Part shown: in pieces, positions 1-64,000 of the stretch
How positions within the stretch are numbered: the first letter of the stretch is position 1
Layout: every line of letters starts with the position of its first letter
Assembly (NCBI GenBank): GCA_030581615.1
Contig: JAKTTT010000048.1
Coordinates: 88,153 to 152,152 of the forward strand
From: Alloascoidea africana
Taxonomy: Eukaryota; Ascomycota; Alloascoideomycetes; Alloascoideales; Alloascoideaceae
DNA length: 64,000 nt
Direction of reading: 5' to 3'
The notes under the pieces: model-generated
What the model was told of the DNA's origin: nothing
Seen by the model: only the letters and a program-made list of their open reading frames with translations
Databases searched by the model: none
Translations under genes and position numbers: made by a program

Positions 1-2048
1 CTCTCATGACCTCCTTATTCAAAAAATACCCTTCTCCACCTGGTCGCGGCCTAAACAAAACACTTGTGATTCATTTCCTGAAACAGTTGGCTAATGCATT
101 GAAGTTCTTGCGTCACTCTAACCTGGTTCATCGCGATATCAAACCTCAGAACCTTCTTTTGTGCTACCCCTGCAAATCAGAGCACCAGTTTCTCACTCAA
201 AATTACGACGGCCAGTGGGACCTCCCCGTTCTAAAAATCGCAGATTTCGGCTTTGCCAGATTTTTGCCCAGTACAGGCCTGGCAGAGACTTTATGTGGTT
301 CTCCGTAAGTGTGCTACTGCCTTCTACCCCCCCACCCTCCATGTCTTATCTCAGTTACTAACCTTGCCTGAGGAACACATTAAAGTCTATATATGGCTCC
401 TGAAATTCTAAACTACGAACGATATAATGCAAAAGCTGACCTGTGGTCTGTTGGTGCAGTGCTCTATGAAATGACAGTGGGCAAACCGCCCTTCAGAGCA
501 AGTAATCATGTCGAGTTGTACAAGAAAATTGTAAAAACCAAGGACCAAATAAAGTTCCCCGAATACTGCACAGAATCATGCGAAGATATTAAAAGACTGA
601 TACGGTCTTTACTGAAGCGAAATCCTACAGAGAGAATGTCCTTCAACGAGCTTTTTTCCGACCCCATAATAGTATGCGACTTGACTGCCTCAATAGTACC
701 ACTGGACAGATCTGATGAGCCTGAGGACGGAGAAAATATGTTTATATCAGAGTACATTTCCGAAGCTGAACCACTTCCGGTTTCAACTAATAGGTGGGAA
801 CAGACCAGAAACGCTCGGTATAATACCAACAATAAACCAACCTTCCTCGACCGGGCGCCTAAAACTCCAAGGAGTGAAGAAAAGAACCCATTAGGTGATC
901 AATGGCAAGACCAGTCATTGCTGTTACAAAATGACGCTGTTCCCAAAACCTCACTGATTATGGGTAACGAAAACTCTACCACTACTAATACAACCGGTGG
1001 TGCTAATGAATCAATCATGATGGAAAAGGGATACGTTGTTATAGAAAAAAGAACAGTGGAGGTTAATGCTCTTGCAGATGAACTGGAGTTTTCACCTCAT
1101 TTCTCTCAGACAGTACTGAATCGAAGACGCTCGAGCAATTCCAAAAGTCCAACGAGTATACATGGGAAAGATAACCGCCGTTATAGTATAAACTTCTCAA
1201 CCCCAACAAATGCTTTAACAAAGGCTCTCAACATGGCTGCAGTGAGATTATTTGGCACAGGAATCGACAAAAATGGAGCTGAACTGTCCGTAAGTCCCCC
1301 CAATTTTGCAAAACAGAGATCTAGATCGGACAGTGCAAGCTCTATTAAAAGTCACAACGATTCCGAGTTGGACGGTATTATCAGAGCTTTGGAGGACTTG
1401 GCTACAAAAGCCAATACTATAGGTCTGTTTGCTGAGGTCAAGTTTTCGCAATTGGTTCCGTCAAGCATCAGTCTCTCTTCTTCTCGTGGTGACGATCTAG
1501 ATCCTGAGAATATTCTGCTTGTTGCCAACGAGGCTGTTGTATTGTACGTGAAAGCACTATCTCTGTTGGCGAAAGCGATGAAAGTGGCCTCGGATTGGTG
1601 GAGACTGTACCAGTCCAAAGGCACGTCCCAGAGACTGAATGAGGTGGTTCAGTGGATCCGCGCAAAGTTCAACGAGTGTCTTGAAAAAGCAGAATATGCA
1701 AAACAGAGACTAAACGAAGTTGAGGGGTACAAGTCCTCAATTTCTGTGGCCACTGTTGTTTGTGAAAAACTGATTTTCGATAGAGCCTTGGAGATGTCAA
1801 GGTCCTCGGCCGTTAGTGAACTTTCTGGTGAAAATCTTCAGGACTGTGAAATGGGGTATGCAACAGCAATATGGATGTTACAGGCCTTGTTGGAACCTGG
1901 AGAAGATGGTGAACATTTGGACGAAGAAGATACGGCATCTGTGGAGCAGTTTATTTCGCTCATCAGCAATCGCTTGGTAATATTAAGAAAGAAGCTCGAG
2001 CGATCAAATGAGATTACCACCGCTTCTTCAAGTGTCACCAGAAAGTAA
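1..2048 (+). CDS. ATG1: Atg1 autophagy Ser/Thr kinase, 5' truncated by window
   Basis: Autophagy-initiating Ser/Thr kinase that acts with Atg13 at the pre-autophagosomal structure. The gene enters the window mid-kinase. Exon 1 runs to 304 and shows the catalytic loop HRDIKPQN and the DFG segment DFGFARFL. An 81-nt intron (305-385) has donor GTAAGT, a perfect TACTAAC branch site at 356-362 and acceptor AAAG. The join restores [11 protein letters not shown], the activation-segment end typical of Atg1. Exon 2 (386-2048) finishes the kinase lobe, then a low-complexity Ser/Asn-rich linker, then an alpha-helical C-terminal region of about 200 residues that fits the Atg13/Atg17-binding domain of the family. 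The N-lobe with the ATP-binding glycine loop lies outside the window. The assignment is strong from the kinase motifs and the long C-terminal tail. The AAG acceptor is unusual but recurs in this window. Confidence 0.9.
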
Positions 2049-2511
2049 AATTTCCATGGCTATATTATTAAACCTCAGCGCGCCACTGTTGAAACATCTA
2101 CAAATTTTTGGTAAACTCTGAACAAAGAAAGAGCATGAAGCTCATTCAGCTGCTTCAAACAGGTCCTATTTTCTCATTTTTCTATCTATGCTCGGACTTT
2201 TTGCAGCTCTTTTTTTTTTTATTATTATTTCTCTCTCCAATAATGTGAGCACTTGAGTTTTTTTTTTTCTTATTACTAATACCGGTCAAGTACTTTATAT
2301 TTGGTAGTAACGGTTACTTATGTCTTTACTTTTTGTGTCTTGGTGGGCATTGATTTCTTTCTTTCTCTTCTACATTGAATGGTGTTATTACTCTACTACT
2401 CCCTGGGCAAGGAGAATTTTTTTTCTGCTTAGGCTACTACTATATGATGATCAATTGGTTGTGTGTATGTTTTTTAATATGGAGTTTATGCTTTACTTTC
2501 GGTAGCGCCGT

Positions 2512-2550
2512 AGCATAAAGGTGATAATTATCACCATAAATCATTATGCT
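2512..2550. repeat. nested palindrome between convergent ATG1 and DMC1
   Basis: A perfect 16-nt palindrome, GGTGATAATTATCACC (2520-2535), is enclosed by a second inverted pair, AGCATAA (2512-2518) and TTATGCT (2544-2550). It lies about 60 nt beyond the DMC1 stop and 460 nt beyond the ATG1 stop. The rest of the 2049-2610 intergenic stretch is T-rich with no coding sign. It could fold as a hairpin in either transcript and may contribute to 3'-end formation; that role is inference. Confidence 0.5.
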
Positions 2551-2610
2551 TTTCGTTAGCTATTCATTTTTTGCAACACGCACTAACCAAGCTGGTGGGG
2601 TTATTTCGCA

Positions 2611-4416
2611 CTAAGCGACGTCTGCGATGCCGCCTGTGTAATTCCGTTTGGATCTTGTTAGCAATGAAGAAAACACAAGTGCTCAAGGAAATCTTACCTT
2701 CTGTGATGATGTAGGTGCATTCGCTCTCGGGCATATCAGGGCTATCTTGGAGCTAAACAGATGGTGCCGTTTTAGTAATTGGTGGGATATCAGAAAACAC
2801 CCAAAAAAGCGTACTTTTGCAACTCTTTCTTCGCCTCTTCCTTTGCTTTCATTTGTAATATAGTGTTAATGAGAAAACAGCAGCAAGTGAGTGGTGTATG
2901 TTCTCACCGTAAAAGAATTCTTGTAGCACTGGCATGTGCCAACACATGTCCACCAACCCTAGCAAAGAGCAGGTTAGAATAAGTTGACAAATCAGAAACG
3001 AAAAGTGCTCACGGTTTCCTCCCGTCAGCAGCTGCGAAAAGAGCAGAGGCGCCAGGGTCTGATTGTACTTGGTTTGTCATAAAGACAGCAACGTTATAGT
3101 CCTCTGCTATTCTGTTTAGTCGTGATAGGTGTTGATTCAGTCTGCATTCAATAATAGTTATAACAACAAAGTTTTTCAAAAGCGTCTTCTATCTTATCCA
3201 TACTTTTGCTGTCTCTCCCCAAGTTCTCCTCTTCCCGAATACTGTTCCAAGTGGTTAGAAATCTGAAATGTGCTTGAAATCTTGATCTCGTTTCATACGT
3301 CTACCCTAAAGCAAGCCATTATGGAATCCACAATCTTTGGAAGAAGGTGTTAGTACCATTTTTTCAGCTCTGTTTTAGAAAAGCAAGATATACCAAAAGT
3401 CTGTATGAACCATCTGCAAGATCCATGCCTAATTCTTCAATAAGCTCCATTTGATGCTCACTGTTCAAAGCCCTGGCATATGAAATGTTGTCTAAACAGG
3501 CATCTCCATCAACACCAAACCTTGCAGCAATCGCCTGGATTCTAAATATTGGCCAAATCTTATTAGCCAAATCCATAAGTTATCGATTTTCTTGCTGGCT
3601 TACCTTTCGGGCCTGAAAGTTCCTTCTGTGTCAATATATGCCACCTTCCCTTCTGCTCCTCCCATAGACTAAACAAAATAGTCAGTGAATTATCCCCATA
3701 TGCTACCCTGATGTTGTGTGTACCTTGGGCAGCTGTGCAGTTACACACATGGTATGAGCCATTTGGGTTTTCCCACATCGAAACTCTCCAAAAACTTCTG
3801 TTATGCTCATCGTTTTAACCCCTAAACCGAGAATCGCATCCAGTTGTTTAGATCCCGTGGATATGGGGATTACTTTTCGTCTTAGCTCTGCTTGAATCGT
3901 GGCAGGCACAAATCCAACGTGCTGCAAGGAGACCACCAAACCACAAGAATTGTTGTTTAGTTTAGTTTTGATATCGCATATGATGTAGAATGTGTGAACT
4001 TCTCACCAGTAGCTTCCCAGCAGCATCTTTTATCTTTTCCACTTTCATTTCGCTTAATCCTTTTATCTTCAACATGTTTCTTCGCGTTGTTGAGAGACAT
4101 GTCTATCACCACATTAGCAGTGCAACGGTGCATCATCATCAAACCTAAACCACCCAGAAAGTCTTACGGATATGCTACAAATCCCAGCAGATTTTAGTTT
4201 TTGTATATCGGAAGCATTTATCCCATGGTCTTGCAATTCATCGATCTGGATGATATCGTTCTCGTTCTCGTTGTCGTGGGCTTGACCGTTGCCATTGCCA
4301 TTGCCGTTACCGTCTTTCATCACTTTGCCATTCCCATTCCCATTGCCATTGGGGTTGGCACCTGCTGGAGCTGGTGTTTCTCTAGGGGTAGAAGAAGCCT
4401 TTTTCGCTTTGGACAT
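2611..4416 (-). CDS. DMC1: Dmc1 meiotic recombinase, 12 exons
   Basis: Meiosis-specific RecA/Rad51-family recombinase. Exons read on the minus strand: 4416-4168, 4102-4007, 3921-3724, 3668-3604, 3541-3394, 3334-3299, 3241-3204, 3141-3013, 2958-2908, 2845-2815, 2752-2698 and 2633-2611, 1119 nt in all, 372 residues. All phases close, and every junction falls where the recalled family sequence continues. The Walker A region [10 protein letters not shown] identifies Dmc1 rather than Rad51 (FGEFRTGKSQ). Downstream come [19 protein letters not shown], the GRGEL..RQQKLNQ block, the SDPGASALF loop and [12 protein letters not shown]. One intron (3393-3335) has a perfect TACTAAC branch at 3355-3349; others use CTAAC or CTAAT variants. 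Two acceptors are AAG. The N-terminus carries an unusual Asn-Gly repeat (residues about 21-44) that the ~334-residue S. cerevisiae protein lacks. SER1 starts upstream on the same strand. Confidence 0.93.
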
Positions 4417-4527
4417 TTTACAAAAAAGCTAAATGAGATTTTGCAAACTTGATCAATTGAAGGTGATGTTGATAAAGAGAGAAAAAAAGAAAACAAAAAA
4501 AATTACTCCATAAATACACCATCCACT

Positions 4528-5766
4528 CTAACTATTATTCAACTCTTTTGCAAACGACTCGATAAAATCCGCCAGTTTATCCGCACTTTCCACTGCAACT
4601 GCGTTATAGTTGGAAATGCGAATGCCCCCAACAGACCTGTGCCCTTTCAAACCGGTGAGTTCCTGATCAGCGGCCCTCTTGAGGAAAGCGGCCTCTCTTC
4701 CCTCACCAGAAACCGTAAACACAATGTTCATCCGGCTTCTGTACTGGGGCACAACAGGAAGGTTGAAGATAGCGGGATACTGGTCCAGAATCTCGTAAAA
4801 CCTTGCGGCCTTCTTCTCGCTCAGCTTTTCTTGTTCCTGGATGCCTCCCTTGATCAACAATCTTTGCACCACGAGATCGATTATCCGCAGAGTAAAGATG
4901 GGAATCGTGTTGTAAGCAGAGTCATTTTTCACAACTGTAGGGAAATCAATTGCAATCGGGGTAATAGGAATACCCAATTTGACCAGTTCTTGAGTAGGAG
5001 GGATGTCCAGCAAAGACTTTTTTATGATATAGATTGAAAGTCCAGCCAGTCCCACATTTTTCTGTGCACCTGCCTATTGCCAAGGGTTAGATTTCATACT
5101 AGATAATGCAAAAAACCACACTCTCAAACTTACAAAAATCAAGCCGTACTTGCTAACGTCAATTTTCCTCGAGAGAAAGTTTGAAGACATGTCGGCAACC
5201 AGTTCAACACCTTCAGCAAGCTTAGGGATCTGGGGGAACTCGACGCCATGAACAGTCTCGTTATCACAAATATACACATATGCTGTGTCTTTGGGGTCTG
5301 AAAATTTCCACTCGCTCTCTGGCGGGATGTTGTCAAACTTGCCATTTGCACTGGACTCTTTGCCGTTTGCAACAACATTGGTATCGAATCCAAGTCGTCT
5401 TGCCTCTTGTTCAGCCTTGTTACTCCAACCACCGGTGACAAAATAATCTGCTTTGCCCTTTCTACCAGTCTTTTTCGCAAAGGCTGCAATTAGGTTATAG
5501 GCGACTGCGGAAAACCCAGTCGTGCCTCCTCCTTGCAAAAAGAAAACCTCGTGCGTATCGGGTATGTCCAAAAGCTCTTTCAAACCTTGCTTTGTGCTCT
5601 TGATGATTTCTCCAGCTGGAGCCGAGCGATGGGAGATCTCGCCAACGCCAATGCCAACGTCCTGGTAGTTCACCAGCTCGAGAGCTGCTTGTTGGAGGAC
5701 CTCTGTGGGCAGCAACGCCGGACCCGCACCAAAGTAATGAGGAAGTTCACGATCAAGAGATACCAT
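4528..5766 (-). CDS. SER1: phosphoserine aminotransferase
   Basis: PLP-dependent 3-phosphoserine aminotransferase, the second step of serine synthesis from 3-phosphoglycerate. There are two exons, 5766-5134 and 5073-4528. The 60-nt intron (5133-5074) has donor GTAAGT, a CTAAC branch and acceptor TAG. The splice joins KYGLIF to AGAQKNVGLAG, which holds the Lys that forms the internal aldimine with PLP. The spliced product is 392 residues, close to the 395 of the S. cerevisiae enzyme. The start is the ATG of MVSLDRELPHYFGAGPA, matching the family N-terminus. A Gcn4-type TGAGTCA lies 165 bp upstream of the start, consistent with general amino-acid control. The gene is head-to-tail with PCK1 upstream and DMC1 downstream. 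Confidence 0.95.
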
Positions 5767-5930
5767 ATCTATCTATATTTCAAAAGAAAGAAGGAAAGAC
5801 AGAGAAAAGCAAAGAGCAAGAACATGAATCATAAATTCATCTATATCCGGGTCACGTGCCCAAGGGAAAAACGGGCAAATCTGCGATTTTCTTGAAAAAA
5901 GGCGATGGAGGCCCCAAGATTTAAAAAAAG

Positions 5931-5937
5931 TGAGTCA
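5931..5937. promoter_or_regulatory. Gcn4 response element upstream of SER1
   Basis: The sequence TGAGTCA is the canonical palindromic bZIP Gcn4 site. It lies in the 338-bp gap between the PCK1 stop and the SER1 start, 165 bp upstream of the SER1 ATG. SER1 is a known type of Gcn4 target, and a GCN4 gene is present in this window. Confidence 0.65.
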
Positions 5938-6104
5938 TTCATTGTTTAACTTGTTACACAGTTTGTATTTCTATTTTCTATTTTCTCTAAGAAAGTCATA
6001 ATGCGAATAATGTCCAAAAAGCGTAGGCAAAAGAAAAATGTACAAAAAAACAAAACAAATTCTACACAACGTCCAGTTTTGATTTTTTTTTCTATTAGCA
6101 GATT

Positions 6105-7769
6105 TTAGAACTTGGGTCCTGCAGCAATAACCTCTGCGGTTGCCTCGCCGCTGTATTTTTTAAAGTTATCGTCAAAGAGCTTACCAAGCTTGACAATCTC
6201 GCCTGTAAAGTCTGAGCCCTTCCAAGCAAGCTTGGGGTTGAGGATTTCGCGGGGCAGGTCGGTAGAGCCAGGGACGGAGGTTGGGATGGACAGGTTGAAG
6301 ACTTCGAGTGTCTCAAACTCGGCCTTGGCGAGCTCGCCAGAGTGGATCGAGTCCAAAATGGCTCGGGTGTACTTGAGTGGACATCTCTTACCGCCGCTCT
6401 GGACGGACTGGCCGGTCCAGCCTGTGTTAAGCAGCCAGGCGTTGGCCTTGTGCTCGGTCATCTTCTTTGCGAGCATCTCTGCGTACTTCATTGGGTGGAG
6501 AACCAAGAATGGCTGGCCAAAGCAGGCGGAGAAGGTGGCCTCGGGCTCAGTGACACCTTCCTCGGTACCGGCCATCTTGGAAGTGTAACCGGAGATGAAG
6601 TGGTACATAACCTGTTCAGGAGTCAGGCGAGAGATAGGAGGCAGGACACCACGGGCGTCACAGGTGAGCAGAATAATGTTGGAAGGATGGTTAGAAGAGA
6701 GACATGGGAGCTTGGCGTTGGGGATGTACTCGATGGGATAAGAACATCTTGTGTTTTCGGTGAGAGTGGAATCGTCGTAGTCGACTTCTCTGCTCTTGGG
6801 GTCAAAAACAACGTTCTCAAGGACGGATCCGAACTTGATGGCGTTGAAAATATCGGGCTCCTTTTCAGCAGAGAGACCAATGCACTTGGCGTAGCATCCT
6901 CCCTCGATGTTGAAGACACCATCGTTGGACCAACAGTGCTCATCGTCTCCGATAAGCAGTCTCTTGGGGTCAGCAGACAGAGTAGTCTTACCAGTACCGG
7001 AGAGACCAAAGAACAAGGTCACATCACCATCGTGGCCCTCGTTGGCAGAGGAGTGGAGAGTGAGAACATCGTATTTGACTGGCTGCAAGTAGAACATGAC
7101 GGTGAAAATACCCTTTTTCATTTCACCAGCGTACTCGGTACCCAGGATAAGCATCTCCATCTCTTTGAAGTTGATGGCGACGGATGTGGAAGAAGACATG
7201 CCAGAGGTGTATCTGTTGGCAGGGAAAGAGCCGGCATTGTAGATTGTAAAGTCTGGCTTGCCAAATTCCTCCAATTCCTTCTTGGAAGGTCGGATCAACA
7301 TGTTTCTCATAAAGAGAGCGTGGTAAGCACGGGCGCACACGACTCTGACCTTGAGTCTGTACTTGGGGTCCCAGCCAGCGTAGGCATCGACGACATAGAT
7401 TCTTTCCTTGGTGTTGAGGTAGTCAATGGCACGCTCTCTGTTGATCAGCCAAGTCTGCTCAGAGACCTTCTTGTTGACAGGCCCCCACCAGACATGCTTG
7501 GAAGACGAGGGCTCATCGACAATACGCTTGTCCTTTGGCGACCGGCCAGTTTTGGCACCGGAGGAAGCGACGAGCGCGCCTGTGGAGTTTATAGCAGATC
7601 CGACCTCGTGGACCAAAGCGTCCTCGTACAATTGGGGCACGCTGGGGTTGTGCTCGATATGGACTCTGTTGTAGTCGATGTGAGCGGTCTCAAACAGCTC
7701 TTCTTCTAGCTCAGAGTGTGGTTCGACACCCTTTGGGTGCAACTTTGTGACGTTAACTGGAGGCGACAT
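6105..7769 (-). CDS. PCK1: phosphoenolpyruvate carboxykinase (ATP)
   Basis: Cytosolic ATP-dependent PEP carboxykinase: oxaloacetate + ATP to PEP + CO2 + ADP, the committed gluconeogenic step. It is a single uninterrupted 554-residue ORF, the usual family length. Visible motifs are [14 protein letters not shown] near the N-terminus, the kinase P-loop [14 protein letters not shown], and the metal/ATP region LIGDDEHCW. The promoter (7770-8425) is GC-rich and holds the CGGARC array annotated separately. Codon use is strongly biased, as expected for a highly expressed gene. Its partner step, pyruvate carboxylase, is at 31.5-35.0 kb. Confidence 0.97.
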
Positions 7770-7891
7770 TGTGGGATTCTAGTGGAGTGGGATAAGAGGA
7801 TAATTGATATGTTGCTGGAAGCCGGGGGCAGTTGCTGGTGCTTTTATACTGGCGGTTTTTTTTTTTCGATTTTGTGGGGAAGCGCTGTGCT

Positions 7892-7955
7892 CGGAACAGG
7901 CCGGAGCGCCTCGGAACGCAGAGTGGGCTCGGAGCAGAACGGAGCCGCCCGGAAC
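7892..7955. promoter_or_regulatory. 10-bp-phased CGGARC hexamer array in PCK1 promoter
   Basis: Six CGGAAC or CGGAGC hexamers start at 7892, 7902, 7912, 7930, 7940 and 7950: two triplets with exact 10-bp steps, the triplets offset by 18 bp. Each step reads CGG-N7-CGG. CGG triplets are the usual half-site of Zn2Cys6 regulators, and the AcuK/AcuM (Ert1/Rds2-like) regulators of gluconeogenesis are reported to bind CCG repeats spaced by 7 bases. The array lies 123-186 bp upstream of the PCK1 ATG, so a gluconeogenic activator site is a reasonable inference. The rest of 7770-8425 holds GC-rich DNA and an imperfect GTGGACT repeat near 8200, and no gene. Confidence 0.6.
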
Positions 7956-8425
7956 GGCGGGGCTCCAGCCAATCACGGGCGCTGAGGGAATTATCGTGGG
8001 GCGTGTTACCCGGCGCGTACCCCGGACTGGCGGTTTTGAGGCTCTGGGCGCAGCGATGGGGATGCGAGCGGGCTTTTTGGCAGCTTAGTTTCGAAGTTTC
8101 GTGGGAGACAACAGGTCTAAAACGGCGGCCGGGGACAGCGACTGGGCCCGAGCTGGAGGCCCTGGGCGCTGGGAACTAGCCCTAGAACCGGTGGCCGTGG
8201 ACCGTAGACTGTGGACTGTGGACTGTGGAGGGTCCAGCAGCACAAGCAGCACCAGTCCTCTCCATCTGGGAAAGCTCCTCGTCGTGTGCTTCAAATAGTG
8301 TGCTGCTAATGTATATTCCGAAGCAAAATCTAAAACCAAAAAGATAAAAAGAAAAACTCTATTCTACACTCCTCTTCCTAAATAGTCCGCAACGGGGCTG
8401 TTCCGATGTTCGCTATAGCTCTAGA

Positions 8426-11400
8426 CTATTGGGAGCTGATCAACACGGGCGACGAGGCACGGCGAGCTTGCGCCGGTTCTGCTTCCTGTTTCTGCCTATT
8501 CCGGCACGAGGAGGAACCAGAGGAAGAGGATGGGGGGACTCCAGCAGCAGGCGACGAAGATGAAGCCAGCGAAATCACCACCGCAGCTCCATCGTGACTT
8601 TCAGCTCGTTCGCTGGCTCTGACACTTCCAGTCGTGCTCACAAGGACTCTTTTCGTCGCTGCTGCCCCTTCTCCTGCATTCGTATCTGTGTCTGCTCTCG
8701 TATCGACGTCCGTATCAACATCCGTATCGGCGTCCGTATCTGCTTCGGTATTAGAGTTTGAGTTTGAGTCCCAGTTGTCCTCCACAATAGACTTTTGAAA
8801 ACTCTCCAGCAAATTCATCTTCCCTTTTCTAAATGGAGAGCTCGGAATCCGTGCGTAATCCGCATTACTGTTGCCGTCTGGCACGGTGGTCTCGGGACCC
8901 AAGTTGGGCCGTTTGCTCGTTTTCAAATCTGGCACGGGGCTAGAACTGGCCCCAGCTTTCTTCCTCTTATTGTCTTGAAGCCGCGCCCGCAGCGGACTGG
9001 AGGACACTTGATCGCTGCCAACCCCACGATTGGTGTTGGCACGACTACTTAGAAACGGCGAATTCGACGATCTTTGTAAAGTCTTGACTCTTTTAACCGA
9101 AGATCCAAGCCCTTTCTGTGAGCCTGTAAACGGTGAATATGAGTGTCTTGGTACGTCATCTGAATCTGGCTCCATCGATACAACCCCATCAGAAGAATTA
9201 GCAGGACTCGAAAGAGCAATAAGACGCCGTCGGAGATCACTAGAAGCAGCTTTGATCGGCGACAGCACGTTTTTGGTACTTGCCACTTCTTCCTCTTCAT
9301 CCTCGTCAAGACTCACAACAATCGGTAGCTTTTTAGAACCTGTAGTGCTCGTATCACTTTTTGTGCTCCCCAATGTCCGTTTCCCACGAGAACCAGGAGA
9401 CTTTGAGAAGTATGCCACCAAGCTAGTCTGCTGGGCCTCCTTCTTCCTCCTCGTTTGAGTGCTGCTGCCCTTGGAAGGACTTTTGGACTTTGTTCCCAAA
9501 AATGATCCACCGCTGTCCCAAATTCCATTCTTTTTCGTCTTTGATGGCGTCATTTGTAGAATTGTGCTGGACTCTTCTTCCAAATCTTCGAGAACACTTC
9601 CACCACCTAGAAGCAAGGCATTTGGCGCCGTTCGGGACCGCCCATTAGAAGAAGACCTTGAGCCAGTGCTATAGGACGTTATTAGTCTTTGTCCGCCGCT
9701 CGTCGGCGTCGTGGTTCTGCTACGGTTGTTCCGCCGTCTGCCTGATCCTCCTTGAGATTTAGCCTGTTTAGCGTCCTCCAATACTTTTCGGAAATGATCT
9801 GTGGCCTTTGCATTTATCACTTCCAAAATACTGCTAGGAATCCAGTCTTCCAACTCCACTATATCCTGGGAAAAATTCAAATTTGCAGCCCGCCCTCTTG
9901 TCGATCCACTCTCACTGGTTGTCAGTTTGGACAGATAGTACTCTTTAAACTGTTCCGGCGTTTCCAATTCTGGTGAAGGCAGATTATCACACATGATTTT
10001 TTCAGCATTGTACTTGACTTTAAACGCCATGTAGGAGGTCCCTTTTGTAGTCTTGACCTTTTCGCTTATAAACTCTACCCACAGTTCATTAGTTTCCAAC
10101 AGGCTGTTGATCTGAGCGTAATTTTGGTAGAAAAAAGGCATTGAAAAATAATGTTTAAAGTACGATCGAATAGGTTCAAACCGGTTTATTAAACTTGCTT
10201 TCATGAAATGTTTTGCCAAGGGTGTCAAATCCAAGTTGTTACTCTTTCTGTCATTGTTGGCAACATTACTGAAAGAATGTTTCCAGTCTTGTACAAAACC
10301 TGTGAGTTCTGTCTCCGATGAAACAAATGGACACAGATACTTCACAATCATTTCATCGCTGGGGAAATGCTTGAGACCATCTCTTAGATGTGTCAGTCTT
10401 CCGAAAATGAGCGATGAGTGGTCGAGCACTTCCTGTTCCACTTTTCTTTTCCAACTTTCCAGCTCTTGGACTCTTTCCAATCTCTCGCCTTTCCCTTGTC
10501 TCAAACCAGAGTAAATTTGTGTAAACTCGCCGCAAACATCAATGGTTTCACTCTTGTACAGTGCAAGCCTTCGGGCTCTTGCTATTGACATATCAGCAAC
10601 GCCCGAATGGTAATCTCCACCCATAAAAAGACAGATGAGTAAAAAATGAAATCGGTCTATCCCCAACTTCAATTGAACTTTCTCCATGTCTACTGGTGTC
10701 ACCCAGATATTGCTAGAATCGGCACGCAGCTTTGATTTTGCACCAGTTACACCACTACTTTCGCTCTCGCTCCCAGAACCCGTACTAGCAGATCGACCCG
10801 CTTTTGTGTTTGCACTATGGGGTCTATCCTGAACGAATCTGGACCAATTTTTCAATATTCGTTTCCCTCCAAACATGAGCGTATCCGAGTCGTTTGTAAC
10901 TATGAAATCGCAGAGTCCCTTCTCTTGTAATTGAACACACTCAGCCTCTGCTTCCCCCCTTGCCGTGTAGTACGTGACATTCATCATTCGTAAAACCTGT
11001 TTCACCTCGCGAACATCATTTGCAAACTTTCCTCTTAGTGTATGCATCACCAAGTCTTGTTCATCAGGTTCATCTTCAGCTTCATGTGGAACCGTTGAGC
11101 TTGGATCTATACGGTAATAATCACTGCCTTTCAGTTTAAATCTCCTCTTTTCCCAAGGCTTTTCATCGCCATCAAAAACCAAAATCACGCCAATGTTCAA
11201 GGAGAGCAGCAATCTGATTCGTTCAAAGAAGAGTTGATAAACTTTCTTGCTTGGTCCACTTTTGCCCTCCTTGTAGAGCGACGCCGTGACACTTGAGTTT
11301 GCCTCGAATACCCACACAAACGCATCTATCGCCACTGTCGGAGGTCTCTTATACCGTGCGTGAAACTCGGAGGAAAAGACAGGAAGGGCTGGGTTGGATC

Positions 11401-11507
11401 GTGTTAGACTTTTTCCCTTTTGTGGGCAGAGAGGCGCCCACAAAAAATCGGTCCGCACTTACGCACTCGTGGATCGCTTGCTTCAGCAACCAGGCTCCAG
11501 GCTCTAT
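8426..11507 (-). CDS. YEN1: Yen1/GEN1-type Holliday junction resolvase
   Basis: XPG/Rad2-family structure-specific endonuclease that resolves Holliday junctions. The large exon (11365-8426, 979 residues) carries VAIDAFVW, the LVFDGDEKPW-like metal motif ILVFDGDEKPW, the XPG-I block ARGEAEAECVQL and the segment DFIVTNDSDTLMFGG, all with the acidic metal ligands. A long, disordered, Ser/Lys-rich C-terminus follows, ending in an Asp-Thr repeat (DTD/DVDT units, DNA near 8700-8750). The open frame extends to 11458, but the family pattern LAI..F....RP..IAID is restored by an intron 11462-11366 (GTAAGT, TCTAAC at 11408-11403, acceptor CCGAG). That joins an upstream exon ending LLKQAIHEC to FHARYKRPPTVAID. 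No MGV/MGI start joins cleanly, so the true start is unresolved and may lie in a further exon near 11510-11580. Confidence 0.85.
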
Positions 11508-11688
11508 TCCAAAGTTAGAGAATTTGCTTATTCAAACGTGCTTATATATGTTACACACCCTACTATTCCCATACAGCCATAAGTTTAAGCCCAAGGTTTT
11601 TGTGGTTTTTGTGTTTGTGAACAGAGAGGCAAAGTACGAAACACCATCCATCTTTTCTCCATCACCTCTTCACAAACTGACACACTCT

Positions 11689-11713
11689 ACACACACATAC
11701 ACACACACACACA
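11689..11713 (+). repeat. AC microsatellite in 5' leader
   Basis: A nearly pure (AC)n tract ends three bases before the ATG of the copia-protease-like gene. It is probably transcribed as leader and is a likely length-polymorphic site. Confidence 0.7.
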
Positions 11714-11715
11714 GG

Positions 11716-12228
11716 ATGAGCAACCCGCACTCGCTTTATCCAAAGCGGTGGCTACTCTCGACCGGAGTCCCCAATAGCGTGTGCACGGACGAGCGCCGGA
11801 TGCAGAACTACCGTCCACTGACAAAGGAGACGGCGCCGCGGTTAATCGACGCCTTTGGGAACTCGATCAAGGTGCTTGGCGTAGGTGACATTTGCATCCG
11901 TGTTTTCAACTCGAGGGATGAGTGTTTTGAGATTATGGTCCATGATGCATTCCATGTACCCAAGGGGAGAGAAAACATTTTGCAACTGCATTATCTTATT
12001 TCTAGAGGTATAGGGTTCCGTTATGGATCGGACCCAGTTAGCAAGGACCCAAACGATATGGCGATGCTGTTTTCGATGCAGGGTTACGACTTTCTCAGCG
12101 TCCCACCAAACCCCATCAACAGGCTTTTTTATTTTTATGAGGAAGGATGCGATCCTCTTGATGTTCCTGAAGGAATCTCTGTAAATACGATACTAGTGGC
12201 AGATGATGAAGATGATGAAGAGACATGA
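11716..12228 (+). CDS. stand-alone Ty1/copia Pol protease/beta-barrel-like protein, catalytic site lost
   Basis: A 170-residue intact ORF whose middle follows the layout of the copia-type Pol N-terminus (aspartic protease / TNT1-like beta-barrel domain). A W-[IL]-L-x-[ST]-G start is followed by a 'YRPL' stretch, then VLGVGDICIRV (the usual GxGxxxI strand) and DAFHVPKGRENILQLHYLISRGIGFRY, shown here as DAFHVPKGRENILQLHY, which mirrors the 'NVLYVP.....NLLSVSQL...G..V.F' block. The protease active site, normally LDSGAS, is LSTGVP, so the catalytic Asp is gone. No gag, integrase, RT, LTR or poly-A target scar is visible around it. The C-terminus is an acidic DDEDDEE-type tail. An intact frame with the catalytic motif removed suggests domestication rather than a dying copy. 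It is divergent from YEN1 and convergent with the RWD-like gene. Function unknown. Confidence 0.6.
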   Translation: MSNPHSLYPKRWLLSTGVPNSVCTDERRMQNYRPLTKETAPRLIDAFGNSIKVLGVGDICIRVFNSRDECFEIMVHDAFHVPKGRENILQLHYLISRGIGFRYGSDPVSKDPNDMAMLFSMQGYDFLSVPPNPINRLFYFYEEGCDPLDVPEGISVNTILVADDEDDEET

Positions 12229-12273
12229 AACAAAAAAAAAAATACTTATAAAGTATGGACATTTATTTTTTTT

Positions 12274-13695
12274 TTACTCTATAAACCCATCTTCCCCAAG
12301 AGCAAATTCTTCAAATCTCTGGATAAAGCAGTTTAGACGTGAGAGTAAAGACCATTTCTGGGCCCCAGCAGTTATCGATGCATTGTCACACCAGACATTG
12401 AAATTTCTCTCAATCTTGTCCAAAATGCCATCGTTATCACACTTTTCCCCAAATTGGTTTCTGGGTATGCGTATTGTAATGTTGTGGACTGTAGGAGTAC
12501 TGGTTGAGCCCTTGTACTGGATGGGGACACAGAGTCTAACAATTCTGGTGTCTCCTGTTAGGAACGAGATGCCTGTTCTCACCACGATCTCTTTTTCGTT
12601 CCCAGTTGAAGCCGTGTTATCCAGAGACTCGTAGTGGATGCGCACTGTAAATACCGTTTCCATTGCAGATTTTGTAAACTCGGAGATTGTTGTTTCGCCA
12701 AGTCTCGCTTTAAGCAGCTTGATCTCTTGCCTTCTGGTCTCGGATTCTTTGAAACGGGGTGTGCGCGGCTCAATTTGCACTTTCGCTTTTGTCGGACGCA
12801 AACCAGAATCGCTTCTAGGTGTGAGTCGTGTTTGTGGCTTTGATTGTGTAACTTTCTGTATGGAACGGACAATTTTTATTGTTTCTCTTTTATCTTCTGC
12901 GAGAAACTCTTCCAGCCGCGAGTCCAGCGTACGAATCATCTCCAAGAGGCCCTCACCTCGTGGGAAACGACGCTGGTTCCCCTTCGCGAACAGAGCGTAG
13001 ACCTCGGTCACAATGTTTCTGAATCCGAGTTCGACGTTGATGGCGTAGCCCCGTGGAATATCTTTGTTTAGCACAGCCAGACGCACTTTTTTATCATCAT
13101 CTTGTTGGTGTGAAGAGGGCGGGTATGAAGCTGGGATGAAAAGGTTGTAACTAAGGGTTTGCAACTCATATGGGAACTCGGGATCAGAGGGACTAAAAGA
13201 GAGTTGTACTGTCAGATCGCCTTTCTCCAGATCCACTGCTCCAGGAACAGATTCGTGCTGTAAGAAGTTCTGAATATCACGAAAAGATTTGGATTCTTTG
13301 GGAATCGGTATCCCATTTATGCGCTCTGGAGACCATTTTTGGAACAGATGTGTGAGCTCTGAGGTTCGGACAGAGGGTCTTTTCCCTCTTCTTCGTTCCT
13401 GTCTTTGTTGGGTGCCCTGTTTTAGTTGATTCTGATTCTGATTCCGACCTCGTCCTGGTGGTCTTTTCTTTGCTGCTTCTATAGTTGTGCTTGTGCCTGT
13501 GCTTGTACTCGTACTCGTACTCGTACTCTGTTGGCCTGATGTGCTCGCACTGTTAGCGTTGTTCTTTCTCCTTCTTCTTCGTCGCTGTTGTGTGTTATTG
13601 CGCGTGCTTTGACGTGCTTGGTCCTGGCCTTGGTCTTGAGAACGACTCGCAGCAGTTTGTGCTGTTTGCTGTTCGTGGTGGTGGTGTTCTGCCAT
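12274..13695 (-). CDS. RWD-like domain protein with basic low-complexity N-terminus
   Basis: A 473-residue protein I do not recognise by name. Residues 1-110 are low complexity: His/Gln, a poly-Arg run (RRRRRRKN), Ser-Thr repeats and Gln-Asn repeats. From about 150 to 290 the pattern resembles fungal RWD-like proteins: a beta strand ending LFIPASYPP, then VLNKDIPRGYAINVE, then a helical part ending LDSRLEEFLAEDKRETIKIV. The C-terminal ~130 residues look folded, with beta strands such as TVFTVRIHYESL. RWD domains usually mediate protein contacts in ubiquitin and translation factors; a role here is unproven. The start is the ATG of MAEHHHHEQQ. The stop is 46 nt from the stop of the convergent copia-like gene, so 3' UTRs probably overlap. 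Confidence 0.6.
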   Translation of the reverse strand: MAEHHHHEQQTAQTAASRSQDQGQDQARQSTRNNTQQRRRRRRKNNANSASTSGQQSTSTSTSTSTGTSTTIEAAKKRPPGRGRNQNQNQLKQGTQQRQERRRGKRPSVRTSELTHLFQKWSPERINGIPIPKESKSFRDIQNFLQHESVPGAVDLEKGDLTVQLSFSPSDPEFPYELQTLSYNLFIPASYPPSSHQQDDDKKVRLAVLNKDIPRGYAINVELGFRNIVTEVYALFAKGNQRRFPRGEGLLEMIRTLDSRLEEFLAEDKRETIKIVRSIQKVTQSKPQTRLTPRSDSGLRPTKAKVQIEPRTPRFKESETRRQEIKLLKARLGETTISEFTKSAMETVFTVRIHYESLDNTASTGNEKEIVVRTGISFLTGDTRIVRLCVPIQYKGSTSTPTVHNITIRIPRNQFGEKCDNDGILDKIERNFNVWCDNASITAGAQKWSLLSRLNCFIQRFEEFALGEDGFIE

Positions 13696-13898
13696 GGGAC
13701 GGTGTAAGCGTGTGAGTTGAACGAAGAAAAAAGAAGGATGGGATGGAGTGCGGGAGAGAGATCACCAATAGATCTCAATTACTCATAACTACGCATTACG
13801 TTTCCCCCAGGACAATCTTTTGTAACAAGTACATAGATACATAGATAGATATATATATATTGGGAGCTGTATCTGTAAAGTACTATTGATAGGAGAAT

Positions 13899-14971
13899 CT
13901 AGTGGCCACCTGTGGTGGGGAATCCGACGTAGACCTTGAACGAGTCGTAGATAAGCCATTGTAAGCCGGTCAGGGTACCAATCATGACGATACGGACAGG
14001 CAAACCGTTCCAGAGACCTGCAAAGCCGATCTGTTTGTAGATACGGCCGACGGCCTGGTTCAAGGACTCTGTGGCCTTTTTGTCCGCGTTCACTTTGGAG
14101 ACCATCACGTCAGCTGGGTGGGAGACAACGGCACAAAAGATACCGGCAATGTAGCCTCCAAGGAAAGAAACACCGGTTTGGGCAAGAGTAGAGTACTCTG
14201 ACTTCTTTTTAGGCAGAGAGTTATAGATGGCCTCTACGGTGCGCTCGAACGATGCAAACTTGACCATGGTGTAAGGGATCTGGCGGGCCCAGAGAGGACC
14301 AAGACCTTTATAGAGACCCGCAATGCCCTCCTTTGCGGTAATTTTTTTCCAGCCGTCAGCGACAGAGGTGGCATAAGGCGGGATAGTGGTTTGGGTCTTG
14401 ACCTTGATGGCTTCCCAGGGGCAGAGCAGGACGTCTGCGATAAATTCAGCAGAGGCCGAGGCAGTCAGATAGAGGGTGGTCTTATACTTATCGGCAACTT
14501 CCTGGCCAACGATCTGGGCATAGTTGTATTTGAAGAACTCGTAAAAGCCGTACTTGCCCGCGCCTTGGAAAGAGTATCCGATGAAGGTAGCACCGAGGCC
14601 AGTCCAAATGCCACGGAAGCCTTCTGTTGCGATAATTGATTTCCAGCCCTGGAAGTTGGAGGTGTAGAGGGTCGGGTTCACCTGACGGCGGCACTTGACG
14701 AGATCAAGAGGAGTGACGGCCGAGTGGGTAGGGCCACAGGCTAGGAGAAGGAGATTAGTGTGAAATTGTTTCAATTGGACGCAAACCAGCGGTCATAGTA
14801 CATACCCAGAATGCCGCCAAGGGTGCAGAGAGCAAAGTACTCGTTGGAGAAGAGCTCAATGTTCTTTGCTGGAGGAGCAGGGGGTTCGAATGCCGAGCGA
14901 AGCCAGGAGGAGTACGAGTAGGGGTTGGGGCGGGCGACCGCGGAGTCTCGGGGCGGGAAGAGATGCGACAT
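13899..14971 (-). CDS. PIC2: mitochondrial phosphate (copper) carrier, Pic2 type
   Basis: Inner-membrane member of the SLC25 carrier family, importing phosphate (and copper, in S. cerevisiae). Exons are 14971-14806 and 14740-13899. The 65-nt intron (14805-14741) has donor GTATGT, branch CACTAAT and acceptor CTAG. It joins CTLGGIL to [18 protein letters not shown], which holds the first P-x-D/E-x-x-K/R carrier signature (PLDLVK). Two more repeats follow (PWEAIK and HPADVM). The spliced product is 335 residues. CTLGGI..CGPTHS and the C-terminal [12 protein letters not shown]-x-PTT match Pic2 rather than Mir1. The start is the first [12 protein letters not shown]; the N-terminal ~35 residues are a Pro-rich extension. 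Confidence 0.93.
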
Positions 14972-15270
14972 GGTTGATAAGGAGGAAGAAAGGCAGGAGC
15001 AGGACAAGGAGAAGAAGAGAAGGAGAAAAGAGCACGGAGGCAGAGACCGGGGCGGTTTATAAGGGCCCCGCGTAGAACGGCCGGATAGCGCGGATTAGCG
15101 TGGATTTTTGGCTTTGGCTTTGGCTTTTGGATTGGGTCTGGATAGGTTTAGGCTTGATCTTGGAGCAAGGAAGTGCAAGAAAAGAAAGCACACAAAAGAC
15201 GCCGCCGGTACGAAAGATACGGCTTTGTGCTCTGCTGGGCTCTGCCCTGCCGTGTGCTGCTCTGCCGGCC

Positions 15271-15897
15271 TCAGTCGCCGTCGCCGCGGCCGTCATCGTC
15301 ATTGTCGTCGTCGTCCAGCAGGTGCCAGAGCAGCTCCACGGTTTTCTTGCGGTTGTTGCTGGTTTCGCTGGTTTCGCTGGTCTCGCTGGTGCTGGTGCTG
15401 GTGGTGCTGGCAGAGCAGAAAAAGGGAACGCCCAGCGTGCCCAGGCGGCGAGCCATGGCCGAGCTCATTTCCACCTGGGCCTCGTAGATGCCGTCGTCCA
15501 GCTTCTCGAGCTCTTTGGTGCCCGGGGCCTTATCGCTCTGCTTCTGCTGCTTCTCCAGCAGCTGTGTTCGCATTTCGTACCACCTTTTTTCCAGTGCCCG
15601 CTGTTTGCGAATCATCTGCCTGATAGACTTTGTCTTCTCGCGGTCCCGGCTCAGCACAAACACAATGTACCGCACCGCATCCCGGTACTGGCGAATCTCT
15701 CTCGGATCTCGTTTGTACTGGGTTTGTTCTGGCTCAGCAGCTGCCACAGTGGCCTCCTTTTCTCTAGACAGCATGGGGCTACTGCTACCAGCCGGGCCCT
15801 CGGATCCGTTGGCACGGATCTGGGCCATCAGCTCTTGGATCTTTTCTGCGGGCGTCGCAGCCTCGCCCTTGCTCCCGTGCTGGATCGCCATTAGCAT
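15271..15897 (-). CDS. small fungal protein, DUF2458-like
   Basis: A 208-residue protein from the ATG of MLMAIQHGS (a second ATG follows at 15891). The middle is strongly helical and charged (REIRQYRDAVRYIVFVLSRD, IRKQRALEKRWYEMRTQLL). It leads to a compact block, DDGIYEAQVEMSSAMARRL, followed by GTLGVPFFC. That layout is what I recall of the uncharacterised fungal family DUF2458; the family call is from memory. The tail is Ser/Thr-rich and then acidic (DDDDNDDDG). The frame stays open upstream through SLN1's 3' end, but that part is GC-rich and not protein-like, so the start at 15897 is preferred. No function can be assigned. Confidence 0.65.
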   Translation of the reverse strand: MLMAIQHGSKGEAATPAEKIQELMAQIRANGSEGPAGSSSPMLSREKEATVAAAEPEQTQYKRDPREIRQYRDAVRYIVFVLSRDREKTKSIRQMIRKQRALEKRWYEMRTQLLEKQQKQSDKAPGTKELEKLDDGIYEAQVEMSSAMARRLGTLGVPFFCSASTTSTSTSETSETSETSNNRKKTVELLWHLLDDDDNDDDGRGDGD

Positions 15898-16070
15898 ACA
15901 GCCAGTATTCTTAGCATTACAAGTACAAGAGCCCGTCCCGAACACAAATAGAAATAGAAATAGAAATACAAAATAGAGATACACGTAGATGTGGGGCCGC
16001 GGCGTAACCCCCAGCACGGCAGCACGGCCCGTCCCGGCCCCGTGCGGGCCCGTGCTGGCCCGTGCCAGGG

Positions 16071-16664
16071 CTAGGGGCAGGGGCAGGGGCAGACCTCGGC
16101 CAGGACCCGGCGCAGCTCGCCGCGGCGGATGGGCTTGGCCAGGAAGGCGGCCATGCCCACGCGGCCGCACGCGCGCACGTTGCTTTCGTCGGCAAACGCG
16201 GTGAGCGCCACGACCGGGTGCGCGAAGCCCAGCTGCTCGCGGATCACCGTCGTGGCCTCCAGCCCGTCCATCCGCGGCATCTGCACGTCCATGAACACCA
16301 CGTCGAACGCCCGGTGCTCCGCCAGCGACTCCCGCACCCTGGCCACCGCGACCTCGCCGTCCGGCGCGATCGTGATGTCCTTGTAGCCCTCCAGCTGCAG
16401 CATCCGCTTCACCACCTTCTGGTTCACGTCGTTGTCCTCCACGATCAGAATCCGCAGATCCGTCCGCAGCGCTCTCGCGGCCACGGGCGACGGCGGCAGC
16501 GTCCCGGAGAAGGAGTCCTGCGACGTTGTCGTCGAGCATCCGCCCGTGGTGACCGCCGAACTGTGTCGGCCCGCCAGATCCGGTCGCCGCTCAACGGCTC
16601 CTCCAGCTTCAGCTCCAGCTCCTGTGCCGGAGACGCTGATCGGAGCCGGCGAGCCCAGTTCCAA

Positions 16665-16695
<31 letters not shown>

Positions 16696-18851
16696 TTGTC
16701 TGTCTCCAGTTCCTGCTCCAGTTGCCGCTCCTCGACCTCGAAAGGCGACCTGGCCTTGATCACGTCCGGCGGAATCAGATCCGGAGTGTCCACATCCTCC
16801 AGCACCAGCCCCAGAGTAGAACTCAGATTCGTGTAGCTATTGTACATTCTCTTGCTCTTGCCTTTCCGTCGCGTGTCCTCGCCCTCGCCCTCGCCCTCGC
16901 CCTCGGCCCGTGATTTCGAAACTGTCCTGCTTTTCAGCCGTTTCAACGGTATCCTCAGCTTGAACACAGACCCCGTCCCGACCGTAGATTCCAGCTCCAC
17001 GGCCCCTTGCATCACGCTCGCAAGCTGTTTACAAATGGACAGTCCAAGTCCTGTGCCCCCATGGGATCGAGATAGTGTCTGGTCTCCTTGCACAAACGGC
17101 TCGAAAACCCGCTCTTGCAACTCTGGAGAAATCCCTGATCCACTATCCTCAACCTCAAACTCAAACACAAACGTCTTATTTTCAACTTCGCTATTGGTGG
17201 TGTCCTTAACCTCCACTTTTGTAAATTTGGTGCTTGCACTGGCCCGCTCATCGTATTCTCCAACCAGCCGTATTCGTACTCGAACATACCCTTTCTCCGG
17301 AGTAAACTTCAAACTGTTAGAAACCAAATTCATCAAAACCTGGATGATCCGGTTAGAGTCTCCGTACAGTACCATCGATTTTACACTTTCAGGTACAAAT
17401 TGTATCGTCAATTCCACGTTTTGGTCGTGTGCTATCTTGGCAAAAATCGAGTCTATCTGTCTCGAAATCTCATACGGTTTGAACTCTCGCAATTTCAAAT
17501 TATCGTTTGTACCCACACCAGACTCATTGGACTCAATACTGTCATTGTTATTACTATTGGCTTGATTTTTGGAAAATACCAACAGCTCGGTTAAAATGTG
17601 AAGTAGCAACTCGCCCGATCGAAAGATGAGTTTTAAGGAATCCCGAATCTTTTTAACATCACGCTCCGCAATGGCCACCGCAGTCATGCCCAGAATACCA
17701 TTCAATGGCGTCCGTAACTCATGGGAAATATTCGCAATAAACACGGTTTTCGCCTCGTTTGCCGCCTCGGCCTCCACTTTGGCCCGTTCCAACTCGGCTG
17801 TTCGCTCTTTTACTCGATCCTCCAGGTGCATGTACTGTTTATAAAGCTCATCAGTCATGAGATTATACATGTCTGTCAAGTCCGTCAACTCATCTCGGAA
17901 ATGCCGCCGTGTCTGTGGAATCTTTTTAGGAATTCGAAACCCTGTGCTCGCAATCCCCCTCCAGCCCTCTGTTTCCTGCTCTTCCGCATCTTGAGAATCC
18001 GTGGCTGGTCTCTTGCGCTTTCGCAACTTGAACCATTTCTCCCTCATTGTGCCAGTCCACCCCCATTTTTTCGACGAGCAAAAAGAATGCCGCTTTGAAA
18101 ACTTGTCATCGTCACCAGACTCCGACCCTGCCACGGATGATGCAGAATCGGGTTTGGAATCTTCTAAACTGGTCGCCTCACGCAGTCTGGTTATCGGCCT
18201 CACAAAGTAATGTGCGAGCGGGAAAGTCATAAAACAGATAAAACCGGCAACGCCAAACACGGTGCCCACCACCGTATTTCTAAGTTCTCGAGTCGGCTTG
18301 TTGAAGTTGGACATGGATTGTTCAATCAACAACCCCCACTTGTTGTTTCGCGTAAGACCCACAGAGGTGTACCCCACGGCGACAGACTGCATTTCCGTTC
18401 CAATTTCAAATGAATCTGGCCGTCGAGCGTTTCGGATAGACCCAGGGCTGACGGCATTGAGTGCCAATTGTACAGGCCGGTAAATGCGAGCGTCAATGGG
18501 TTTGTCATCCCCTTCTTTCCCATAGGAGAATAACGGAATAAAAGTGTTATTTGGAGAACTGGACACGAGAATGATGTTCAGATCGTGTAATTTCGCTGTA
18601 GGGTCTGGATCAAAAGGAGTTACAACCGATAAAAGACTGCTTGCGTCCATAACCACAGTCATAAACCCGCAAAGCGAGGGCTGCGTGATGATGCTGGACA
18701 CATTGCTATATATCGGGGTGGTGATGGACATTATGGAGTCTATCACACAATGGGAGGCTGAATCATTTAATGAATAGTGTTGGGACAGGAGATAGGGCCC
18801 TGCAATAAAAGGAGAGTTCACATCATGGTCGTTTTGTCTGGATATGGACGA

Positions 18852-18885
<34 letters not shown>

Positions 18886-19430
18886 TTGTTGAAATTTAAA
18901 AGAGGGAACACTCCGGAAGGAACTGAACCCATCTCACAATCCAGATCTGCTGTCACATTAAGAATAACTGCCAAAGCAAGGTCGTAAAGAAGCACCTGCG
19001 TAAAAGTGTTGGAGGACATGAGAAACTGATTGATGATGGCCTGGGACTCGCTCCACACGGAAGAGCTCTGACTTCTCGCATTATGCTGGGCCAAGGGCAC
19101 CTGGATCGTTGGCTTCATCGAGAGAAGTTGTACTTGGTATGAGAGAGACTGATAGGCCTGTTTCAACTGAGTGGCTTTCAGCTGCGCAATGACCTCTAGC
19201 CGACTGGCTCTCAGCGACAGAACATTGTTGGCGTTATACACACCCTATCAGATAGTCTGTTAGCATCAACATACTACTGAGAGGATACACGTGTAGAGAA
19301 CAAAAGATCTTACCGTCACGATTGCCAGCGTGATCAGAGAAAGGATCACGGTCGTCGAGACCAGGAGAATCAACTGCTGCCATATTCCAATCTTTATGTG
19401 CTTGATCTTGAAGTTGAAGTTGACTCGCAT
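16071..19430 (-). CDS. SLN1: Sln1-type hybrid histidine kinase osmosensor
   Basis: Plasma-membrane hybrid histidine kinase that restrains the HOG pathway through a Ypd1-Ssk1 phosphorelay. Exon 1 is 19430-19314 and exon 2 is 19244-16071. The 69-nt intron (19313-19245) has donor GTAAGA, branch TGCTAAC and acceptor TAG. The 1096-residue product has TM1 at about 14-38, an extracellular sensor with a run of about 14 Ser, and TM2 at about 362-384. The H-box HELRTPLNGILGM follows (phospho-His about 547). Next are the N-box (LMNLVSNSLKFTP), the G-boxes (EDSGSGIS, GGTGLGLSI) and a C-terminal receiver (LIVEDNDVNQ, phospho-Asp in FMDVQMPRMDG about 1026, Lys in FLAKPI). The start is the first ATG after an in-frame GTG-only stretch. 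The receiver-coding 3' end is much more GC-rich than the rest. Confidence 0.95.
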
Positions 19431-19955
19431 TCTACGCTGGCAGTCATTCACCGGGACAGACACAAAAGCAGGGAACAGAAGCGAAAACGAAAATACTACG
19501 GGCGAAAATAAATAAAAAAGTTAATTGTCCTCAAGGAATCCATTTCTGGGCTTTTGTATAAAACCTAGTATGAACGCTAAACCAAAGGCTAATGCTAAAT
19601 GGCTGCTCGGCCACAAATCTCTCCACCACGGCTGCCCAGGGCGTGAGGACCAGAGAGACCTGGCATCTCCAGGGTCTTTTCCTGACGTGCCCATCCTAGT
19701 TCTTGTCCCTTCTGTCCTCTCCTCTGTTTGCACCTTCGATATCCCAAGCCAAGACCTCCAAAACCAAGGCCTTTTTCCTTTTTCCGCACCCATTTGGCAC
19801 CAAATCTTAGCTTTCGAGCTCCTTCCTGATGAGGAAACACCCGTGCACCCCCAGTGGTGCCTGGTGCCCGGGCAACAAATCGCAAATGCCGCCGCAGACG
19901 CACGGTCTAGCCGCCAGCCAATCAGCGCGCGAGCCGGGGTGTGTAGATTTGGGTC

Positions 19956-19962
19956 TGAGTCA
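19956..19962 (+). promoter_or_regulatory. Gcn4-type site upstream of the GCN4 leader
   Basis: TGAGTCA lies about 150 bp upstream of the first uORF, just before an AAGATAAAAA stretch that could serve as a TATA element. It could allow autoregulation of GCN4 or basal control by another bZIP factor. The rest of 19431-20104 is the SLN1/GCN4 intergenic promoter region with no credible gene. Confidence 0.5.
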
Positions 19963-20104
19963 TTCTGCTCAAGATAAAAAGCCACGCCTCCCAGCTCTCT
20001 CTTTTCCTTTCTTTCTTTTCTTCAGTCATACATTTCTAAATTTTTTGATACTACTTACAACCCCACACAGTTTATTATATTGCGAATCGTTGAAGTTTAT
20101 CAAA

Positions 20105-20116
20105 ATGGCTTGTTAA
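20105..20116 (+). promoter_or_regulatory. GCN4 uORF1 (Met-Ala-Cys)
   Basis: ATG GCT TGT TAA encodes Met-Ala-Cys, the same tripeptide as uORF1 of S. cerevisiae GCN4. It lies 299 nt upstream of the GCN4 start (from its stop) and is followed by an A/U-rich stretch, the context that lets ribosomes resume scanning after terminating. It is the likely permissive uORF. Confidence 0.75.
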
Positions 20117-20193
20117 ATTGAGTTTTTTACCCCCGTCTCGATTAAAAAAAAAGTCTCTTTAAAAAATTTTTAAAAGAGATTTCTACTTACACT

Positions 20194-20223
20194 ATGTTGT
20201 CTTGTCTGAAATGTTATGAATGA
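20194..20223 (+). promoter_or_regulatory. GCN4 uORF2 (9 codons) plus overlapping mini-uORFs
   Basis: An ATG at 20194 opens a 9-codon frame ending TGA at 20223. Three further ATGs overlap it: 20211 (2 codons, ends 20219), 20216 (9 codons, ends 20245) and 20220 (3 codons, ends 20231). This cluster of starts could form the inhibitory part of the leader. Confidence 0.6.
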
Positions 20224-20280
20224 AAGAATAAAAAAAAAAGTTTAGTTCTCCCCCAAGAATTAAAACTACACCTTTAAACA

Positions 20281-20295
20281 ATGATGTTTATTTGA
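20281..20295 (+). promoter_or_regulatory. GCN4 uORF (4 codons, tandem ATGs)
   Basis: Two consecutive ATGs at 20281 and 20284 share the stop TGA at 20293-20295. It is a further leader uORF between the 20194 cluster and the last uORF. Confidence 0.55.
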
Positions 20296-20307
20296 AAGTT
20301 TTCCAAA

Positions 20308-20370
20308 ATGTTTACCTTTAACCCCCCGCCTCCTTCGCCTCGCTGCTGGATATTTCCCCGATTATATTGA
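20308..20370 (+). promoter_or_regulatory. GCN4 last uORF (20 codons)
   Basis: The ATG at 20308 opens a 20-codon frame rich in Pro codons and ending TGA at 20370, only 44 nt before the GCN4 ATG. The GC-rich end of the frame and the short gap to the main start make it a candidate for the strong blocking uORF, functionally like uORF4 of S. cerevisiae. Confidence 0.55.
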
Positions 20371-20414
20371 TTGAAGAAGTTTTACAATTTACTGAATTAT
20401 TACCCATTACTGAA

Positions 20415-21221
20415 ATGTTATCATCGAAACCAACAACACCAATGAATTTAACATCACTCGCCAAGATGAATCCTATTGCAATTCCCAAGGATGACCTCAA
20501 GGGGTCCTTCCTCTTTGGAGAGTCTGTTCTCGAGGGATTCGAGACCGAGAGGAGCTTTGTAAAGCAAGAAGAGGATCTTCCTCTAGGTTTTATTGAGTCC
20601 TCGGAGTTGTTTATGAATTCTGAGATTCCAGATGCTCCTGAGTTTACACCTTCTACCGGAACCGTTTCCCCCTTGGAACTCTTACTCCCTTCCTCCGGTT
20701 CTCTCGATGCTGGAGACGCTGGCTTTGACGTGACCCCCATGTTTGGTGAGGTCGAGTTGGGAGAGGCTAATGATTGGCCTTCTCTTTTTGACGACTCGGT
20801 TCATAGTTTTGAAGCACCTACAGAAGAAACAAAATCTTCACTTACACCTGCTCCTGAGCCTGTGACTGTCAAGCCAGTCACACCAAAGTCTAGCCTGAAG
20901 AGAGCTGCTTCCGAAGTTGAAGGATTGATCACTCCCTCAGAATCACTTGAGTCCTCAAGATGCACTAAGAAAGACCATTTGGGAATCATTACCTACAACA
21001 GAAAGAAGAGAAACACTCCTCTACAGGATGTTTCGGTCCCAGAAGGTAGTGACGTCGCCGCTATCAAGCGAGCAAGAAATACAGAAGCTGCTCGTCGTTC
21101 AAGAGCAAGAAAGCTTGAGCGAATGAACCAGTTGGAAGAAAGGATTGATGCTCTCTTAGCAAGGAACTCGGAGCTTGAAGCTGAAGTGATGAGACTGAAG
21201 AAGATTGTTCAGGAGGCTTGA
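20415..21221 (+). CDS. GCN4: Gcn4 bZIP activator of amino-acid biosynthesis
   Basis: Master bZIP transcription activator of general amino-acid control, binding TGASTCA as a dimer. The 268-residue protein starts at the first in-frame ATG (20415); the frame is open 48 nt further but only with a TTG. The N-terminal two thirds are acidic and Pro/Ser-rich, with hydrophobic clusters typical of Gcn4 activation domains. The C-terminus is a bZIP: basic region IKRARNTEAARRSRARK, then a leucine zipper starting MNQLEERIDALL and ending MRLKKIV. S. cerevisiae Gcn4 is 281 residues, with the same architecture. The upstream multi-uORF leader, including a Met-Ala-Cys uORF1, argues for translational induction when eIF2 is phosphorylated. 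It is convergent with RAD30. Confidence 0.95.
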   Translation: MLSSKPTTPMNLTSLAKMNPIAIPKDDLKGSFLFGESVLEGFETERSFVKQEEDLPLGFIESSELFMNSEIPDAPEFTPSTGTVSPLELLLPSSGSLDAGDAGFDVTPMFGEVELGEANDWPSLFDDSVHSFEAPTEETKSSLTPAPEPVTVKPVTPKSSLKRAASEVEGLITPSESLESSRCTKKDHLGIITYNRKKRNTPLQDVSVPEGSDVAAIKRARNTEAARRSRARKLERMNQLEERIDALLARNSELEAEVMRLKKIVQEA

Positions 21222-21301
21222 TTTGTAATAAATTTTTGTTTTAGTATTGTGTCAGTTACATAAACCTATTAGAATGCTATGTTTTTCATTGTTCAAAGTT
21301 T

Positions 21302-23191
21302 TTAGCTCTTTTTGAAGTGGCTCAGTGTAGTTTGCCCGCGGTCTATCCTTCTTTTCTTCTGCCTGTTAGCTGGCGGTGTGTTACTCCTTTGTTTTCTGTT
21401 GGACGTAAAGTTTTGTGTCTCAACAATATCTGTCCCATTCATCTCCACCAGCAGATCCATCGCAACATGCCAGTCCTTGTGCTCCGCCAGTTTTGGCTCT
21501 GTTGTAAACTTTTCCGTGCATCGAGGACATGCCAGCATATTCTCCTCTTGTTGCTGCTTCTTTTCGTCATTGTGGAATGAGAAAGGCGGTTCTGGCATTT
21601 CCTTCACCACCTTCACAAAGCCATCCATCGACCCATTGTTTGCTAGGCCTGTAAAGTTCGATACGCCTAGAGAAAGAACCAGAATCGGGTACATTGGCGT
21701 CTTATCGGCCCAATTCTCCTCCATCTCACGAATCAGTTTGCACCCTGTTTGATACAACGTCTCTTGGAGACGATCCCTGGGCACATTGGGAAACGGACAC
21801 TGTCGAGATCGGCCTCCACCATAAGCCATCTCTGAGTTGAACCCCCGGCGATGGACCGATATCGTTTTCGGCCGCCTGCTTGACCCGGTCTCTTCCTCCA
21901 ACTCCACTACCCGTTGGTACAGGTCTGCAGCAAAGACTTTGAGCCAGGGCTCCGCATCCCGAGAACTTTTCACAGACTCACGCCTAAAGTTCTTGACAGA
22001 AATCATTGTTTTGATCTCCGTCCGCGTTTTCAACTCTGTGTACTCCTGGCCCCGTACCAGATTATAAAGCCGCTTTGCAAGAGCCCTATCGTTGTTCAAG
22101 ATCCGCTCCATATCTGTCAGCGAAAAGCTCATCAAGTGCTCAAACGAAGCCTTGTGAGAATCATTATCATTGTCCCCCGATTGGAGATTAAATGCCTCCT
22201 TCACCATGCGTCCCGTTTTCCCTCCCATGCTCCACAGATCAGTGACATCGTGTTTCGATAGCATCACTGGTATTGCTGATGTCCGTAGGATGGTCTGATT
22301 ATCTGGCTTGTTTTCCCCACATGCCAGCTTTGCGAGAATCTTGTTCCTCGCAATTCCCGCGGATGTTGTGTACCCCAATCGAGCCTCGATCTGTTTGCGG
22401 ATTTCAAAGGCTATAGAGGCCCCAATCATTATGAAAATGTCGTCCCAGTCCTGGACAATGTGCTCGTTACCATCCAGGCTAGGCACCACAACGCCGTTGG
22501 ACTGTGTGAACCACGGCCGGCCCTCCAATTCATCTGAACCTGGCACAGGGGGCAGCATTCTACTGCTGCTCTCGTCGTCCCGTGTAGTATTGTTCGTGTC
22601 AACCGCAGCTCTCAGCTGTGGAAATTCGTCCTGTGCCTTTCTGTAAACTAGTCGCCCAAAATCCAAAAAGCTCTCATCCACACTAGCTTTCTCCACAACA
22701 TCACAAGACTCTTGAAAAATCCTCATAATCTTTCTGCTCTCTCGTCGGTATGGGTCCAGGGAAACCTTGTGGTCCTCAGGACTAGGCATATTCTGGCCCT
22801 TGGAGTCCTTCGGTCCTGTGAAATAAGTCCAGAACGATTCGCCCCTTTTGTAAACAGCAGTGTGCGCTGCGATCAGACCAGGACATTTGAGTCTGGCAGT
22901 CTGAAGGGTATCCATCCGGCTTATGCCATACTTGCGAGCAGCGTACGAAACCGCAATTAGCGAGTTCCACTGAACACAGACAACTGGGTCATCCCGCGAC
23001 AACCCCAGCCTGATCTGCTCCGCCTGGGCGAAGAACGCATTGATGTCAATGTGCGCAATCACTGCCAGCGGCGTCCGAGATGACCTCTGTTGGCTGTTCA
23101 GAGCTCGAAACTCGCTGACGGAGAACTTGGTCATCCCGGGGCGATGAAAGCAAAATGTACACGGTTTCTGCTCTCCAGTCGCGCTCTTCAT
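21302..23191 (-). CDS. RAD30: DNA polymerase eta
   Basis: Y-family translesion polymerase that copies past UV photoproducts. It is a single ORF. The palm motif IAHIDINAFFAQAEQ carries the metal Asp and is followed by VVCVQWNSLIAVSYAARKYG and the second acidic motif VDESFLDFG. The little-finger region is divergent. Near the C-terminus CPRCTEKFTTEPKLAEHKDWH shows CxxC..HxxxH spacing of the UBZ ubiquitin-binding finger. The last residues, QTTLSHFKKS, resemble a PCNA-interacting box that lacks the second aromatic residue. The ORF start is 23191 (629 residues). By homology to MSKF-type starts the in-frame ATG at 23134 (MTKFSVSEF) is equally likely and would give 610 residues. Confidence 0.95.
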   Translation of the reverse strand: MKSATGEQKPCTFCFHRPGMTKFSVSEFRALNSQQRSSRTPLAVIAHIDINAFFAQAEQIRLGLSRDDPVVCVQWNSLIAVSYAARKYGISRMDTLQTARLKCPGLIAAHTAVYKRGESFWTYFTGPKDSKGQNMPSPEDHKVSLDPYRRESRKIMRIFQESCDVVEKASVDESFLDFGRLVYRKAQDEFPQLRAAVDTNNTTRDDESSSRMLPPVPGSDELEGRPWFTQSNGVVVPSLDGNEHIVQDWDDIFIMIGASIAFEIRKQIEARLGYTTSAGIARNKILAKLACGENKPDNQTILRTSAIPVMLSKHDVTDLWSMGGKTGRMVKEAFNLQSGDNDNDSHKASFEHLMSFSLTDMERILNNDRALAKRLYNLVRGQEYTELKTRTEIKTMISVKNFRRESVKSSRDAEPWLKVFAADLYQRVVELEEETGSSRRPKTISVHRRGFNSEMAYGGGRSRQCPFPNVPRDRLQETLYQTGCKLIREMEENWADKTPMYPILVLSLGVSNFTGLANNGSMDGFVKVVKEMPEPPFSFHNDEKKQQQEENMLACPRCTEKFTTEPKLAEHKDWHVAMDLLVEMNGTDIVETQNFTSNRKQRSNTPPANRQKKRRIDRGQTTLSHFKKS

Positions 23192-23441
23192 CTATTTTTT
23201 TTTTGGCGCCACTTTCGCGTGCTTCACTCCGGGTAATCTGAATGTTTGGTGAAGATGAAATGGCAGTTCTGGAACGTCTCCCCAGAGTGTTTAATTATTT
23301 CATGGATATGATCCCTTATCTCATACAAACCTGATGTCTGTAGTGTTGGGCAATTCGTAAAAAAATGGGATATAAGAAGATCAAAATGCCCTCTACAATC
23401 CTCATCTTAACTGTCTGTATCTGATCAAACTATAAGAAATA

Positions 23442-23717
23442 ATGGGTGAAGCTGATTCCTTTTACGGTGCACAAACAAGAGCTGCAGCTCCTGCTCAATC
23501 CAACTCCCAACAACAATGCCAGCAAGGAGACATCCAAGCCCAAGAGGGTGAGCGCGGAATTGGCGGTGCCATTGTTGGAGGTGTTGCCGGTGGACTCCTA
23601 GGCAAGCTGACTGGACATACCAAGTCTGGTGCTGCGGCCGGTGCTGCTATTGGCCTTTTTGATAACAAAATCAAGGAAGGCTTTAAGAAAATGGGAAAAC
23701 GTGGAGAGGAAAAATAA
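23442..23717 (+). CDS. glycine-zipper microprotein
   Basis: A 91-residue protein. Residues 1-35 are polar and Gln-rich. Residues about 38-70 are a Gly/Ala zipper (GGAIVGGVAGGLLGKL then SGAAAGAAIGLF), the pattern of glycine-zipper membrane-inserting or oligomerising segments. The tail is basic. The start context AATAATGGG and an upstream ATATAAG element at about 23370 support expression. Similar small glycine-zipper proteins in yeasts are often stress-induced, but no specific function can be given. Confidence 0.7.
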   Translation: MGEADSFYGAQTRAAAPAQSNSQQQCQQGDIQAQEGERGIGGAIVGGVAGGLLGKLTGHTKSGAAAGAAIGLFDNKIKEGFKKMGKRGEEK

Positions 23718-23889
23718 GCGCGAAAAGTTTCTCAATCTGAATGAATTCAATGTGATGGTTCGTTCCCCTATTGGGATATGATTTTTGTTGACTATAAATT
23801 TTAAGATGTTGTTTTTGTTTTTTAAATATATATAAGGCCTTCAAAAAACATTGCTGTTTCTCTCTACTGAGAGATGATGCAATTTTTGT

Positions 23890-24410
23890 CTAGATTCTTT
23901 TACTCGCGTAAAAAAATGCAATGTAACTCTTAGGGTCATCAAAATGGATGGGATCTGGTTTTGTACTGCTTTCTTGGTCTTTAGTAATGAAAATTACTAG
24001 CCACAATTTATTCTCATGTATCGGTTTTGTCTGTTTGGTTCCTACCAGATATAGTCGAAATATGCGTCGGCGCTTGTCAAGACTGAAGTATCTGATCGCT
24101 ACAAATGTTTCAAATTCGATAAAAACTGTTTGAACAATTTCAGTAATCCAAATTTTAAATGTCTTTAAAATCAGCATCACTATCTTTTTAAATTCGAGCG
24201 ACATTTTTTTCAAACGTTACAAAGCTCACAGCTCTCTTTGACACTGGCGTGCCCAAAAGTTTCATTATTTACACATATGTATGTGGAGGTACTCTTTCTA
24301 TATGAGTCTAATATTAATTCCCGATAGAAATAAAGAGCCCTTGTTCTTCTGATCGCTGTTTGAATGTGGATGGTTCCCTGCCGAAAAGTATCGGAAAAGT
24401 ACTCCAAATT
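23890..24410 (-). pseudogene. two abutting ORFs in different frames, possible broken gene
   Basis: A 65-codon frame (24407-24210) without a clear ATG ends in a TGA that overlaps the first codon (TTG) of a second 107-codon frame (24213-23890) shifted by one. A run of seven A follows the junction. Both frames are AT-rich but have protein-like segments (for example ALYFYRELILDSYRKST and KIVMLILKTFKIWI). A single indel near 24213 would fuse them to about 170 residues. I recognise no family with confidence; a HORMA-like fold crossed my mind but is not supported. It may be a pseudogene, a sequencing indel, or chance ORFs. Confidence 0.3.
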
Positions 24411-25262
24411 TAGACGCTACAGACCCAATGGCATGTACTTGAGTTTTCTATGCTATAGCTGTTGATATAGATGCTCTCTTTAAAAGGTAATATTTCCCAT
24501 TTTTTTGCAGTTTTAAAAAAAAGGAATGATGCATCGGCAATCCACAGGTTTGATTTTGTGATTTAGTGATAAGATGGTGAAATTGGTGATTGATTGATGA
24601 TCTGAATGAGGCCTATATATTTGTGTCTTATATCCTACAAACTTTAGTTTCTTTCTTTACCATACGTAAGCACAAGAGGAACGTTATAGATGTGCTCATC
24701 GCCTAACCACTCAATTTGGCTACGAGTGACGAGACAGATTCATCCAACGTTTCAAGCTTCTACATTTGGCAGACTATAAGTTAAGCGCTGGTGCTACTCT
24801 TGGAGGGGAAAAGCTCGATACAACTTTTGTATCTGTCAATACGGTTCTGATTCTCTTAGAATTTCAATTGGATATCCAGTTCAATCCAAGGTTGAAACCA
24901 GCAAAGATATATGGTTACTGCTCTTTATGAATGCTTTTGGGGGCATCAATTCTAGTGTTTGGTGGAAGTTACTTGTCATCCTGACTGGATCATAATTTAC
25001 CAAGTATTCCAATAAGGAGATAATTCACGATTTGTGTGACCTCTGTGCTATCACTATTAAGATAATCAGAATTTGTATGACTATACTGAATCTTCAGCTG
25101 GATAGAAGACACAAAAGTCGACACTGTATGCTTGCCTTGTCCAAGAGTTGCTCAAGCGCTTAATGTGTCAGCTTGAAGCTTGGCTTTAACCCGTCCTGCC
25201 ATTCGTAACCAACTTGAGTGGTTTAACCATTTTGCGTGTTTTCAGAAAGAGCAGTCTGTAAC

Positions 25263-25402
25263 TGCTATAATGAGATCTCATCACACATGAAGACTGTATC
25301 TCACTACGTTTGGTATACAAGCCAGCCTCTTGCCAACCTCCTTTGTTGTTATCTAAATAATCCATTCTCTCATTTGTAATAGATCAAGCTTTATACAGAC
25401 TA
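25263..25402. repeat. degenerate direct repeat, copy A
   Basis: About 140 bp resembling 25930-26062. The best-conserved core is TTCTCTCATTTGTAATAGAT followed by CAAGCTTTA, with a shared TGGTATAC block and CAGCCTCTT-like segment upstream. It lies in the gene-poor stretch 24411-26493, which has no convincing gene; a 71-codon open frame without an early ATG on the plus strand near 24773-24994 is the only coding-like piece. Confidence 0.6.
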
Positions 25403-25929
25403 CTTTTCCGGATAAACCTCCTAACAAACTAGATTCTGTCATCTAGCAAGTATAAATGGAAGTCAACATGAAAAAGAACAGATCAAATGAAGCAATTATT
25501 GCCATGATAATGAAAAGTTGCTAGTATATGTTATGTCTCTGGAGTTTTTTATATCTTCTAGATACCTGATTATACCTCCAAGATGTTTCCCTGAGTTATT
25601 GATTGTGAAGCATTACCACTGTCCACGGGTAGGTATACAAACTGTGGGCTTTAAAGTGAAAAATAATAGAAGTAGTGCTTTTAATACTTAATGACATGAT
25701 AAAGATAAGTTTGTAAAGAAATACTTGACATGGATCATTGTAGATTAAATAAAGAGTTGAACAGATTTCTATTTCTTACTTCCTTCATTGTTTAGTTCCA
25801 ATTACATGTTACTGTTCTAGTGTTTTCACCAACTGGTCGAAAGAAAACTAGTTTCAAAAAAATTGGCAAAACAAAAAATTCAAAAGACGACAAGGTAAAA
25901 GAAAGAACACTAACAATAACTCAAGTAGC

Positions 25930-26062
25930 GTTATAGTGAGATAGATGGCTTAACACATATAAGGACTGACTTGCTAGTATTGGTATACGAGCAAGCCTCT
26001 TACCAGCCTCATTTAAATAGTCTATTCTCTCATTTGTAATAGATCAAGCTTTAAACCGACTA
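25930..26062. repeat. degenerate direct repeat, copy B
   Basis: Second copy of the repeat at 25263-25402, about 665 bp away in the same orientation, with a 9-bp deletion and scattered substitutions. It could be a relic of a mobile element end or a segmental duplication; no terminal inverted repeats or target duplications are evident. Confidence 0.6.
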
Positions 26063-26493
26063 TTATTGTGAAATACCCATTCCCATTCCCATTGGATGGG
26101 CACTAATACAATCTGTGCCATCTTACAATCGATTCTCCTACGAAAATCCAGCAAACTTGTGATAAGGTTGAAAGCGTTTCTGAATCATAAGTACGGAGAT
26201 TTTGAAAGCCAGCGATGAGTTTCTTGGAAGCGTCTATTGTGGTCTTTTCAAGAAATATTAGAACGAAACGATCCACACAAACTGGCAATTTCTGTAACTA
26301 CTTTATATATCCAAGCAAATTGCATTTTTATTAGTCTATACTAAATCATTAGAATCTCCATATCGTTCAAAGGAAATAAACATATCAAAACAAACAAGCA
26401 TACGATGCTCAAACTCAACCGTCCTGGAAAATCAGCATCTTATTTGCAAATTATTTAACAAAGACAATCTTACCCCTTTATTAGCACATTTGG

Positions 26494-29400
26494 CTAAAAT
26501 ACACCCAATGCATCCGAACCATCATCAATATAAAAATCATTCGTAACCAATTGAACAACAAGCTGTCTATCAGGAGCCAGAGGATGGGAGAGGCAAACCT
26601 TCACTTTATGATCAGAATCATCTAAAATCTTTATGTTTTTGCCCGTGATTATTTGTTTAACTGACCCAACCGTCGGAAATAGAAGTTTATCATTTATCAT
26701 CTTTAGGTTTGATTGGTAATTGTGCCCTCCTGAGGATTTCAATTTCATTCTTTCTATTTTCCTCACCTCCAGAATGTCATCTCCAGCGACTATCAAAAAG
26801 CCGTCTTGATAAGCAACGGATTTTGCCTTTGCACTTAAATAAGTAATCATCAATGGCCTGGAAATTAAACCAATATTGTTGCAGAAAATGGCAAACTCGT
26901 CATAACATAACAAAAATTCTCCATTTGAATTGTTCTCAGATAGTTTAAACATTCCTAATGGGCGGCACCCAATTGAAGACGTTGCTGATGAGCTCAACTT
27001 CTTTCTAACGTACTCAAAACTAAAGTCCTTAGTGTTTTGAATTCTCTTCTTCTCCTCCATGGTAGTGTAGTTTACCATATCCGGTATACTCTGCGGCTGC
27101 AACACTTGCAGAGACATGACTTCAAATCCTTTATTACTGTGAACAGCAAACGTTTGGTTGAAAATCGTCATGTCATAACAGTCGCATTGAACATAAAACT
27201 TTTGGCCAAATCTGAAATAATCTGTCTTGCCATATCTTTTAGCAACAGACTCATCAAACACAGGAATACAGACCTTAAACTTGGACGATGTGGTCACTGA
27301 CTCCTTTTTCATGTAAAATAGTGTTAAGGAATTTTTGATCACACCCATCCTGAAAAATGAAACATCATGTTTTGATATTTTCTTGCAAATAGCTGTTGCA
27401 GAAATCGCTTCATTCTTGAAACCCGCCATTACATCATCCAGCTGATAGTAAATCAAGTTTTTATCCGCAATCAAAACAACAATGTTAAAAGAAGGGAGTA
27501 TCTCGATCTGCGTTATGGACCGTAAACTAAGAGTCCTCTTCCAACCTCTGGTATCTTCAGATTCAGCAATATACAACCCACTTTGTGAACCAAGAGCAAC
27601 ATACTCTACGCCTTTAAAACTGAACGACATGGCACAATAAAGCTTTGACCAGACAATTGGTGGCTGGATCTTTATATTCTTTGGAGAGTCTGAATAGTCA
27701 TTTCCATAGCTTTGCTCAATCTGTCGAATCGCAAAATCAATAGCATTTGCTTCAACATGAAACGGCACCTTCATAGGCTTATCTTGAGATTCGTAAGCAA
27801 AAGAATAGTCGGATATCACTTTTAGTCTAAATGGTTCAAAGTTTTTGGACAAAATATCATAATTAAACTTTTTCTTCGCCTTCAAGATCATCTCTATCCA
27901 ATTGTTACGTTCGGCAACTGTTTTTGTGTGAAAGGTAAACAACTGTCCATGACGTCCTAGGTGTCGTATTTTGAAAACGTACTTGACATCAGATTCGTTG
28001 GCTCCTGAAGATCCATTTACTGAAGTATCTGAGGAGTTTGTTCTGGGTAAACTAGGGAATGCTTTTGTGACTGTTTTGGCGACTGTCACTTCATCAGACA
28101 CTTGCTCTGCAACTAGCAGGGACATTGGAATAGGCTATTACAAATATTAGAGCTTTAGCTTTCAGAGGGAAGACAAAAAAACATACCTGTTCAACAACTT
28201 TATACCGAACATTGTTGGAATCTTTTAAAATATCACAGATCAACAAGAAATTGTCGAATAGAATAAGGTAGCAAGTTGAATAGTTATTCAACATGCCTTT
28301 TCTCAAAACGTTTCCGTGATACATCATGCACCTGTTGATATCCGAGATGTTCAAATTCCTCATATCCTTGGGATCCTTAAAATGAATCTTGCTTAGCAGT
28401 GTGATGAATTCTTGCTTTTTCTCGCCTTGTTCAAAATGACTGTTTATCTTAGATGAAAGCTTCAGACATTCATTTATCGCCTTGCCCAAGAGCTCATACT
28501 GAGGGTCGGTCTCACGGGTTTTACCTTTTATTGCCTCAAGCATAATCTTGTATTGAAGTACATGGCCAATGATGCCAGTGGAAAACAATCTGTTATGGTC
28601 AAGACCAAGAGCTTTCACTCTTTTGTCTTCATCCATCATTTTAAGCCAATTGATAAAACGGCTTTCTGGTTTAGTTTTTTCTGTTTTGATATAATCAATA
28701 ACTTTGCTGAGCCCCTTGGCATATTTTAGATAGGGCTGTTCTGCTTCTTTTGCCCAATCGAGAAAAATGTCACCAACACCTTCCATGAATTTGCCTTGCA
28801 ACAGTTGCCTTTGAAGCAAGGGCTCTAATAGTTTCTTCTGGTGGAGATCTAGAATAGGAATAATGTTCCCAAAAGCGCTTTGCCAATAGCTCTTTTGGTT
28901 AGCCACCACAGCAGGAACCACCTTCTTCAAATTCTCTCCATAAACTTGTAAGAAGAGTCTATTATCTCTTAGGAAGCGCTTTTCACCTTTGATTACATCA
29001 TAGGTATGGGATTGTTTCTTTACAATATCAAGTCCCAACTCTTCAATCTCTTCTTTAGTGATTGACCAGTAAGAGACCCAGTCTTTTTCAAATTCCGAGA
29101 TGTCTGATCCAGGAAAGTCTGATTTGGTAGTAGAGTTTATTTGTTTTAATTTGAGAGGTATTGTTCTTGAGCATCTTGTACTATAACATCTTCCAGAAAT
29201 GTGAGTGCCAGTATGTGATTTGACCGCGTAGCACCCTTTTCCGGTTAAAATGGGTAACACTCCAGATATCAGCAATCCGGGATAATAAGTCAGAAGCATT
29301 GCTTCATCATCATCCTCTGCCATTGCAATTGCAGCATAATTTTCTTGTGTTTTTTGTTCTATTGATAGCGCTCCTGCATCCATTAACTCGTTCAAAATTA

Positions 29401-31069
29401 CTCTAGAAAACTGTTCTGCAATGGCATTGTTGAGTGTAGGAATGGAATGTGTGATGAGCCCTGCAATTGCCAGTTTCAACTGGAGCTTGGACGTTTCAAT
29501 TGTGTAATCCCAGATTAGTCCTAGCCATTTATAGATCCCGCTTAATGACCAAATCTCTTTACACTTTTCGTACTGTTCACTAGACAGCTTCTGCGAGTTG
29601 AAGCATTTTTTGGCCTCGGGTATCCGTGGTAAATCAAGATTGACCGACGAGACAGTGGTATATTCAGAATGGAAAGTTGATTTGCTTGTTGTTGATGACA
29701 TTGAATACGTCCTCTCGGGACGTACTGAGGGCGGTTGGAGGAAAGAAGATATGCTTGGAGTTGATCTTGAAGGGACCGCAGGCCGCAAGCGATCAAAAGA
29801 AGCCACTTTTTGCAAAGAATGATTTTGTGGTGCAAAGACATTACCTGATGTCAAATTGCTTGCGAGTGGTGGGGATTTGGGAACAGTTCTGCGTGGGGGT
29901 AATACAATTTTCTTCTTTGGCTTTATGTCCGAGTTTTCATTGTTAGTGTCCTTTTTTACATGATTGGTCTTTTCCATTGCATCCGAAAGGACATGGGAAT
30001 CGCTTTTAGCAGAACTTTGAGAACTATTGTTGGAAGAATGGGGGGAAGTTTTTGGATCGAGAGAAGTGTAAGAGGGTTCGAATTTTGGCAGAACAGGAAG
30101 CGAGATAACCTCATTATGTTTTTCGGAAAAATTATGTACGGGTCTTGAATCTTCCGGTTTGGAAGTTGAGGCAGTTAGGGAAGAGGATGCTGAAGATTTT
30201 CGAAACGAGGAAGTTTCGAGAGGAGGCAGTGATGGCAACTCCAGGTCACCAATCTGAACCGAGGTTTGATAACCATCTACAGGAGTTGGCAGTTCGTGCT
30301 TTGGATGTGTTGCATGTAGAGAGTTTGAAAATGACGATTTGTAAGAGGTTGCTGTAGATGGTATGCTGTCTGTAATAGATTTTGAACTCAAAGAACTAAT
30401 AGAATCATCGTACTTGTGCAAAGGAGAGGAATCATAATGTACAGGTTCTTCCTCCTGGAAAGACGATTGCGGTTTTATATGAGACCTTTCCTCAATCGGG
30501 GGAATAGAGGGCAAATCAAACCTGTTCAGCGGCAGTGCAACATCTTCATGAACACCTGTGGAAAGAGGAGGAGGTCGCCTTTTCATCGTTCTCCCTGACG
30601 AGGTGGTATGCGATCTGGACGTGGCGGCGGGTATCAGATTCCTTCTACTGATGGTATCGTATCTGGATCCAGGAAGTGGGATTGAATGTGTTTGATTTGG
30701 CTTTGGAGGAAGCATAGGGGGCTGACGAGGACCTATTAGCCTTGTAGAAGCTTCTCGTGCCGGCAGGGTCCGGTCATCGCGCGGGAGGGAGGCCAAATCC
30801 AGACCTAGAAACTCGCTTACCGCCCTGCTCGCTTCGTTTTGTTTCAAAAACTTTGGTGGCTTTACTGGCAATGGAGGTGGATTATTTCGTTGTATGCTGC
30901 CAAACTCTTGGATTCCACAGTTCGCGTTCGGCGCTCGGCCGTAAACATCGTGTTGCTGCCCGTTCAACGTGGCAGTCCTGGTGCTGTTCCCATTGGCATA
31001 GTGCGAGGGTCTCTCTCCATAGTAGGCCGAATAGAAGGGTCTCTGATCGTAACCATGGGGAGCAGACAT
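26494..31069 (-). CDS. ROM2: Rho1 guanine nucleotide exchange factor, Rom2 type
   Basis: RhoGEF of the cell-wall integrity pathway, loading GTP on Rho1 at the cortex. Exon 1 is 31069-28187 and exon 2 is 28134-26494. The 52-nt intron (28186-28135) has donor GTATGT, a CTAAT branch and acceptor TAG. It joins KVVEQ to PIPMSLLVAEQV inside the PH domain. The product is 1507 residues. The first ~500 are Pro/Ser-rich and disordered. A DEP-like region (about 520-650), the DH catalytic domain (about 660-870), a PH domain (about 930-1060) and a C-terminal CNH beta-propeller (about 1090-1400) follow. That order matches Rom1/Rom2. Pyruvate carboxylase lies upstream on the same strand, with a 418-bp gap (31070-31487) that must hold the promoter. 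Confidence 0.9.
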
Positions 31070-31487
31070 GATGCTGGTGGCGGTGACTGGAGGAAGTCTC
31101 TTTTCCTTGGTCTGGTGTCCGTGATAAGATGAAGATGGAGCAAAACACCCGAACTACCACCTTTCTTCTCCAGCTTTTTCTTTCAACATGAATATCGCTG
31201 GTGAAGTTAAGGGTAAGGCGAAGCAAGGATTTGGGCGTTCTTTTGGAGATTGAGAATGTTGAGGGTGAAACGAAAACTAGATTTTACCTCTCATCCTAGG
31301 AAAAGCGTAATCACACAGGAGGCGTGTTATGAAACCCCAAAATCAAATCCATTATAATGATTGTATCTTTATTGTATGTAGCACACGGAAACTTCTATCT
31401 CAATCCATAATGTAAAAGTATCCCAACAAGAAAAACACAAACAGAACAAAATCAGAACAGAACAAGTTACATGACTGTGGTTTGAAT

Positions 31488-34400
31488 CTATTTAACAATC
31501 TTGCAAACAAGGTCTCCTCCATCAACAGAGTCGCCTTCTTTGACCGAAAATTCAGAAACTTGACCACTAACTGGAGCACTGATAACCATCTCCATCTTCA
31601 TCGCGGAGAGAACAATCACTGGATCCCCCTTCTTTACCTCGCTGCCATCGTGAACCCGGGTTTCAACAACAACACCGGACATTGGAGCTCCAATTTCATT
31701 AGGATTGTGAGCATCGGCTTTGGGTCTGGATACAGTTTCGACTGCGGCATGTTTGTCTTCAACAGTAACCTTTCTCATTTCACCATTGAGTTCAAAATAA
31801 ACCTCTCTGGTACCGGTCTGTGTACTTAGAGCCGAGATTGCCATCAGCTTCACAATCAACGTCTTACCCTTTTCAATTTCAATCCACATCTCCTCTTCAA
31901 TCTCAGGAGGCGCGAGGAAATATCTGGTGGGCAAAATTGACAAATCGCCATACTTTTCGATGAAAGCCCGATATTCTTCAAACACTTTGGGATACATGTT
32001 GTAACTTGCAACATCGGTTTCGCGGATATGACCAAAACGCGAATCCAACTCTTCACGAATAGCTGCCAGATCGTAAGGAGCGAGGGATTTCCCAGGTCGT
32101 TCAAACAGTTTCTCACGCTTGCCTGCAAGCACATCTGTGCGCAATGGTTCGGGGAACCCACCAAAAGGTTGTCCCATCATGCCTTGGAAAAAATCAAGCA
32201 CTGATGCTGGGAAATCAAGAGTATTTGCCCTTGCTCTGACCTCGTCTGCAGTTAGTTGGTTGGAAACCATAAACTGGGCAAGATCACCAACGACTTTGGA
32301 GGTTGGCGTCACCTTCACTATATCTCCTAGCAGATTGTTTGCCTCGATATAAGCCTTTTTTGTTTCGATCCATTTTTCACCAAGGCCAACCTGCTGAGCC
32401 TGGAACAACAGGTTTGTCAATTGTCCACCTGGAATCTCGTGGTCATACACCTCTGGGTCTGGTCCTTTCAAATCAGCTTCAAAGCACGAATACAAAAGCC
32501 TCATTTGAGCCCAATAGTTGTCAATTGCTTTAAGATGGTTAACATCAAGGCCTGTGTCAATGGTTCCCTCAAGTGTGGCAATCAAGGCACTGATGGATGG
32601 TTGAGATGTCATTCCGGAAAGACTGTTTGAGGCAACATCCACAACGTCAGCTCCAGCTTTAGCACAAGCGGCCATAGATGCAACTCCAGTACCAGCCGAA
32701 TCGTGTGTATGAACATGAATCGGGAGGCTGGGATACTTGTCTCGGATGGTGCTAATGAGCAAAGTAGCAGCAGCAGGTTTAAGAGTTCCGGCCATATCTT
32801 TGATACCGAGAATATGGGTCCCCATTGCGACAATGTTATCCACCATCTTCATGTAATAATCCAGGTTATATTTCTTTTTGGGGTTGAGCATATCCCCAGA
32901 GTAGCAAACAGTGGCCTCAACGACACCACCGGCTTTCTTCACAGCATCAACGCCAACCTTAAGTTGGTCCAAGTCGTTTAGAGCGTCAAAGACTCTAAAC
33001 ACATCAACGCCATTTGTCTTGGCCTGCTCGACAAAGTGGTCAATGGCATTGTCAGGGAGGGAAGAGTAGGCGACACCATTAGCACCTCGCAACAGCATCT
33101 GGAATGGGATATTTGGAACAAGCTTTCTGAGCTTTCGTAGTCTTGCCCATGGATCCTCGTGCAAAAATCTAAGCGCCACATCAAAGGTTGCTCCACCCCA
33201 GCACTCGAGTGCAAAGGCATTGCTCAAAGCGTGAGAGGTTTGAGGAGCAACGCCCAACAAATCTGCAGTTCTTACTCTTGTGGCCAAAAGAGATTGGTGT
33301 GCATCTCTCCAAGTTGTGTCCATGATCAAGGTGCCCTTGTATTCCCGAACTGCTTTGGCAAATGCCTCGGGTCCCTTTGAAACGAGAATGTTTCTCCATC
33401 CTGAAGTGCATGGTTCGCTGACATCGATTTCATCACCGGTGGATGGGTCGAACAGTACAGGCAATATAGCTTCGGTTTTGAGCTTTGGGAGGCCGACTTG
33501 GCCTTTAATTGAAGAGCCGTTCACGGCCAGATCAGCAAGGTAGGCCAATAGCTTTTGGGCTCTGTTTTGAGAAGACAGCATTTCAAACAACTTTGGAGTA
33601 TCATCAATAAAAGTAGTCCAGCAGTCGCCGCGAATAAAAGTTTCGTTTGTGAGTAGAGCCAACAGGAAAGGAATGTTTGTTCTAACGCCACGAATACGGA
33701 ACTCGATAAGAGCCCGGATCATTTTTCTCCTTGCAATTTCATAGGTGGCTCCGGAACAGGTACACTTGACCAGCATGGAATCGTAATGTGGGGAAATGAC
33801 CGCACCGGCAAAGTTGTTTCCACCATCGAGACGGACGCCGTTTCCACCGGAGGATCTGTAGACTTCGATCTTGCCAGTGTCTGGTTGGAAATTCTTGGAA
33901 GGATCTTCGGTGGTGATACGGCATTGGATTGCGTAGCCTCGTAGATTGACGCGGTCTTGGGTGAGGCCGAGCTGGGGCAGCGAAGCGCCAGCAGCAATTT
34001 GGATTTGAGCGGCAACGAGATCGACGCCTGTGATTTCTTCAGTGATTGTGTGTTCGACCTGGATTCTTGGGTTGATTTCAATAAAGTAGTGTCTGTTTTG
34101 CTCATCGACGAGGAACTCTGCTGTTCCGGCGTTTCTATAGTTGACTGAATTTGCCAGAGTGACGGCATCGGCCAATATAGCATCTCGAACATGCTTGGGC
34201 AATTTGCCAGCGGGAGCCAGTTCAACGACTTTCTGGTGTCTTCTCTGCACGGAACAATCACGTTCGAAAAGATGGATGCAGTTGCCTCTTCCGTCAGCCA
34301 GAAGCTGCACTTCGATATGCTTAGGTTTGTCTAAGAATCTCTCAATAAACACTGTACCATTACCAAAAGAGGTTTTTGCTTCGGACACGGCTCTGTTGAA

Positions 34401-35012
34401 GGCATCTCCAATGTCATCGCCCTCTCTAACGACCCGCATGCCTCTTCCACCGCCGCCGAAAGCGGCCTTTATGATAACGGGATAGCCGTACTCTTGCACA
34501 AACTTGTCGGCGTCTTCAACCGATTCAACGGGGCCAGGAGTACCTGGGATGACGGGGACTTTGTTTGCAATTGCCAGTTTTCTGGCGGAAACCTTATCTC
34601 CCACAGCGTCGATTACGTTTGCTGGAGGGCCGACCCATTTGATACCAGCCTCCTCGACTTTTTTCGCAAACTCTGAGTTTTCAGAGAGGAAGCCGTAGCC
34701 CGGGTGGATCATGTTTGCGCCGTGCTGATGGGCAATTTTGATAATTTCGTCGATTTGCAGATAGGCCTGGACCGGGGTGTACTGATTGCGCTTGCCAATG
34801 ACGTAGGCCTCGTCGGCCTTGAGCCTGTGCATTGACAATCTGTCTTCATGGGAGTAGATAGCTATAGTGTGGAGGGACAATTCGTGGGCGGACCTAAAGA
34901 TACGGATTGCGATTTCGCCTCTGTTTGCTACGAGGACCTTGTTCATGGAGCCCAGCAGGGCGCTGTCGCTGCGGATGTGCCCAAAAGTCGGGACTTTCGG
35001 GGTGCTTGTCAT
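31488..35012 (-). CDS. PYC1: pyruvate carboxylase
   Basis: Biotin enzyme converting pyruvate + HCO3- + ATP to oxaloacetate; cytosolic in yeasts. The product is 1174 residues (S. cerevisiae 1178). The start is the ATG at 35012 (MTSTPKVPTFGHIR); the frame is open 60 nt further upstream but begins only with TTG. The biotin carboxylase domain opens NKVLVANRGEIAIRIFRSA and carries the ATP-grasp FGGGGRGMRVV. The carboxyltransferase begins near LIMDTTWRDAHQSLLATR. The biotin attachment site is VLSAMKMEM near the C-terminus, all as expected. With PCK1 it forms the bypass from pyruvate to PEP. Confidence 0.97.
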   Translation of the reverse strand: MTSTPKVPTFGHIRSDSALLGSMNKVLVANRGEIAIRIFRSAHELSLHTIAIYSHEDRLSMHRLKADEAYVIGKRNQYTPVQAYLQIDEIIKIAHQHGANMIHPGYGFLSENSEFAKKVEEAGIKWVGPPANVIDAVGDKVSARKLAIANKVPVIPGTPGPVESVEDADKFVQEYGYPVIIKAAFGGGGRGMRVVREGDDIGDAFNRAVSEAKTSFGNGTVFIERFLDKPKHIEVQLLADGRGNCIHLFERDCSVQRRHQKVVELAPAGKLPKHVRDAILADAVTLANSVNYRNAGTAEFLVDEQNRHYFIEINPRIQVEHTITEEITGVDLVAAQIQIAAGASLPQLGLTQDRVNLRGYAIQCRITTEDPSKNFQPDTGKIEVYRSSGGNGVRLDGGNNFAGAVISPHYDSMLVKCTCSGATYEIARRKMIRALIEFRIRGVRTNIPFLLALLTNETFIRGDCWTTFIDDTPKLFEMLSSQNRAQKLLAYLADLAVNGSSIKGQVGLPKLKTEAILPVLFDPSTGDEIDVSEPCTSGWRNILVSKGPEAFAKAVREYKGTLIMDTTWRDAHQSLLATRVRTADLLGVAPQTSHALSNAFALECWGGATFDVALRFLHEDPWARLRKLRKLVPNIPFQMLLRGANGVAYSSLPDNAIDHFVEQAKTNGVDVFRVFDALNDLDQLKVGVDAVKKAGGVVEATVCYSGDMLNPKKKYNLDYYMKMVDNIVAMGTHILGIKDMAGTLKPAAATLLISTIRDKYPSLPIHVHTHDSAGTGVASMAACAKAGADVVDVASNSLSGMTSQPSISALIATLEGTIDTGLDVNHLKAIDNYWAQMRLLYSCFEADLKGPDPEVYDHEIPGGQLTNLLFQAQQVGLGEKWIETKKAYIEANNLLGDIVKVTPTSKVVGDLAQFMVSNQLTADEVRARANTLDFPASVLDFFQGMMGQPFGGFPEPLRTDVLAGKREKLFERPGKSLAPYDLAAIREELDSRFGHIRETDVASYNMYPKVFEEYRAFIEKYGDLSILPTRYFLAPPEIEEEMWIEIEKGKTLIVKLMAISALSTQTGTREVYFELNGEMRKVTVEDKHAAVETVSRPKADAHNPNEIGAPMSGVVVETRVHDGSEVKKGDPVIVLSAMKMEMVISAPVSGQVSEFSVKEGDSVDGGDLVCKIVK

Positions 35013-35623
35013 TGTGAGAACAGGGAATTGGAATCGATGGATGGGGTGTGGGGGAGGAGGAAGAGAAGACAAGGGGGAGTTTTTTAAATAAAACGACCGA
35101 TGCCTATTTTGCGTTGGGCCAATCAGCGGGCGCTGGCGGGGGTTCTAACGGCCTAAGAGAATAAATTATTCGGACATGCACCGCATCTGCTCGTATCTGG
35201 GGCCAAAGGCCGAGCAACGACTCTGCCGGCCGCGGAGGGCCACCGGCCACCGGCCAGGGGCCTGTGCTGGGGCCTGTGCTGGGGCCCGTGCTGGAGGGCC
35301 TTGTAGTCGACTGGGCCGTTCGGCGAGGCCTGGGGTAGCGAGAGAGAAGGGGCCGGGGGACCAAAGAGGGACCCTAGAGGATCCCAGAGGACCTAAACCT
35401 AATTGCCAAGTTGCTTGTTTGGCATCCAGCACAGGGCCATTTCTCCGAGTCGGCAGACCGCGGGAGGTTAGGTGCCCCAAAGCCAGCAACGGGCAAGGGC
35501 TCAATGCAGCAGTCAATGTTCAATTGGAGGCCGCTTTTGCGCTGGGGGTTCTGTCGATGATGGATCATCTGGTGCTCAGTGGAGGACCACAATGGCCCAA
35601 ACGGGCAAGTACTCTAATAATTA

Positions 35624-35624
<1 letters not shown>

Positions 35625-35666
<42 letters not shown>
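35625..35666. repeat. TATC tetranucleotide microsatellite
   Basis: About ten TATC units in the 1.5-kb divergent region (35013-36523) between pyruvate carboxylase and HAC1. The same region holds a GC-rich block (35100-35500) with a triple GGGGCCTGTGCT-like repeat and no credible gene. Confidence 0.85.
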
Positions 35667-36458
35667 CTCTGCGCTCAGCACTCGCCAATCTCAATCTTGA
35701 GCAGCCCATTGTTGCTTGCCCCGACCCCAGATAAATCGTCCCGACGTGTAGGGACTGCGGTCCGCACAGCAACTGCCATTTGCAAACCGTCCAATTGGCA
35801 CACGCCCGCACATTCTCTCGCTGAGCAGAAAGCTGGGGTTCGTAAAAGTGACCAAACAATCCTAGCTGTCAAAGTAAAAATTTTTCCTCGTGCTGGCTGA
35901 CAGCTCACGTAGATAACCGCTAACCGCTAACGACTGCTCTCCCCACAATTTCCCTTTCCACGCCGCCAAAACCCGCGCGGCCGCGTGCTCTGGGCCCGTG
36001 CTGAGGAACCAACAACTGCTCGTCCAGCTCTTCTGGAACCCGTCTGTTCGCCGACTCCTCCCAGAACAGCCAAATCTCCGTTTTGTGCCAGCTGTTTCTG
36101 GCGAATGGGCGTCCAGCTAGTTGCGCGGGTGCAGCTTGCACAGCTGCAACGTGGTCATTACAGGAACATCCCTCGGCCTAATTGTACCACATCCCGCCAC
36201 ACACCCGCCCACACTTGACAGAATCGTCCGCTCTTTCGCCCAAACAGGCAACTGCGTACGTAATGGCGCATTTGCCCACAGCCCAATTTGCCCGATCAGG
36301 AACGCTGCATGCTGCTCTCGTGGCAAAAAAAAAAGATCTGCTTACGTGTCAGGTTACCCGGTGTTTACTCATAAAAAGCCCCAACCGATGATCATCCTCC
36401 TCCATCTTTTTCCTTAGGCTGCCACAAAAACAAAGACTTATAAAAGAACCAGTCCCTT

Positions 36459-36471
36459 CCCCCCCCCCCCC
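36459..36471 (+). repeat. poly-C tract in HAC1 upstream region
   Basis: Thirteen consecutive C, about 50 bp before the HAC1 ATG and about 20 bp after a CTTATAAAAG box. It is probably in or just before the HAC1 5' leader and is likely length-variable. Confidence 0.7.
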
Positions 36472-36523
36472 GTCCCACCTACACCTTTTCTAGGCATTTG
36501 TGAACCTACTGTTATTGACACAA

Positions 36524-37596
36524 ATGATGGGCGCTTCTACTGATGGCTCACGTACCTCTGAGCCCTCCCCGATACCTTCCGTGCTAGACCCATCATCTGT
36601 TGCTTGGCCGTCCACGGACAACAAGAGGAAAGATGATGACTCCTCAATGATCCTGCTTAATGGCTCTCTGGAGCCCCGCAAGCGTGCTCGAACCGACGAT
36701 GAAAAAGAACAGCGGAGAGTCCAACGTATAATGAGAAATCGCCAGGCTGCCCACGCTTCCAGAGAAAAGAAACGTAAACACATGGAGGACCTAGAGTCCC
36801 AGTGCTCGCATTTGACTACAGAAAACAGATTGCTGCAGGATGAACTGGACAAGACCAAGATAAAGCAGATCTCTTTGATCAGACAAACAAATTCCATGGT
36901 TAGCCAAATCAAACAATTAACGTCCATTATTCAGCAGGCAACTGGCATCAAAATCCCAGAAGTCGAATTCAATACCCCAACCATATCTCTGAAAAGAGTC
37001 CCTTCTTCCCCCATCCTCTCCCCTTCCCCTGGCTCCTCCGGTTCTTCTCCCCCATGTATCGATTCAGACTCGTCCTCCAGTTCTGTTGTCACCCCTCCTT
37101 CATCATCAGACTCCTCGGATCTGGACCTCATGTCCTCCAAGCTTTTGTCCGGTAATGAGCAAACCTCCTCCAATCTTGCCAAGCGACCGCGTTATCCAGC
37201 AGAGATAATGCAACGCTTTAATGCCTACCCGCTGCGTCGGCTCTTGAACAAGATGAGAGTGTCGTTTGCAATCAATTACCTTTTGATTTGCTTTTTGATG
37301 GCCCAATTGATGCCAATCTTGACAACGAGATTTTTTCAACAGCATTTCTTGAAAAGCTTGGTCCACAACAAACAGGCAATGAACAACTACTTGAACTCTC
37401 AACTCCAAACCTACTCGAGGAAAAAGACTTGCCAGAAGTTGAACAAAGAACTACCCCCGATGAACCTGGATCTAACCAATCATCTATCTTCGACGAGCTA
37501 TTTTTTGAAAAAGACTTCGAATTATTTGCAAGTGCTGAGAGCAGAATTACAAAGCCGATCTTTAAGGAAGAACTCCTGACCAGTACTAGCGTTTAG
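36524..37596 (+). CDS. HAC1: Hac1 unfolded-protein-response bZIP, with Ire1-type intron
   Basis: bZIP activator of the unfolded protein response. The start is the first in-frame ATG, 36524 (MMGAST). The basic region RRVQRIMRNRQAAHASREKK and a zipper beginning MEDLESQCSHL match Hac1. Unspliced, the frame ends at 37579 (351 residues) with a hydrophobic tail. Removing 37200-37231 (32 nt, two Ire1-type loops) shifts the frame and gives exons 36524-37199 and 37232-37596 (346 residues). The new tail starts at RYPAASALEQDESVV and is acidic and Asp/Phe/Leu-rich (QLPFDLLFDGPID, FDELFFEKDFELF), the character of a Hac1 activation domain. The two overlapping C-terminal frames are direct evidence for regulated splicing. 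Short Hac1 introns are known in other yeasts. Confidence 0.93.
37200..37231 (+). other. Ire1-dependent nonconventional HAC1 intron, 32 nt
   Basis: Ire1 cuts CNG^CNGN in seven-nt loops. The 5' site is CAG^CAGA (37197-37203) closed by the perfect stem TTATC/GATAA. The 3' site is CCG^CTGC (37229-37235) closed by GCCTAC/GTCGGC with one mismatch. There are no GT-AG borders or branch site. The length is not a multiple of three, so splicing switches the C-terminal frame. Confidence 0.88.
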
Positions 37597-38399
37597 TATT
37601 GCTACTACCAATTTTTTTTTTGTTAAACTTGGTCTACTGCTTACACTCTCTAGCGCTACAATGCAATCGAAACTAACCGCTAGTGTTTGAAACGGTCTCT
37701 TTTGTTGTTTTCTTTTGGATTAATGGCTTCAAAGGCGCGTTACCTAAAACTGCGACGGGACCATTATCCGAAGACTCTTGAGAGAACATTTCATGTACTT
37801 GGCCTATTGTTCCGATGCATTAGCGCTATTGTTGAAAGCATTGTCCAGGTTTCAGAAATTTTGTATGGCAAGACTAAACCACACTATAGGGTTGTTTTTT
37901 TCTTTTGGTACGCTAATCATTCATTTTCACATTTTGGAATTTTTTGACGTTTTAATGAGGTTTTATATATTTATATTACTGTATTTTTTTTTCTCTCTCT
38001 CTCTCTGCTTTATCTCTGATCTATACATATATACTTTTAGTCTTCATGTTCAAAGCTGATAAATATGCAAGGGATACATTTGTTGGCGATTTTGTTCATT
38101 AATTTAATGTTTCAATTTCTTTAAGTTATTCGTACACAGCAGATCCAAGTTGTATTCAAACCTATACAGGACTTTTATAAAAAACGCATTATCTGGAGCT
38201 TTGTTCATTAGCAAAAAAAAAAAAAAAAAAAGTAGCAACAAAAATACATTAAAAAGTTTCAAGTTCATCCCTTCTCCTAAAGATGCAATTTGCATCTTTT
38301 GGAAACGAAACACATGTATCATAATCTAATAAAAAAGCTTAACTCGTTATGCAAAAAAAGATTAAAAACAAAAAAAAAAATATATCATTGTAAAGGAGA

Positions 38400-40355
38400 T
38401 CATTTTCCAAATCCAATGCTTCGCCAAAAGCTCTTCTTTTTTTTCTTCTTTTTTTCTTCTGGGTTACCTGTGGAATGAATACTGTAGATGGGTGTACCAC
38501 CAGCAGGAGAACTCTTGACAGCTTTCAACTTGGAACCATATAGACTTGAATCGCCAATTTTGCCAGGATCTTCCTGTGCACGTCTCTGTGAAGGGGGGAT
38601 TGAAGGAGCTTGGATTTGGATTTTGGGGACTGCGGGTGTGGACATTGCACGATGAGCATGTGGACCAGAGTCATAAGATGATGATGATGTTGATGTTGAT
38701 GGCCCACTGGGAGAACTTAATGCTGGTCTCAATTGCAATCCGCTTGTCGATTTGTCACTGAAGAACGGCTCTGGTTCCTCTGCAGAATCGATTGTCAACG
38801 TGTTTGATATTGTTGGTAGATTGCCCAACTGGTCCAACACTGAGCTTCTTGTGATGGCCGCGTTGTACGACTTTCGTTGATTCAAAAGTGGTCTTTTGGC
38901 CTGTTTGGAAGCCGCCTCCTTTGAGGATCGAGAAGCCGATGAACCATTGGTAGAAAGCGCAGTTCCTTCCTTTATGCCTTCCAAAAGAGTTGTGGACTGT
39001 GTCTTGGGGAGCGGTTCTGGATCAAGCATCGACCTAGGCATATAAGCACTCGCCTCTTCCACTTTTTTCCGGGCAATGGCGAGAGAATCATCTGAAGCCT
39101 TTACCAACATTTCTAAAAACGTACGTTTTGTTAAATTCTGGGGGAGTTTGCTGTCAGATTCCGACTCCGATTCGGATTCAACAGTTGTGGCCTTTTTCTT
39201 CTTATTCAGTGGCAAATGAGGAAAAGCAGTCTGTTGCAAATCTTCGAGAAAATGGTACTCAAACTTTCTCATGTTAGAAGATGGTACAAGAATAACAGGG
39301 ACTGGAGATTTTAGCAACAATCTATCGCTGATTTTTAGTGAACGCTGACTTCGGAAACTTGATTTCGCCAACACTTTTGAACCAACCGCTATGATTGTTG
39401 GCGTGTAAAGACGATAGCTCTCTTTAACCACTGTTGAGGTGTCTCCAACGGCAAGCTCAACAGAAACGCTGAATATCAACTCAGGATCAGCAGCGGTTTT
39501 GATATAGTCGCAAATGCTTCTTGTCGTCTCCAAAACATGAGAAGCAGTTCGGTCCACTTCAGGGACATGTTTGCCATATATGCTGTCTATGGACCAAACT
39601 TTTCTAGAGGCTTCCCATTCTGAAATCGAAGCGACTACCACTAGTGTATCTCCATTCTCAAGAACATCTTTGAGCAAGTAGTCCAATGCAACCCAGGTAT
39701 GGCGTCTACCGGAAATGTAACATAAGATCGAGCGGCCGGGCAGTCTCGCACGCGAGGCTTCGTGATTCAAGCGATCAAAATCCCGATGCTCGAACGACAT
39801 GCTGCAAACATTGCTCCGAGAAACAGGCTCAGTGGGATATCGGTTTCCCAAACTGGCCAAAAGCTTGTTGATCTGTTGCAGGCTCACGGGCTGGGAGCCA
39901 GATGGAGAGGAAGGACTGCCACTTCGACGAAATGAGGACCCCGGTGGAGACACTCGTCCACCAGCAGGGCTTCTGGATCTGGGCGACGATCCAGGGGAGC
40001 GATCAAAGGGTTGTCTTATCTCGTGTCTATTGAGGCCAATAAGGGGCTCATCGGACCATTCATGCTCGATGAATTCGCTGTTGACGGTGTCGAATGATAC
40101 TCGATGGGAAAACCTGTTGGCTCTTTCCCCTTTGCCGCCATCGGTTACGGCTTGTGGCTTTCCAAGATTTAGGCTTGGTTCATTAATGCTGACTGTGGGC
40201 TCCTCCGCCTTGGTCGCTTCGACCGCATCGTTAGCTTCCAGTGAGGATGGCAGCGCCGATGCCGATGCTGATAAAGAAGTGATCTCCTCGGCTATTGGAT
40301 CAACACCTTCCTCGTCGACCGGCCTCGCATTTTCGGGGATCAAGGGTAAAGTCAT
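38400..40355 (-). CDS. UspA-domain protein with long disordered flanks
   Basis: A 651-residue protein starting at ATG 40355 (MTLPLIPENARP); the frame is open further but only from TTG. A universal-stress-protein fold spans about 205-360: a first strand RSILCYISGRRHTWVALDYLL, written here as RSILCYISGRRHTW, and the late motif GSKVLAKSSFR..SDRLLLKSPVPVILV, the usual UspA nucleotide-binding end. The flanks are Ser/Pro-rich with likely phosphorylation clusters. The C-terminus ends in seven Lys then SFWRSIGFGK, a basic-aromatic tail that could touch membranes. UspA proteins often bind ATP and respond to stress. The 803-bp gap to HAC1 (37597-38399) is AT-rich with homopolymers and no gene. Confidence 0.75.
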   Translation of the reverse strand: MTLPLIPENARPVDEEGVDPIAEEITSLSASASALPSSLEANDAVEATKAEEPTVSINEPSLNLGKPQAVTDGGKGERANRFSHRVSFDTVNSEFIEHEWSDEPLIGLNRHEIRQPFDRSPGSSPRSRSPAGGRVSPPGSSFRRSGSPSSPSGSQPVSLQQINKLLASLGNRYPTEPVSRSNVCSMSFEHRDFDRLNHEASRARLPGRSILCYISGRRHTWVALDYLLKDVLENGDTLVVVASISEWEASRKVWSIDSIYGKHVPEVDRTASHVLETTRSICDYIKTAADPELIFSVSVELAVGDTSTVVKESYRLYTPTIIAVGSKVLAKSSFRSQRSLKISDRLLLKSPVPVILVPSSNMRKFEYHFLEDLQQTAFPHLPLNKKKKATTVESESESESDSKLPQNLTKRTFLEMLVKASDDSLAIARKKVEEASAYMPRSMLDPEPLPKTQSTTLLEGIKEGTALSTNGSSASRSSKEAASKQAKRPLLNQRKSYNAAITRSSVLDQLGNLPTISNTLTIDSAEEPEPFFSDKSTSGLQLRPALSSPSGPSTSTSSSSYDSGPHAHRAMSTPAVPKIQIQAPSIPPSQRRAQEDPGKIGDSSLYGSKLKAVKSSPAGGTPIYSIHSTGNPEEKKKKKKKSFWRSIGFGK

Positions 40356-40856
40356 TCTCAATTCTCGACGAGAACGCTGTTGCTTGTGTGCGAGTAAGCG
40401 GATGAACGAGTCCAAAATACGAGAGTAGTGGAAAAGAGGAACCGAAAAGCAAAAATGGTGGTGACCTTATTTGTGATCCCTTTTCGTCCTGCTTATTTTT
40501 TTCTGTGGCAGACATGGATTTGGCAAAACTGAAATTGCCTTGGGCGAGCCAGGAGCTTTTCTCCTTCTCCTTCTCTGTCTCTGTCTCTGTCTCGGGCCCC
40601 CTGCCGGCCTGCTCTGCCAACCGCGCCCGCCAGACTAGCGCCCGATTGCCCGATTGCTCCATTTCCCGCGGTTTGTCGCCGGCTGGGGGCTCTGTGTCTC
40701 AGACTGCTCTTCGGCCAGCCAGATCGGACCATATCCTTAACATCAGCGCCAGCACCAGCACCAGCTCAACATCATCAACATCAACATCAACACCCACACA
40801 CCCGCCCCGGCACCGCTCCAAAAGCTGAACCTCGTGCGAATGCTGGCCCTCTATCG

Positions 40857-41448
40857 ATGATTCCAGCAGCGAGATTGGCTCCACGCCGACTACTGGCGAT
40901 CCGCCCCCGGAGGCTCTTGTCTGGGTCCTGCTACAGGCTCCAGGAAAAGGAAAAAGCCGCTCCCAGCGCGACAGATAAAGTGACGGCATCCGCTACTGCC
41001 ACTCTGAAATCGACCAAAGTGGATCAGGCGACCTTGGATAAGCAGACCACCACTGCCGCAAAGGAGGTAAAGGAAACTGGAGCTGAAGCTGAAGCAAAGA
41101 AGCCCGAGCCTCTTAAACCGCAACCTGTTTCGTCTCAAGTCTCGGGGCCCAAGGAGACGCCCAAAAAGCCAAAGAAAAAGATTGGTGCATTCCGGGGAGG
41201 GTTAGTATTAAACCAATCATTGGGTTCCTTTTATTCGAAATCGTCTTCTCACATCACGTTTTAATAGGATTCTCGGATTCTTGTTCGGATCAGTCACCTC
41301 AGGGGCTGCGATCTACTACCTGTTTTTGGATAACTTTGAGGAGTCCAATTCACAGGCAATTGGCGAAGTTCTCAAGTTGAGACACACGGTTCTTGGACTG
41401 GAAGCTCAAGTCAAGGACTTGGAAACTGCCGTGCAGAATAGGAATTAA
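40857..41448 (+). CDS. small mitochondrial single-pass membrane protein, spliced
   Basis: Exon 1 is 40857-41200 and exon 2 is 41268-41448. The 67-nt intron (41201-41267) has donor GTTAGT and acceptor AATAG; the join gives AFRGGILGFLFGS. The 174-residue product starts with an Arg-rich amphipathic leader (MIPAARLAPRRLLAIRPRRL) typical of mitochondrial import. A Lys/Glu/Ala-rich stretch follows, then a single membrane segment of about 20 residues ending GAAIYYLFL, then a short coiled coil (LRHTVLGLEAQVKDLE). That layout fits small inner-membrane assembly factors. I do not recognise the family. A short uORF (ATG at 40839) ends at the CDS start. The gene is divergent from the UspA gene; 41449-42116 is AT-rich with no gene. 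Confidence 0.7.
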
Positions 41449-42116
41449 ATCTTGATGCGTTTTCTGTTGATCTATGATACATATGAATTTGTTTGATTGT
41501 AGCACTTGAGAGGAATAGGAATTTCATTTTCCCACCCCCATAAACTTGGCTCCACTTGCTTTGTAATTTTCTTGGTGTCCCCCAGAAAGTTTCTGAAAAA
41601 GGCTGCACATTCAACAGTGCGCGCTGTTAGAATATCTATTTCTCTATGTACAAATTCAAACCGACAACAGCTGTCGTTTTGTCTCATATATGTCGTGCGA
41701 TTGTGCAAAATAAAAAGGAATCTACAGAAAGAAAGATAAAAGGGAACGAGAAACATGTCATGGTATTTATACTGTAAATGGGAACTACTGATAATGATGA
41801 TATCCTTGACGGGCAGAGATTGGATTAAAGGCAATTTCTGAGATTCATTCGAGGGAAATTCAAATGTTGATATTGTAGTAATTATCAAAAATGTAACAAA
41901 AAGCATTTACTTTAAAAAAAAAAAAAGATGGTGCGCTGTAATATCGAGAGAAAGAAAAAAGAAAAGTGAATCTTTAGCAAGATGGAACAAATTTAATAGA
42001 GGGAAAAGGGTGGGGGAGATTGGGCCATTCGTCGACATTACCATCCTTTGTATCATGTTCTTTTTCTTATTCTCTCATGTAAAGCTTTGATTTTGTTTAA
42101 CACTTCAAAAGCCACA

Positions 42117-44980
42117 TTACAATGCCAGCTGCCTCTTTTGTTGCTCTCTAGCCCACCTGGCCGTGTCATACGTTACTTTAGAAAACGTAGAATTGCCCCT
42201 TGTCTTGCGAATAAATTTTGTAATCCAGTCTTGTTTATAAAGCTCCTTCACCCTTCCATCAGGATACATTTGAGCAATGTCACCAATTAGCCCAACAATA
42301 GATCGGCAAACATGCTCCAAAGGTGACAGACTTGGATCATCGTGAATCTTCAACAAAAACTCGAAAATGGGTGCAATAAATGGAGCAACCAAATCAGGGG
42401 CATCATTAAGTCCTGCAATTATCCCAACATAGGCATCCAGAACAGACTCTCGCAGCGCAAATAAATAGTCAATATTTTCCAGCGTCAACTCAGAACCTAT
42501 TTCGATATTTGCAGCCTGTTGTAACAACGTGAAAACGCCCTCCAAATACGGCTGGAACTCCTTCCCGATTGAAGAAGCTATATCACCAAAAGTAGACACA
42601 ACAAAAGGGCGAACATCCCTTCTTGCATTCTCATTAGAAAGAATAGCAGCAAGCTGTTCCATGAATGTCTTTGCATATGGTGTAGTCTTTTCATTAAGCG
42701 CATGACATATATCTGCAACCAAACCGACCGCTGTTGTACACGTTGGATACTCTGGCTCCGAAAGGCTGTGCTCGAGGTAGGGAATAAATGCTTGCATGTA
42801 AACCTCAAAATCCTGTCCAATAGCGCCAGCTACAGCACCTATTGCGATATAAATGTCTTCTTCAATCAATGAATTTGGCATCTTGTTCTGTAGTAGAGAA
42901 AAGAACAGTTGCATTAGCTGGTTGGCAGCACCCTCAACCTCCTTATCGGCTCTTCTAATGATGTTTGTGATGAGAGAAAGCAGGTTTGTTTGCAATTCTT
43001 CCAAAGTGGCCTTGTCATCCATGCCTACAATCTCTGTCTGCAAACGAAGAGTGTCCTGCAACCTTGCAAGAGCATCGTTTGAAATAGCCAAAACTATAGG
43101 TAGAACATCATTAGCACTGTATATGACTAAGTTGGAGAGTGCCTCATATGCAGACGAACGAGATGAGTATTCATTATCACTCTTGTTTGATAGCTCCATC
43201 AGTAATGGAACGAGAACTTCATAAAACCTTGATAAAGGAGTGGTTTCCATGTGGGGGCCATCCTGAGAAAGCTGCTCTACTAAATTCATTAACGTCCAAC
43301 AGCAGTTGGTGGAAACTTTAGGATGGTCTTTCAAGCCTTCGATGATCGCTGCCATAAAGTCTTGCAAGTGTGCGTCGACATCTATGCTCTCAATGACCAA
43401 GTCAGCGATGCGCCCAAAACACCAGGCTACAGTGTCTTTGACCTGCAAAGAGGGATCTTTGATTAGATTCAGAATCGGGCCCATGGCTTGCGAAACCAGA
43501 GACTTGAGCTGTTCATGATCGGGGCCGTCCAGAATTGAGCCAAATGCCATAACAGCAGCTTCACGATTCCTCCAGTCTGCGTGGCCAATGTTTGCTTCCA
43601 CAAATTCAAGTGTGGGTCTAACAACATAGTTGCCTGTATTCTGGGCAAAAAGCTGTAAGCATGCACCAGCGGCCATCGAAACGCTCCAGTCATCATCATC
43701 TATGTCCTCATTTTGTCGGGTCAACAGGCTGAGAAGAGTTGGGAGCACTTCGGAGATTGCGTACAGAGCAAAAGTAAAGTTTGTGTAGTCGGGAGCAGAG
43801 CTTCCGGACAGCTCCAAGTCTGCCTGGTGCAGAGGAATATCATTCTCTTGTTCACAAACTGTACTCCAAAACTCGATGGCCATACAAGCGACTTTCTCAT
43901 CAGGAGACTGCATTCCTGTGACTGTCAAGCCGTACAAGGCTTGTTGCATATAAAATTGCATATAAGGATAGTACAAGCTCATAATTCTAGCCAAGGCACC
44001 GTAGGCAGCAGCTTGAACCTCCAAGTCTTCGGCTTGGGTTGCTTTACAAACAACCTCCATGATATAGTTTCGCTCTCCGTCACGCTGGAAACTGTAACGT
44101 GCAAACTCCAAGGATAGAACCAGTGCATTAATTGCAGTTAACCTAACAACGGGGTTCTCATTCGTAGCACCCTGGCAGATGGCGGTTAAGAAGCCACTTG
44201 AAAGAGCCATTATGGTCTCATCCTCCGAGTCAGCAGTCTCACAAATGTAACCAATTGTAAGCAGGGAAGCTCTCTTGACATGAACTGGCTTCTCCGCTGT
44301 TGTATTCTGGACTAGTATGCCGATAAGGTCGTTCCATGTTCCACGGGGTAACTCGATGTCCGCAATAGCTGCCACCAATTGAGCAGCGGCACTCGCAACC
44401 CTGTCGTCTGGAGTCAGAAGGGCACTTAAAGCGGTTTCTTTGATTTGTGACTTTTCCTGGTCTCCGATACCTACCCAGCGCTCGATTTGTGAACCTCTAG
44501 TCCTTGGATCCTGTACAAAAATAGGTCAGTACAAAGAACCATACATAGAAGCAATCAAGTGTAGATATACCTTTGATGTCAACTGATTTTTTATGGCTAT
44601 TCCAGCCAGCATTCGCACTTCTGTCCGTTGTTTATCATTGCCTAGGGTTTCTGTTAACAGCCCTAGGTACTCCAGCTAAACAACAAACAAACAAAAAATA
44701 GTTAGAAATACCCTTGCAAAAATAGAGCACGATTTGAGTAAATGTATAAACTTATCACATACAAAGTGTTCTCTTTCGAACTGTGCCAGCTGAGCCTCGG
44801 CTTGAGCTCGAAGTTGCTGATCTACAGATGGAAGTTAGTACGCTGGCCAGATAGCCTGATCTGGACCAGACAAATCTGGCAAAGTTGATCAATACCCGAG
44901 CTAAGATCCGGGCAAATCTAGAAGTGTGTAAACATACCTGGATTAAGAATTGAGTTTTCAAGTAGCTGTCCGATATCCAT
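42117..44980 (-). CDS. KAP95: importin beta-1 (karyopherin beta)
   Basis: HEAT-repeat nuclear import receptor that binds importin alpha, Ran and FG nucleoporins. There are four exons: 44980-44938, 44821-44763, 44675-44571 and 44510-42117. Introns are 116, 87 and 60 nt with donors GTATGT, GTATGT and GTATAT. The first has a perfect TACTAAC before its TAG. The 866-residue product (S. cerevisiae 861) starts MDIGQLLENSILNPDQQLR, matching the family start. Landmarks include RVASAAAQLVAAIADIELP, GERNYIMEVVCKATQAED, LTRQNEDIDDDDWSVSMAAG and the C-terminus DTARWAREQQKRQL. The gene is divergent from RPS22 across 44981-45805, which has no gene. Confidence 0.96.
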
Positions 44981-45805
44981 TTTGATCACAAGTGGAATGT
45001 TCAGTTTAAGAGGATTTTGAAGTGAAAAGGAGAGAAATTTTGACAACTGAAATCAAAAACAAAACAGAGGTGTACGGGTGTTGAACGGGGGTGAATAAGA
45101 ATGTAAAGGGGATGCTCAAATATACTGTGAAGCTGGAAATGCCAGGCTGGATCTGACCAATCCTCCTAGTTTTGTACTTTGTTGCAAAGATATGGAGACA
45201 GTTCTTGCGGTTGGTACGAATGGGAATATCTGTAGAATTTTCTTTTTTCTTGTTTCTTGAATCTGTTTGCGTATTAAAAGACTCGTTTGTGAGCGGGGTT
45301 ATCATTTGATTTGGCTAGTCGGGCAAGCAAAGGTTTTATCTAGATTGCGAGTGCACCAAAACTAAGACTAAAGGGATTGTACCAGGAGGAGACAAATGTG
45401 TAGTTGTCATGAGCGCATGGACTGTTGGAAAGTGTCTATTCCACATCTCTAAGGAACAAAGGTCATACATGGATGTACGCATCATCAAGACCTTGATGAA
45501 GCTTTTGCGGTTCCGAGTCTCTAAAATATCTAGTCAACAACCCAACAGGAGAGGCTACAAATCAACTCTACACGCCAAACAACCAAGACTTTTCCCTCTC
45601 ATCTCCTAGCAGATTGAAAAGATTTAGATTGCTGTGCGTTTGCTCTCTGGCAGGGTAACAAAATTTTCAGGGCTAGACCCTTGTGGTTATCGGATGTTTC
45701 CTGTTACGGACGCAGTCGCGTAATTTTCAGCACGACCCGGTTCTTAAGAACAGAAACCCACGCAATCGTTTCGTCTTCTTCACCTTGAATTGAAACAGAA
45801 AAATT

Positions 45806-46014
45806 GTAAGTGAAATCATTAGAATCATGATGATACTCGCTTACAAGTGGTTACAACAAGGATTGGTGAAATAGAGGCGCTTGCTCATCGTTTGCAATTG
45901 TACAATGATTACAGATCTTGTGCTTTTACTGATTATGAACAAGAGTGGCTTTTATACTCATCATTTCTAATAGTTTCCAAAGGTCGAATAGTTTAGTCTA
46001 ACCTTCGGTTTTAG
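45806..46014 (+). other. intron in RPS22 5' UTR
   Basis: Donor GTAAGT at 45806, branch TCTAAC at 45997-46002 and acceptor TTTTAG at 46014, four nt before the RPS22 ATG. The intron is 209 nt, longer than most here. S. cerevisiae RPS22B also has a 5'-UTR intron, and that one hosts a snoRNA. Inside this one a box-C-like ATGATGA (45827-45833) and a CTGA (45929-45932) are 95 nt apart, but no good terminal stem flanks them, so a resident snoRNA is only a possibility. Confidence 0.75.
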
Positions 46015-46018
46015 AACA

Positions 46019-46411
46019 ATGACTCGTTCCTCAGTTTTGGCCGATGCCCTCAAGACAATCACAAACGCTGAAAAGACCGGAAAGCGACAGGTCCTCATCA
46101 GGCCTTCCTCAAAAGTTATAATCAAGTACCTGAGTGTTATGCAAAAACATGGATACATTGACGAGTTTGAGTATGTGGATGACCACCGATCTGGCAAGAT
46201 TATCGTACAGCTAAACGGACGGCTGAACAAGTGCGGAGTCATTTCTCCAAGATTTAACATCAAGATTGACGACATGGAGAAGTGGGTCAACAACCTGCTA
46301 CCTTCTCGTCAGTTTGGCTACATTATTTTGACCACCAGTGCTGGAATCATGGATCACGAAGAGGCCAGGAGAAAGCACGTTGGAGGAAAGATTTTAGGCT
46401 TTGTGTATTGA
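46019..46411 (+). CDS. RPS22: 40S ribosomal protein uS8 (Rps22)
   Basis: A 130-residue uS8 protein of the small-subunit body, the exact family length. [19 protein letters not shown], the central [20 protein letters not shown] and the C-terminus [11 protein letters not shown] are diagnostic. The coding region is uninterrupted; the intron sits in the 5' UTR. It is expressed from a region divergent with KAP95. Confidence 0.98.
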
Positions 46412-46688
46412 GTGTATTGTATAGTAATGAATGACTTAAACCGAATGACCTAGTTGAACTGTAAGACTCCAAGACATGCAATAGAAGAAACATCGGTCAA
46501 GCCTCGCCAGATAGACTTTGCGCCCTGGCTGGCCGTTCATTGGCCAAAGCCACCCGCTCCAGCCTTTCTTTCTAATCGACGGGTGGCTTGTTGTCAATGC
46601 CACAGGCAATTGCCAAATGATTTGCAACTCCTCATCGACACATTAATCTCGAAAACCAGTCCCTTTTTTCTTCTTTTCTCCGGCCAGT

Positions 46689-48458
46689 ATGCGCAGACGA
46701 AAAACAAGTTTCCATTCACATGTCCCCAAGCTTCTCTCGTCCTTTAGTAGGAGGAAGCGGAAGGCTGCCATGTCTCTATACACAGACATGATTCCATACG
46801 ACGCCAACTCCCTTTGTGGTTTACCTTTTGAGCTCCAACTTCAGATCTTTGATTTGTGTTCCCATAGAGATCTTACCAAGCTTGCTTTGGTCTGCAAATT
46901 TTTGAACCAGGTTTTAACGGGGAATTGCCTCTATAGAGCTGTAAAGTTGCAGAGCAAGATATCAATGGCCAAGTTCCTCAAAACAATCACAAAGCGCCCA
47001 GAATTGGCCGAGTTTGTGGAGGAGATCTATTTCACCCATCCAGTGAGTGAAGACAATGGATTTGAGATTGGAAGAGCTGGCTACGCAATATCGATGCCAC
47101 AGGATGATCACTATGTAGAAATAATGCTGGAGATTTTGGGTAGCTTGCCCAAGCTGGAAAGAGCCCATCTTTTGGAAGTATCACCCAGGCTTTTATTTAC
47201 AGAGTACATGGCTTCTGTGAAAAGATATCTGAAGAGAAGAGCATCCACAATCACTTCGCTGTACTTGTCTTCTGAACCGGGCTGGAGAATAAAGCTTATG
47301 CCACATCTTTTGTATCCGTTTGCTGATTGCAAAACTTTATCGTTATCAAACATGATCATCGACGAGGAGTCACTAGCTAGACCCCCTTGGCTTATGCTTG
47401 TGGATCAGCCGACAAGTGTATCATCGCCAAGAAAAACTTACTCGCCAGTAAAGACACTTGTACTATCAAGATGCACAGTGCTTGAAAATGCCTGGGATGA
47501 AATAGGAAGCTACTTCAAGGCTATTGAAGAATTGGTGTTGGAAGATGTGGCTCAACTCCATGAGCTCGCAATTGCTTGCTGCTTCACAGAATTGAAATAT
47601 CTCGAAATCGACATTGGATCGCCGATTTTTTCTAGCTGCTATCTTCAAGACGACTCTCCGCTTCCAAACGATGCATTCAGAAATATGGAATCTGTTTTGT
47701 CGACAGAACCCATAAATGTAAACTCTGATTATTCAGGGCTGAATATGTACTACCCATTGGCGTCTACAAGTGAGGCGGCAGTTGATGAGGCAAACAAAGA
47801 CGTTCATTACAAAAAGTTTCTTTCAACTCTTGTATATTTTTCTCTCATTTCAAGATCCAATATCACTGAAGTGTGCCTTACGAATCTCAGCTGCATATCG
47901 CGGTCAATTTTTTTTGAAAAAGAGTTTCAGCCAGGACTGGAGGAAAAAGAGTTGGAAGAAGGTAGCATGGAAAGTGAACCAACTGGGGTAAATGCCGAAG
48001 AGGCTCTTCGCGTGCTACGAACTGGAGGAATCGAAGAAGCAATAAGTTTCATCCTGCAGAATACAAATGTGAATGTTTCCTACAGTTCGCCATTTAATCT
48101 ACTTTTAAAGGTCCTGTGTGCATCCTCTTTCAAATCGATCGTATTCAAACTGAAATCGGCAGGCGGCAAAAAAGATACAGAGTCGGACCTTGAACTAACT
48201 GCACAAGAAATACACGGTGTTACTTTCCAGGTTTACACCGAGCACCTCCGTTCCTGCGCTGGTCTAACCCGAACTGAATTGGAGGCATTTCTGGGATCTA
48301 AAGCATTTGCTCGCTCTGTTCCTAGATTTAAGTTCGAGTGGCAAGTTTTGTTTCGACGGCTGCTGTTGGAGAAGAAAGATGTGTGTGTTCTGGGTCAAGA
48401 TGGGTCTGTTTTATTTGCGCAGCGATTTGTAAGAAATATATCCAGCCTGCGGTCGTGA
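46689..48458 (+). CDS. F-box protein
   Basis: A 589-residue protein (562 if the second ATG at 46770, MSLYTDMIPYD, is used). Residues about 38-80 form an F-box: LCGLPFELQLQIFDLC, then LTKLALVCKFLNQVL, which would bind Skp1 in an SCF ubiquitin ligase. The remainder has leucine-rich, LRR-like stretches (LVLSRCTVLENAW, LVLEDVAQLHEL) but no regular repeat count I can fix. The substrate is unknown. The basic N-terminal extension from 46689 (MRRRKTSFHSH) is less likely to be folded, and either start is possible. Confidence 0.75.
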   Translation: MRRRKTSFHSHVPKLLSSFSRRKRKAAMSLYTDMIPYDANSLCGLPFELQLQIFDLCSHRDLTKLALVCKFLNQVLTGNCLYRAVKLQSKISMAKFLKTITKRPELAEFVEEIYFTHPVSEDNGFEIGRAGYAISMPQDDHYVEIMLEILGSLPKLERAHLLEVSPRLLFTEYMASVKRYLKRRASTITSLYLSSEPGWRIKLMPHLLYPFADCKTLSLSNMIIDEESLARPPWLMLVDQPTSVSSPRKTYSPVKTLVLSRCTVLENAWDEIGSYFKAIEELVLEDVAQLHELAIACCFTELKYLEIDIGSPIFSSCYLQDDSPLPNDAFRNMESVLSTEPINVNSDYSGLNMYYPLASTSEAAVDEANKDVHYKKFLSTLVYFSLISRSNITEVCLTNLSCISRSIFFEKEFQPGLEEKELEEGSMESEPTGVNAEEALRVLRTGGIEEAISFILQNTNVNVSYSSPFNLLLKVLCASSFKSIVFKLKSAGGKKDTESDLELTAQEIHGVTFQVYTEHLRSCAGLTRTELEAFLGSKAFARSVPRFKFEWQVLFRRLLLEKKDVCVLGQDGSVLFAQRFVRNISSLRS

Positions 48459-48565
48459 TGTATTAATTTGCGTACCAGAGAGAAACGAGCTGGCTGCATT
48501 TCTGCATGGGCACCGGTATTTTCCCTTTCATACCAGTCAGGAGAGACACTTCCTTATCTGATCAG

Positions 48566-49145
48566 TCACAAGTCTTGTGACCACAAACCGATATTTTGAG
48601 AAGCTGTTTTATCGGTACAGGTTCGATCTACAATCTTTTCAATGTGGCCGTTAGCTTGAGGTGGCGGTGATACACCGGTAATTGACTCAAGGCTGCTTAT
48701 CTGCTCGGAAGAATCAATGCTCTCAAAATAAGTGTACAACAGCTACACTCATGCCACATTTCTCTCTGACATTAGATCTGGGTACCCTCGAACAGAAGGA
48801 TCACGGTTCTAAACAAGACCAAGGAAGGAGTTGAAAAAATCATCTGGATTTAACTTTGCGAACCATGGTTCAAAGAATGCTGGTAACATGACCAAATTTT
48901 TCCTTATCGAGGCACATGTTGAAAGGTTATTTTGTATATCCTAGAGCGCTTTCTTTGTTCAGTAGAACTAGAAAAACTAGAGTCTCCATTCTATTTGTAA
49001 CATGATACCCCGTTTTGCAATGGGAATCCCCAGCTATGGCAAAAGACTGTGACAACATGCTTCCCAAAAGTGTTGCGGAAGCAGTCAATTCTTCTTGACT
49101 CGCATACACATTAGTCCAAGTGCTCATATGCAGGGTTTCCAACAT
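48566..49145 (-). pseudogene. coding-like fragments in different frames, decayed or multi-exon gene
   Basis: In the 1-kb gap between the F-box gene and the MNN4-like gene, three minus-strand pieces look protein-coding. One is 49145-48927 (ASQEELTASATLLGSML region). One is near 48888-48810 (ending NPDDFFNSFLGLV). One is 48742-48566 (ISSLESITGVSPPPQANGH region, ending in TGA), the last preceded by a CTAAT and TGTAG like a splice acceptor. I found no set of introns that joins them in frame, so this may be a pseudogene or an unmodelled gene. The family is not recognised. Confidence 0.35.
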
Positions 49146-49492
49146 ATCCTCGAGAAATCAGCAAGGTTATCCAAACTTCCATGCGAACCCGGAGCAAATG
49201 TTTGTAAAGGCTTGATCTCTCGCAATATAATACGAAGAAAAGCTTACTTTACTGGCCAGTAAACGATGGCGTGAAAATTATCCCTGGCGTGTTGAGCATA
49301 TATAGAAGTGGATAGAGAAAGGCAGAACTTTACTGCGTGACTCGTTTCATTCAGCTGCCAAAAAAAAATATTGATTAGAACTAGTTGATCCAAAAAAAAA
49401 GAAAAAGAAAAAATTGCGAGTAAAAGTGCCTGTCCCCCCTTTATTAATCTGCTTTCGCTTTTTCTCTTCATCTTGTCTCGAGTTGACTATTA

Positions 49493-51568
49493 ATGCTACT
49501 GGAAAAGGTCAAATCGCTCCCACTCTCGAGGGCATCATTGACGTTCAGACCCAAGGGATTCTCTCTTGTCCACTACGTTCTCTGTGTAGTCTGGTTCATT
49601 GCCTTCATTTCTATCTCTTTCATAACCATTAGCTGCTCGCAGTACATTTCATTTTTACAACACACATCCGACATTGAAAGCTATGTGGCCATAAACCCAA
49701 CTAAACTCACTCCTGAGCATTTTGCTCCAGTGGCAAGTGATATGACATACAAAGAAAAGACGAGATTTGACCCGCGGTTGCCAGCAGGTGCTCATATCGC
49801 CAAACTGATTCGTCTCCTCGATTCCGAAGAAACCAAGACTGAGGATGACTTTGTGAGCATTGCAACGACTGTTTTCCACTGGGATGACTGGATAGATCTT
49901 GGTAATGCAGACACATTTTTTCGAGCTTATAGAGGCGACCCAAGCTCTCGAAGAAATATGCTGAGACTTCTTTTGCCTCCCAGTGATGACGAAATGGACA
50001 TGAATGTCGAAGATGAGGACGGCGATGTCAGTCTCTCTGATGAGGAGATGGGAAGCTATTTATGGAAGAATCCTTACGACTATGAGTCGGCTAAAGTAAA
50101 GATGATAAGAGGCGATGCATACCTATATTGCTGTCATCCCATACCTGAGCGGCTGCTCATACTAACAAATCAAAAGTTTTTCCAAATACAGGTCGAGGAG
50201 GAAAGAAAGAAACTTGGGAAATTGGGACTGTATGAAATGTACTATGATAATGATCGACCTAAAGCTGTAAAGGCGTTCAACAGTGCTGAAGGTCTCGATG
50301 ATGGCAAACTCATTAACGAACTAATATACAAATACTCCAACAAGTTTGAAGGTTACGAGTCTGAAATGGAGACATCAAAAATACTCAGTCACCCAAAGCT
50401 GTATGAGGAGGTGCGAAAAGATGACTTTAAAATGGATGTCCAAGAAGAGTTTAACGATCTAGATGCCCTCGAAAGAGAAGGCCATCTCACCGACCCTGTT
50501 GAGCGAAAATACTGGGAGTATCTCAGATATGTTATTCCACGAGTGAAAGACTCCCCGCAGTGGTTTTACACTCCTCGTGTAACAAATGATGACAAATGGT
50601 TGGCAAACCACATGGCGTATCCTTTCTTTGGCCGTGTCATGTCCCATCGAGAAAGGGGTTACATTATACATCATATGATAAGAGCCTGGTACCAATTCAC
50701 CCTGGCGTACGATATCCAGAGTTGGATCTGGGCGGGAAGCATCATTGGATGGCATTACACGGGAATGAATCTGGCATATGACGAGGATGTTGATATCATG
50801 CTGCCTGTCAAGCAACTGGCATGGCTAGGGAAGCACTTCAACAAAACGTTACTTATCGAAGATCCAAGGACAGGGACAGGAAGGTATTACTTTGAAGTTA
50901 CACCTTGGTATTTTGCCCATGGCGGTAAGAGTTTTATCGATGCTCGTCTCATTGATATTCGAACTGGCCAATTTCTTGACATTACCTGTCTGAAACTGTG
51001 GGAAGTCGGCAAAGACTCCTATGATGACCGTAATCCCCCCGAAGATCTCTGGGATGATACGACTTACTATACGCCCGAGAATAGCTCTGTTATTACGTGC
51101 AAGAATTGGAATTGGATGATATTGGAAGACGTTGTGCCCTTGAGAAGAACTCTATTTGAAGGCTATCCAGCCTTGATACCTGGAAATTACAAGCGTATTC
51201 TTCGCCGAAAATACGGGAAAGATAGTATCACCAGAACGGATAGATATCTCGGTCATAATTATGATAAAGACACACATGTGTGGGTGAACGAACGTCTCTG
51301 TCCGGCAATACCAGCAGACGGCCAAAATAGGTTTGACAAAGATGGGAACCTTACCTTGAAAGGTGCGTGTGGAAGTCATGAATATATGACCGACTACAAC
51401 AATGATAAAATGGCCATACAACTGCATGTTAAAGAAGTGCAGATATTTGACAAGGGCGAAGATCCAATATCTTTGATTGCGAAACCGCTGCCCATGCTCA
51501 AGCCAGATCCTTGGACTATTTATCGGCAGAACATGGAGGAGTTTGACAATGGAAATCACTATTGGTAG
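49493..51568 (+). CDS. LicD/Mnn4-type mannosylphosphate transfer protein
   Basis: A 691-residue type II membrane protein: short cytoplasmic N-terminus, signal anchor at about 25-47 (LVHYVLCVVWFIAFISISFI), then a lumenal region with an acidic insert (DDEMDMNVEDEDGD). The LicD/fukutin signature, WAGSIIGWHYTGMNLAYDED plus VDIMLP, lies at about 410-440 and holds the DxD-type metal acids. In S. cerevisiae the related Mnn4 is needed to add mannosylphosphate to N-glycans in the Golgi. S. cerevisiae Mnn4 has a long KKKKEEEE tail that is absent here. A direct phosphotransferase role is inferred from the LicD fold. Confidence 0.85.
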   Translation: MLLEKVKSLPLSRASLTFRPKGFSLVHYVLCVVWFIAFISISFITISCSQYISFLQHTSDIESYVAINPTKLTPEHFAPVASDMTYKEKTRFDPRLPAGAHIAKLIRLLDSEETKTEDDFVSIATTVFHWDDWIDLGNADTFFRAYRGDPSSRRNMLRLLLPPSDDEMDMNVEDEDGDVSLSDEEMGSYLWKNPYDYESAKVKMIRGDAYLYCCHPIPERLLILTNQKFFQIQVEEERKKLGKLGLYEMYYDNDRPKAVKAFNSAEGLDDGKLINELIYKYSNKFEGYESEMETSKILSHPKLYEEVRKDDFKMDVQEEFNDLDALEREGHLTDPVERKYWEYLRYVIPRVKDSPQWFYTPRVTNDDKWLANHMAYPFFGRVMSHRERGYIIHHMIRAWYQFTLAYDIQSWIWAGSIIGWHYTGMNLAYDEDVDIMLPVKQLAWLGKHFNKTLLIEDPRTGTGRYYFEVTPWYFAHGGKSFIDARLIDIRTGQFLDITCLKLWEVGKDSYDDRNPPEDLWDDTTYYTPENSSVITCKNWNWMILEDVVPLRRTLFEGYPALIPGNYKRILRRKYGKDSITRTDRYLGHNYDKDTHVWVNERLCPAIPADGQNRFDKDGNLTLKGACGSHEYMTDYNNDKMAIQLHVKEVQIFDKGEDPISLIAKPLPMLKPDPWTIYRQNMEEFDNGNHYW

Positions 51569-53542
51569 TAGGCAGGTCCTCGGGTGTATTTATGAAGGGG
51601 AGTGATCAATAATAAATGTGTATTGCCATAACAGTTCTAATACCAACATTTTAAATGATGTGCATTTTACCAAAACTCTACTTTCCCCGTATATAAAAAT
51701 TGTAAGAACAATACCGGGTAGAAATGATCTAAAAGGTTTGTTTTTAACGTCTTGGTGTTGTCAACAAAATGAGCTTTAACGTCAACTTCAACTCTGAGTC
51801 CCGGGATATTACTACTTGGTTTATTGTGCTATTCTGATGTGTAGAGTTAAAGCGAGATATTCATCTTAGTTCTTTCTTATAGGATAACCGGTATCTTGTA
51901 CAGACTCTGACACAAGCTTGATTGTCAGTTACGTGAGCCATTTTCAGACTGCGTAGATTGTTGAATACTGTCCATCCACTAATCAGCTATCCCTTTCTGC
52001 TTACATCTTGGGTATCTTAAATATTCAAGACCTAAACTACTTTTCTCGGTATAATGATTAAACCATGTATTTTGGAATAGTAGAAGTAATTTTACGACTG
52101 AAGAATAATGACTTCCTGGGTCTAAATAAACTTTTACCAATCCTCAACTATTGCAATATATCAAGGTTTATTGTACCAGTGGTTTGATCTGCAAAACAAT
52201 CTTACCAGCTCCGCAACTGTATTCTTCAAACTGCTTGATACAATCAGGGGGTTTTATACGTCTTTCCTGATTCTCGCGCCTCTTTAGTAAGGTAGTACTC
52301 TAGTTTTCCGATTATTTGCTCTTATGTTTTAGTTGGGAATGCCTGATATATTCGGCAACTTTGACCTCTTTTTTACCTTCCCATACTTACTTTGATTCTG
52401 TGTTGTGGAAAATCTATTTTGAGAGTTTTATAAAAACGATTGGTGTGGTTTGTCGCTTCTTACGTGAAACTAAACTTGATCGGTAAATAGTTTGGAATAG
52501 TATTATCTAATGTATCTACAGTTCTCCACAATCCGCCTATGACAGATCGCTTAAATATGATTATCGAGTCTGTTCTATCAATGAGACAATATCTAACATG
52601 TGAGGATAGTTGTGTTCCAATTGATTTGGAATCATGAAAGGAACTAAAAAGCTTTGATAAAGAGGATGGTATTTTCTTTGTTACTGTAAAACTTCATGCC
52701 AAGTCCTGAGTGCTCATAAAGTGCAATTTCGTTCTTCAGTGGAAATAGAACAGAAAGAGAAGTCGAATGCCAAAACAGCAGGTAAGTTTTATCAAACATG
52801 AGTTTTGTCTAGTTGGAGGTAACTAACTGTCAAAAATTTAATGCGTCTATATCTTTCTCTTTAACACATCCAAAAGTTTTTAAGACCCAGATAATCTCCA
52901 AAGCCCGTTCTTTGAGTTGCTAAAAACAAGTTCCGCTAAATTTGGTAGCCAATTACAAATGCTGAGCCGTTTTGTCAATCCAACTATACCCTTAAACACC
53001 CTTTTAGTCAAGAGTGAGTTGCTTGAGCTTTGCAAATAATGCAATTGAAAGCTTTATCAACAAAGCGTGATCAACTTCAGGAATCTAATATCTCACGTTT
53101 TATGACTCATTTGATGCCAGCTTCTCATAAGCTGTTGCACGTCATACCATTTAGCCATGGAGGCATCTAATGATGGATCTTTATGGATTCTATTCAGTTC
53201 ATATATTCTCTGTGTTTATCTCTACCGATTTCTTCCGTTCTTGCTCTACTTCGCTTCTTCACTCTTCAGATGTTTTTGTTCATCAATCATCTATCCCTTT
53301 CTGTTTACATCTAGCTATTGGTTGTAGCTTCCACATGGATTCCAGTTCCGAGAGATATTTAGAAAAATGATTTGAACTTGTATCAATTTAGCATCATGGA
53401 AAGACCATAATAATACCAAATCAAAATCAATCACTTGGATGCTCCTGCCAGTCTTTTTATCACTAGATTGTACTCCAGGACGATCTAAAGGTTCCTTCTT
53501 ATTGTTGCAAAGCATATAAACTTAATTCTGATCATCAACAAT
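51569..53542. other. gene-poor AT-rich interval
   Basis: Nearly 2 kb with no credible coding frame; the longest ATG frame is 66 codons (53170-53370) and not protein-like. A ~20-bp block CTATCCCTTTCTGCTTACAT near 51990 recurs with one change near 53294. A CTTTTAGTCAAGAG word near 53002 recurs near 56400. These may be traces of old duplicated or mobile DNA. Confidence 0.5.
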
Positions 53543-55717
53543 CTACTCCACTAGCTTCCATTGAGCTTCCAAAAGGCCAATCTGCCCAACAGCCCCGTTG
53601 ACGCCTGCTCCCAACTCAGATGCTTGCTTGTCATAAACATGCCCTTGAAGCTCGTACTCATTATTATATCCGTACCCAGCATACGCATTGCCAACAGTAT
53701 GGGTATGACCGACGGCAACCTCGTGCATCCCACCCAAACCTTTATAGAAAGTACCCATCATGCCCATATTGATTGACTGCATCGCGGCAATCTTCTGCTG
53801 ACCAAGAATCTGCTCTGCTCGCAGAACGGTATTGACGTATATAACGTGGCGCTGCTCAGCAAACTCGAGAAGGGACTGGAGGTTTCCAGTCTGACCTGCT
53901 TCGTTATAAAGGTTTCTCATACGTGGGGAGAAGAGATCACACATTCTCTCGTTGTTTGGTTCTCTCGCACCCTTGAGCACGAATTGGGACTCGAGAGGCG
54001 TGCCATGAGCAAAGCTGAGGTAGCACGATTCGCAGATTGCCAATGACTGCCATCCCCACCAGCGACGATTCTTCCCAGACAAGCATTTTGCCTGAGGACA
54101 CGGGGGGCATTGTACCCACTTGTTGATAAAATCTGTAAACTGCCTAGGGTTTCCGGACACACGCGATATCTCGTAGGAGTTGAGCAGTTGAAGCGCGCGG
54201 CAATGATTGAGGTTGAAGGAGCACAAGTACGTCTCTGTTGGATTGAGCCTTGAGTGTGGAATAAACCATCTTGATCCGCCAATTACTTTCACTATTCCTT
54301 CGTAACAAGCACTGCAGACACAGAAATCTGGAAGCGCGTTTGGTAGGGTGTAAAACGTGCCCCCATTGATGCCATTGACATCACAAAACTTTTGCCGGTC
54401 GACTGCGTGGGCAGCCCTCCAGAAGACGTTCCTATCCCCATCTTCGAGTGCTTGCTGTAATGGTAGAAGAAGGTTGAGCTGGCCCAAACTACACCGTGTC
54501 TCACAATCGCCTAGTCTGACTTGCTCAAACCTGTAATGGTCTTCCGACTGAAAAAAGTAATCCAAGTAGCAAACCTCACATACTTGAAAATTGCCAGGTC
54601 CATTCTTTGACCGAAACCATAGTCGTTCATGGCCCTTGATGATATTTCCCCCGGGACACTTGGGAATCTGGACGTATTTGTTAAACTCTCCAGCAAATCC
54701 TACCCAGTTGTTTTCTTTGACATAGTCTACAAACTTACGTTTGAAAAACCAGGTACTGGCATCGCAAAATGAAGCGCCTTCGGGTTTCTTGAGTTCAAAC
54801 CGAGTCGCGAACGAAGTCATGCCAATGTTGTCTTCAAAACATGCCTGGCAGACAGTGCCATGAGGAACGTCAGCCGCCATATACCAAGAATCCCCTTCGC
54901 CTACAACCTGCCCCTGGCAATCTTTGATGCCCATTCTTTTCTTCATAAATGCTAGACACTCGTCCAAACTTCCCGTCCGAAGAGCCGCGGGCCAGAGCGT
55001 GTCCTTCAGGCGCCGAGATTGAAACCGACACCTGCGTTTGGGCTCCGGAGGACCATTGCAATACTGTCCACCAAAGGAGCTGCGGAACGGGGTGTTCCAG
55101 ATGTATTCTACATAACAGTGAGCACATATTGTGAACTCTGGAACATGAGGGTGAGTGAACCAGGTTTGCGCAATATCGGTCAACTCATTTGAGCAATCTG
55201 GAAAAGGTGTTGCGCCACATAGATGTTGTCTAGGAGGTTCTGGAGTGGTTACACGGGCCGGTCCAGATATAGGAGAAGAGCTTGGGCTTTGTTGGCTTGG
55301 AACCAGAGGAGTTGGGGCCTCAACTGGAGACCAGAAAGCGCCAGCAGACTGTCTTTGGAATTGCGAAGGAGGCGGCCCAGTTGGAGGCGTATAAGACGAT
55401 CCCATCTCATGAGGTTCAGGCCGTCTCGTTGGCAGCGGTGGTGGTGGCCTCTTTCTTGCCCTAGCTTCATCCAGCAGCCGCTGCTGTTCCTTCAACACTT
55501 CCTCCTCGGTTTGTCGGTTTCTTTCTGCCTCCTGGGCTGCCAGATTGGATGTTTGTTCTTGCTGATGCTGCTGCTGCTGCTGCTGGAATGGCTGATTATT
55601 CCATGACTGTTGGCTCTGCTGTTGGTATTGTCGATTTTGCTGTCTCCGCTGATACTCTTGATTCACCTTCTGTACACCATCCCCTACCTTTGCAAACAGG
55701 TTTTTGAACCCAGCCAT
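53543..55717 (-). CDS. Cys-rich protein of five ~90-residue CxxC repeats
   Basis: A 724-residue single-exon protein. Residues 1-95 hold a Gln-rich coiled stretch; 96-165 are Pro-rich. From about 165 to 600 there are five degenerate repeats, each with a core F-x-[IV]-C-x-x-C-[YF] at 198, 290, 380, 468 and 562 (spacing 92, 90, 88, 94). Each is followed 19-30 residues later by another Cys. The cores read TICAHCY, TVCQACF, QVCEVCY, CVCSACY and AICESCY. The Cys pattern suggests zinc or disulfide-linked small modules. The C-terminal ~120 residues include a Gly/Tyr/Asn-rich stretch. There is no signal peptide; MAGFKNLFAKVGDGV is an amphipathic start. I recall similar uncharacterised proteins in filamentous fungi but cannot name a function. 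A decayed paralogue lies at 59041-59850. Confidence 0.8.
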   Translation of the reverse strand: MAGFKNLFAKVGDGVQKVNQEYQRRQQNRQYQQQSQQSWNNQPFQQQQQQHQQEQTSNLAAQEAERNRQTEEEVLKEQQRLLDEARARKRPPPPLPTRRPEPHEMGSSYTPPTGPPPSQFQRQSAGAFWSPVEAPTPLVPSQQSPSSSPISGPARVTTPEPPRQHLCGATPFPDCSNELTDIAQTWFTHPHVPEFTICAHCYVEYIWNTPFRSSFGGQYCNGPPEPKRRCRFQSRRLKDTLWPAALRTGSLDECLAFMKKRMGIKDCQGQVVGEGDSWYMAADVPHGTVCQACFEDNIGMTSFATRFELKKPEGASFCDASTWFFKRKFVDYVKENNWVGFAGEFNKYVQIPKCPGGNIIKGHERLWFRSKNGPGNFQVCEVCYLDYFFQSEDHYRFEQVRLGDCETRCSLGQLNLLLPLQQALEDGDRNVFWRAAHAVDRQKFCDVNGINGGTFYTLPNALPDFCVCSACYEGIVKVIGGSRWFIPHSRLNPTETYLCSFNLNHCRALQLLNSYEISRVSGNPRQFTDFINKWVQCPPCPQAKCLSGKNRRWWGWQSLAICESCYLSFAHGTPLESQFVLKGAREPNNERMCDLFSPRMRNLYNEAGQTGNLQSLLEFAEQRHVIYVNTVLRAEQILGQQKIAAMQSINMGMMGTFYKGLGGMHEVAVGHTHTVGNAYAGYGYNNEYELQGHVYDKQASELGAGVNGAVGQIGLLEAQWKLVE

Positions 55718-55885
55718 ATTTCACTTGATCTTTGAACAAGTAAGAGCCAAGCCACCAAGAGCATGAACATGGCAAGTATTTGAGGAATACAAACGAGGCA
55801 GTTCGCGAACAACAGCAAGCTTCCAACGGCCCCGTCAAATCATCATGCAGTATATACTTGTTCATTGGCCGATCTTCGGCTTTCA

Positions 55886-56309
55886 CTACTCTGCAATCAT
55901 CCTCTGCTTCATTTCACACCGGTCAAACGGCCCACGTGCTTGCCAACCCCTTCCAAGAGATAAATCCAGTGAGTAATACAAGTCAATTCCTATCTGTTGG
56001 GCACTGGAACATGTAGAAAGTTTGGCCCCTAATGTCTGCCCAGGAGTTACATGCTTTTTATTGCCACTAGCTAGCAGGGAACGTAGTTGAACGACTCCCA
56101 AGGCTGCCACTCGCATAACTTGTCGAAATTCTGCGGAGAAACTTGGTGTCAACTCGGAGAAATCACGGCTCTGGTCCATCTTGATTTAGCCTGTTGTTCA
56201 TGTTAGACTGGCTTGAAGAGCTCTCAGCGATGAAAGAAAAGCCAGGGAAACATACATCTGTGGGAGTAATTCCAAGTACAGAATTTGAAGTCCAAAGCTG
56301 AGCCGTCAT
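55886..56309 (-). CDS. putative small two-exon gene
   Basis: Exon 1 is 56309-56256 (18 codons, MTAQLWTSNSVLGITPTD) and exon 2 is 56179-55886. The 76-nt intron (56255-56180) has donor GTATGT, a TCTAAC branch and acceptor CAAG. Exon 2 alone is a 97-codon ATG frame (MDQSRDFSELTPSFSAEF start), so the protein is 97 or 115 residues. Composition is protein-like, with a helical segment FRQVMRVAALGVVQLRSLLA. No family is recognised. It is upstream of the Cys-rich gene on the same strand; a chance ORF cannot be excluded. Confidence 0.4.
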
Positions 56310-57077
56310 GATTAGTTCAATAAGCATCTATATTGCATCAGTTCCTTTCTCTTTGACATTAAACGCTCTCTGAATGTACAAATTTGTATACTGAAGCAAA
56401 CTTTTAGTCAAGAGGCTCAAGAACACGTTCGATACAGAGAATTCCATTTGATTGTCCTCAAAATAAGAAAATAAGTTTCAAAAGAGATAGAATAGATGTT
56501 CCCTTGTTTGTAACTTTCAAATTCTTGAAGGTTCCATTTTACATTAGGTTCAATGAAGGCATATTGCTCTGAAGTAATTGAAGACCAAACAGCAACAGTG
56601 ATTGCCCAGTCCATTGGCGGGTCGTCTTGCTACAATCTGTTTGGATATCTCTGTAGATTATTGGGAAATGACAGAGCCTCAATTTGCAAAGAATGTAACA
56701 GAACTTAAAGGGAAAAAGTTCTGATTTCTGGGGATTCCAAAAACATCATCAATTAGGGCTTTGGCAATTTGTTACATAAAAAAAAGAATATTTCCCTCCT
56801 TTTGAAACTCGCTTCTGTCCTTCTCATTATCGACATCTGCATTGTAAACTTTTGAACAGCTGATATTGATGTTGACAACAAAGCACACAATTGCAATATG
56901 ATTGCAACACTCAAAAGCTATGGCCAAACTATTTCATCAGTTAGCGAACGGAATTGGAAAGACTAGAGGGTGAAAGGGTCTTACTCACAATGGTAACGAG
57001 GAAGCAAAACGCGACATAAACTTCAAAACAATCTCCAAACTGCTCTGTCTGTGCTCTCAAAGCTGCCACCCTTGTTG

Positions 57078-57342
57078 TTACTTTATCATTTTATAAATTT
57101 CGCAGGAAACAAAGGCCACAACGCCAACTGGTTCAATTGTGCGAATCTCTGTAGCTTCCAGGAGTACCATCTGTATCAAGTCAAGCCGACAAGCAGTTTC
57201 AATCTCGCCAATATGGACAAGACGTCCGTGATCCTGATTGACAGAATGTTAATCAACAAGTCTCAGACACTGACCACTTTCCACTTACGTTGAACTCCTT
57301 GATCGACGCGTCGTTATTGTACCTCTCTCGACAAGCGCCCAT
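57078..57342 (-). CDS. doubtful tiny two-exon gene
   Basis: Exon 1 is 57342-57289 (18 codons) and exon 2 is 57233-57078 (51 codons plus stop). The 55-nt intron has donor GTAAGT, a TTAAC branch and acceptor TCAG. The 69-residue product has protein-like stretches (HIGEIETACRLDLIQMVLLE). A further open stretch just downstream (AALRAQTEQFGDCFEVYVAF) could be another exon, but I found no junction that keeps frame. GC content is above the surrounding DNA. No family is recognised. Confidence 0.3.
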
Positions 57343-59040
57343 TGCTTTAAGAATCTAGCCAGCAAAGACAAGAACCAAAACTCGTGCATTTGAGTTTTCC
57401 ATTGCTCTTCATAATAGTGTGAGTTGGCAATTGTCTGTCAAATGGGTGGTGTATGTTGAGGGAATGGAGGAGGAGAAAAATCTGGTGTTGGTGTGGAGGA
57501 GGTTGGCAGTATAGGTTAGAATTATGGAACAGTGCAGCTAACACTAAAATAAGTCAAGAGTAAGAGCTTTCTCCTCCAAGTTACATAGTGAAGTATTATG
57601 GGAATAAATCTCATTTGCTATTGATTTTCTTTAGAGTGCAATTTTTTTCTGTGATTGCCTGAGTAATAGGCACTCGTTTTTCCTGTTTCTCTCGAATCAA
57701 TCTTTAGAATTTGTATATAATTCCATTTTTTAACAAGAATAATTTTGGAAATAGACAAGTACTAGTGTTACTTTGGGTGCAATTTTTAAAGTACTCTAAG
57801 AGTTGTTGGTCGTGTTTATCTAGCAGACGACAATTGATTCAAATAATTGATAAATGATAGGAGCTCTTAGACTAGCACAGGTGGGATAGTAAAAAAATCT
57901 AAATTTTTGTGGCAACAGAACAAATGAAAGAAAAAGGGCAATAAATTATAAAAACAAGAATCTACCATAAAACCCCTGTATAATCCTAAATTACATTTTA
58001 GAGGATTCCTTTTGGAAATGCAAACGAGTGGCTGAAAATGAAATGGATCTATGTTTTGGACTACTATAGACTATACATTTGAGAATCACGCTTTATCTCT
58101 GAATGTCTTTTCTTCTTCCTTGGATGGTTTCAAAGCTCAATATATTGCATTATGTAGTCTATGTATTGAGCCCTTGAGCCACTCTTGGAAGTGCAAGCTG
58201 TACAGGGACGACTTTCTGTAGTATTAGACTATAAGATTAGTTGAATACAGGAATGGATTCTCCTAAGTAGCACAACAATCTATAAAGAATTAATTCACTT
58301 GGAAAGCTGAATGTTTTCTTTGAATAAAAACTAAAATATTGAACGTAAAATGAAGATTTAACTTCTGGTTTTTATGTAATATCTCTAGTATCTCCAAGGA
58401 AAAGCATGTACATGGCATGTCAAGAATCATTTGTGCTTTTCCAATAGTGGCATTCACAATAAGAACTATTTCCTCATGATAAACAAAAGAATAGTTAAAA
58501 GCAATTACAGGTTACACAAGGAAAGTTATTTGGTTTAAGAGAAATCTGTTGAAACTTTGAAGCGACTGCACGGAAACAAAAGCGCTTGAAGAGCATGTCG
58601 AGACAAACAGAGTAGGAAATAATAACATACAGATAAAGCAAATAGAGAAGACTTGCGCTGGCTATTTGGCTTGATTGAAATGTACAGAGGAGATGAGCTT
58701 TGTATAATAAGCGACTAATTTGAGTCTCATGACATAGTACTGTTAGTGATTTTTCACCTTTCAAATTCATTCCACTATATGTTCATTCTGGTCATTTCCA
58801 ATTTAACCACCTACATTTTCTTCTTGAAACCACACATATTTTACTGATCAAGCAGAATAGTGAATTATCAGAGACTAAAAGGCTCATCACCTAATTTAGC
58901 AAATATCAATCGTCAACAGGCATGATTGATACTCAGCCTCAGAGCTTCACGCTCATTGCTGGTCTTGCCAGTGAGCGAAATCTGCTCTTTTGTAAAAACA
59001 AAAAGTGAACAACAGAAACAAGTATAGAAATGAACAAAAC

Positions 59041-59850
59041 ATGCAAGAACTTTATCCGTCCCCACGCGCCGCCTTTGATGCCATTGGCATTGTAGAACTT
59101 GTACCGGTGCAGGCAGAATCCGTTCCCATTCCCGTGTCTACTGGAACGGAAGATTAAGCTGGCCCAAATACCATGCTTCACGATTCCCCAGCCCGGCTTG
59201 CTCAACCCTGTACTAAAAAACGTAATCCAAATCCTGCCCAGTTGTTTTCTTTGGTATAATCTGCAAACTTACGTTTGAAAAGCCAGGTGCTGGCATCGCA
59301 AAACGAAGCCATCTAACAAAGGTAGTCATGGCGATGCTGTCTTCGGCTCCAACTCGCCCATGTCAATCTTTGATTCTCATGTTCCTTCATAAATGGTAGA
59401 CACTCGTCCAAACCTCCCGTCTGAAGACGTGCTGGCCAGCGTATGTCCTCTAGACGCCGAGAGTGAAGTCGAAATCGGCGGTTTGGCTCCAAAGAGCCAT
59501 TCCAGTGTTTTCCGCTTAAAGGAGCTGTGGAATAGTGGGCGTGAATGCTGGCACAGAAGGGTGAGTATAGCGGTTTGCACAGTATCGGTCAGCTCATCTG
59601 AACAATCTTCATATATATCTTGTCTAGGAGGCTCTGGAGGAGTCACATGGGCTGGTCTAGGGACAGGAGAAGAACTTGAACTTTGATGGCTTCCAACTCG
59701 ATAAGTCGGGATATGAGCTAGAGCCCAGAAACCACCGGCAGCCTTGATTTGGAGTCACAGAGGAGGCTTCCCAGCTGGAGGTCCATACGAAGACTTTGGT
59801 TCCAGCTCTTGGATTTCGTTCTTTGTTGGTAGCGGCGGTTATGGTCAGTT
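59041..59850 (-). pseudogene. decayed copy of the Cys-rich repeat gene
   Basis: Colinear but broken similarity to the 53543-55717 gene. Block 59041-59225 matches about 54360-54560, 59228-59345 matches about 54700-54840, and 59370-59850 matches about 54930-55450. The frame is interrupted by stops and indels. A segment corresponding to about 54560-54700 is missing. Recognisable pieces include TPPEPPRQ then CSDELTDTVQT, against TTPEPPRQ and CSNELTDIAQT in the intact gene. It has the same orientation, about 3.3 kb upstream of the intact gene's start. No part is likely to be expressed as protein. It dates a duplication within this gene-poor block; 57343-59040 shows no gene. Confidence 0.8.
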
Positions 59851-62365
59851 GCGTTTTATCCATTAGCCAGCCCCGTGCCAATCAGCCTCTAAATTCGGCA
59901 TACAATGCGAATCTATTTTTGTCTGTTCCAGGGTGTTGGATATAATAAAACATTGAACAACATTTGGATTGAAAAGTCTGGTCTAGCTGGAAGTGCCAAA
60001 CATGTTGATAGCTATTGGCAATCAGAATGAGAAAACCATCATTCTCCGTTCAGAAGTACGGAGAGTAATTCCGGACGCAGAGCTCACACAAAGCGATTGA
60101 TTCAAATTCGCATCTATTTGGAACTTGCGTTCGCCATAGCTAGTTGGAGAGATAAGAGATATTGTGGTATATTGAAATCTTTCTTCTATTAACGATGTGT
60201 GGAGCTCGACACTTGAGACTGGTTCGTCAAGGCAGGATCGCGGTCTAATACATCAGCTTCAAAAGACAAACTCTCAGCCCGATATGAAGATACGGAACTG
60301 GGCATGGCATTATATTTCCGTCTATGGGAGAGAATCAATTACCAGAGCACTTTAATTTAGTTGGCCTGAGTTGCCTACCTCTTCTCGAAATCAGATGGTC
60401 ATTCTCCAATCTCTAAACGAGCTCAGGGAAGAAAGTTTTGGTGAACTACTCCCTGGTTTTTGAGCATCCCATTTCCAGAAGTTGTAAATATTATGATTCA
60501 AAATACCTCCAATTGAAGCATGCTCACAAGTGAGGAATGTTCATAAGATTGATACCCATTTGATGAGTATTAGCAACGACATATGTATCTAATGACCCAT
60601 GTGCTTGTCTTCTACATAAACCACAGAACTTCTTACGCTTTTGCAATCATGTTAAAACTTATAGTGATGCTTCTTCGGGCACAATCCTTGTATCGAGTGC
60701 AAATGTTTCTTAGTTTGTTCACCACACGGTTTATTTTTTCGAACATTTGTCAATGGAATAAGAATGCTGTTTTGGCTGGTGACATTTCCTTATTGCCAGA
60801 TTTGCTGAATACTCTTGTAAACCTCATGGGCTAGGAATTAGGTACGCTGAGTTGGTAAATTCTTCCTCTGTATGATTGTTGTGACAGGACTCTTTTTGAT
60901 TAAAAGTTTATGCTTTGGTGTAAGTTATTGATCCAAAAGGTTCAACCTTGATTTACTTCCCAAAGTCATATTAACCAGATTGGAATACACTCCTCGTTGT
61001 GTGAAAATCTTGGAAACTTCTCTTTCTATTTTTCAACTCTGTGAGCACTCCAATTCTCTATTGACGTTTTGAGACTGTGGGTGATGGCTTTAGAACAGGG
61101 TCTGGAAACTAACTGATACTACGATGACAGTCCCACTGAAAATCAATACCAATGTGACTATCCTACTCCAGCGATGATAAGCATTCCATAAACAAAACCT
61201 TTGGTTGGAATGGCTGTCTATTAAAAACAGGACAGTTCACTGTAAATGTTTCGATTGTCATTCATTCACACGTTTCTAAGTTGGCCGTCTTAGGTTTCGT
61301 GCTTTCGCCTAGATGTTCCCTCTAGAAGTTAACTCGCAGAGTGCTAAAAACATTGATTACTACAAACAATACTTGAGATTGAAGACCTACCTTCTTTTGA
61401 TAATTCCACCGAAGAATAATCTTCTGGCATCATCCTTTTGTTGCATTGACTCTAGGTGAATCTATTGGCATTAAGTAAAAAAGACAGAATATTGTAAAAG
61501 TGTAGCAGAGCGATATAGTATTTGAAAGACCCGAGGAACGACCTCCATGTAAGGGTTCGGGGAGCTATACGTTCACAGTTCACACACTTTCTTGATGATG
61601 TCTATTTCTATGTAGGAACTAGGCTGTTTATATAGAGGAATGACTCGGCAAAAACCGGGATGCCGTGAGGCAAGGACATCCGGAACCTAACAAATATGTC
61701 TGAACTCAATTCCTCTCCAAAGTCTCCTTTTTAAGCGATTTGTGTGGATTGCAACAAGCACCATGTAGATGAAAAGGAAGCGTAATTAGATGTATTCTAA
61801 GTTAAGTTTTCCCATAGCAGACCTATATGGTCGAATTTTATATTTCGGAAGGGCAGTATTAACAGCACGTTCAATCAGGTCTATTGTGAACAGAATGCTG
61901 AACTATCTGAAGAAGCTATATCAAAACACAAATGCCAGACGGCCCGTAACATGTAATTCTATTCTTCGGTTAGAGCTGAACAGATAGAGAAACTTAATGT
62001 TAATACAACTTCTTTGAAGACAACAAGGCTTAATAAAAGAAGGCATTTATTTATTGTCTTCTTTGACCTAAACAAAATTTCTATTATCACTGTATTACAC
62101 TTAAGAAAAAAAGGCAGTAATGCAATCAATGTCAATCCATACTTTTCATGCTTCAACATTTGCACGTTTATCTCAAGCTTAACTCATACACAAGTTTCTT
62201 TCAAGGCCAAGACAAACTGTAAAGCCTGCTAGAGCAGATTAAAATAGGCAAATACCTTGGAGTGCACAAGACTTGGATATATCTTTTGGTTGTTAGAATA
62301 GCTTGGCCACGCCGTAAGAGCACTCTAATCGTGTAAAACTATCTAAAATACGTCGAGATAAACAT
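59851..62365. other. gene-poor AT-rich interval
   Basis: About 2.5 kb with only short frames: 83 codons at 60583-60834 plus and 65 at 61790-61987 plus. Both are hydrophobic or of random composition, and neither resembles a known protein. No tRNA, LTR or tandem repeat was seen. Confidence 0.5.
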
Positions 62366-62545
62366 TTAATTCCCATCTGGAAGCTTTGGAGCTTTAGGTG
62401 CTTCGTCAATTCTCTCGATTCTTGCCAGACTTTTGTATTCTTCTGGCGCTATCCCTGCGAAAAGCGTAAGAATTTGAGGCGTTCTTACCTCCCTAGCCAA
62501 AATGGTTTTGCTATGCTCAAAGTAATTACGATTTCGATCTAACAT
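62366..62545 (-). CDS. 59-residue microprotein
   Basis: ATG at 62545, stop TAA at 62366. The composition is strikingly protein-like for this AT-rich neighbourhood: charged N-terminus (MLDRNRNYFEHSKTI), a short hydrophobic segment (QILTLFAGIAPEEY) and a charged Pro/Lys tail (APKAPKLPDGN). Upstream sequence offers a GTAAGT near 62610 and a TATATAAAAG, so a leader intron is possible. The size and layout would suit a small organellar or membrane-associated subunit, but I cannot match it to one. It is divergent from the 62822 ORF. Confidence 0.5.
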   Translation of the reverse strand: MLDRNRNYFEHSKTILAREVRTPQILTLFAGIAPEEYKSLARIERIDEAPKAPKLPDGN

Positions 62546-62821
62546 AATTCTTCTTTCAGTTTGGCTGAGCTAAATTCTGTCATGATGATGGCTGAACCAC
62601 GAGCACTTACCCGCAATCAGGCTTTTATATAAATACTCGATTACATATTTACTATCTTTTAATTAACTTTGACTTTTGTTTGGAAAAAAACTACAATTCA
62701 CCTAGACCCACACCGTCGGATCCACGGATCTTCTAGTCTGATCATCAACTGTCCTACACCAACAGTTACAGACTTTCACATTGTAGTTCCATCAATATCT
62801 TGAACTTTACAAGCAAGACTC

Positions 62822-63190
62822 ATGGCAAGAATACCACGACATCCTGCTTCTCAACCTTCCACAATGATTGCACCATCTGAATCCAACAGCACACAAATCG
62901 ACAACTTACAGACCTCTCTCGATAGCATGTACGAGAAGATCAGTAAGGAGATTAGTCAACTCCGCTTGGAGACGACTGTACGATTGGAGAAGATTGAGAC
63001 TGAAGTGGAACTAGCTAAAGAAGCTATGGACAGCATTCAAGATCTATCGGACACCATCAATGAGTACTTTTCACTGGATGATCAGGGGAATCGACGCGAT
63101 TCGAGAATCACACCACTGAAGGGTTCCGATATTCTACAAATTCAACCCTGTTTAGAGTTGGAAAAAGGACGGCACTCCTTTTATAAATAA
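62822..63190 (+). CDS. short coiled-coil protein, unknown
   Basis: A 122-residue ORF. Residues about 25-90 have strong heptad character (LDSMYEKISKEISQLRLE, VRLEKIETEVELAKEAMD), so a coiled coil is likely; the ends are polar and Ser/Pro-rich. The stop lies 43 nt before the ATG of the TM9 gene on the same strand, which leaves little room for a separate promoter for the latter. No family is recognised. Confidence 0.5.
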   Translation: MARIPRHPASQPSTMIAPSESNSTQIDNLQTSLDSMYEKISKEISQLRLETTVRLEKIETEVELAKEAMDSIQDLSDTINEYFSLDDQGNRRDSRITPLKGSDILQIQPCLELEKGRHSFYK

Positions 63191-63233
63191 GGGATTAACC
63201 TCACTAAGCTTCTATTTCCTTTCTACCCACGTT

Positions 63234-64000
63234 ATGCTCACCCATCAGTACGCAACCACGTTTTGGCTCTTGCTAGGGGTTCTAGTCCGGTCTTCCGTGG
63301 GAACGGGAATTTCTTGGTTTCTCCCAGAGGAGTTCAAGAAGGGGGATTCGGTCCAATTGCAACTAAATGCCCTTCAGAGTTATGGTAGGGTGCCTTATGA
63401 GAATTTTTTCAAAAAGTTCCAAACCTGCCCTCCTGGGTCCGGATGGGAAAAGCAATCTGAGGCATTAGGGGCGATTTTCTTTGGCGATAGAGTGTACAAC
63501 TCCGCTTTCGTTATCAAAATGCTGGAAGATGTGTCCTGCAAACAGCTTTGCACAAAAGAACACTCCAAAAAAGAGATCTCCTTCATGAGGAGATTAATTC
63601 AAAATGGGTACCGTCATAACTGGCTAATTTCGGGACTGCCTTTATACGAAGAAGTCCTGTATAATCATTGGGGGTTTCGTGATGAAGAATATGAAGATCA
63701 TAGCTCTCTTGAAATCGACGAAGAGAGTTCTCGTCAAATGGATGATGACAAGTATTATACAGAGGGAATCCACGTCGGCACTATACGATATCTCAACGAT
63801 GAACAACGAGCTTCCGTTCTGCTATTCAACCACTTTGATATAACAATAGAGTACAACAGTAATAAGGACAAGTACCGAATTGTAAGGGCAACTGTGAAAC
63901 CGTTTTCTATTGCACAAACCCCGGAAAATCTCACTTGCGAAAAGACCGGTTTCGAACATGTAGAATTGACTGCTGATGAAGGCAAGACCATCACTTATAC
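63234..64000 (+). CDS. TMN/EMP70 (TM9) membrane protein, 3' truncated by window
   Basis: Open from ATG 63234 to the window end (255 codons). A signal peptide (TTFWLLLGVLVRSSVGTG) is followed by the nonaspanin lumenal domain. It shows F-L-P with KKGDSVQLQLNALQS, then VPYENFF..FQTCPP, then GAIFFGDRVYNSAF..KML with CKQLC. Then RLIQNGYRHNWLISGLPL matches the family 'GYRxxWxIDxLP' block, with Asp replaced by Ser. The membrane domain lies outside. TM9 proteins work in the endosome/Golgi in sorting and copper handling. Which of TMN1-3 it is cannot be told from this part; the divergent sequence favours a Tmn3-like member, but weakly. Confidence 0.85.
   Translation, partial: MLTHQYATTFWLLLGVLVRSSVGTGISWFLPEEFKKGDSVQLQLNALQSYGRVPYENFFKKFQTCPPGSGWEKQSEALGAIFFGDRVYNSAFVIKMLEDVSCKQLCTKEHSKKEISFMRRLIQNGYRHNWLISGLPLYEEVLYNHWGFRDEEYEDHSSLEIDEESSRQMDDDKYYTEGIHVGTIRYLNDEQRASVLLFNHFDITIEYNSNKDKYRIVRATVKPFSIAQTPENLTCEKTGFEHVELTADEGKTITY

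Follow-up and report, generated by a model that had tools for sequence, protein, structure and literature searches.

The window analysed here, a stretch of 64,000 nucleotides from Alloascoidea africana (contig JAKTTT010000048.1, positions 88,153 to 152,152), carries a bZIP gene whose coding region is interrupted by a predicted Ire1-type intron (Table 1). Throughout, C48 denotes this window copy, and C19, C8, C6 and C2 denote its paralogs, after the contigs on which they lie. Exon 1 opens with two adjacent ATGs, either of which may be the start, and we take the basic region of the bZIP to be of the HAC1 type. A search of solved structures with the window protein returned four matches, namely, three CREB bZIP chains and one uncharacterized protein; a plasmid search with the same protein gave no match.

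Table 1. Features of the HAC1-like locus in the window
Feature	Position	Strand	Basis
TACGTG, candidate UPRE-2-like site, 181 nt upstream of the ATG	36343..36348	+	motif likeness
HAC1-like exon 1, bZIP domain and linker	36524..37199	+	bZIP_2 E 5.1e-10, bZIP_1 E 1.4e-9; paralogs C19, C8, C6 and C2
Unspliced reading frame, 351 aa, with basic 126-aa tail	36524..37579	+	translation
Exon-exon closing helix, 5' arm	37155..37186, core 37173-37183	+	RNAduplex -22.8 kcal/mol
5' splice-site hairpin (predicted), 8 stem pairs	37189..37211, loop 37197-37203	+	pattern from five copies
Predicted Ire1-type intron, 32 nt	37200..37231	+	twin loops, frames, paralog covariance model
3' splice-site hairpin (predicted), stem 5/6 pairs	37223..37241, loop 37229-37235	+	stem pairing
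Exon 2, spliced frame, acidic tail (121 aa including the junction, pI 4.05)	37232..37596	+	translation
Exon-exon closing helix, 3' arm	37240..37275, core 37243-37254	+	RNAduplex
Membrane-like 19-residue segment FAINYLLICFLMAQLMPIL, unspliced frame	37265..37321	+	Kyte-Doolittle mean 2.0
Two-part 3'UTR element GGCGCGTT...GCGAC, candidate Ire1-docking (3'BE-like)	37734..37756	+	recurrence in four intron-bearing paralogs

A sequence-only reading of this DNA had proposed that two CNGCNGN loops bracket a 32-nt intron. Both loops, CAG^CAGA and CCG^CTGC, lie where that reading placed them, and 32 nt separate the predicted cuts. The stem of the first, TTATC/GATAA, is present and in fact extends to eight standard pairs (37189-37196 with 37204-37211), one of which is G-U. 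The stem of the second, GCCTAC/GTCGGC, also exists, but it contains a U-C mismatch (five of six pairs) that had gone unmentioned. When a hairpin was defined as CNGCNGN closed by a base pair, with 5/6 or more of the stem positions paired, the window held seven on the plus strand and six on the minus strand; only once, counting both strands, did two of them form a close pair with starts 15 to 60 nt apart. Over 100 dinucleotide shuffles of the window, such pairs averaged 0.02 per shuffle, and no shuffle held more than 1.

The sizes given in that reading were likewise borne out: the unspliced product has 351 residues and the spliced product 346, and exon 2 runs for 365 nt to 37596. As had also been claimed, excision exchanges one kind of tail for another, the pI falling from 10.45 to 4.05 (26 acidic and 7 basic residues in the spliced tail) and the Kyte-Doolittle (KD) maximum from 2.0 in the unspliced form to 0.65 in the spliced form. 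The long open frame downstream of the intron, which had been thought hard to explain otherwise, is indeed unusual, since among 13 further open reading frames of the window, treated as genes for this comparison, none of 7375 start points in the same relative frame stays open for 120 codons. That the unspliced frame is open is less remarkable: when the spliced tail was redrawn with synonymous codons, 2024 of 20000 versions left that frame open for as long, and in the opposite frame direction, 119 of 7453 start points in the same 13 genes are open for 114 codons.

A search with the window protein through the whole genome (23.18 Mb in 138 contigs) showed that this gene has company. Twelve candidates were scored and eight places listed, with C8 listed twice and counted once; five are HAC1-like genes, including C48, and two weak candidates were left out of the count, one on contig C26 (E 0.0016, with two stops) and one on contig C45 (E 0.0023, the Gcn4-like gene). 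The proposal of a HAC1 gene with an Ire1-type intron holds, but it was incomplete, as the window copy is one of five paralogs. A pattern for the 5' hairpin, composed from the five copies themselves, occurs with up to two mismatches at exactly five places in the 23.18 Mb, all of them HAC1-like, and its reversed control occurs nowhere. The window contains a further bZIP gene (20415-21221, plus strand), which we presume to be Gcn4-like and of which a second copy lies on contig C45.

Four of the five copies share the rest of the anatomy. The predicted introns are 32 nt in C48, 26 nt in C19, 29 nt in C8 and 41 nt in C6, every length being 2 mod 3, and all four spliced products end in an acidic tail (pI 4.05 to 4.15). 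A closing helix as stable as the native one arose in none of 500 mononucleotide shuffles for C48, C19 and C6 and in 4 of 500 for C8. The 3' sites of the paralogs, chosen as the nearest CNGCNG that aligns with the window site, are less secure. Their stems are weak (4/7 counted positions in C8, C19 and C6, and 5/7 in C48), so that the three would fail the 5/6-pair rule applied in the window; moreover, within about 1 kb there are farther candidates (three in C8, five in C6, one in C48 and none in C19), and some of the farther ones in C8 and C6 equal the chosen sites in pairing.

Two long overlapping open frames would also be compatible with a programmed frameshift, and it might be supposed that the frames are joined by ribosomal frameshifting, or by a spliceosomal intron, rather than by Ire1. 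We regard this as barely credible, given that four paralogs have the loops, the closing helix and the predicted cuts at corresponding places despite their different intron lengths and that the predicted introns begin with CAG and finish with CCG or CTG, not GT..AG. The Ire1-type reading is supported by the conjunction of the bZIP domain, the twin loops, the closing helix, the acidic frame switch and an IRE1 gene in the same genome.

Covariance models bear on the same point. The Rfam model of the Hac1/Xbp1 intron, RF04247, aligns to the window site over all 72 of its positions, spanning the closing helix, and scores 21.4 bits (E 0.088 in a search space of 231 bases). This is below its gathering score, at which it finds no match in the window; that cut-off of 41 bits is a limit of detection and not a biological trait. 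Genome-wide at a loose limit, the model recovered C19 (36.7 bits), C8 (24.9 bits) and C6 (24.5 bits), all under 41, and listed an unrelated place on contig C25 (20.2 bits) but not the window copy; the same limit also gave matches in 7 of 14 control genomes. A second model, built from the C19, C8 and C6 introns without the window and run on the window together with the C2 locus (67,001 bases), placed the window site at 48.2 bits with an E value of 1.1e-10, the better of two matches up to E 10; the other, in C2, reached 18.6 bits (E 0.012). These E values are rough, as the calibration was short. What the match shows is that the window site shares the anatomy of the family, as distinct from being spliced.

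The apparent wealth of copies could be an artifact of contamination or of a mixed assembly, and other genes are indeed duplicated, namely, pyruvate carboxylase (88% identity) and the Gcn4-like gene. We consider this highly unlikely: the IRE1 RNase domain was found once, the 5' hairpin is nearly identical across the five copies, and C19 and C6 are followed on their own strand by the same ribosomal-protein-like gene, as would fit duplication. This last is a frame of 135 codons about 1.1 kb downstream of C19 and about 5.1 kb downstream of C6, with identical protein and 339 of 405 bases identical, which we take to be ribosomal protein uS9. Together with the pyruvate carboxylase pair, it fits a segmental or whole-genome duplication. 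The HAC1 copies themselves are old, because exon 1 identity among them is 40.6 to 56.4% and the agreement of codons at identical exon 1 residues is near the expectation from codon usage alone. A bZIP tree left the branching order of the five copies unresolved (three of four inner branches open).

Several observations were made alongside. The window pyruvate carboxylase gene (31488-35012, minus strand) has its second copy on C2 at 318953-322396, about 67 kb from the HAC1-like gene there. An alignment of this pair indicates that CTG encodes leucine, since other leucine codons stand opposite 15 of the 16 CTG codons counted in the window gene and opposite all 10 in its paralog, two CTG-CTG pairs having been left out each way. 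No 5.8S rRNA match was found in the assembly at E 0.001, and no tRNA was found in the window. Relatives elsewhere were sought in collections not meant for fungi, where 304 pattern stretches in bacterial and archaeal genomes and 52 in viral contigs were returned and none was confirmed; the exact hairpin had no occurrence in the viral contigs. The C6 copy is much longer than the others (674 residues when spliced, counted from the first in-frame ATG) and has serine-rich and alanine-rich low-complexity stretches. About 88 nt upstream of the ATG of the C8 gene lies TGATGACGTGGCA, which resembles a UPR element; autoregulation of C8 through this candidate site is possible. The TACGTG upstream of the window gene is similarly a candidate site, of the UPRE-2-like kind.

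Downstream of their stop codons, C48, C19, C8 and C6 also share a pattern consisting of GGCGCGKT, 4 to 10 bases and GCGAC. It has one match in the window (shuffle mean, 0.01), and it is not rare in the genome as a whole, where it has five matches, four of them at HAC1 copies, and where the reversed control also has five. As the pattern was derived from the same four copies, has one other match and is equaled by its reversed control, the evidence for the element lies in its recurrence and in 31 identical bases shared there by C19 and C6. A scan for words shared between the C48 3'UTR and those of C19, C8 and C6 did not single it out; its 12-base score of 7 is within the range of the shuffle bests (6 to 8), and the sole better word is a run of T. 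Nor are the predicted folds mostly remarkable, mononucleotide shuffles folding equally well in 29 of 200 cases for C48, 82 of 200 for C19, 3 of 200 for C8 and 15 of 200 for C6. In this respect, the element may differ from the 3'BE of HAC1, which part of PMC6116095 describes as a pair of short conserved motifs lying side by side within a 3'UTR stem-loop; the likeness to that description is in the pairing of two short neighboring motifs.

The machinery that such transcripts would need is encoded in the genome. The single IRE1 match combines kinase and RNase domains, and it contains a basic-glycine stretch, KKRRKRGTRGGKK, resembling the fungal [+]-box, which a passage of PMC4279078 ties to 3'BE docking. 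There are two tRNA-ligase genes, on contigs C61 and C18, each with RNA-ligase and phosphodiesterase domains; they are 34% identical over 828 residues, and the C18 gene also has a kinase domain. One of these two divergent ligases could be a specialist for HAC1 exon joining.

Our reading, which we hold to be very probable, is that the window gene belongs to a set of four HAC1 paralogs predicted to undergo splicing by Ire1, alongside which stands a fifth copy, seemingly splice-dead. What is observed directly is the sequence anatomy, the fact that it recurs in the paralogs, and the existence of IRE1 and ligase genes in this genome; from the anatomy, we infer that the C48 transcript is spliced, and cleavage by Ire1, ligation, dependence on Ire1 and activity of the acidic tail are predictions of the same kind. 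Upon ER stress, Ire1 would cut both loops, the exon-exon helix would hold the two ends together while the 32-nt intron is released, and a Trl1-type ligase would join the exons. Through the change of frame, the basic tail and its membrane-like segment would give way to an acidic tail of the activation type.

The fifth copy, C2, retains the 5' hairpin with one stem mismatch and appears to have lost the capacity for splicing. No CNGCNG candidate for a 3' loop was found in the stretch scanned, no closing helix emerged when a 32-nt intron was assumed (143 of 500 shuffles being equally stable), the two-part 3'UTR pattern is absent from the locus, and none of the alternative frames is strongly acidic. 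These losses, and a branch that is the longest in the HAC1 group of the bZIP tree, would suit a pseudogene in decay, as opposed to one that has become fixed as an unspliced gene. We think that this is plausible, albeit somewhat short of probable, for C2 has kept an intact bZIP region, and its frame remains open for 316 codons, 171 of them past the old 5' splice site. The customary KD limit for a hydrophobic segment is 1.6, and the best stretch in the C2 tail, at 1.59, is just below it.

The KD maximum of the unspliced tail is 2.0 in C48 and 1.92 in C8 (0.73 in the spliced form of the latter), and in these two copies the hydrophobic segment is restricted to the unspliced frame; this is not so in C19 and C6, half of the intron-bearing set, whose unspliced tails are short and reach maxima of 0.55 and 0.59. 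It may be that such tails are a by-product, in that an acidic LPFDLLFDG read one base along yields leucine and isoleucine codons, and that the unspliced protein is unstable or unused. On this we are evenly divided. LPFDLLFDG is common to the spliced frames of C48 and C8 and is overlapped by the membrane-like segment, the unspliced tail of C8, with a pI of 6.95, is not basic, and synonymous draws of C8 are equally hydrophobic in 2063 of 20000 cases and equally open in 8741 of 20000; when other window genes are read with a one-base shift, a KD of 2.0 is attained by 4 of 401 open runs. For C48, however, equal openness combined with a KD of at least 2.0 was rare, arising in 123 of 20000 cases when codons were drawn synonymously and in 27 of 20000 when they were permuted within the tail, and none of 7453 start points in other genes had both equal open length and such a KD. 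Within a block shared by C48 and C8, the same codon is used at 8 of 10 identical residues (P 0.0037 if saturated, for a block chosen after it had been seen), and C8 matches the unspliced window protein along residues 197-270, a stretch that includes some 45 residues of the tail (42%, E 4.0e-7). The long open tail kept by C2 also speaks against a mere by-product.

So, too, does the lack of a translation-blocking pairing between intron and 5'UTR. With the 200 bases before the ATG standing in for the 5'UTR, shuffled introns paired as well as the native one in 377 of 500 cases for C48, 322 for C19, 241 for C8 and 170 for C6. The S. cerevisiae type of translational block thus was found in none of the four copies, nor is it expected of short introns, and the unspliced mRNA may accordingly be translated. 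The support for selection on the hydrophobic tails is mixed, as the contrast between C48 (123 of 20000) and C8 (2063 of 20000) illustrates, and it is less certain that the C48 and C8 tails bring mRNA or protein to the ER. One could go further and imagine an unfolded protein response divided among four HAC1 genes spliced by Ire1, two or more of them with a membrane-seeking unspliced tail that works like those of XBP1u or bZIP60u, with 3'UTR docking and nascent-chain targeting both in use and with an unspliceable fifth gene whose hydrophobic-tailed, Hac1u-like protein restrains the others; taken whole, this scenario seems to us rather unlikely.

On its own, the C48 intron is ordinary. What is new is the HAC1 family, with two membrane-like unspliced tails and an apparently splice-dead copy. 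Four intact-looking substrates (26 to 41 nt) and one natural loss offer an internal comparison of what Ire1 requires, the broken copy being one from which the 3' loop, the closing helix and the 3'UTR element are missing together. The hydrophobic unspliced tails, for their part, bring within reach, in a fungus, the question whether nascent-chain targeting had more than one origin.

To our knowledge, the Ire1-HAC1 switch has been described with one HAC1 gene per yeast. Among the sources covered by a literature search, none named HAC1 paralogs in a yeast; the main survey of these introns (Hooks and Griffiths-Jones 2011) may be relevant here. A passage of PMC6116095 calls the HAC1 gene of C. glabrata single, and the "two HAC1" in a part of PMC8071499 are splice variants. 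The HAC1 genes of budding yeasts and filamentous fungi, as presented in portions of PMC6222058, PMC10608004 and PMC8071499, have the same twin loops, C-terminal frame switch, bZIP and short intron, with lengths of 19 nt in C. albicans, 20 nt in V. dahliae, 29 nt in Y. lipolytica and 252 nt in S. cerevisiae; the earlier placing of the 32-nt intron near the short forms and far from the long ones agrees with the values in those portions of PMC6222058 and PMC10608004. V. dahliae has a long unspliced tail too (Hac1u, 526 aa, in the account of PMC8071499). No paralog family figures in the portions of these three sources that describe known HAC1 systems, whereas here a single genome has four intron-bearing copies and one without a 3' site.

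For the hydrophobic tails, the closest likenesses lie outside the fungi. Hydrophobic region 2 of metazoan XBP1u, as a section of PMC9217131 describes it, is likewise a hydrophobic segment in the unspliced frame that is removed on splicing; the mRNA here differs in also having a candidate yeast-type 3'UTR element, and ER targeting and translational pausing would be predictions in its case. Plant bZIP60u likewise has a membrane segment in its unspliced form that is lost on splicing (parts of PMC4891664 and PMC4279078), whereas here the gene is fungal and, among the four copies with an intron, a strongly hydrophobic unspliced tail is confined to C48 and C8. Docking through the [+]-box and 3'BE is contrasted, in the same part of PMC4279078, with the hydrophobic signals that unspliced transcripts of XBP1 and of plants carry, and nascent-chain targeting is there said to be known in animals and suggested for plants. 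Among fungi, a case in which the unspliced mRNA or protein may have a role is already provided by the HAC1 homolog of U. maydis, for whose unspliced form a regulatory role has been proposed (PMC8071499, in part); in that fungus, both forms come from one gene, whereas C2 would be a separate gene.
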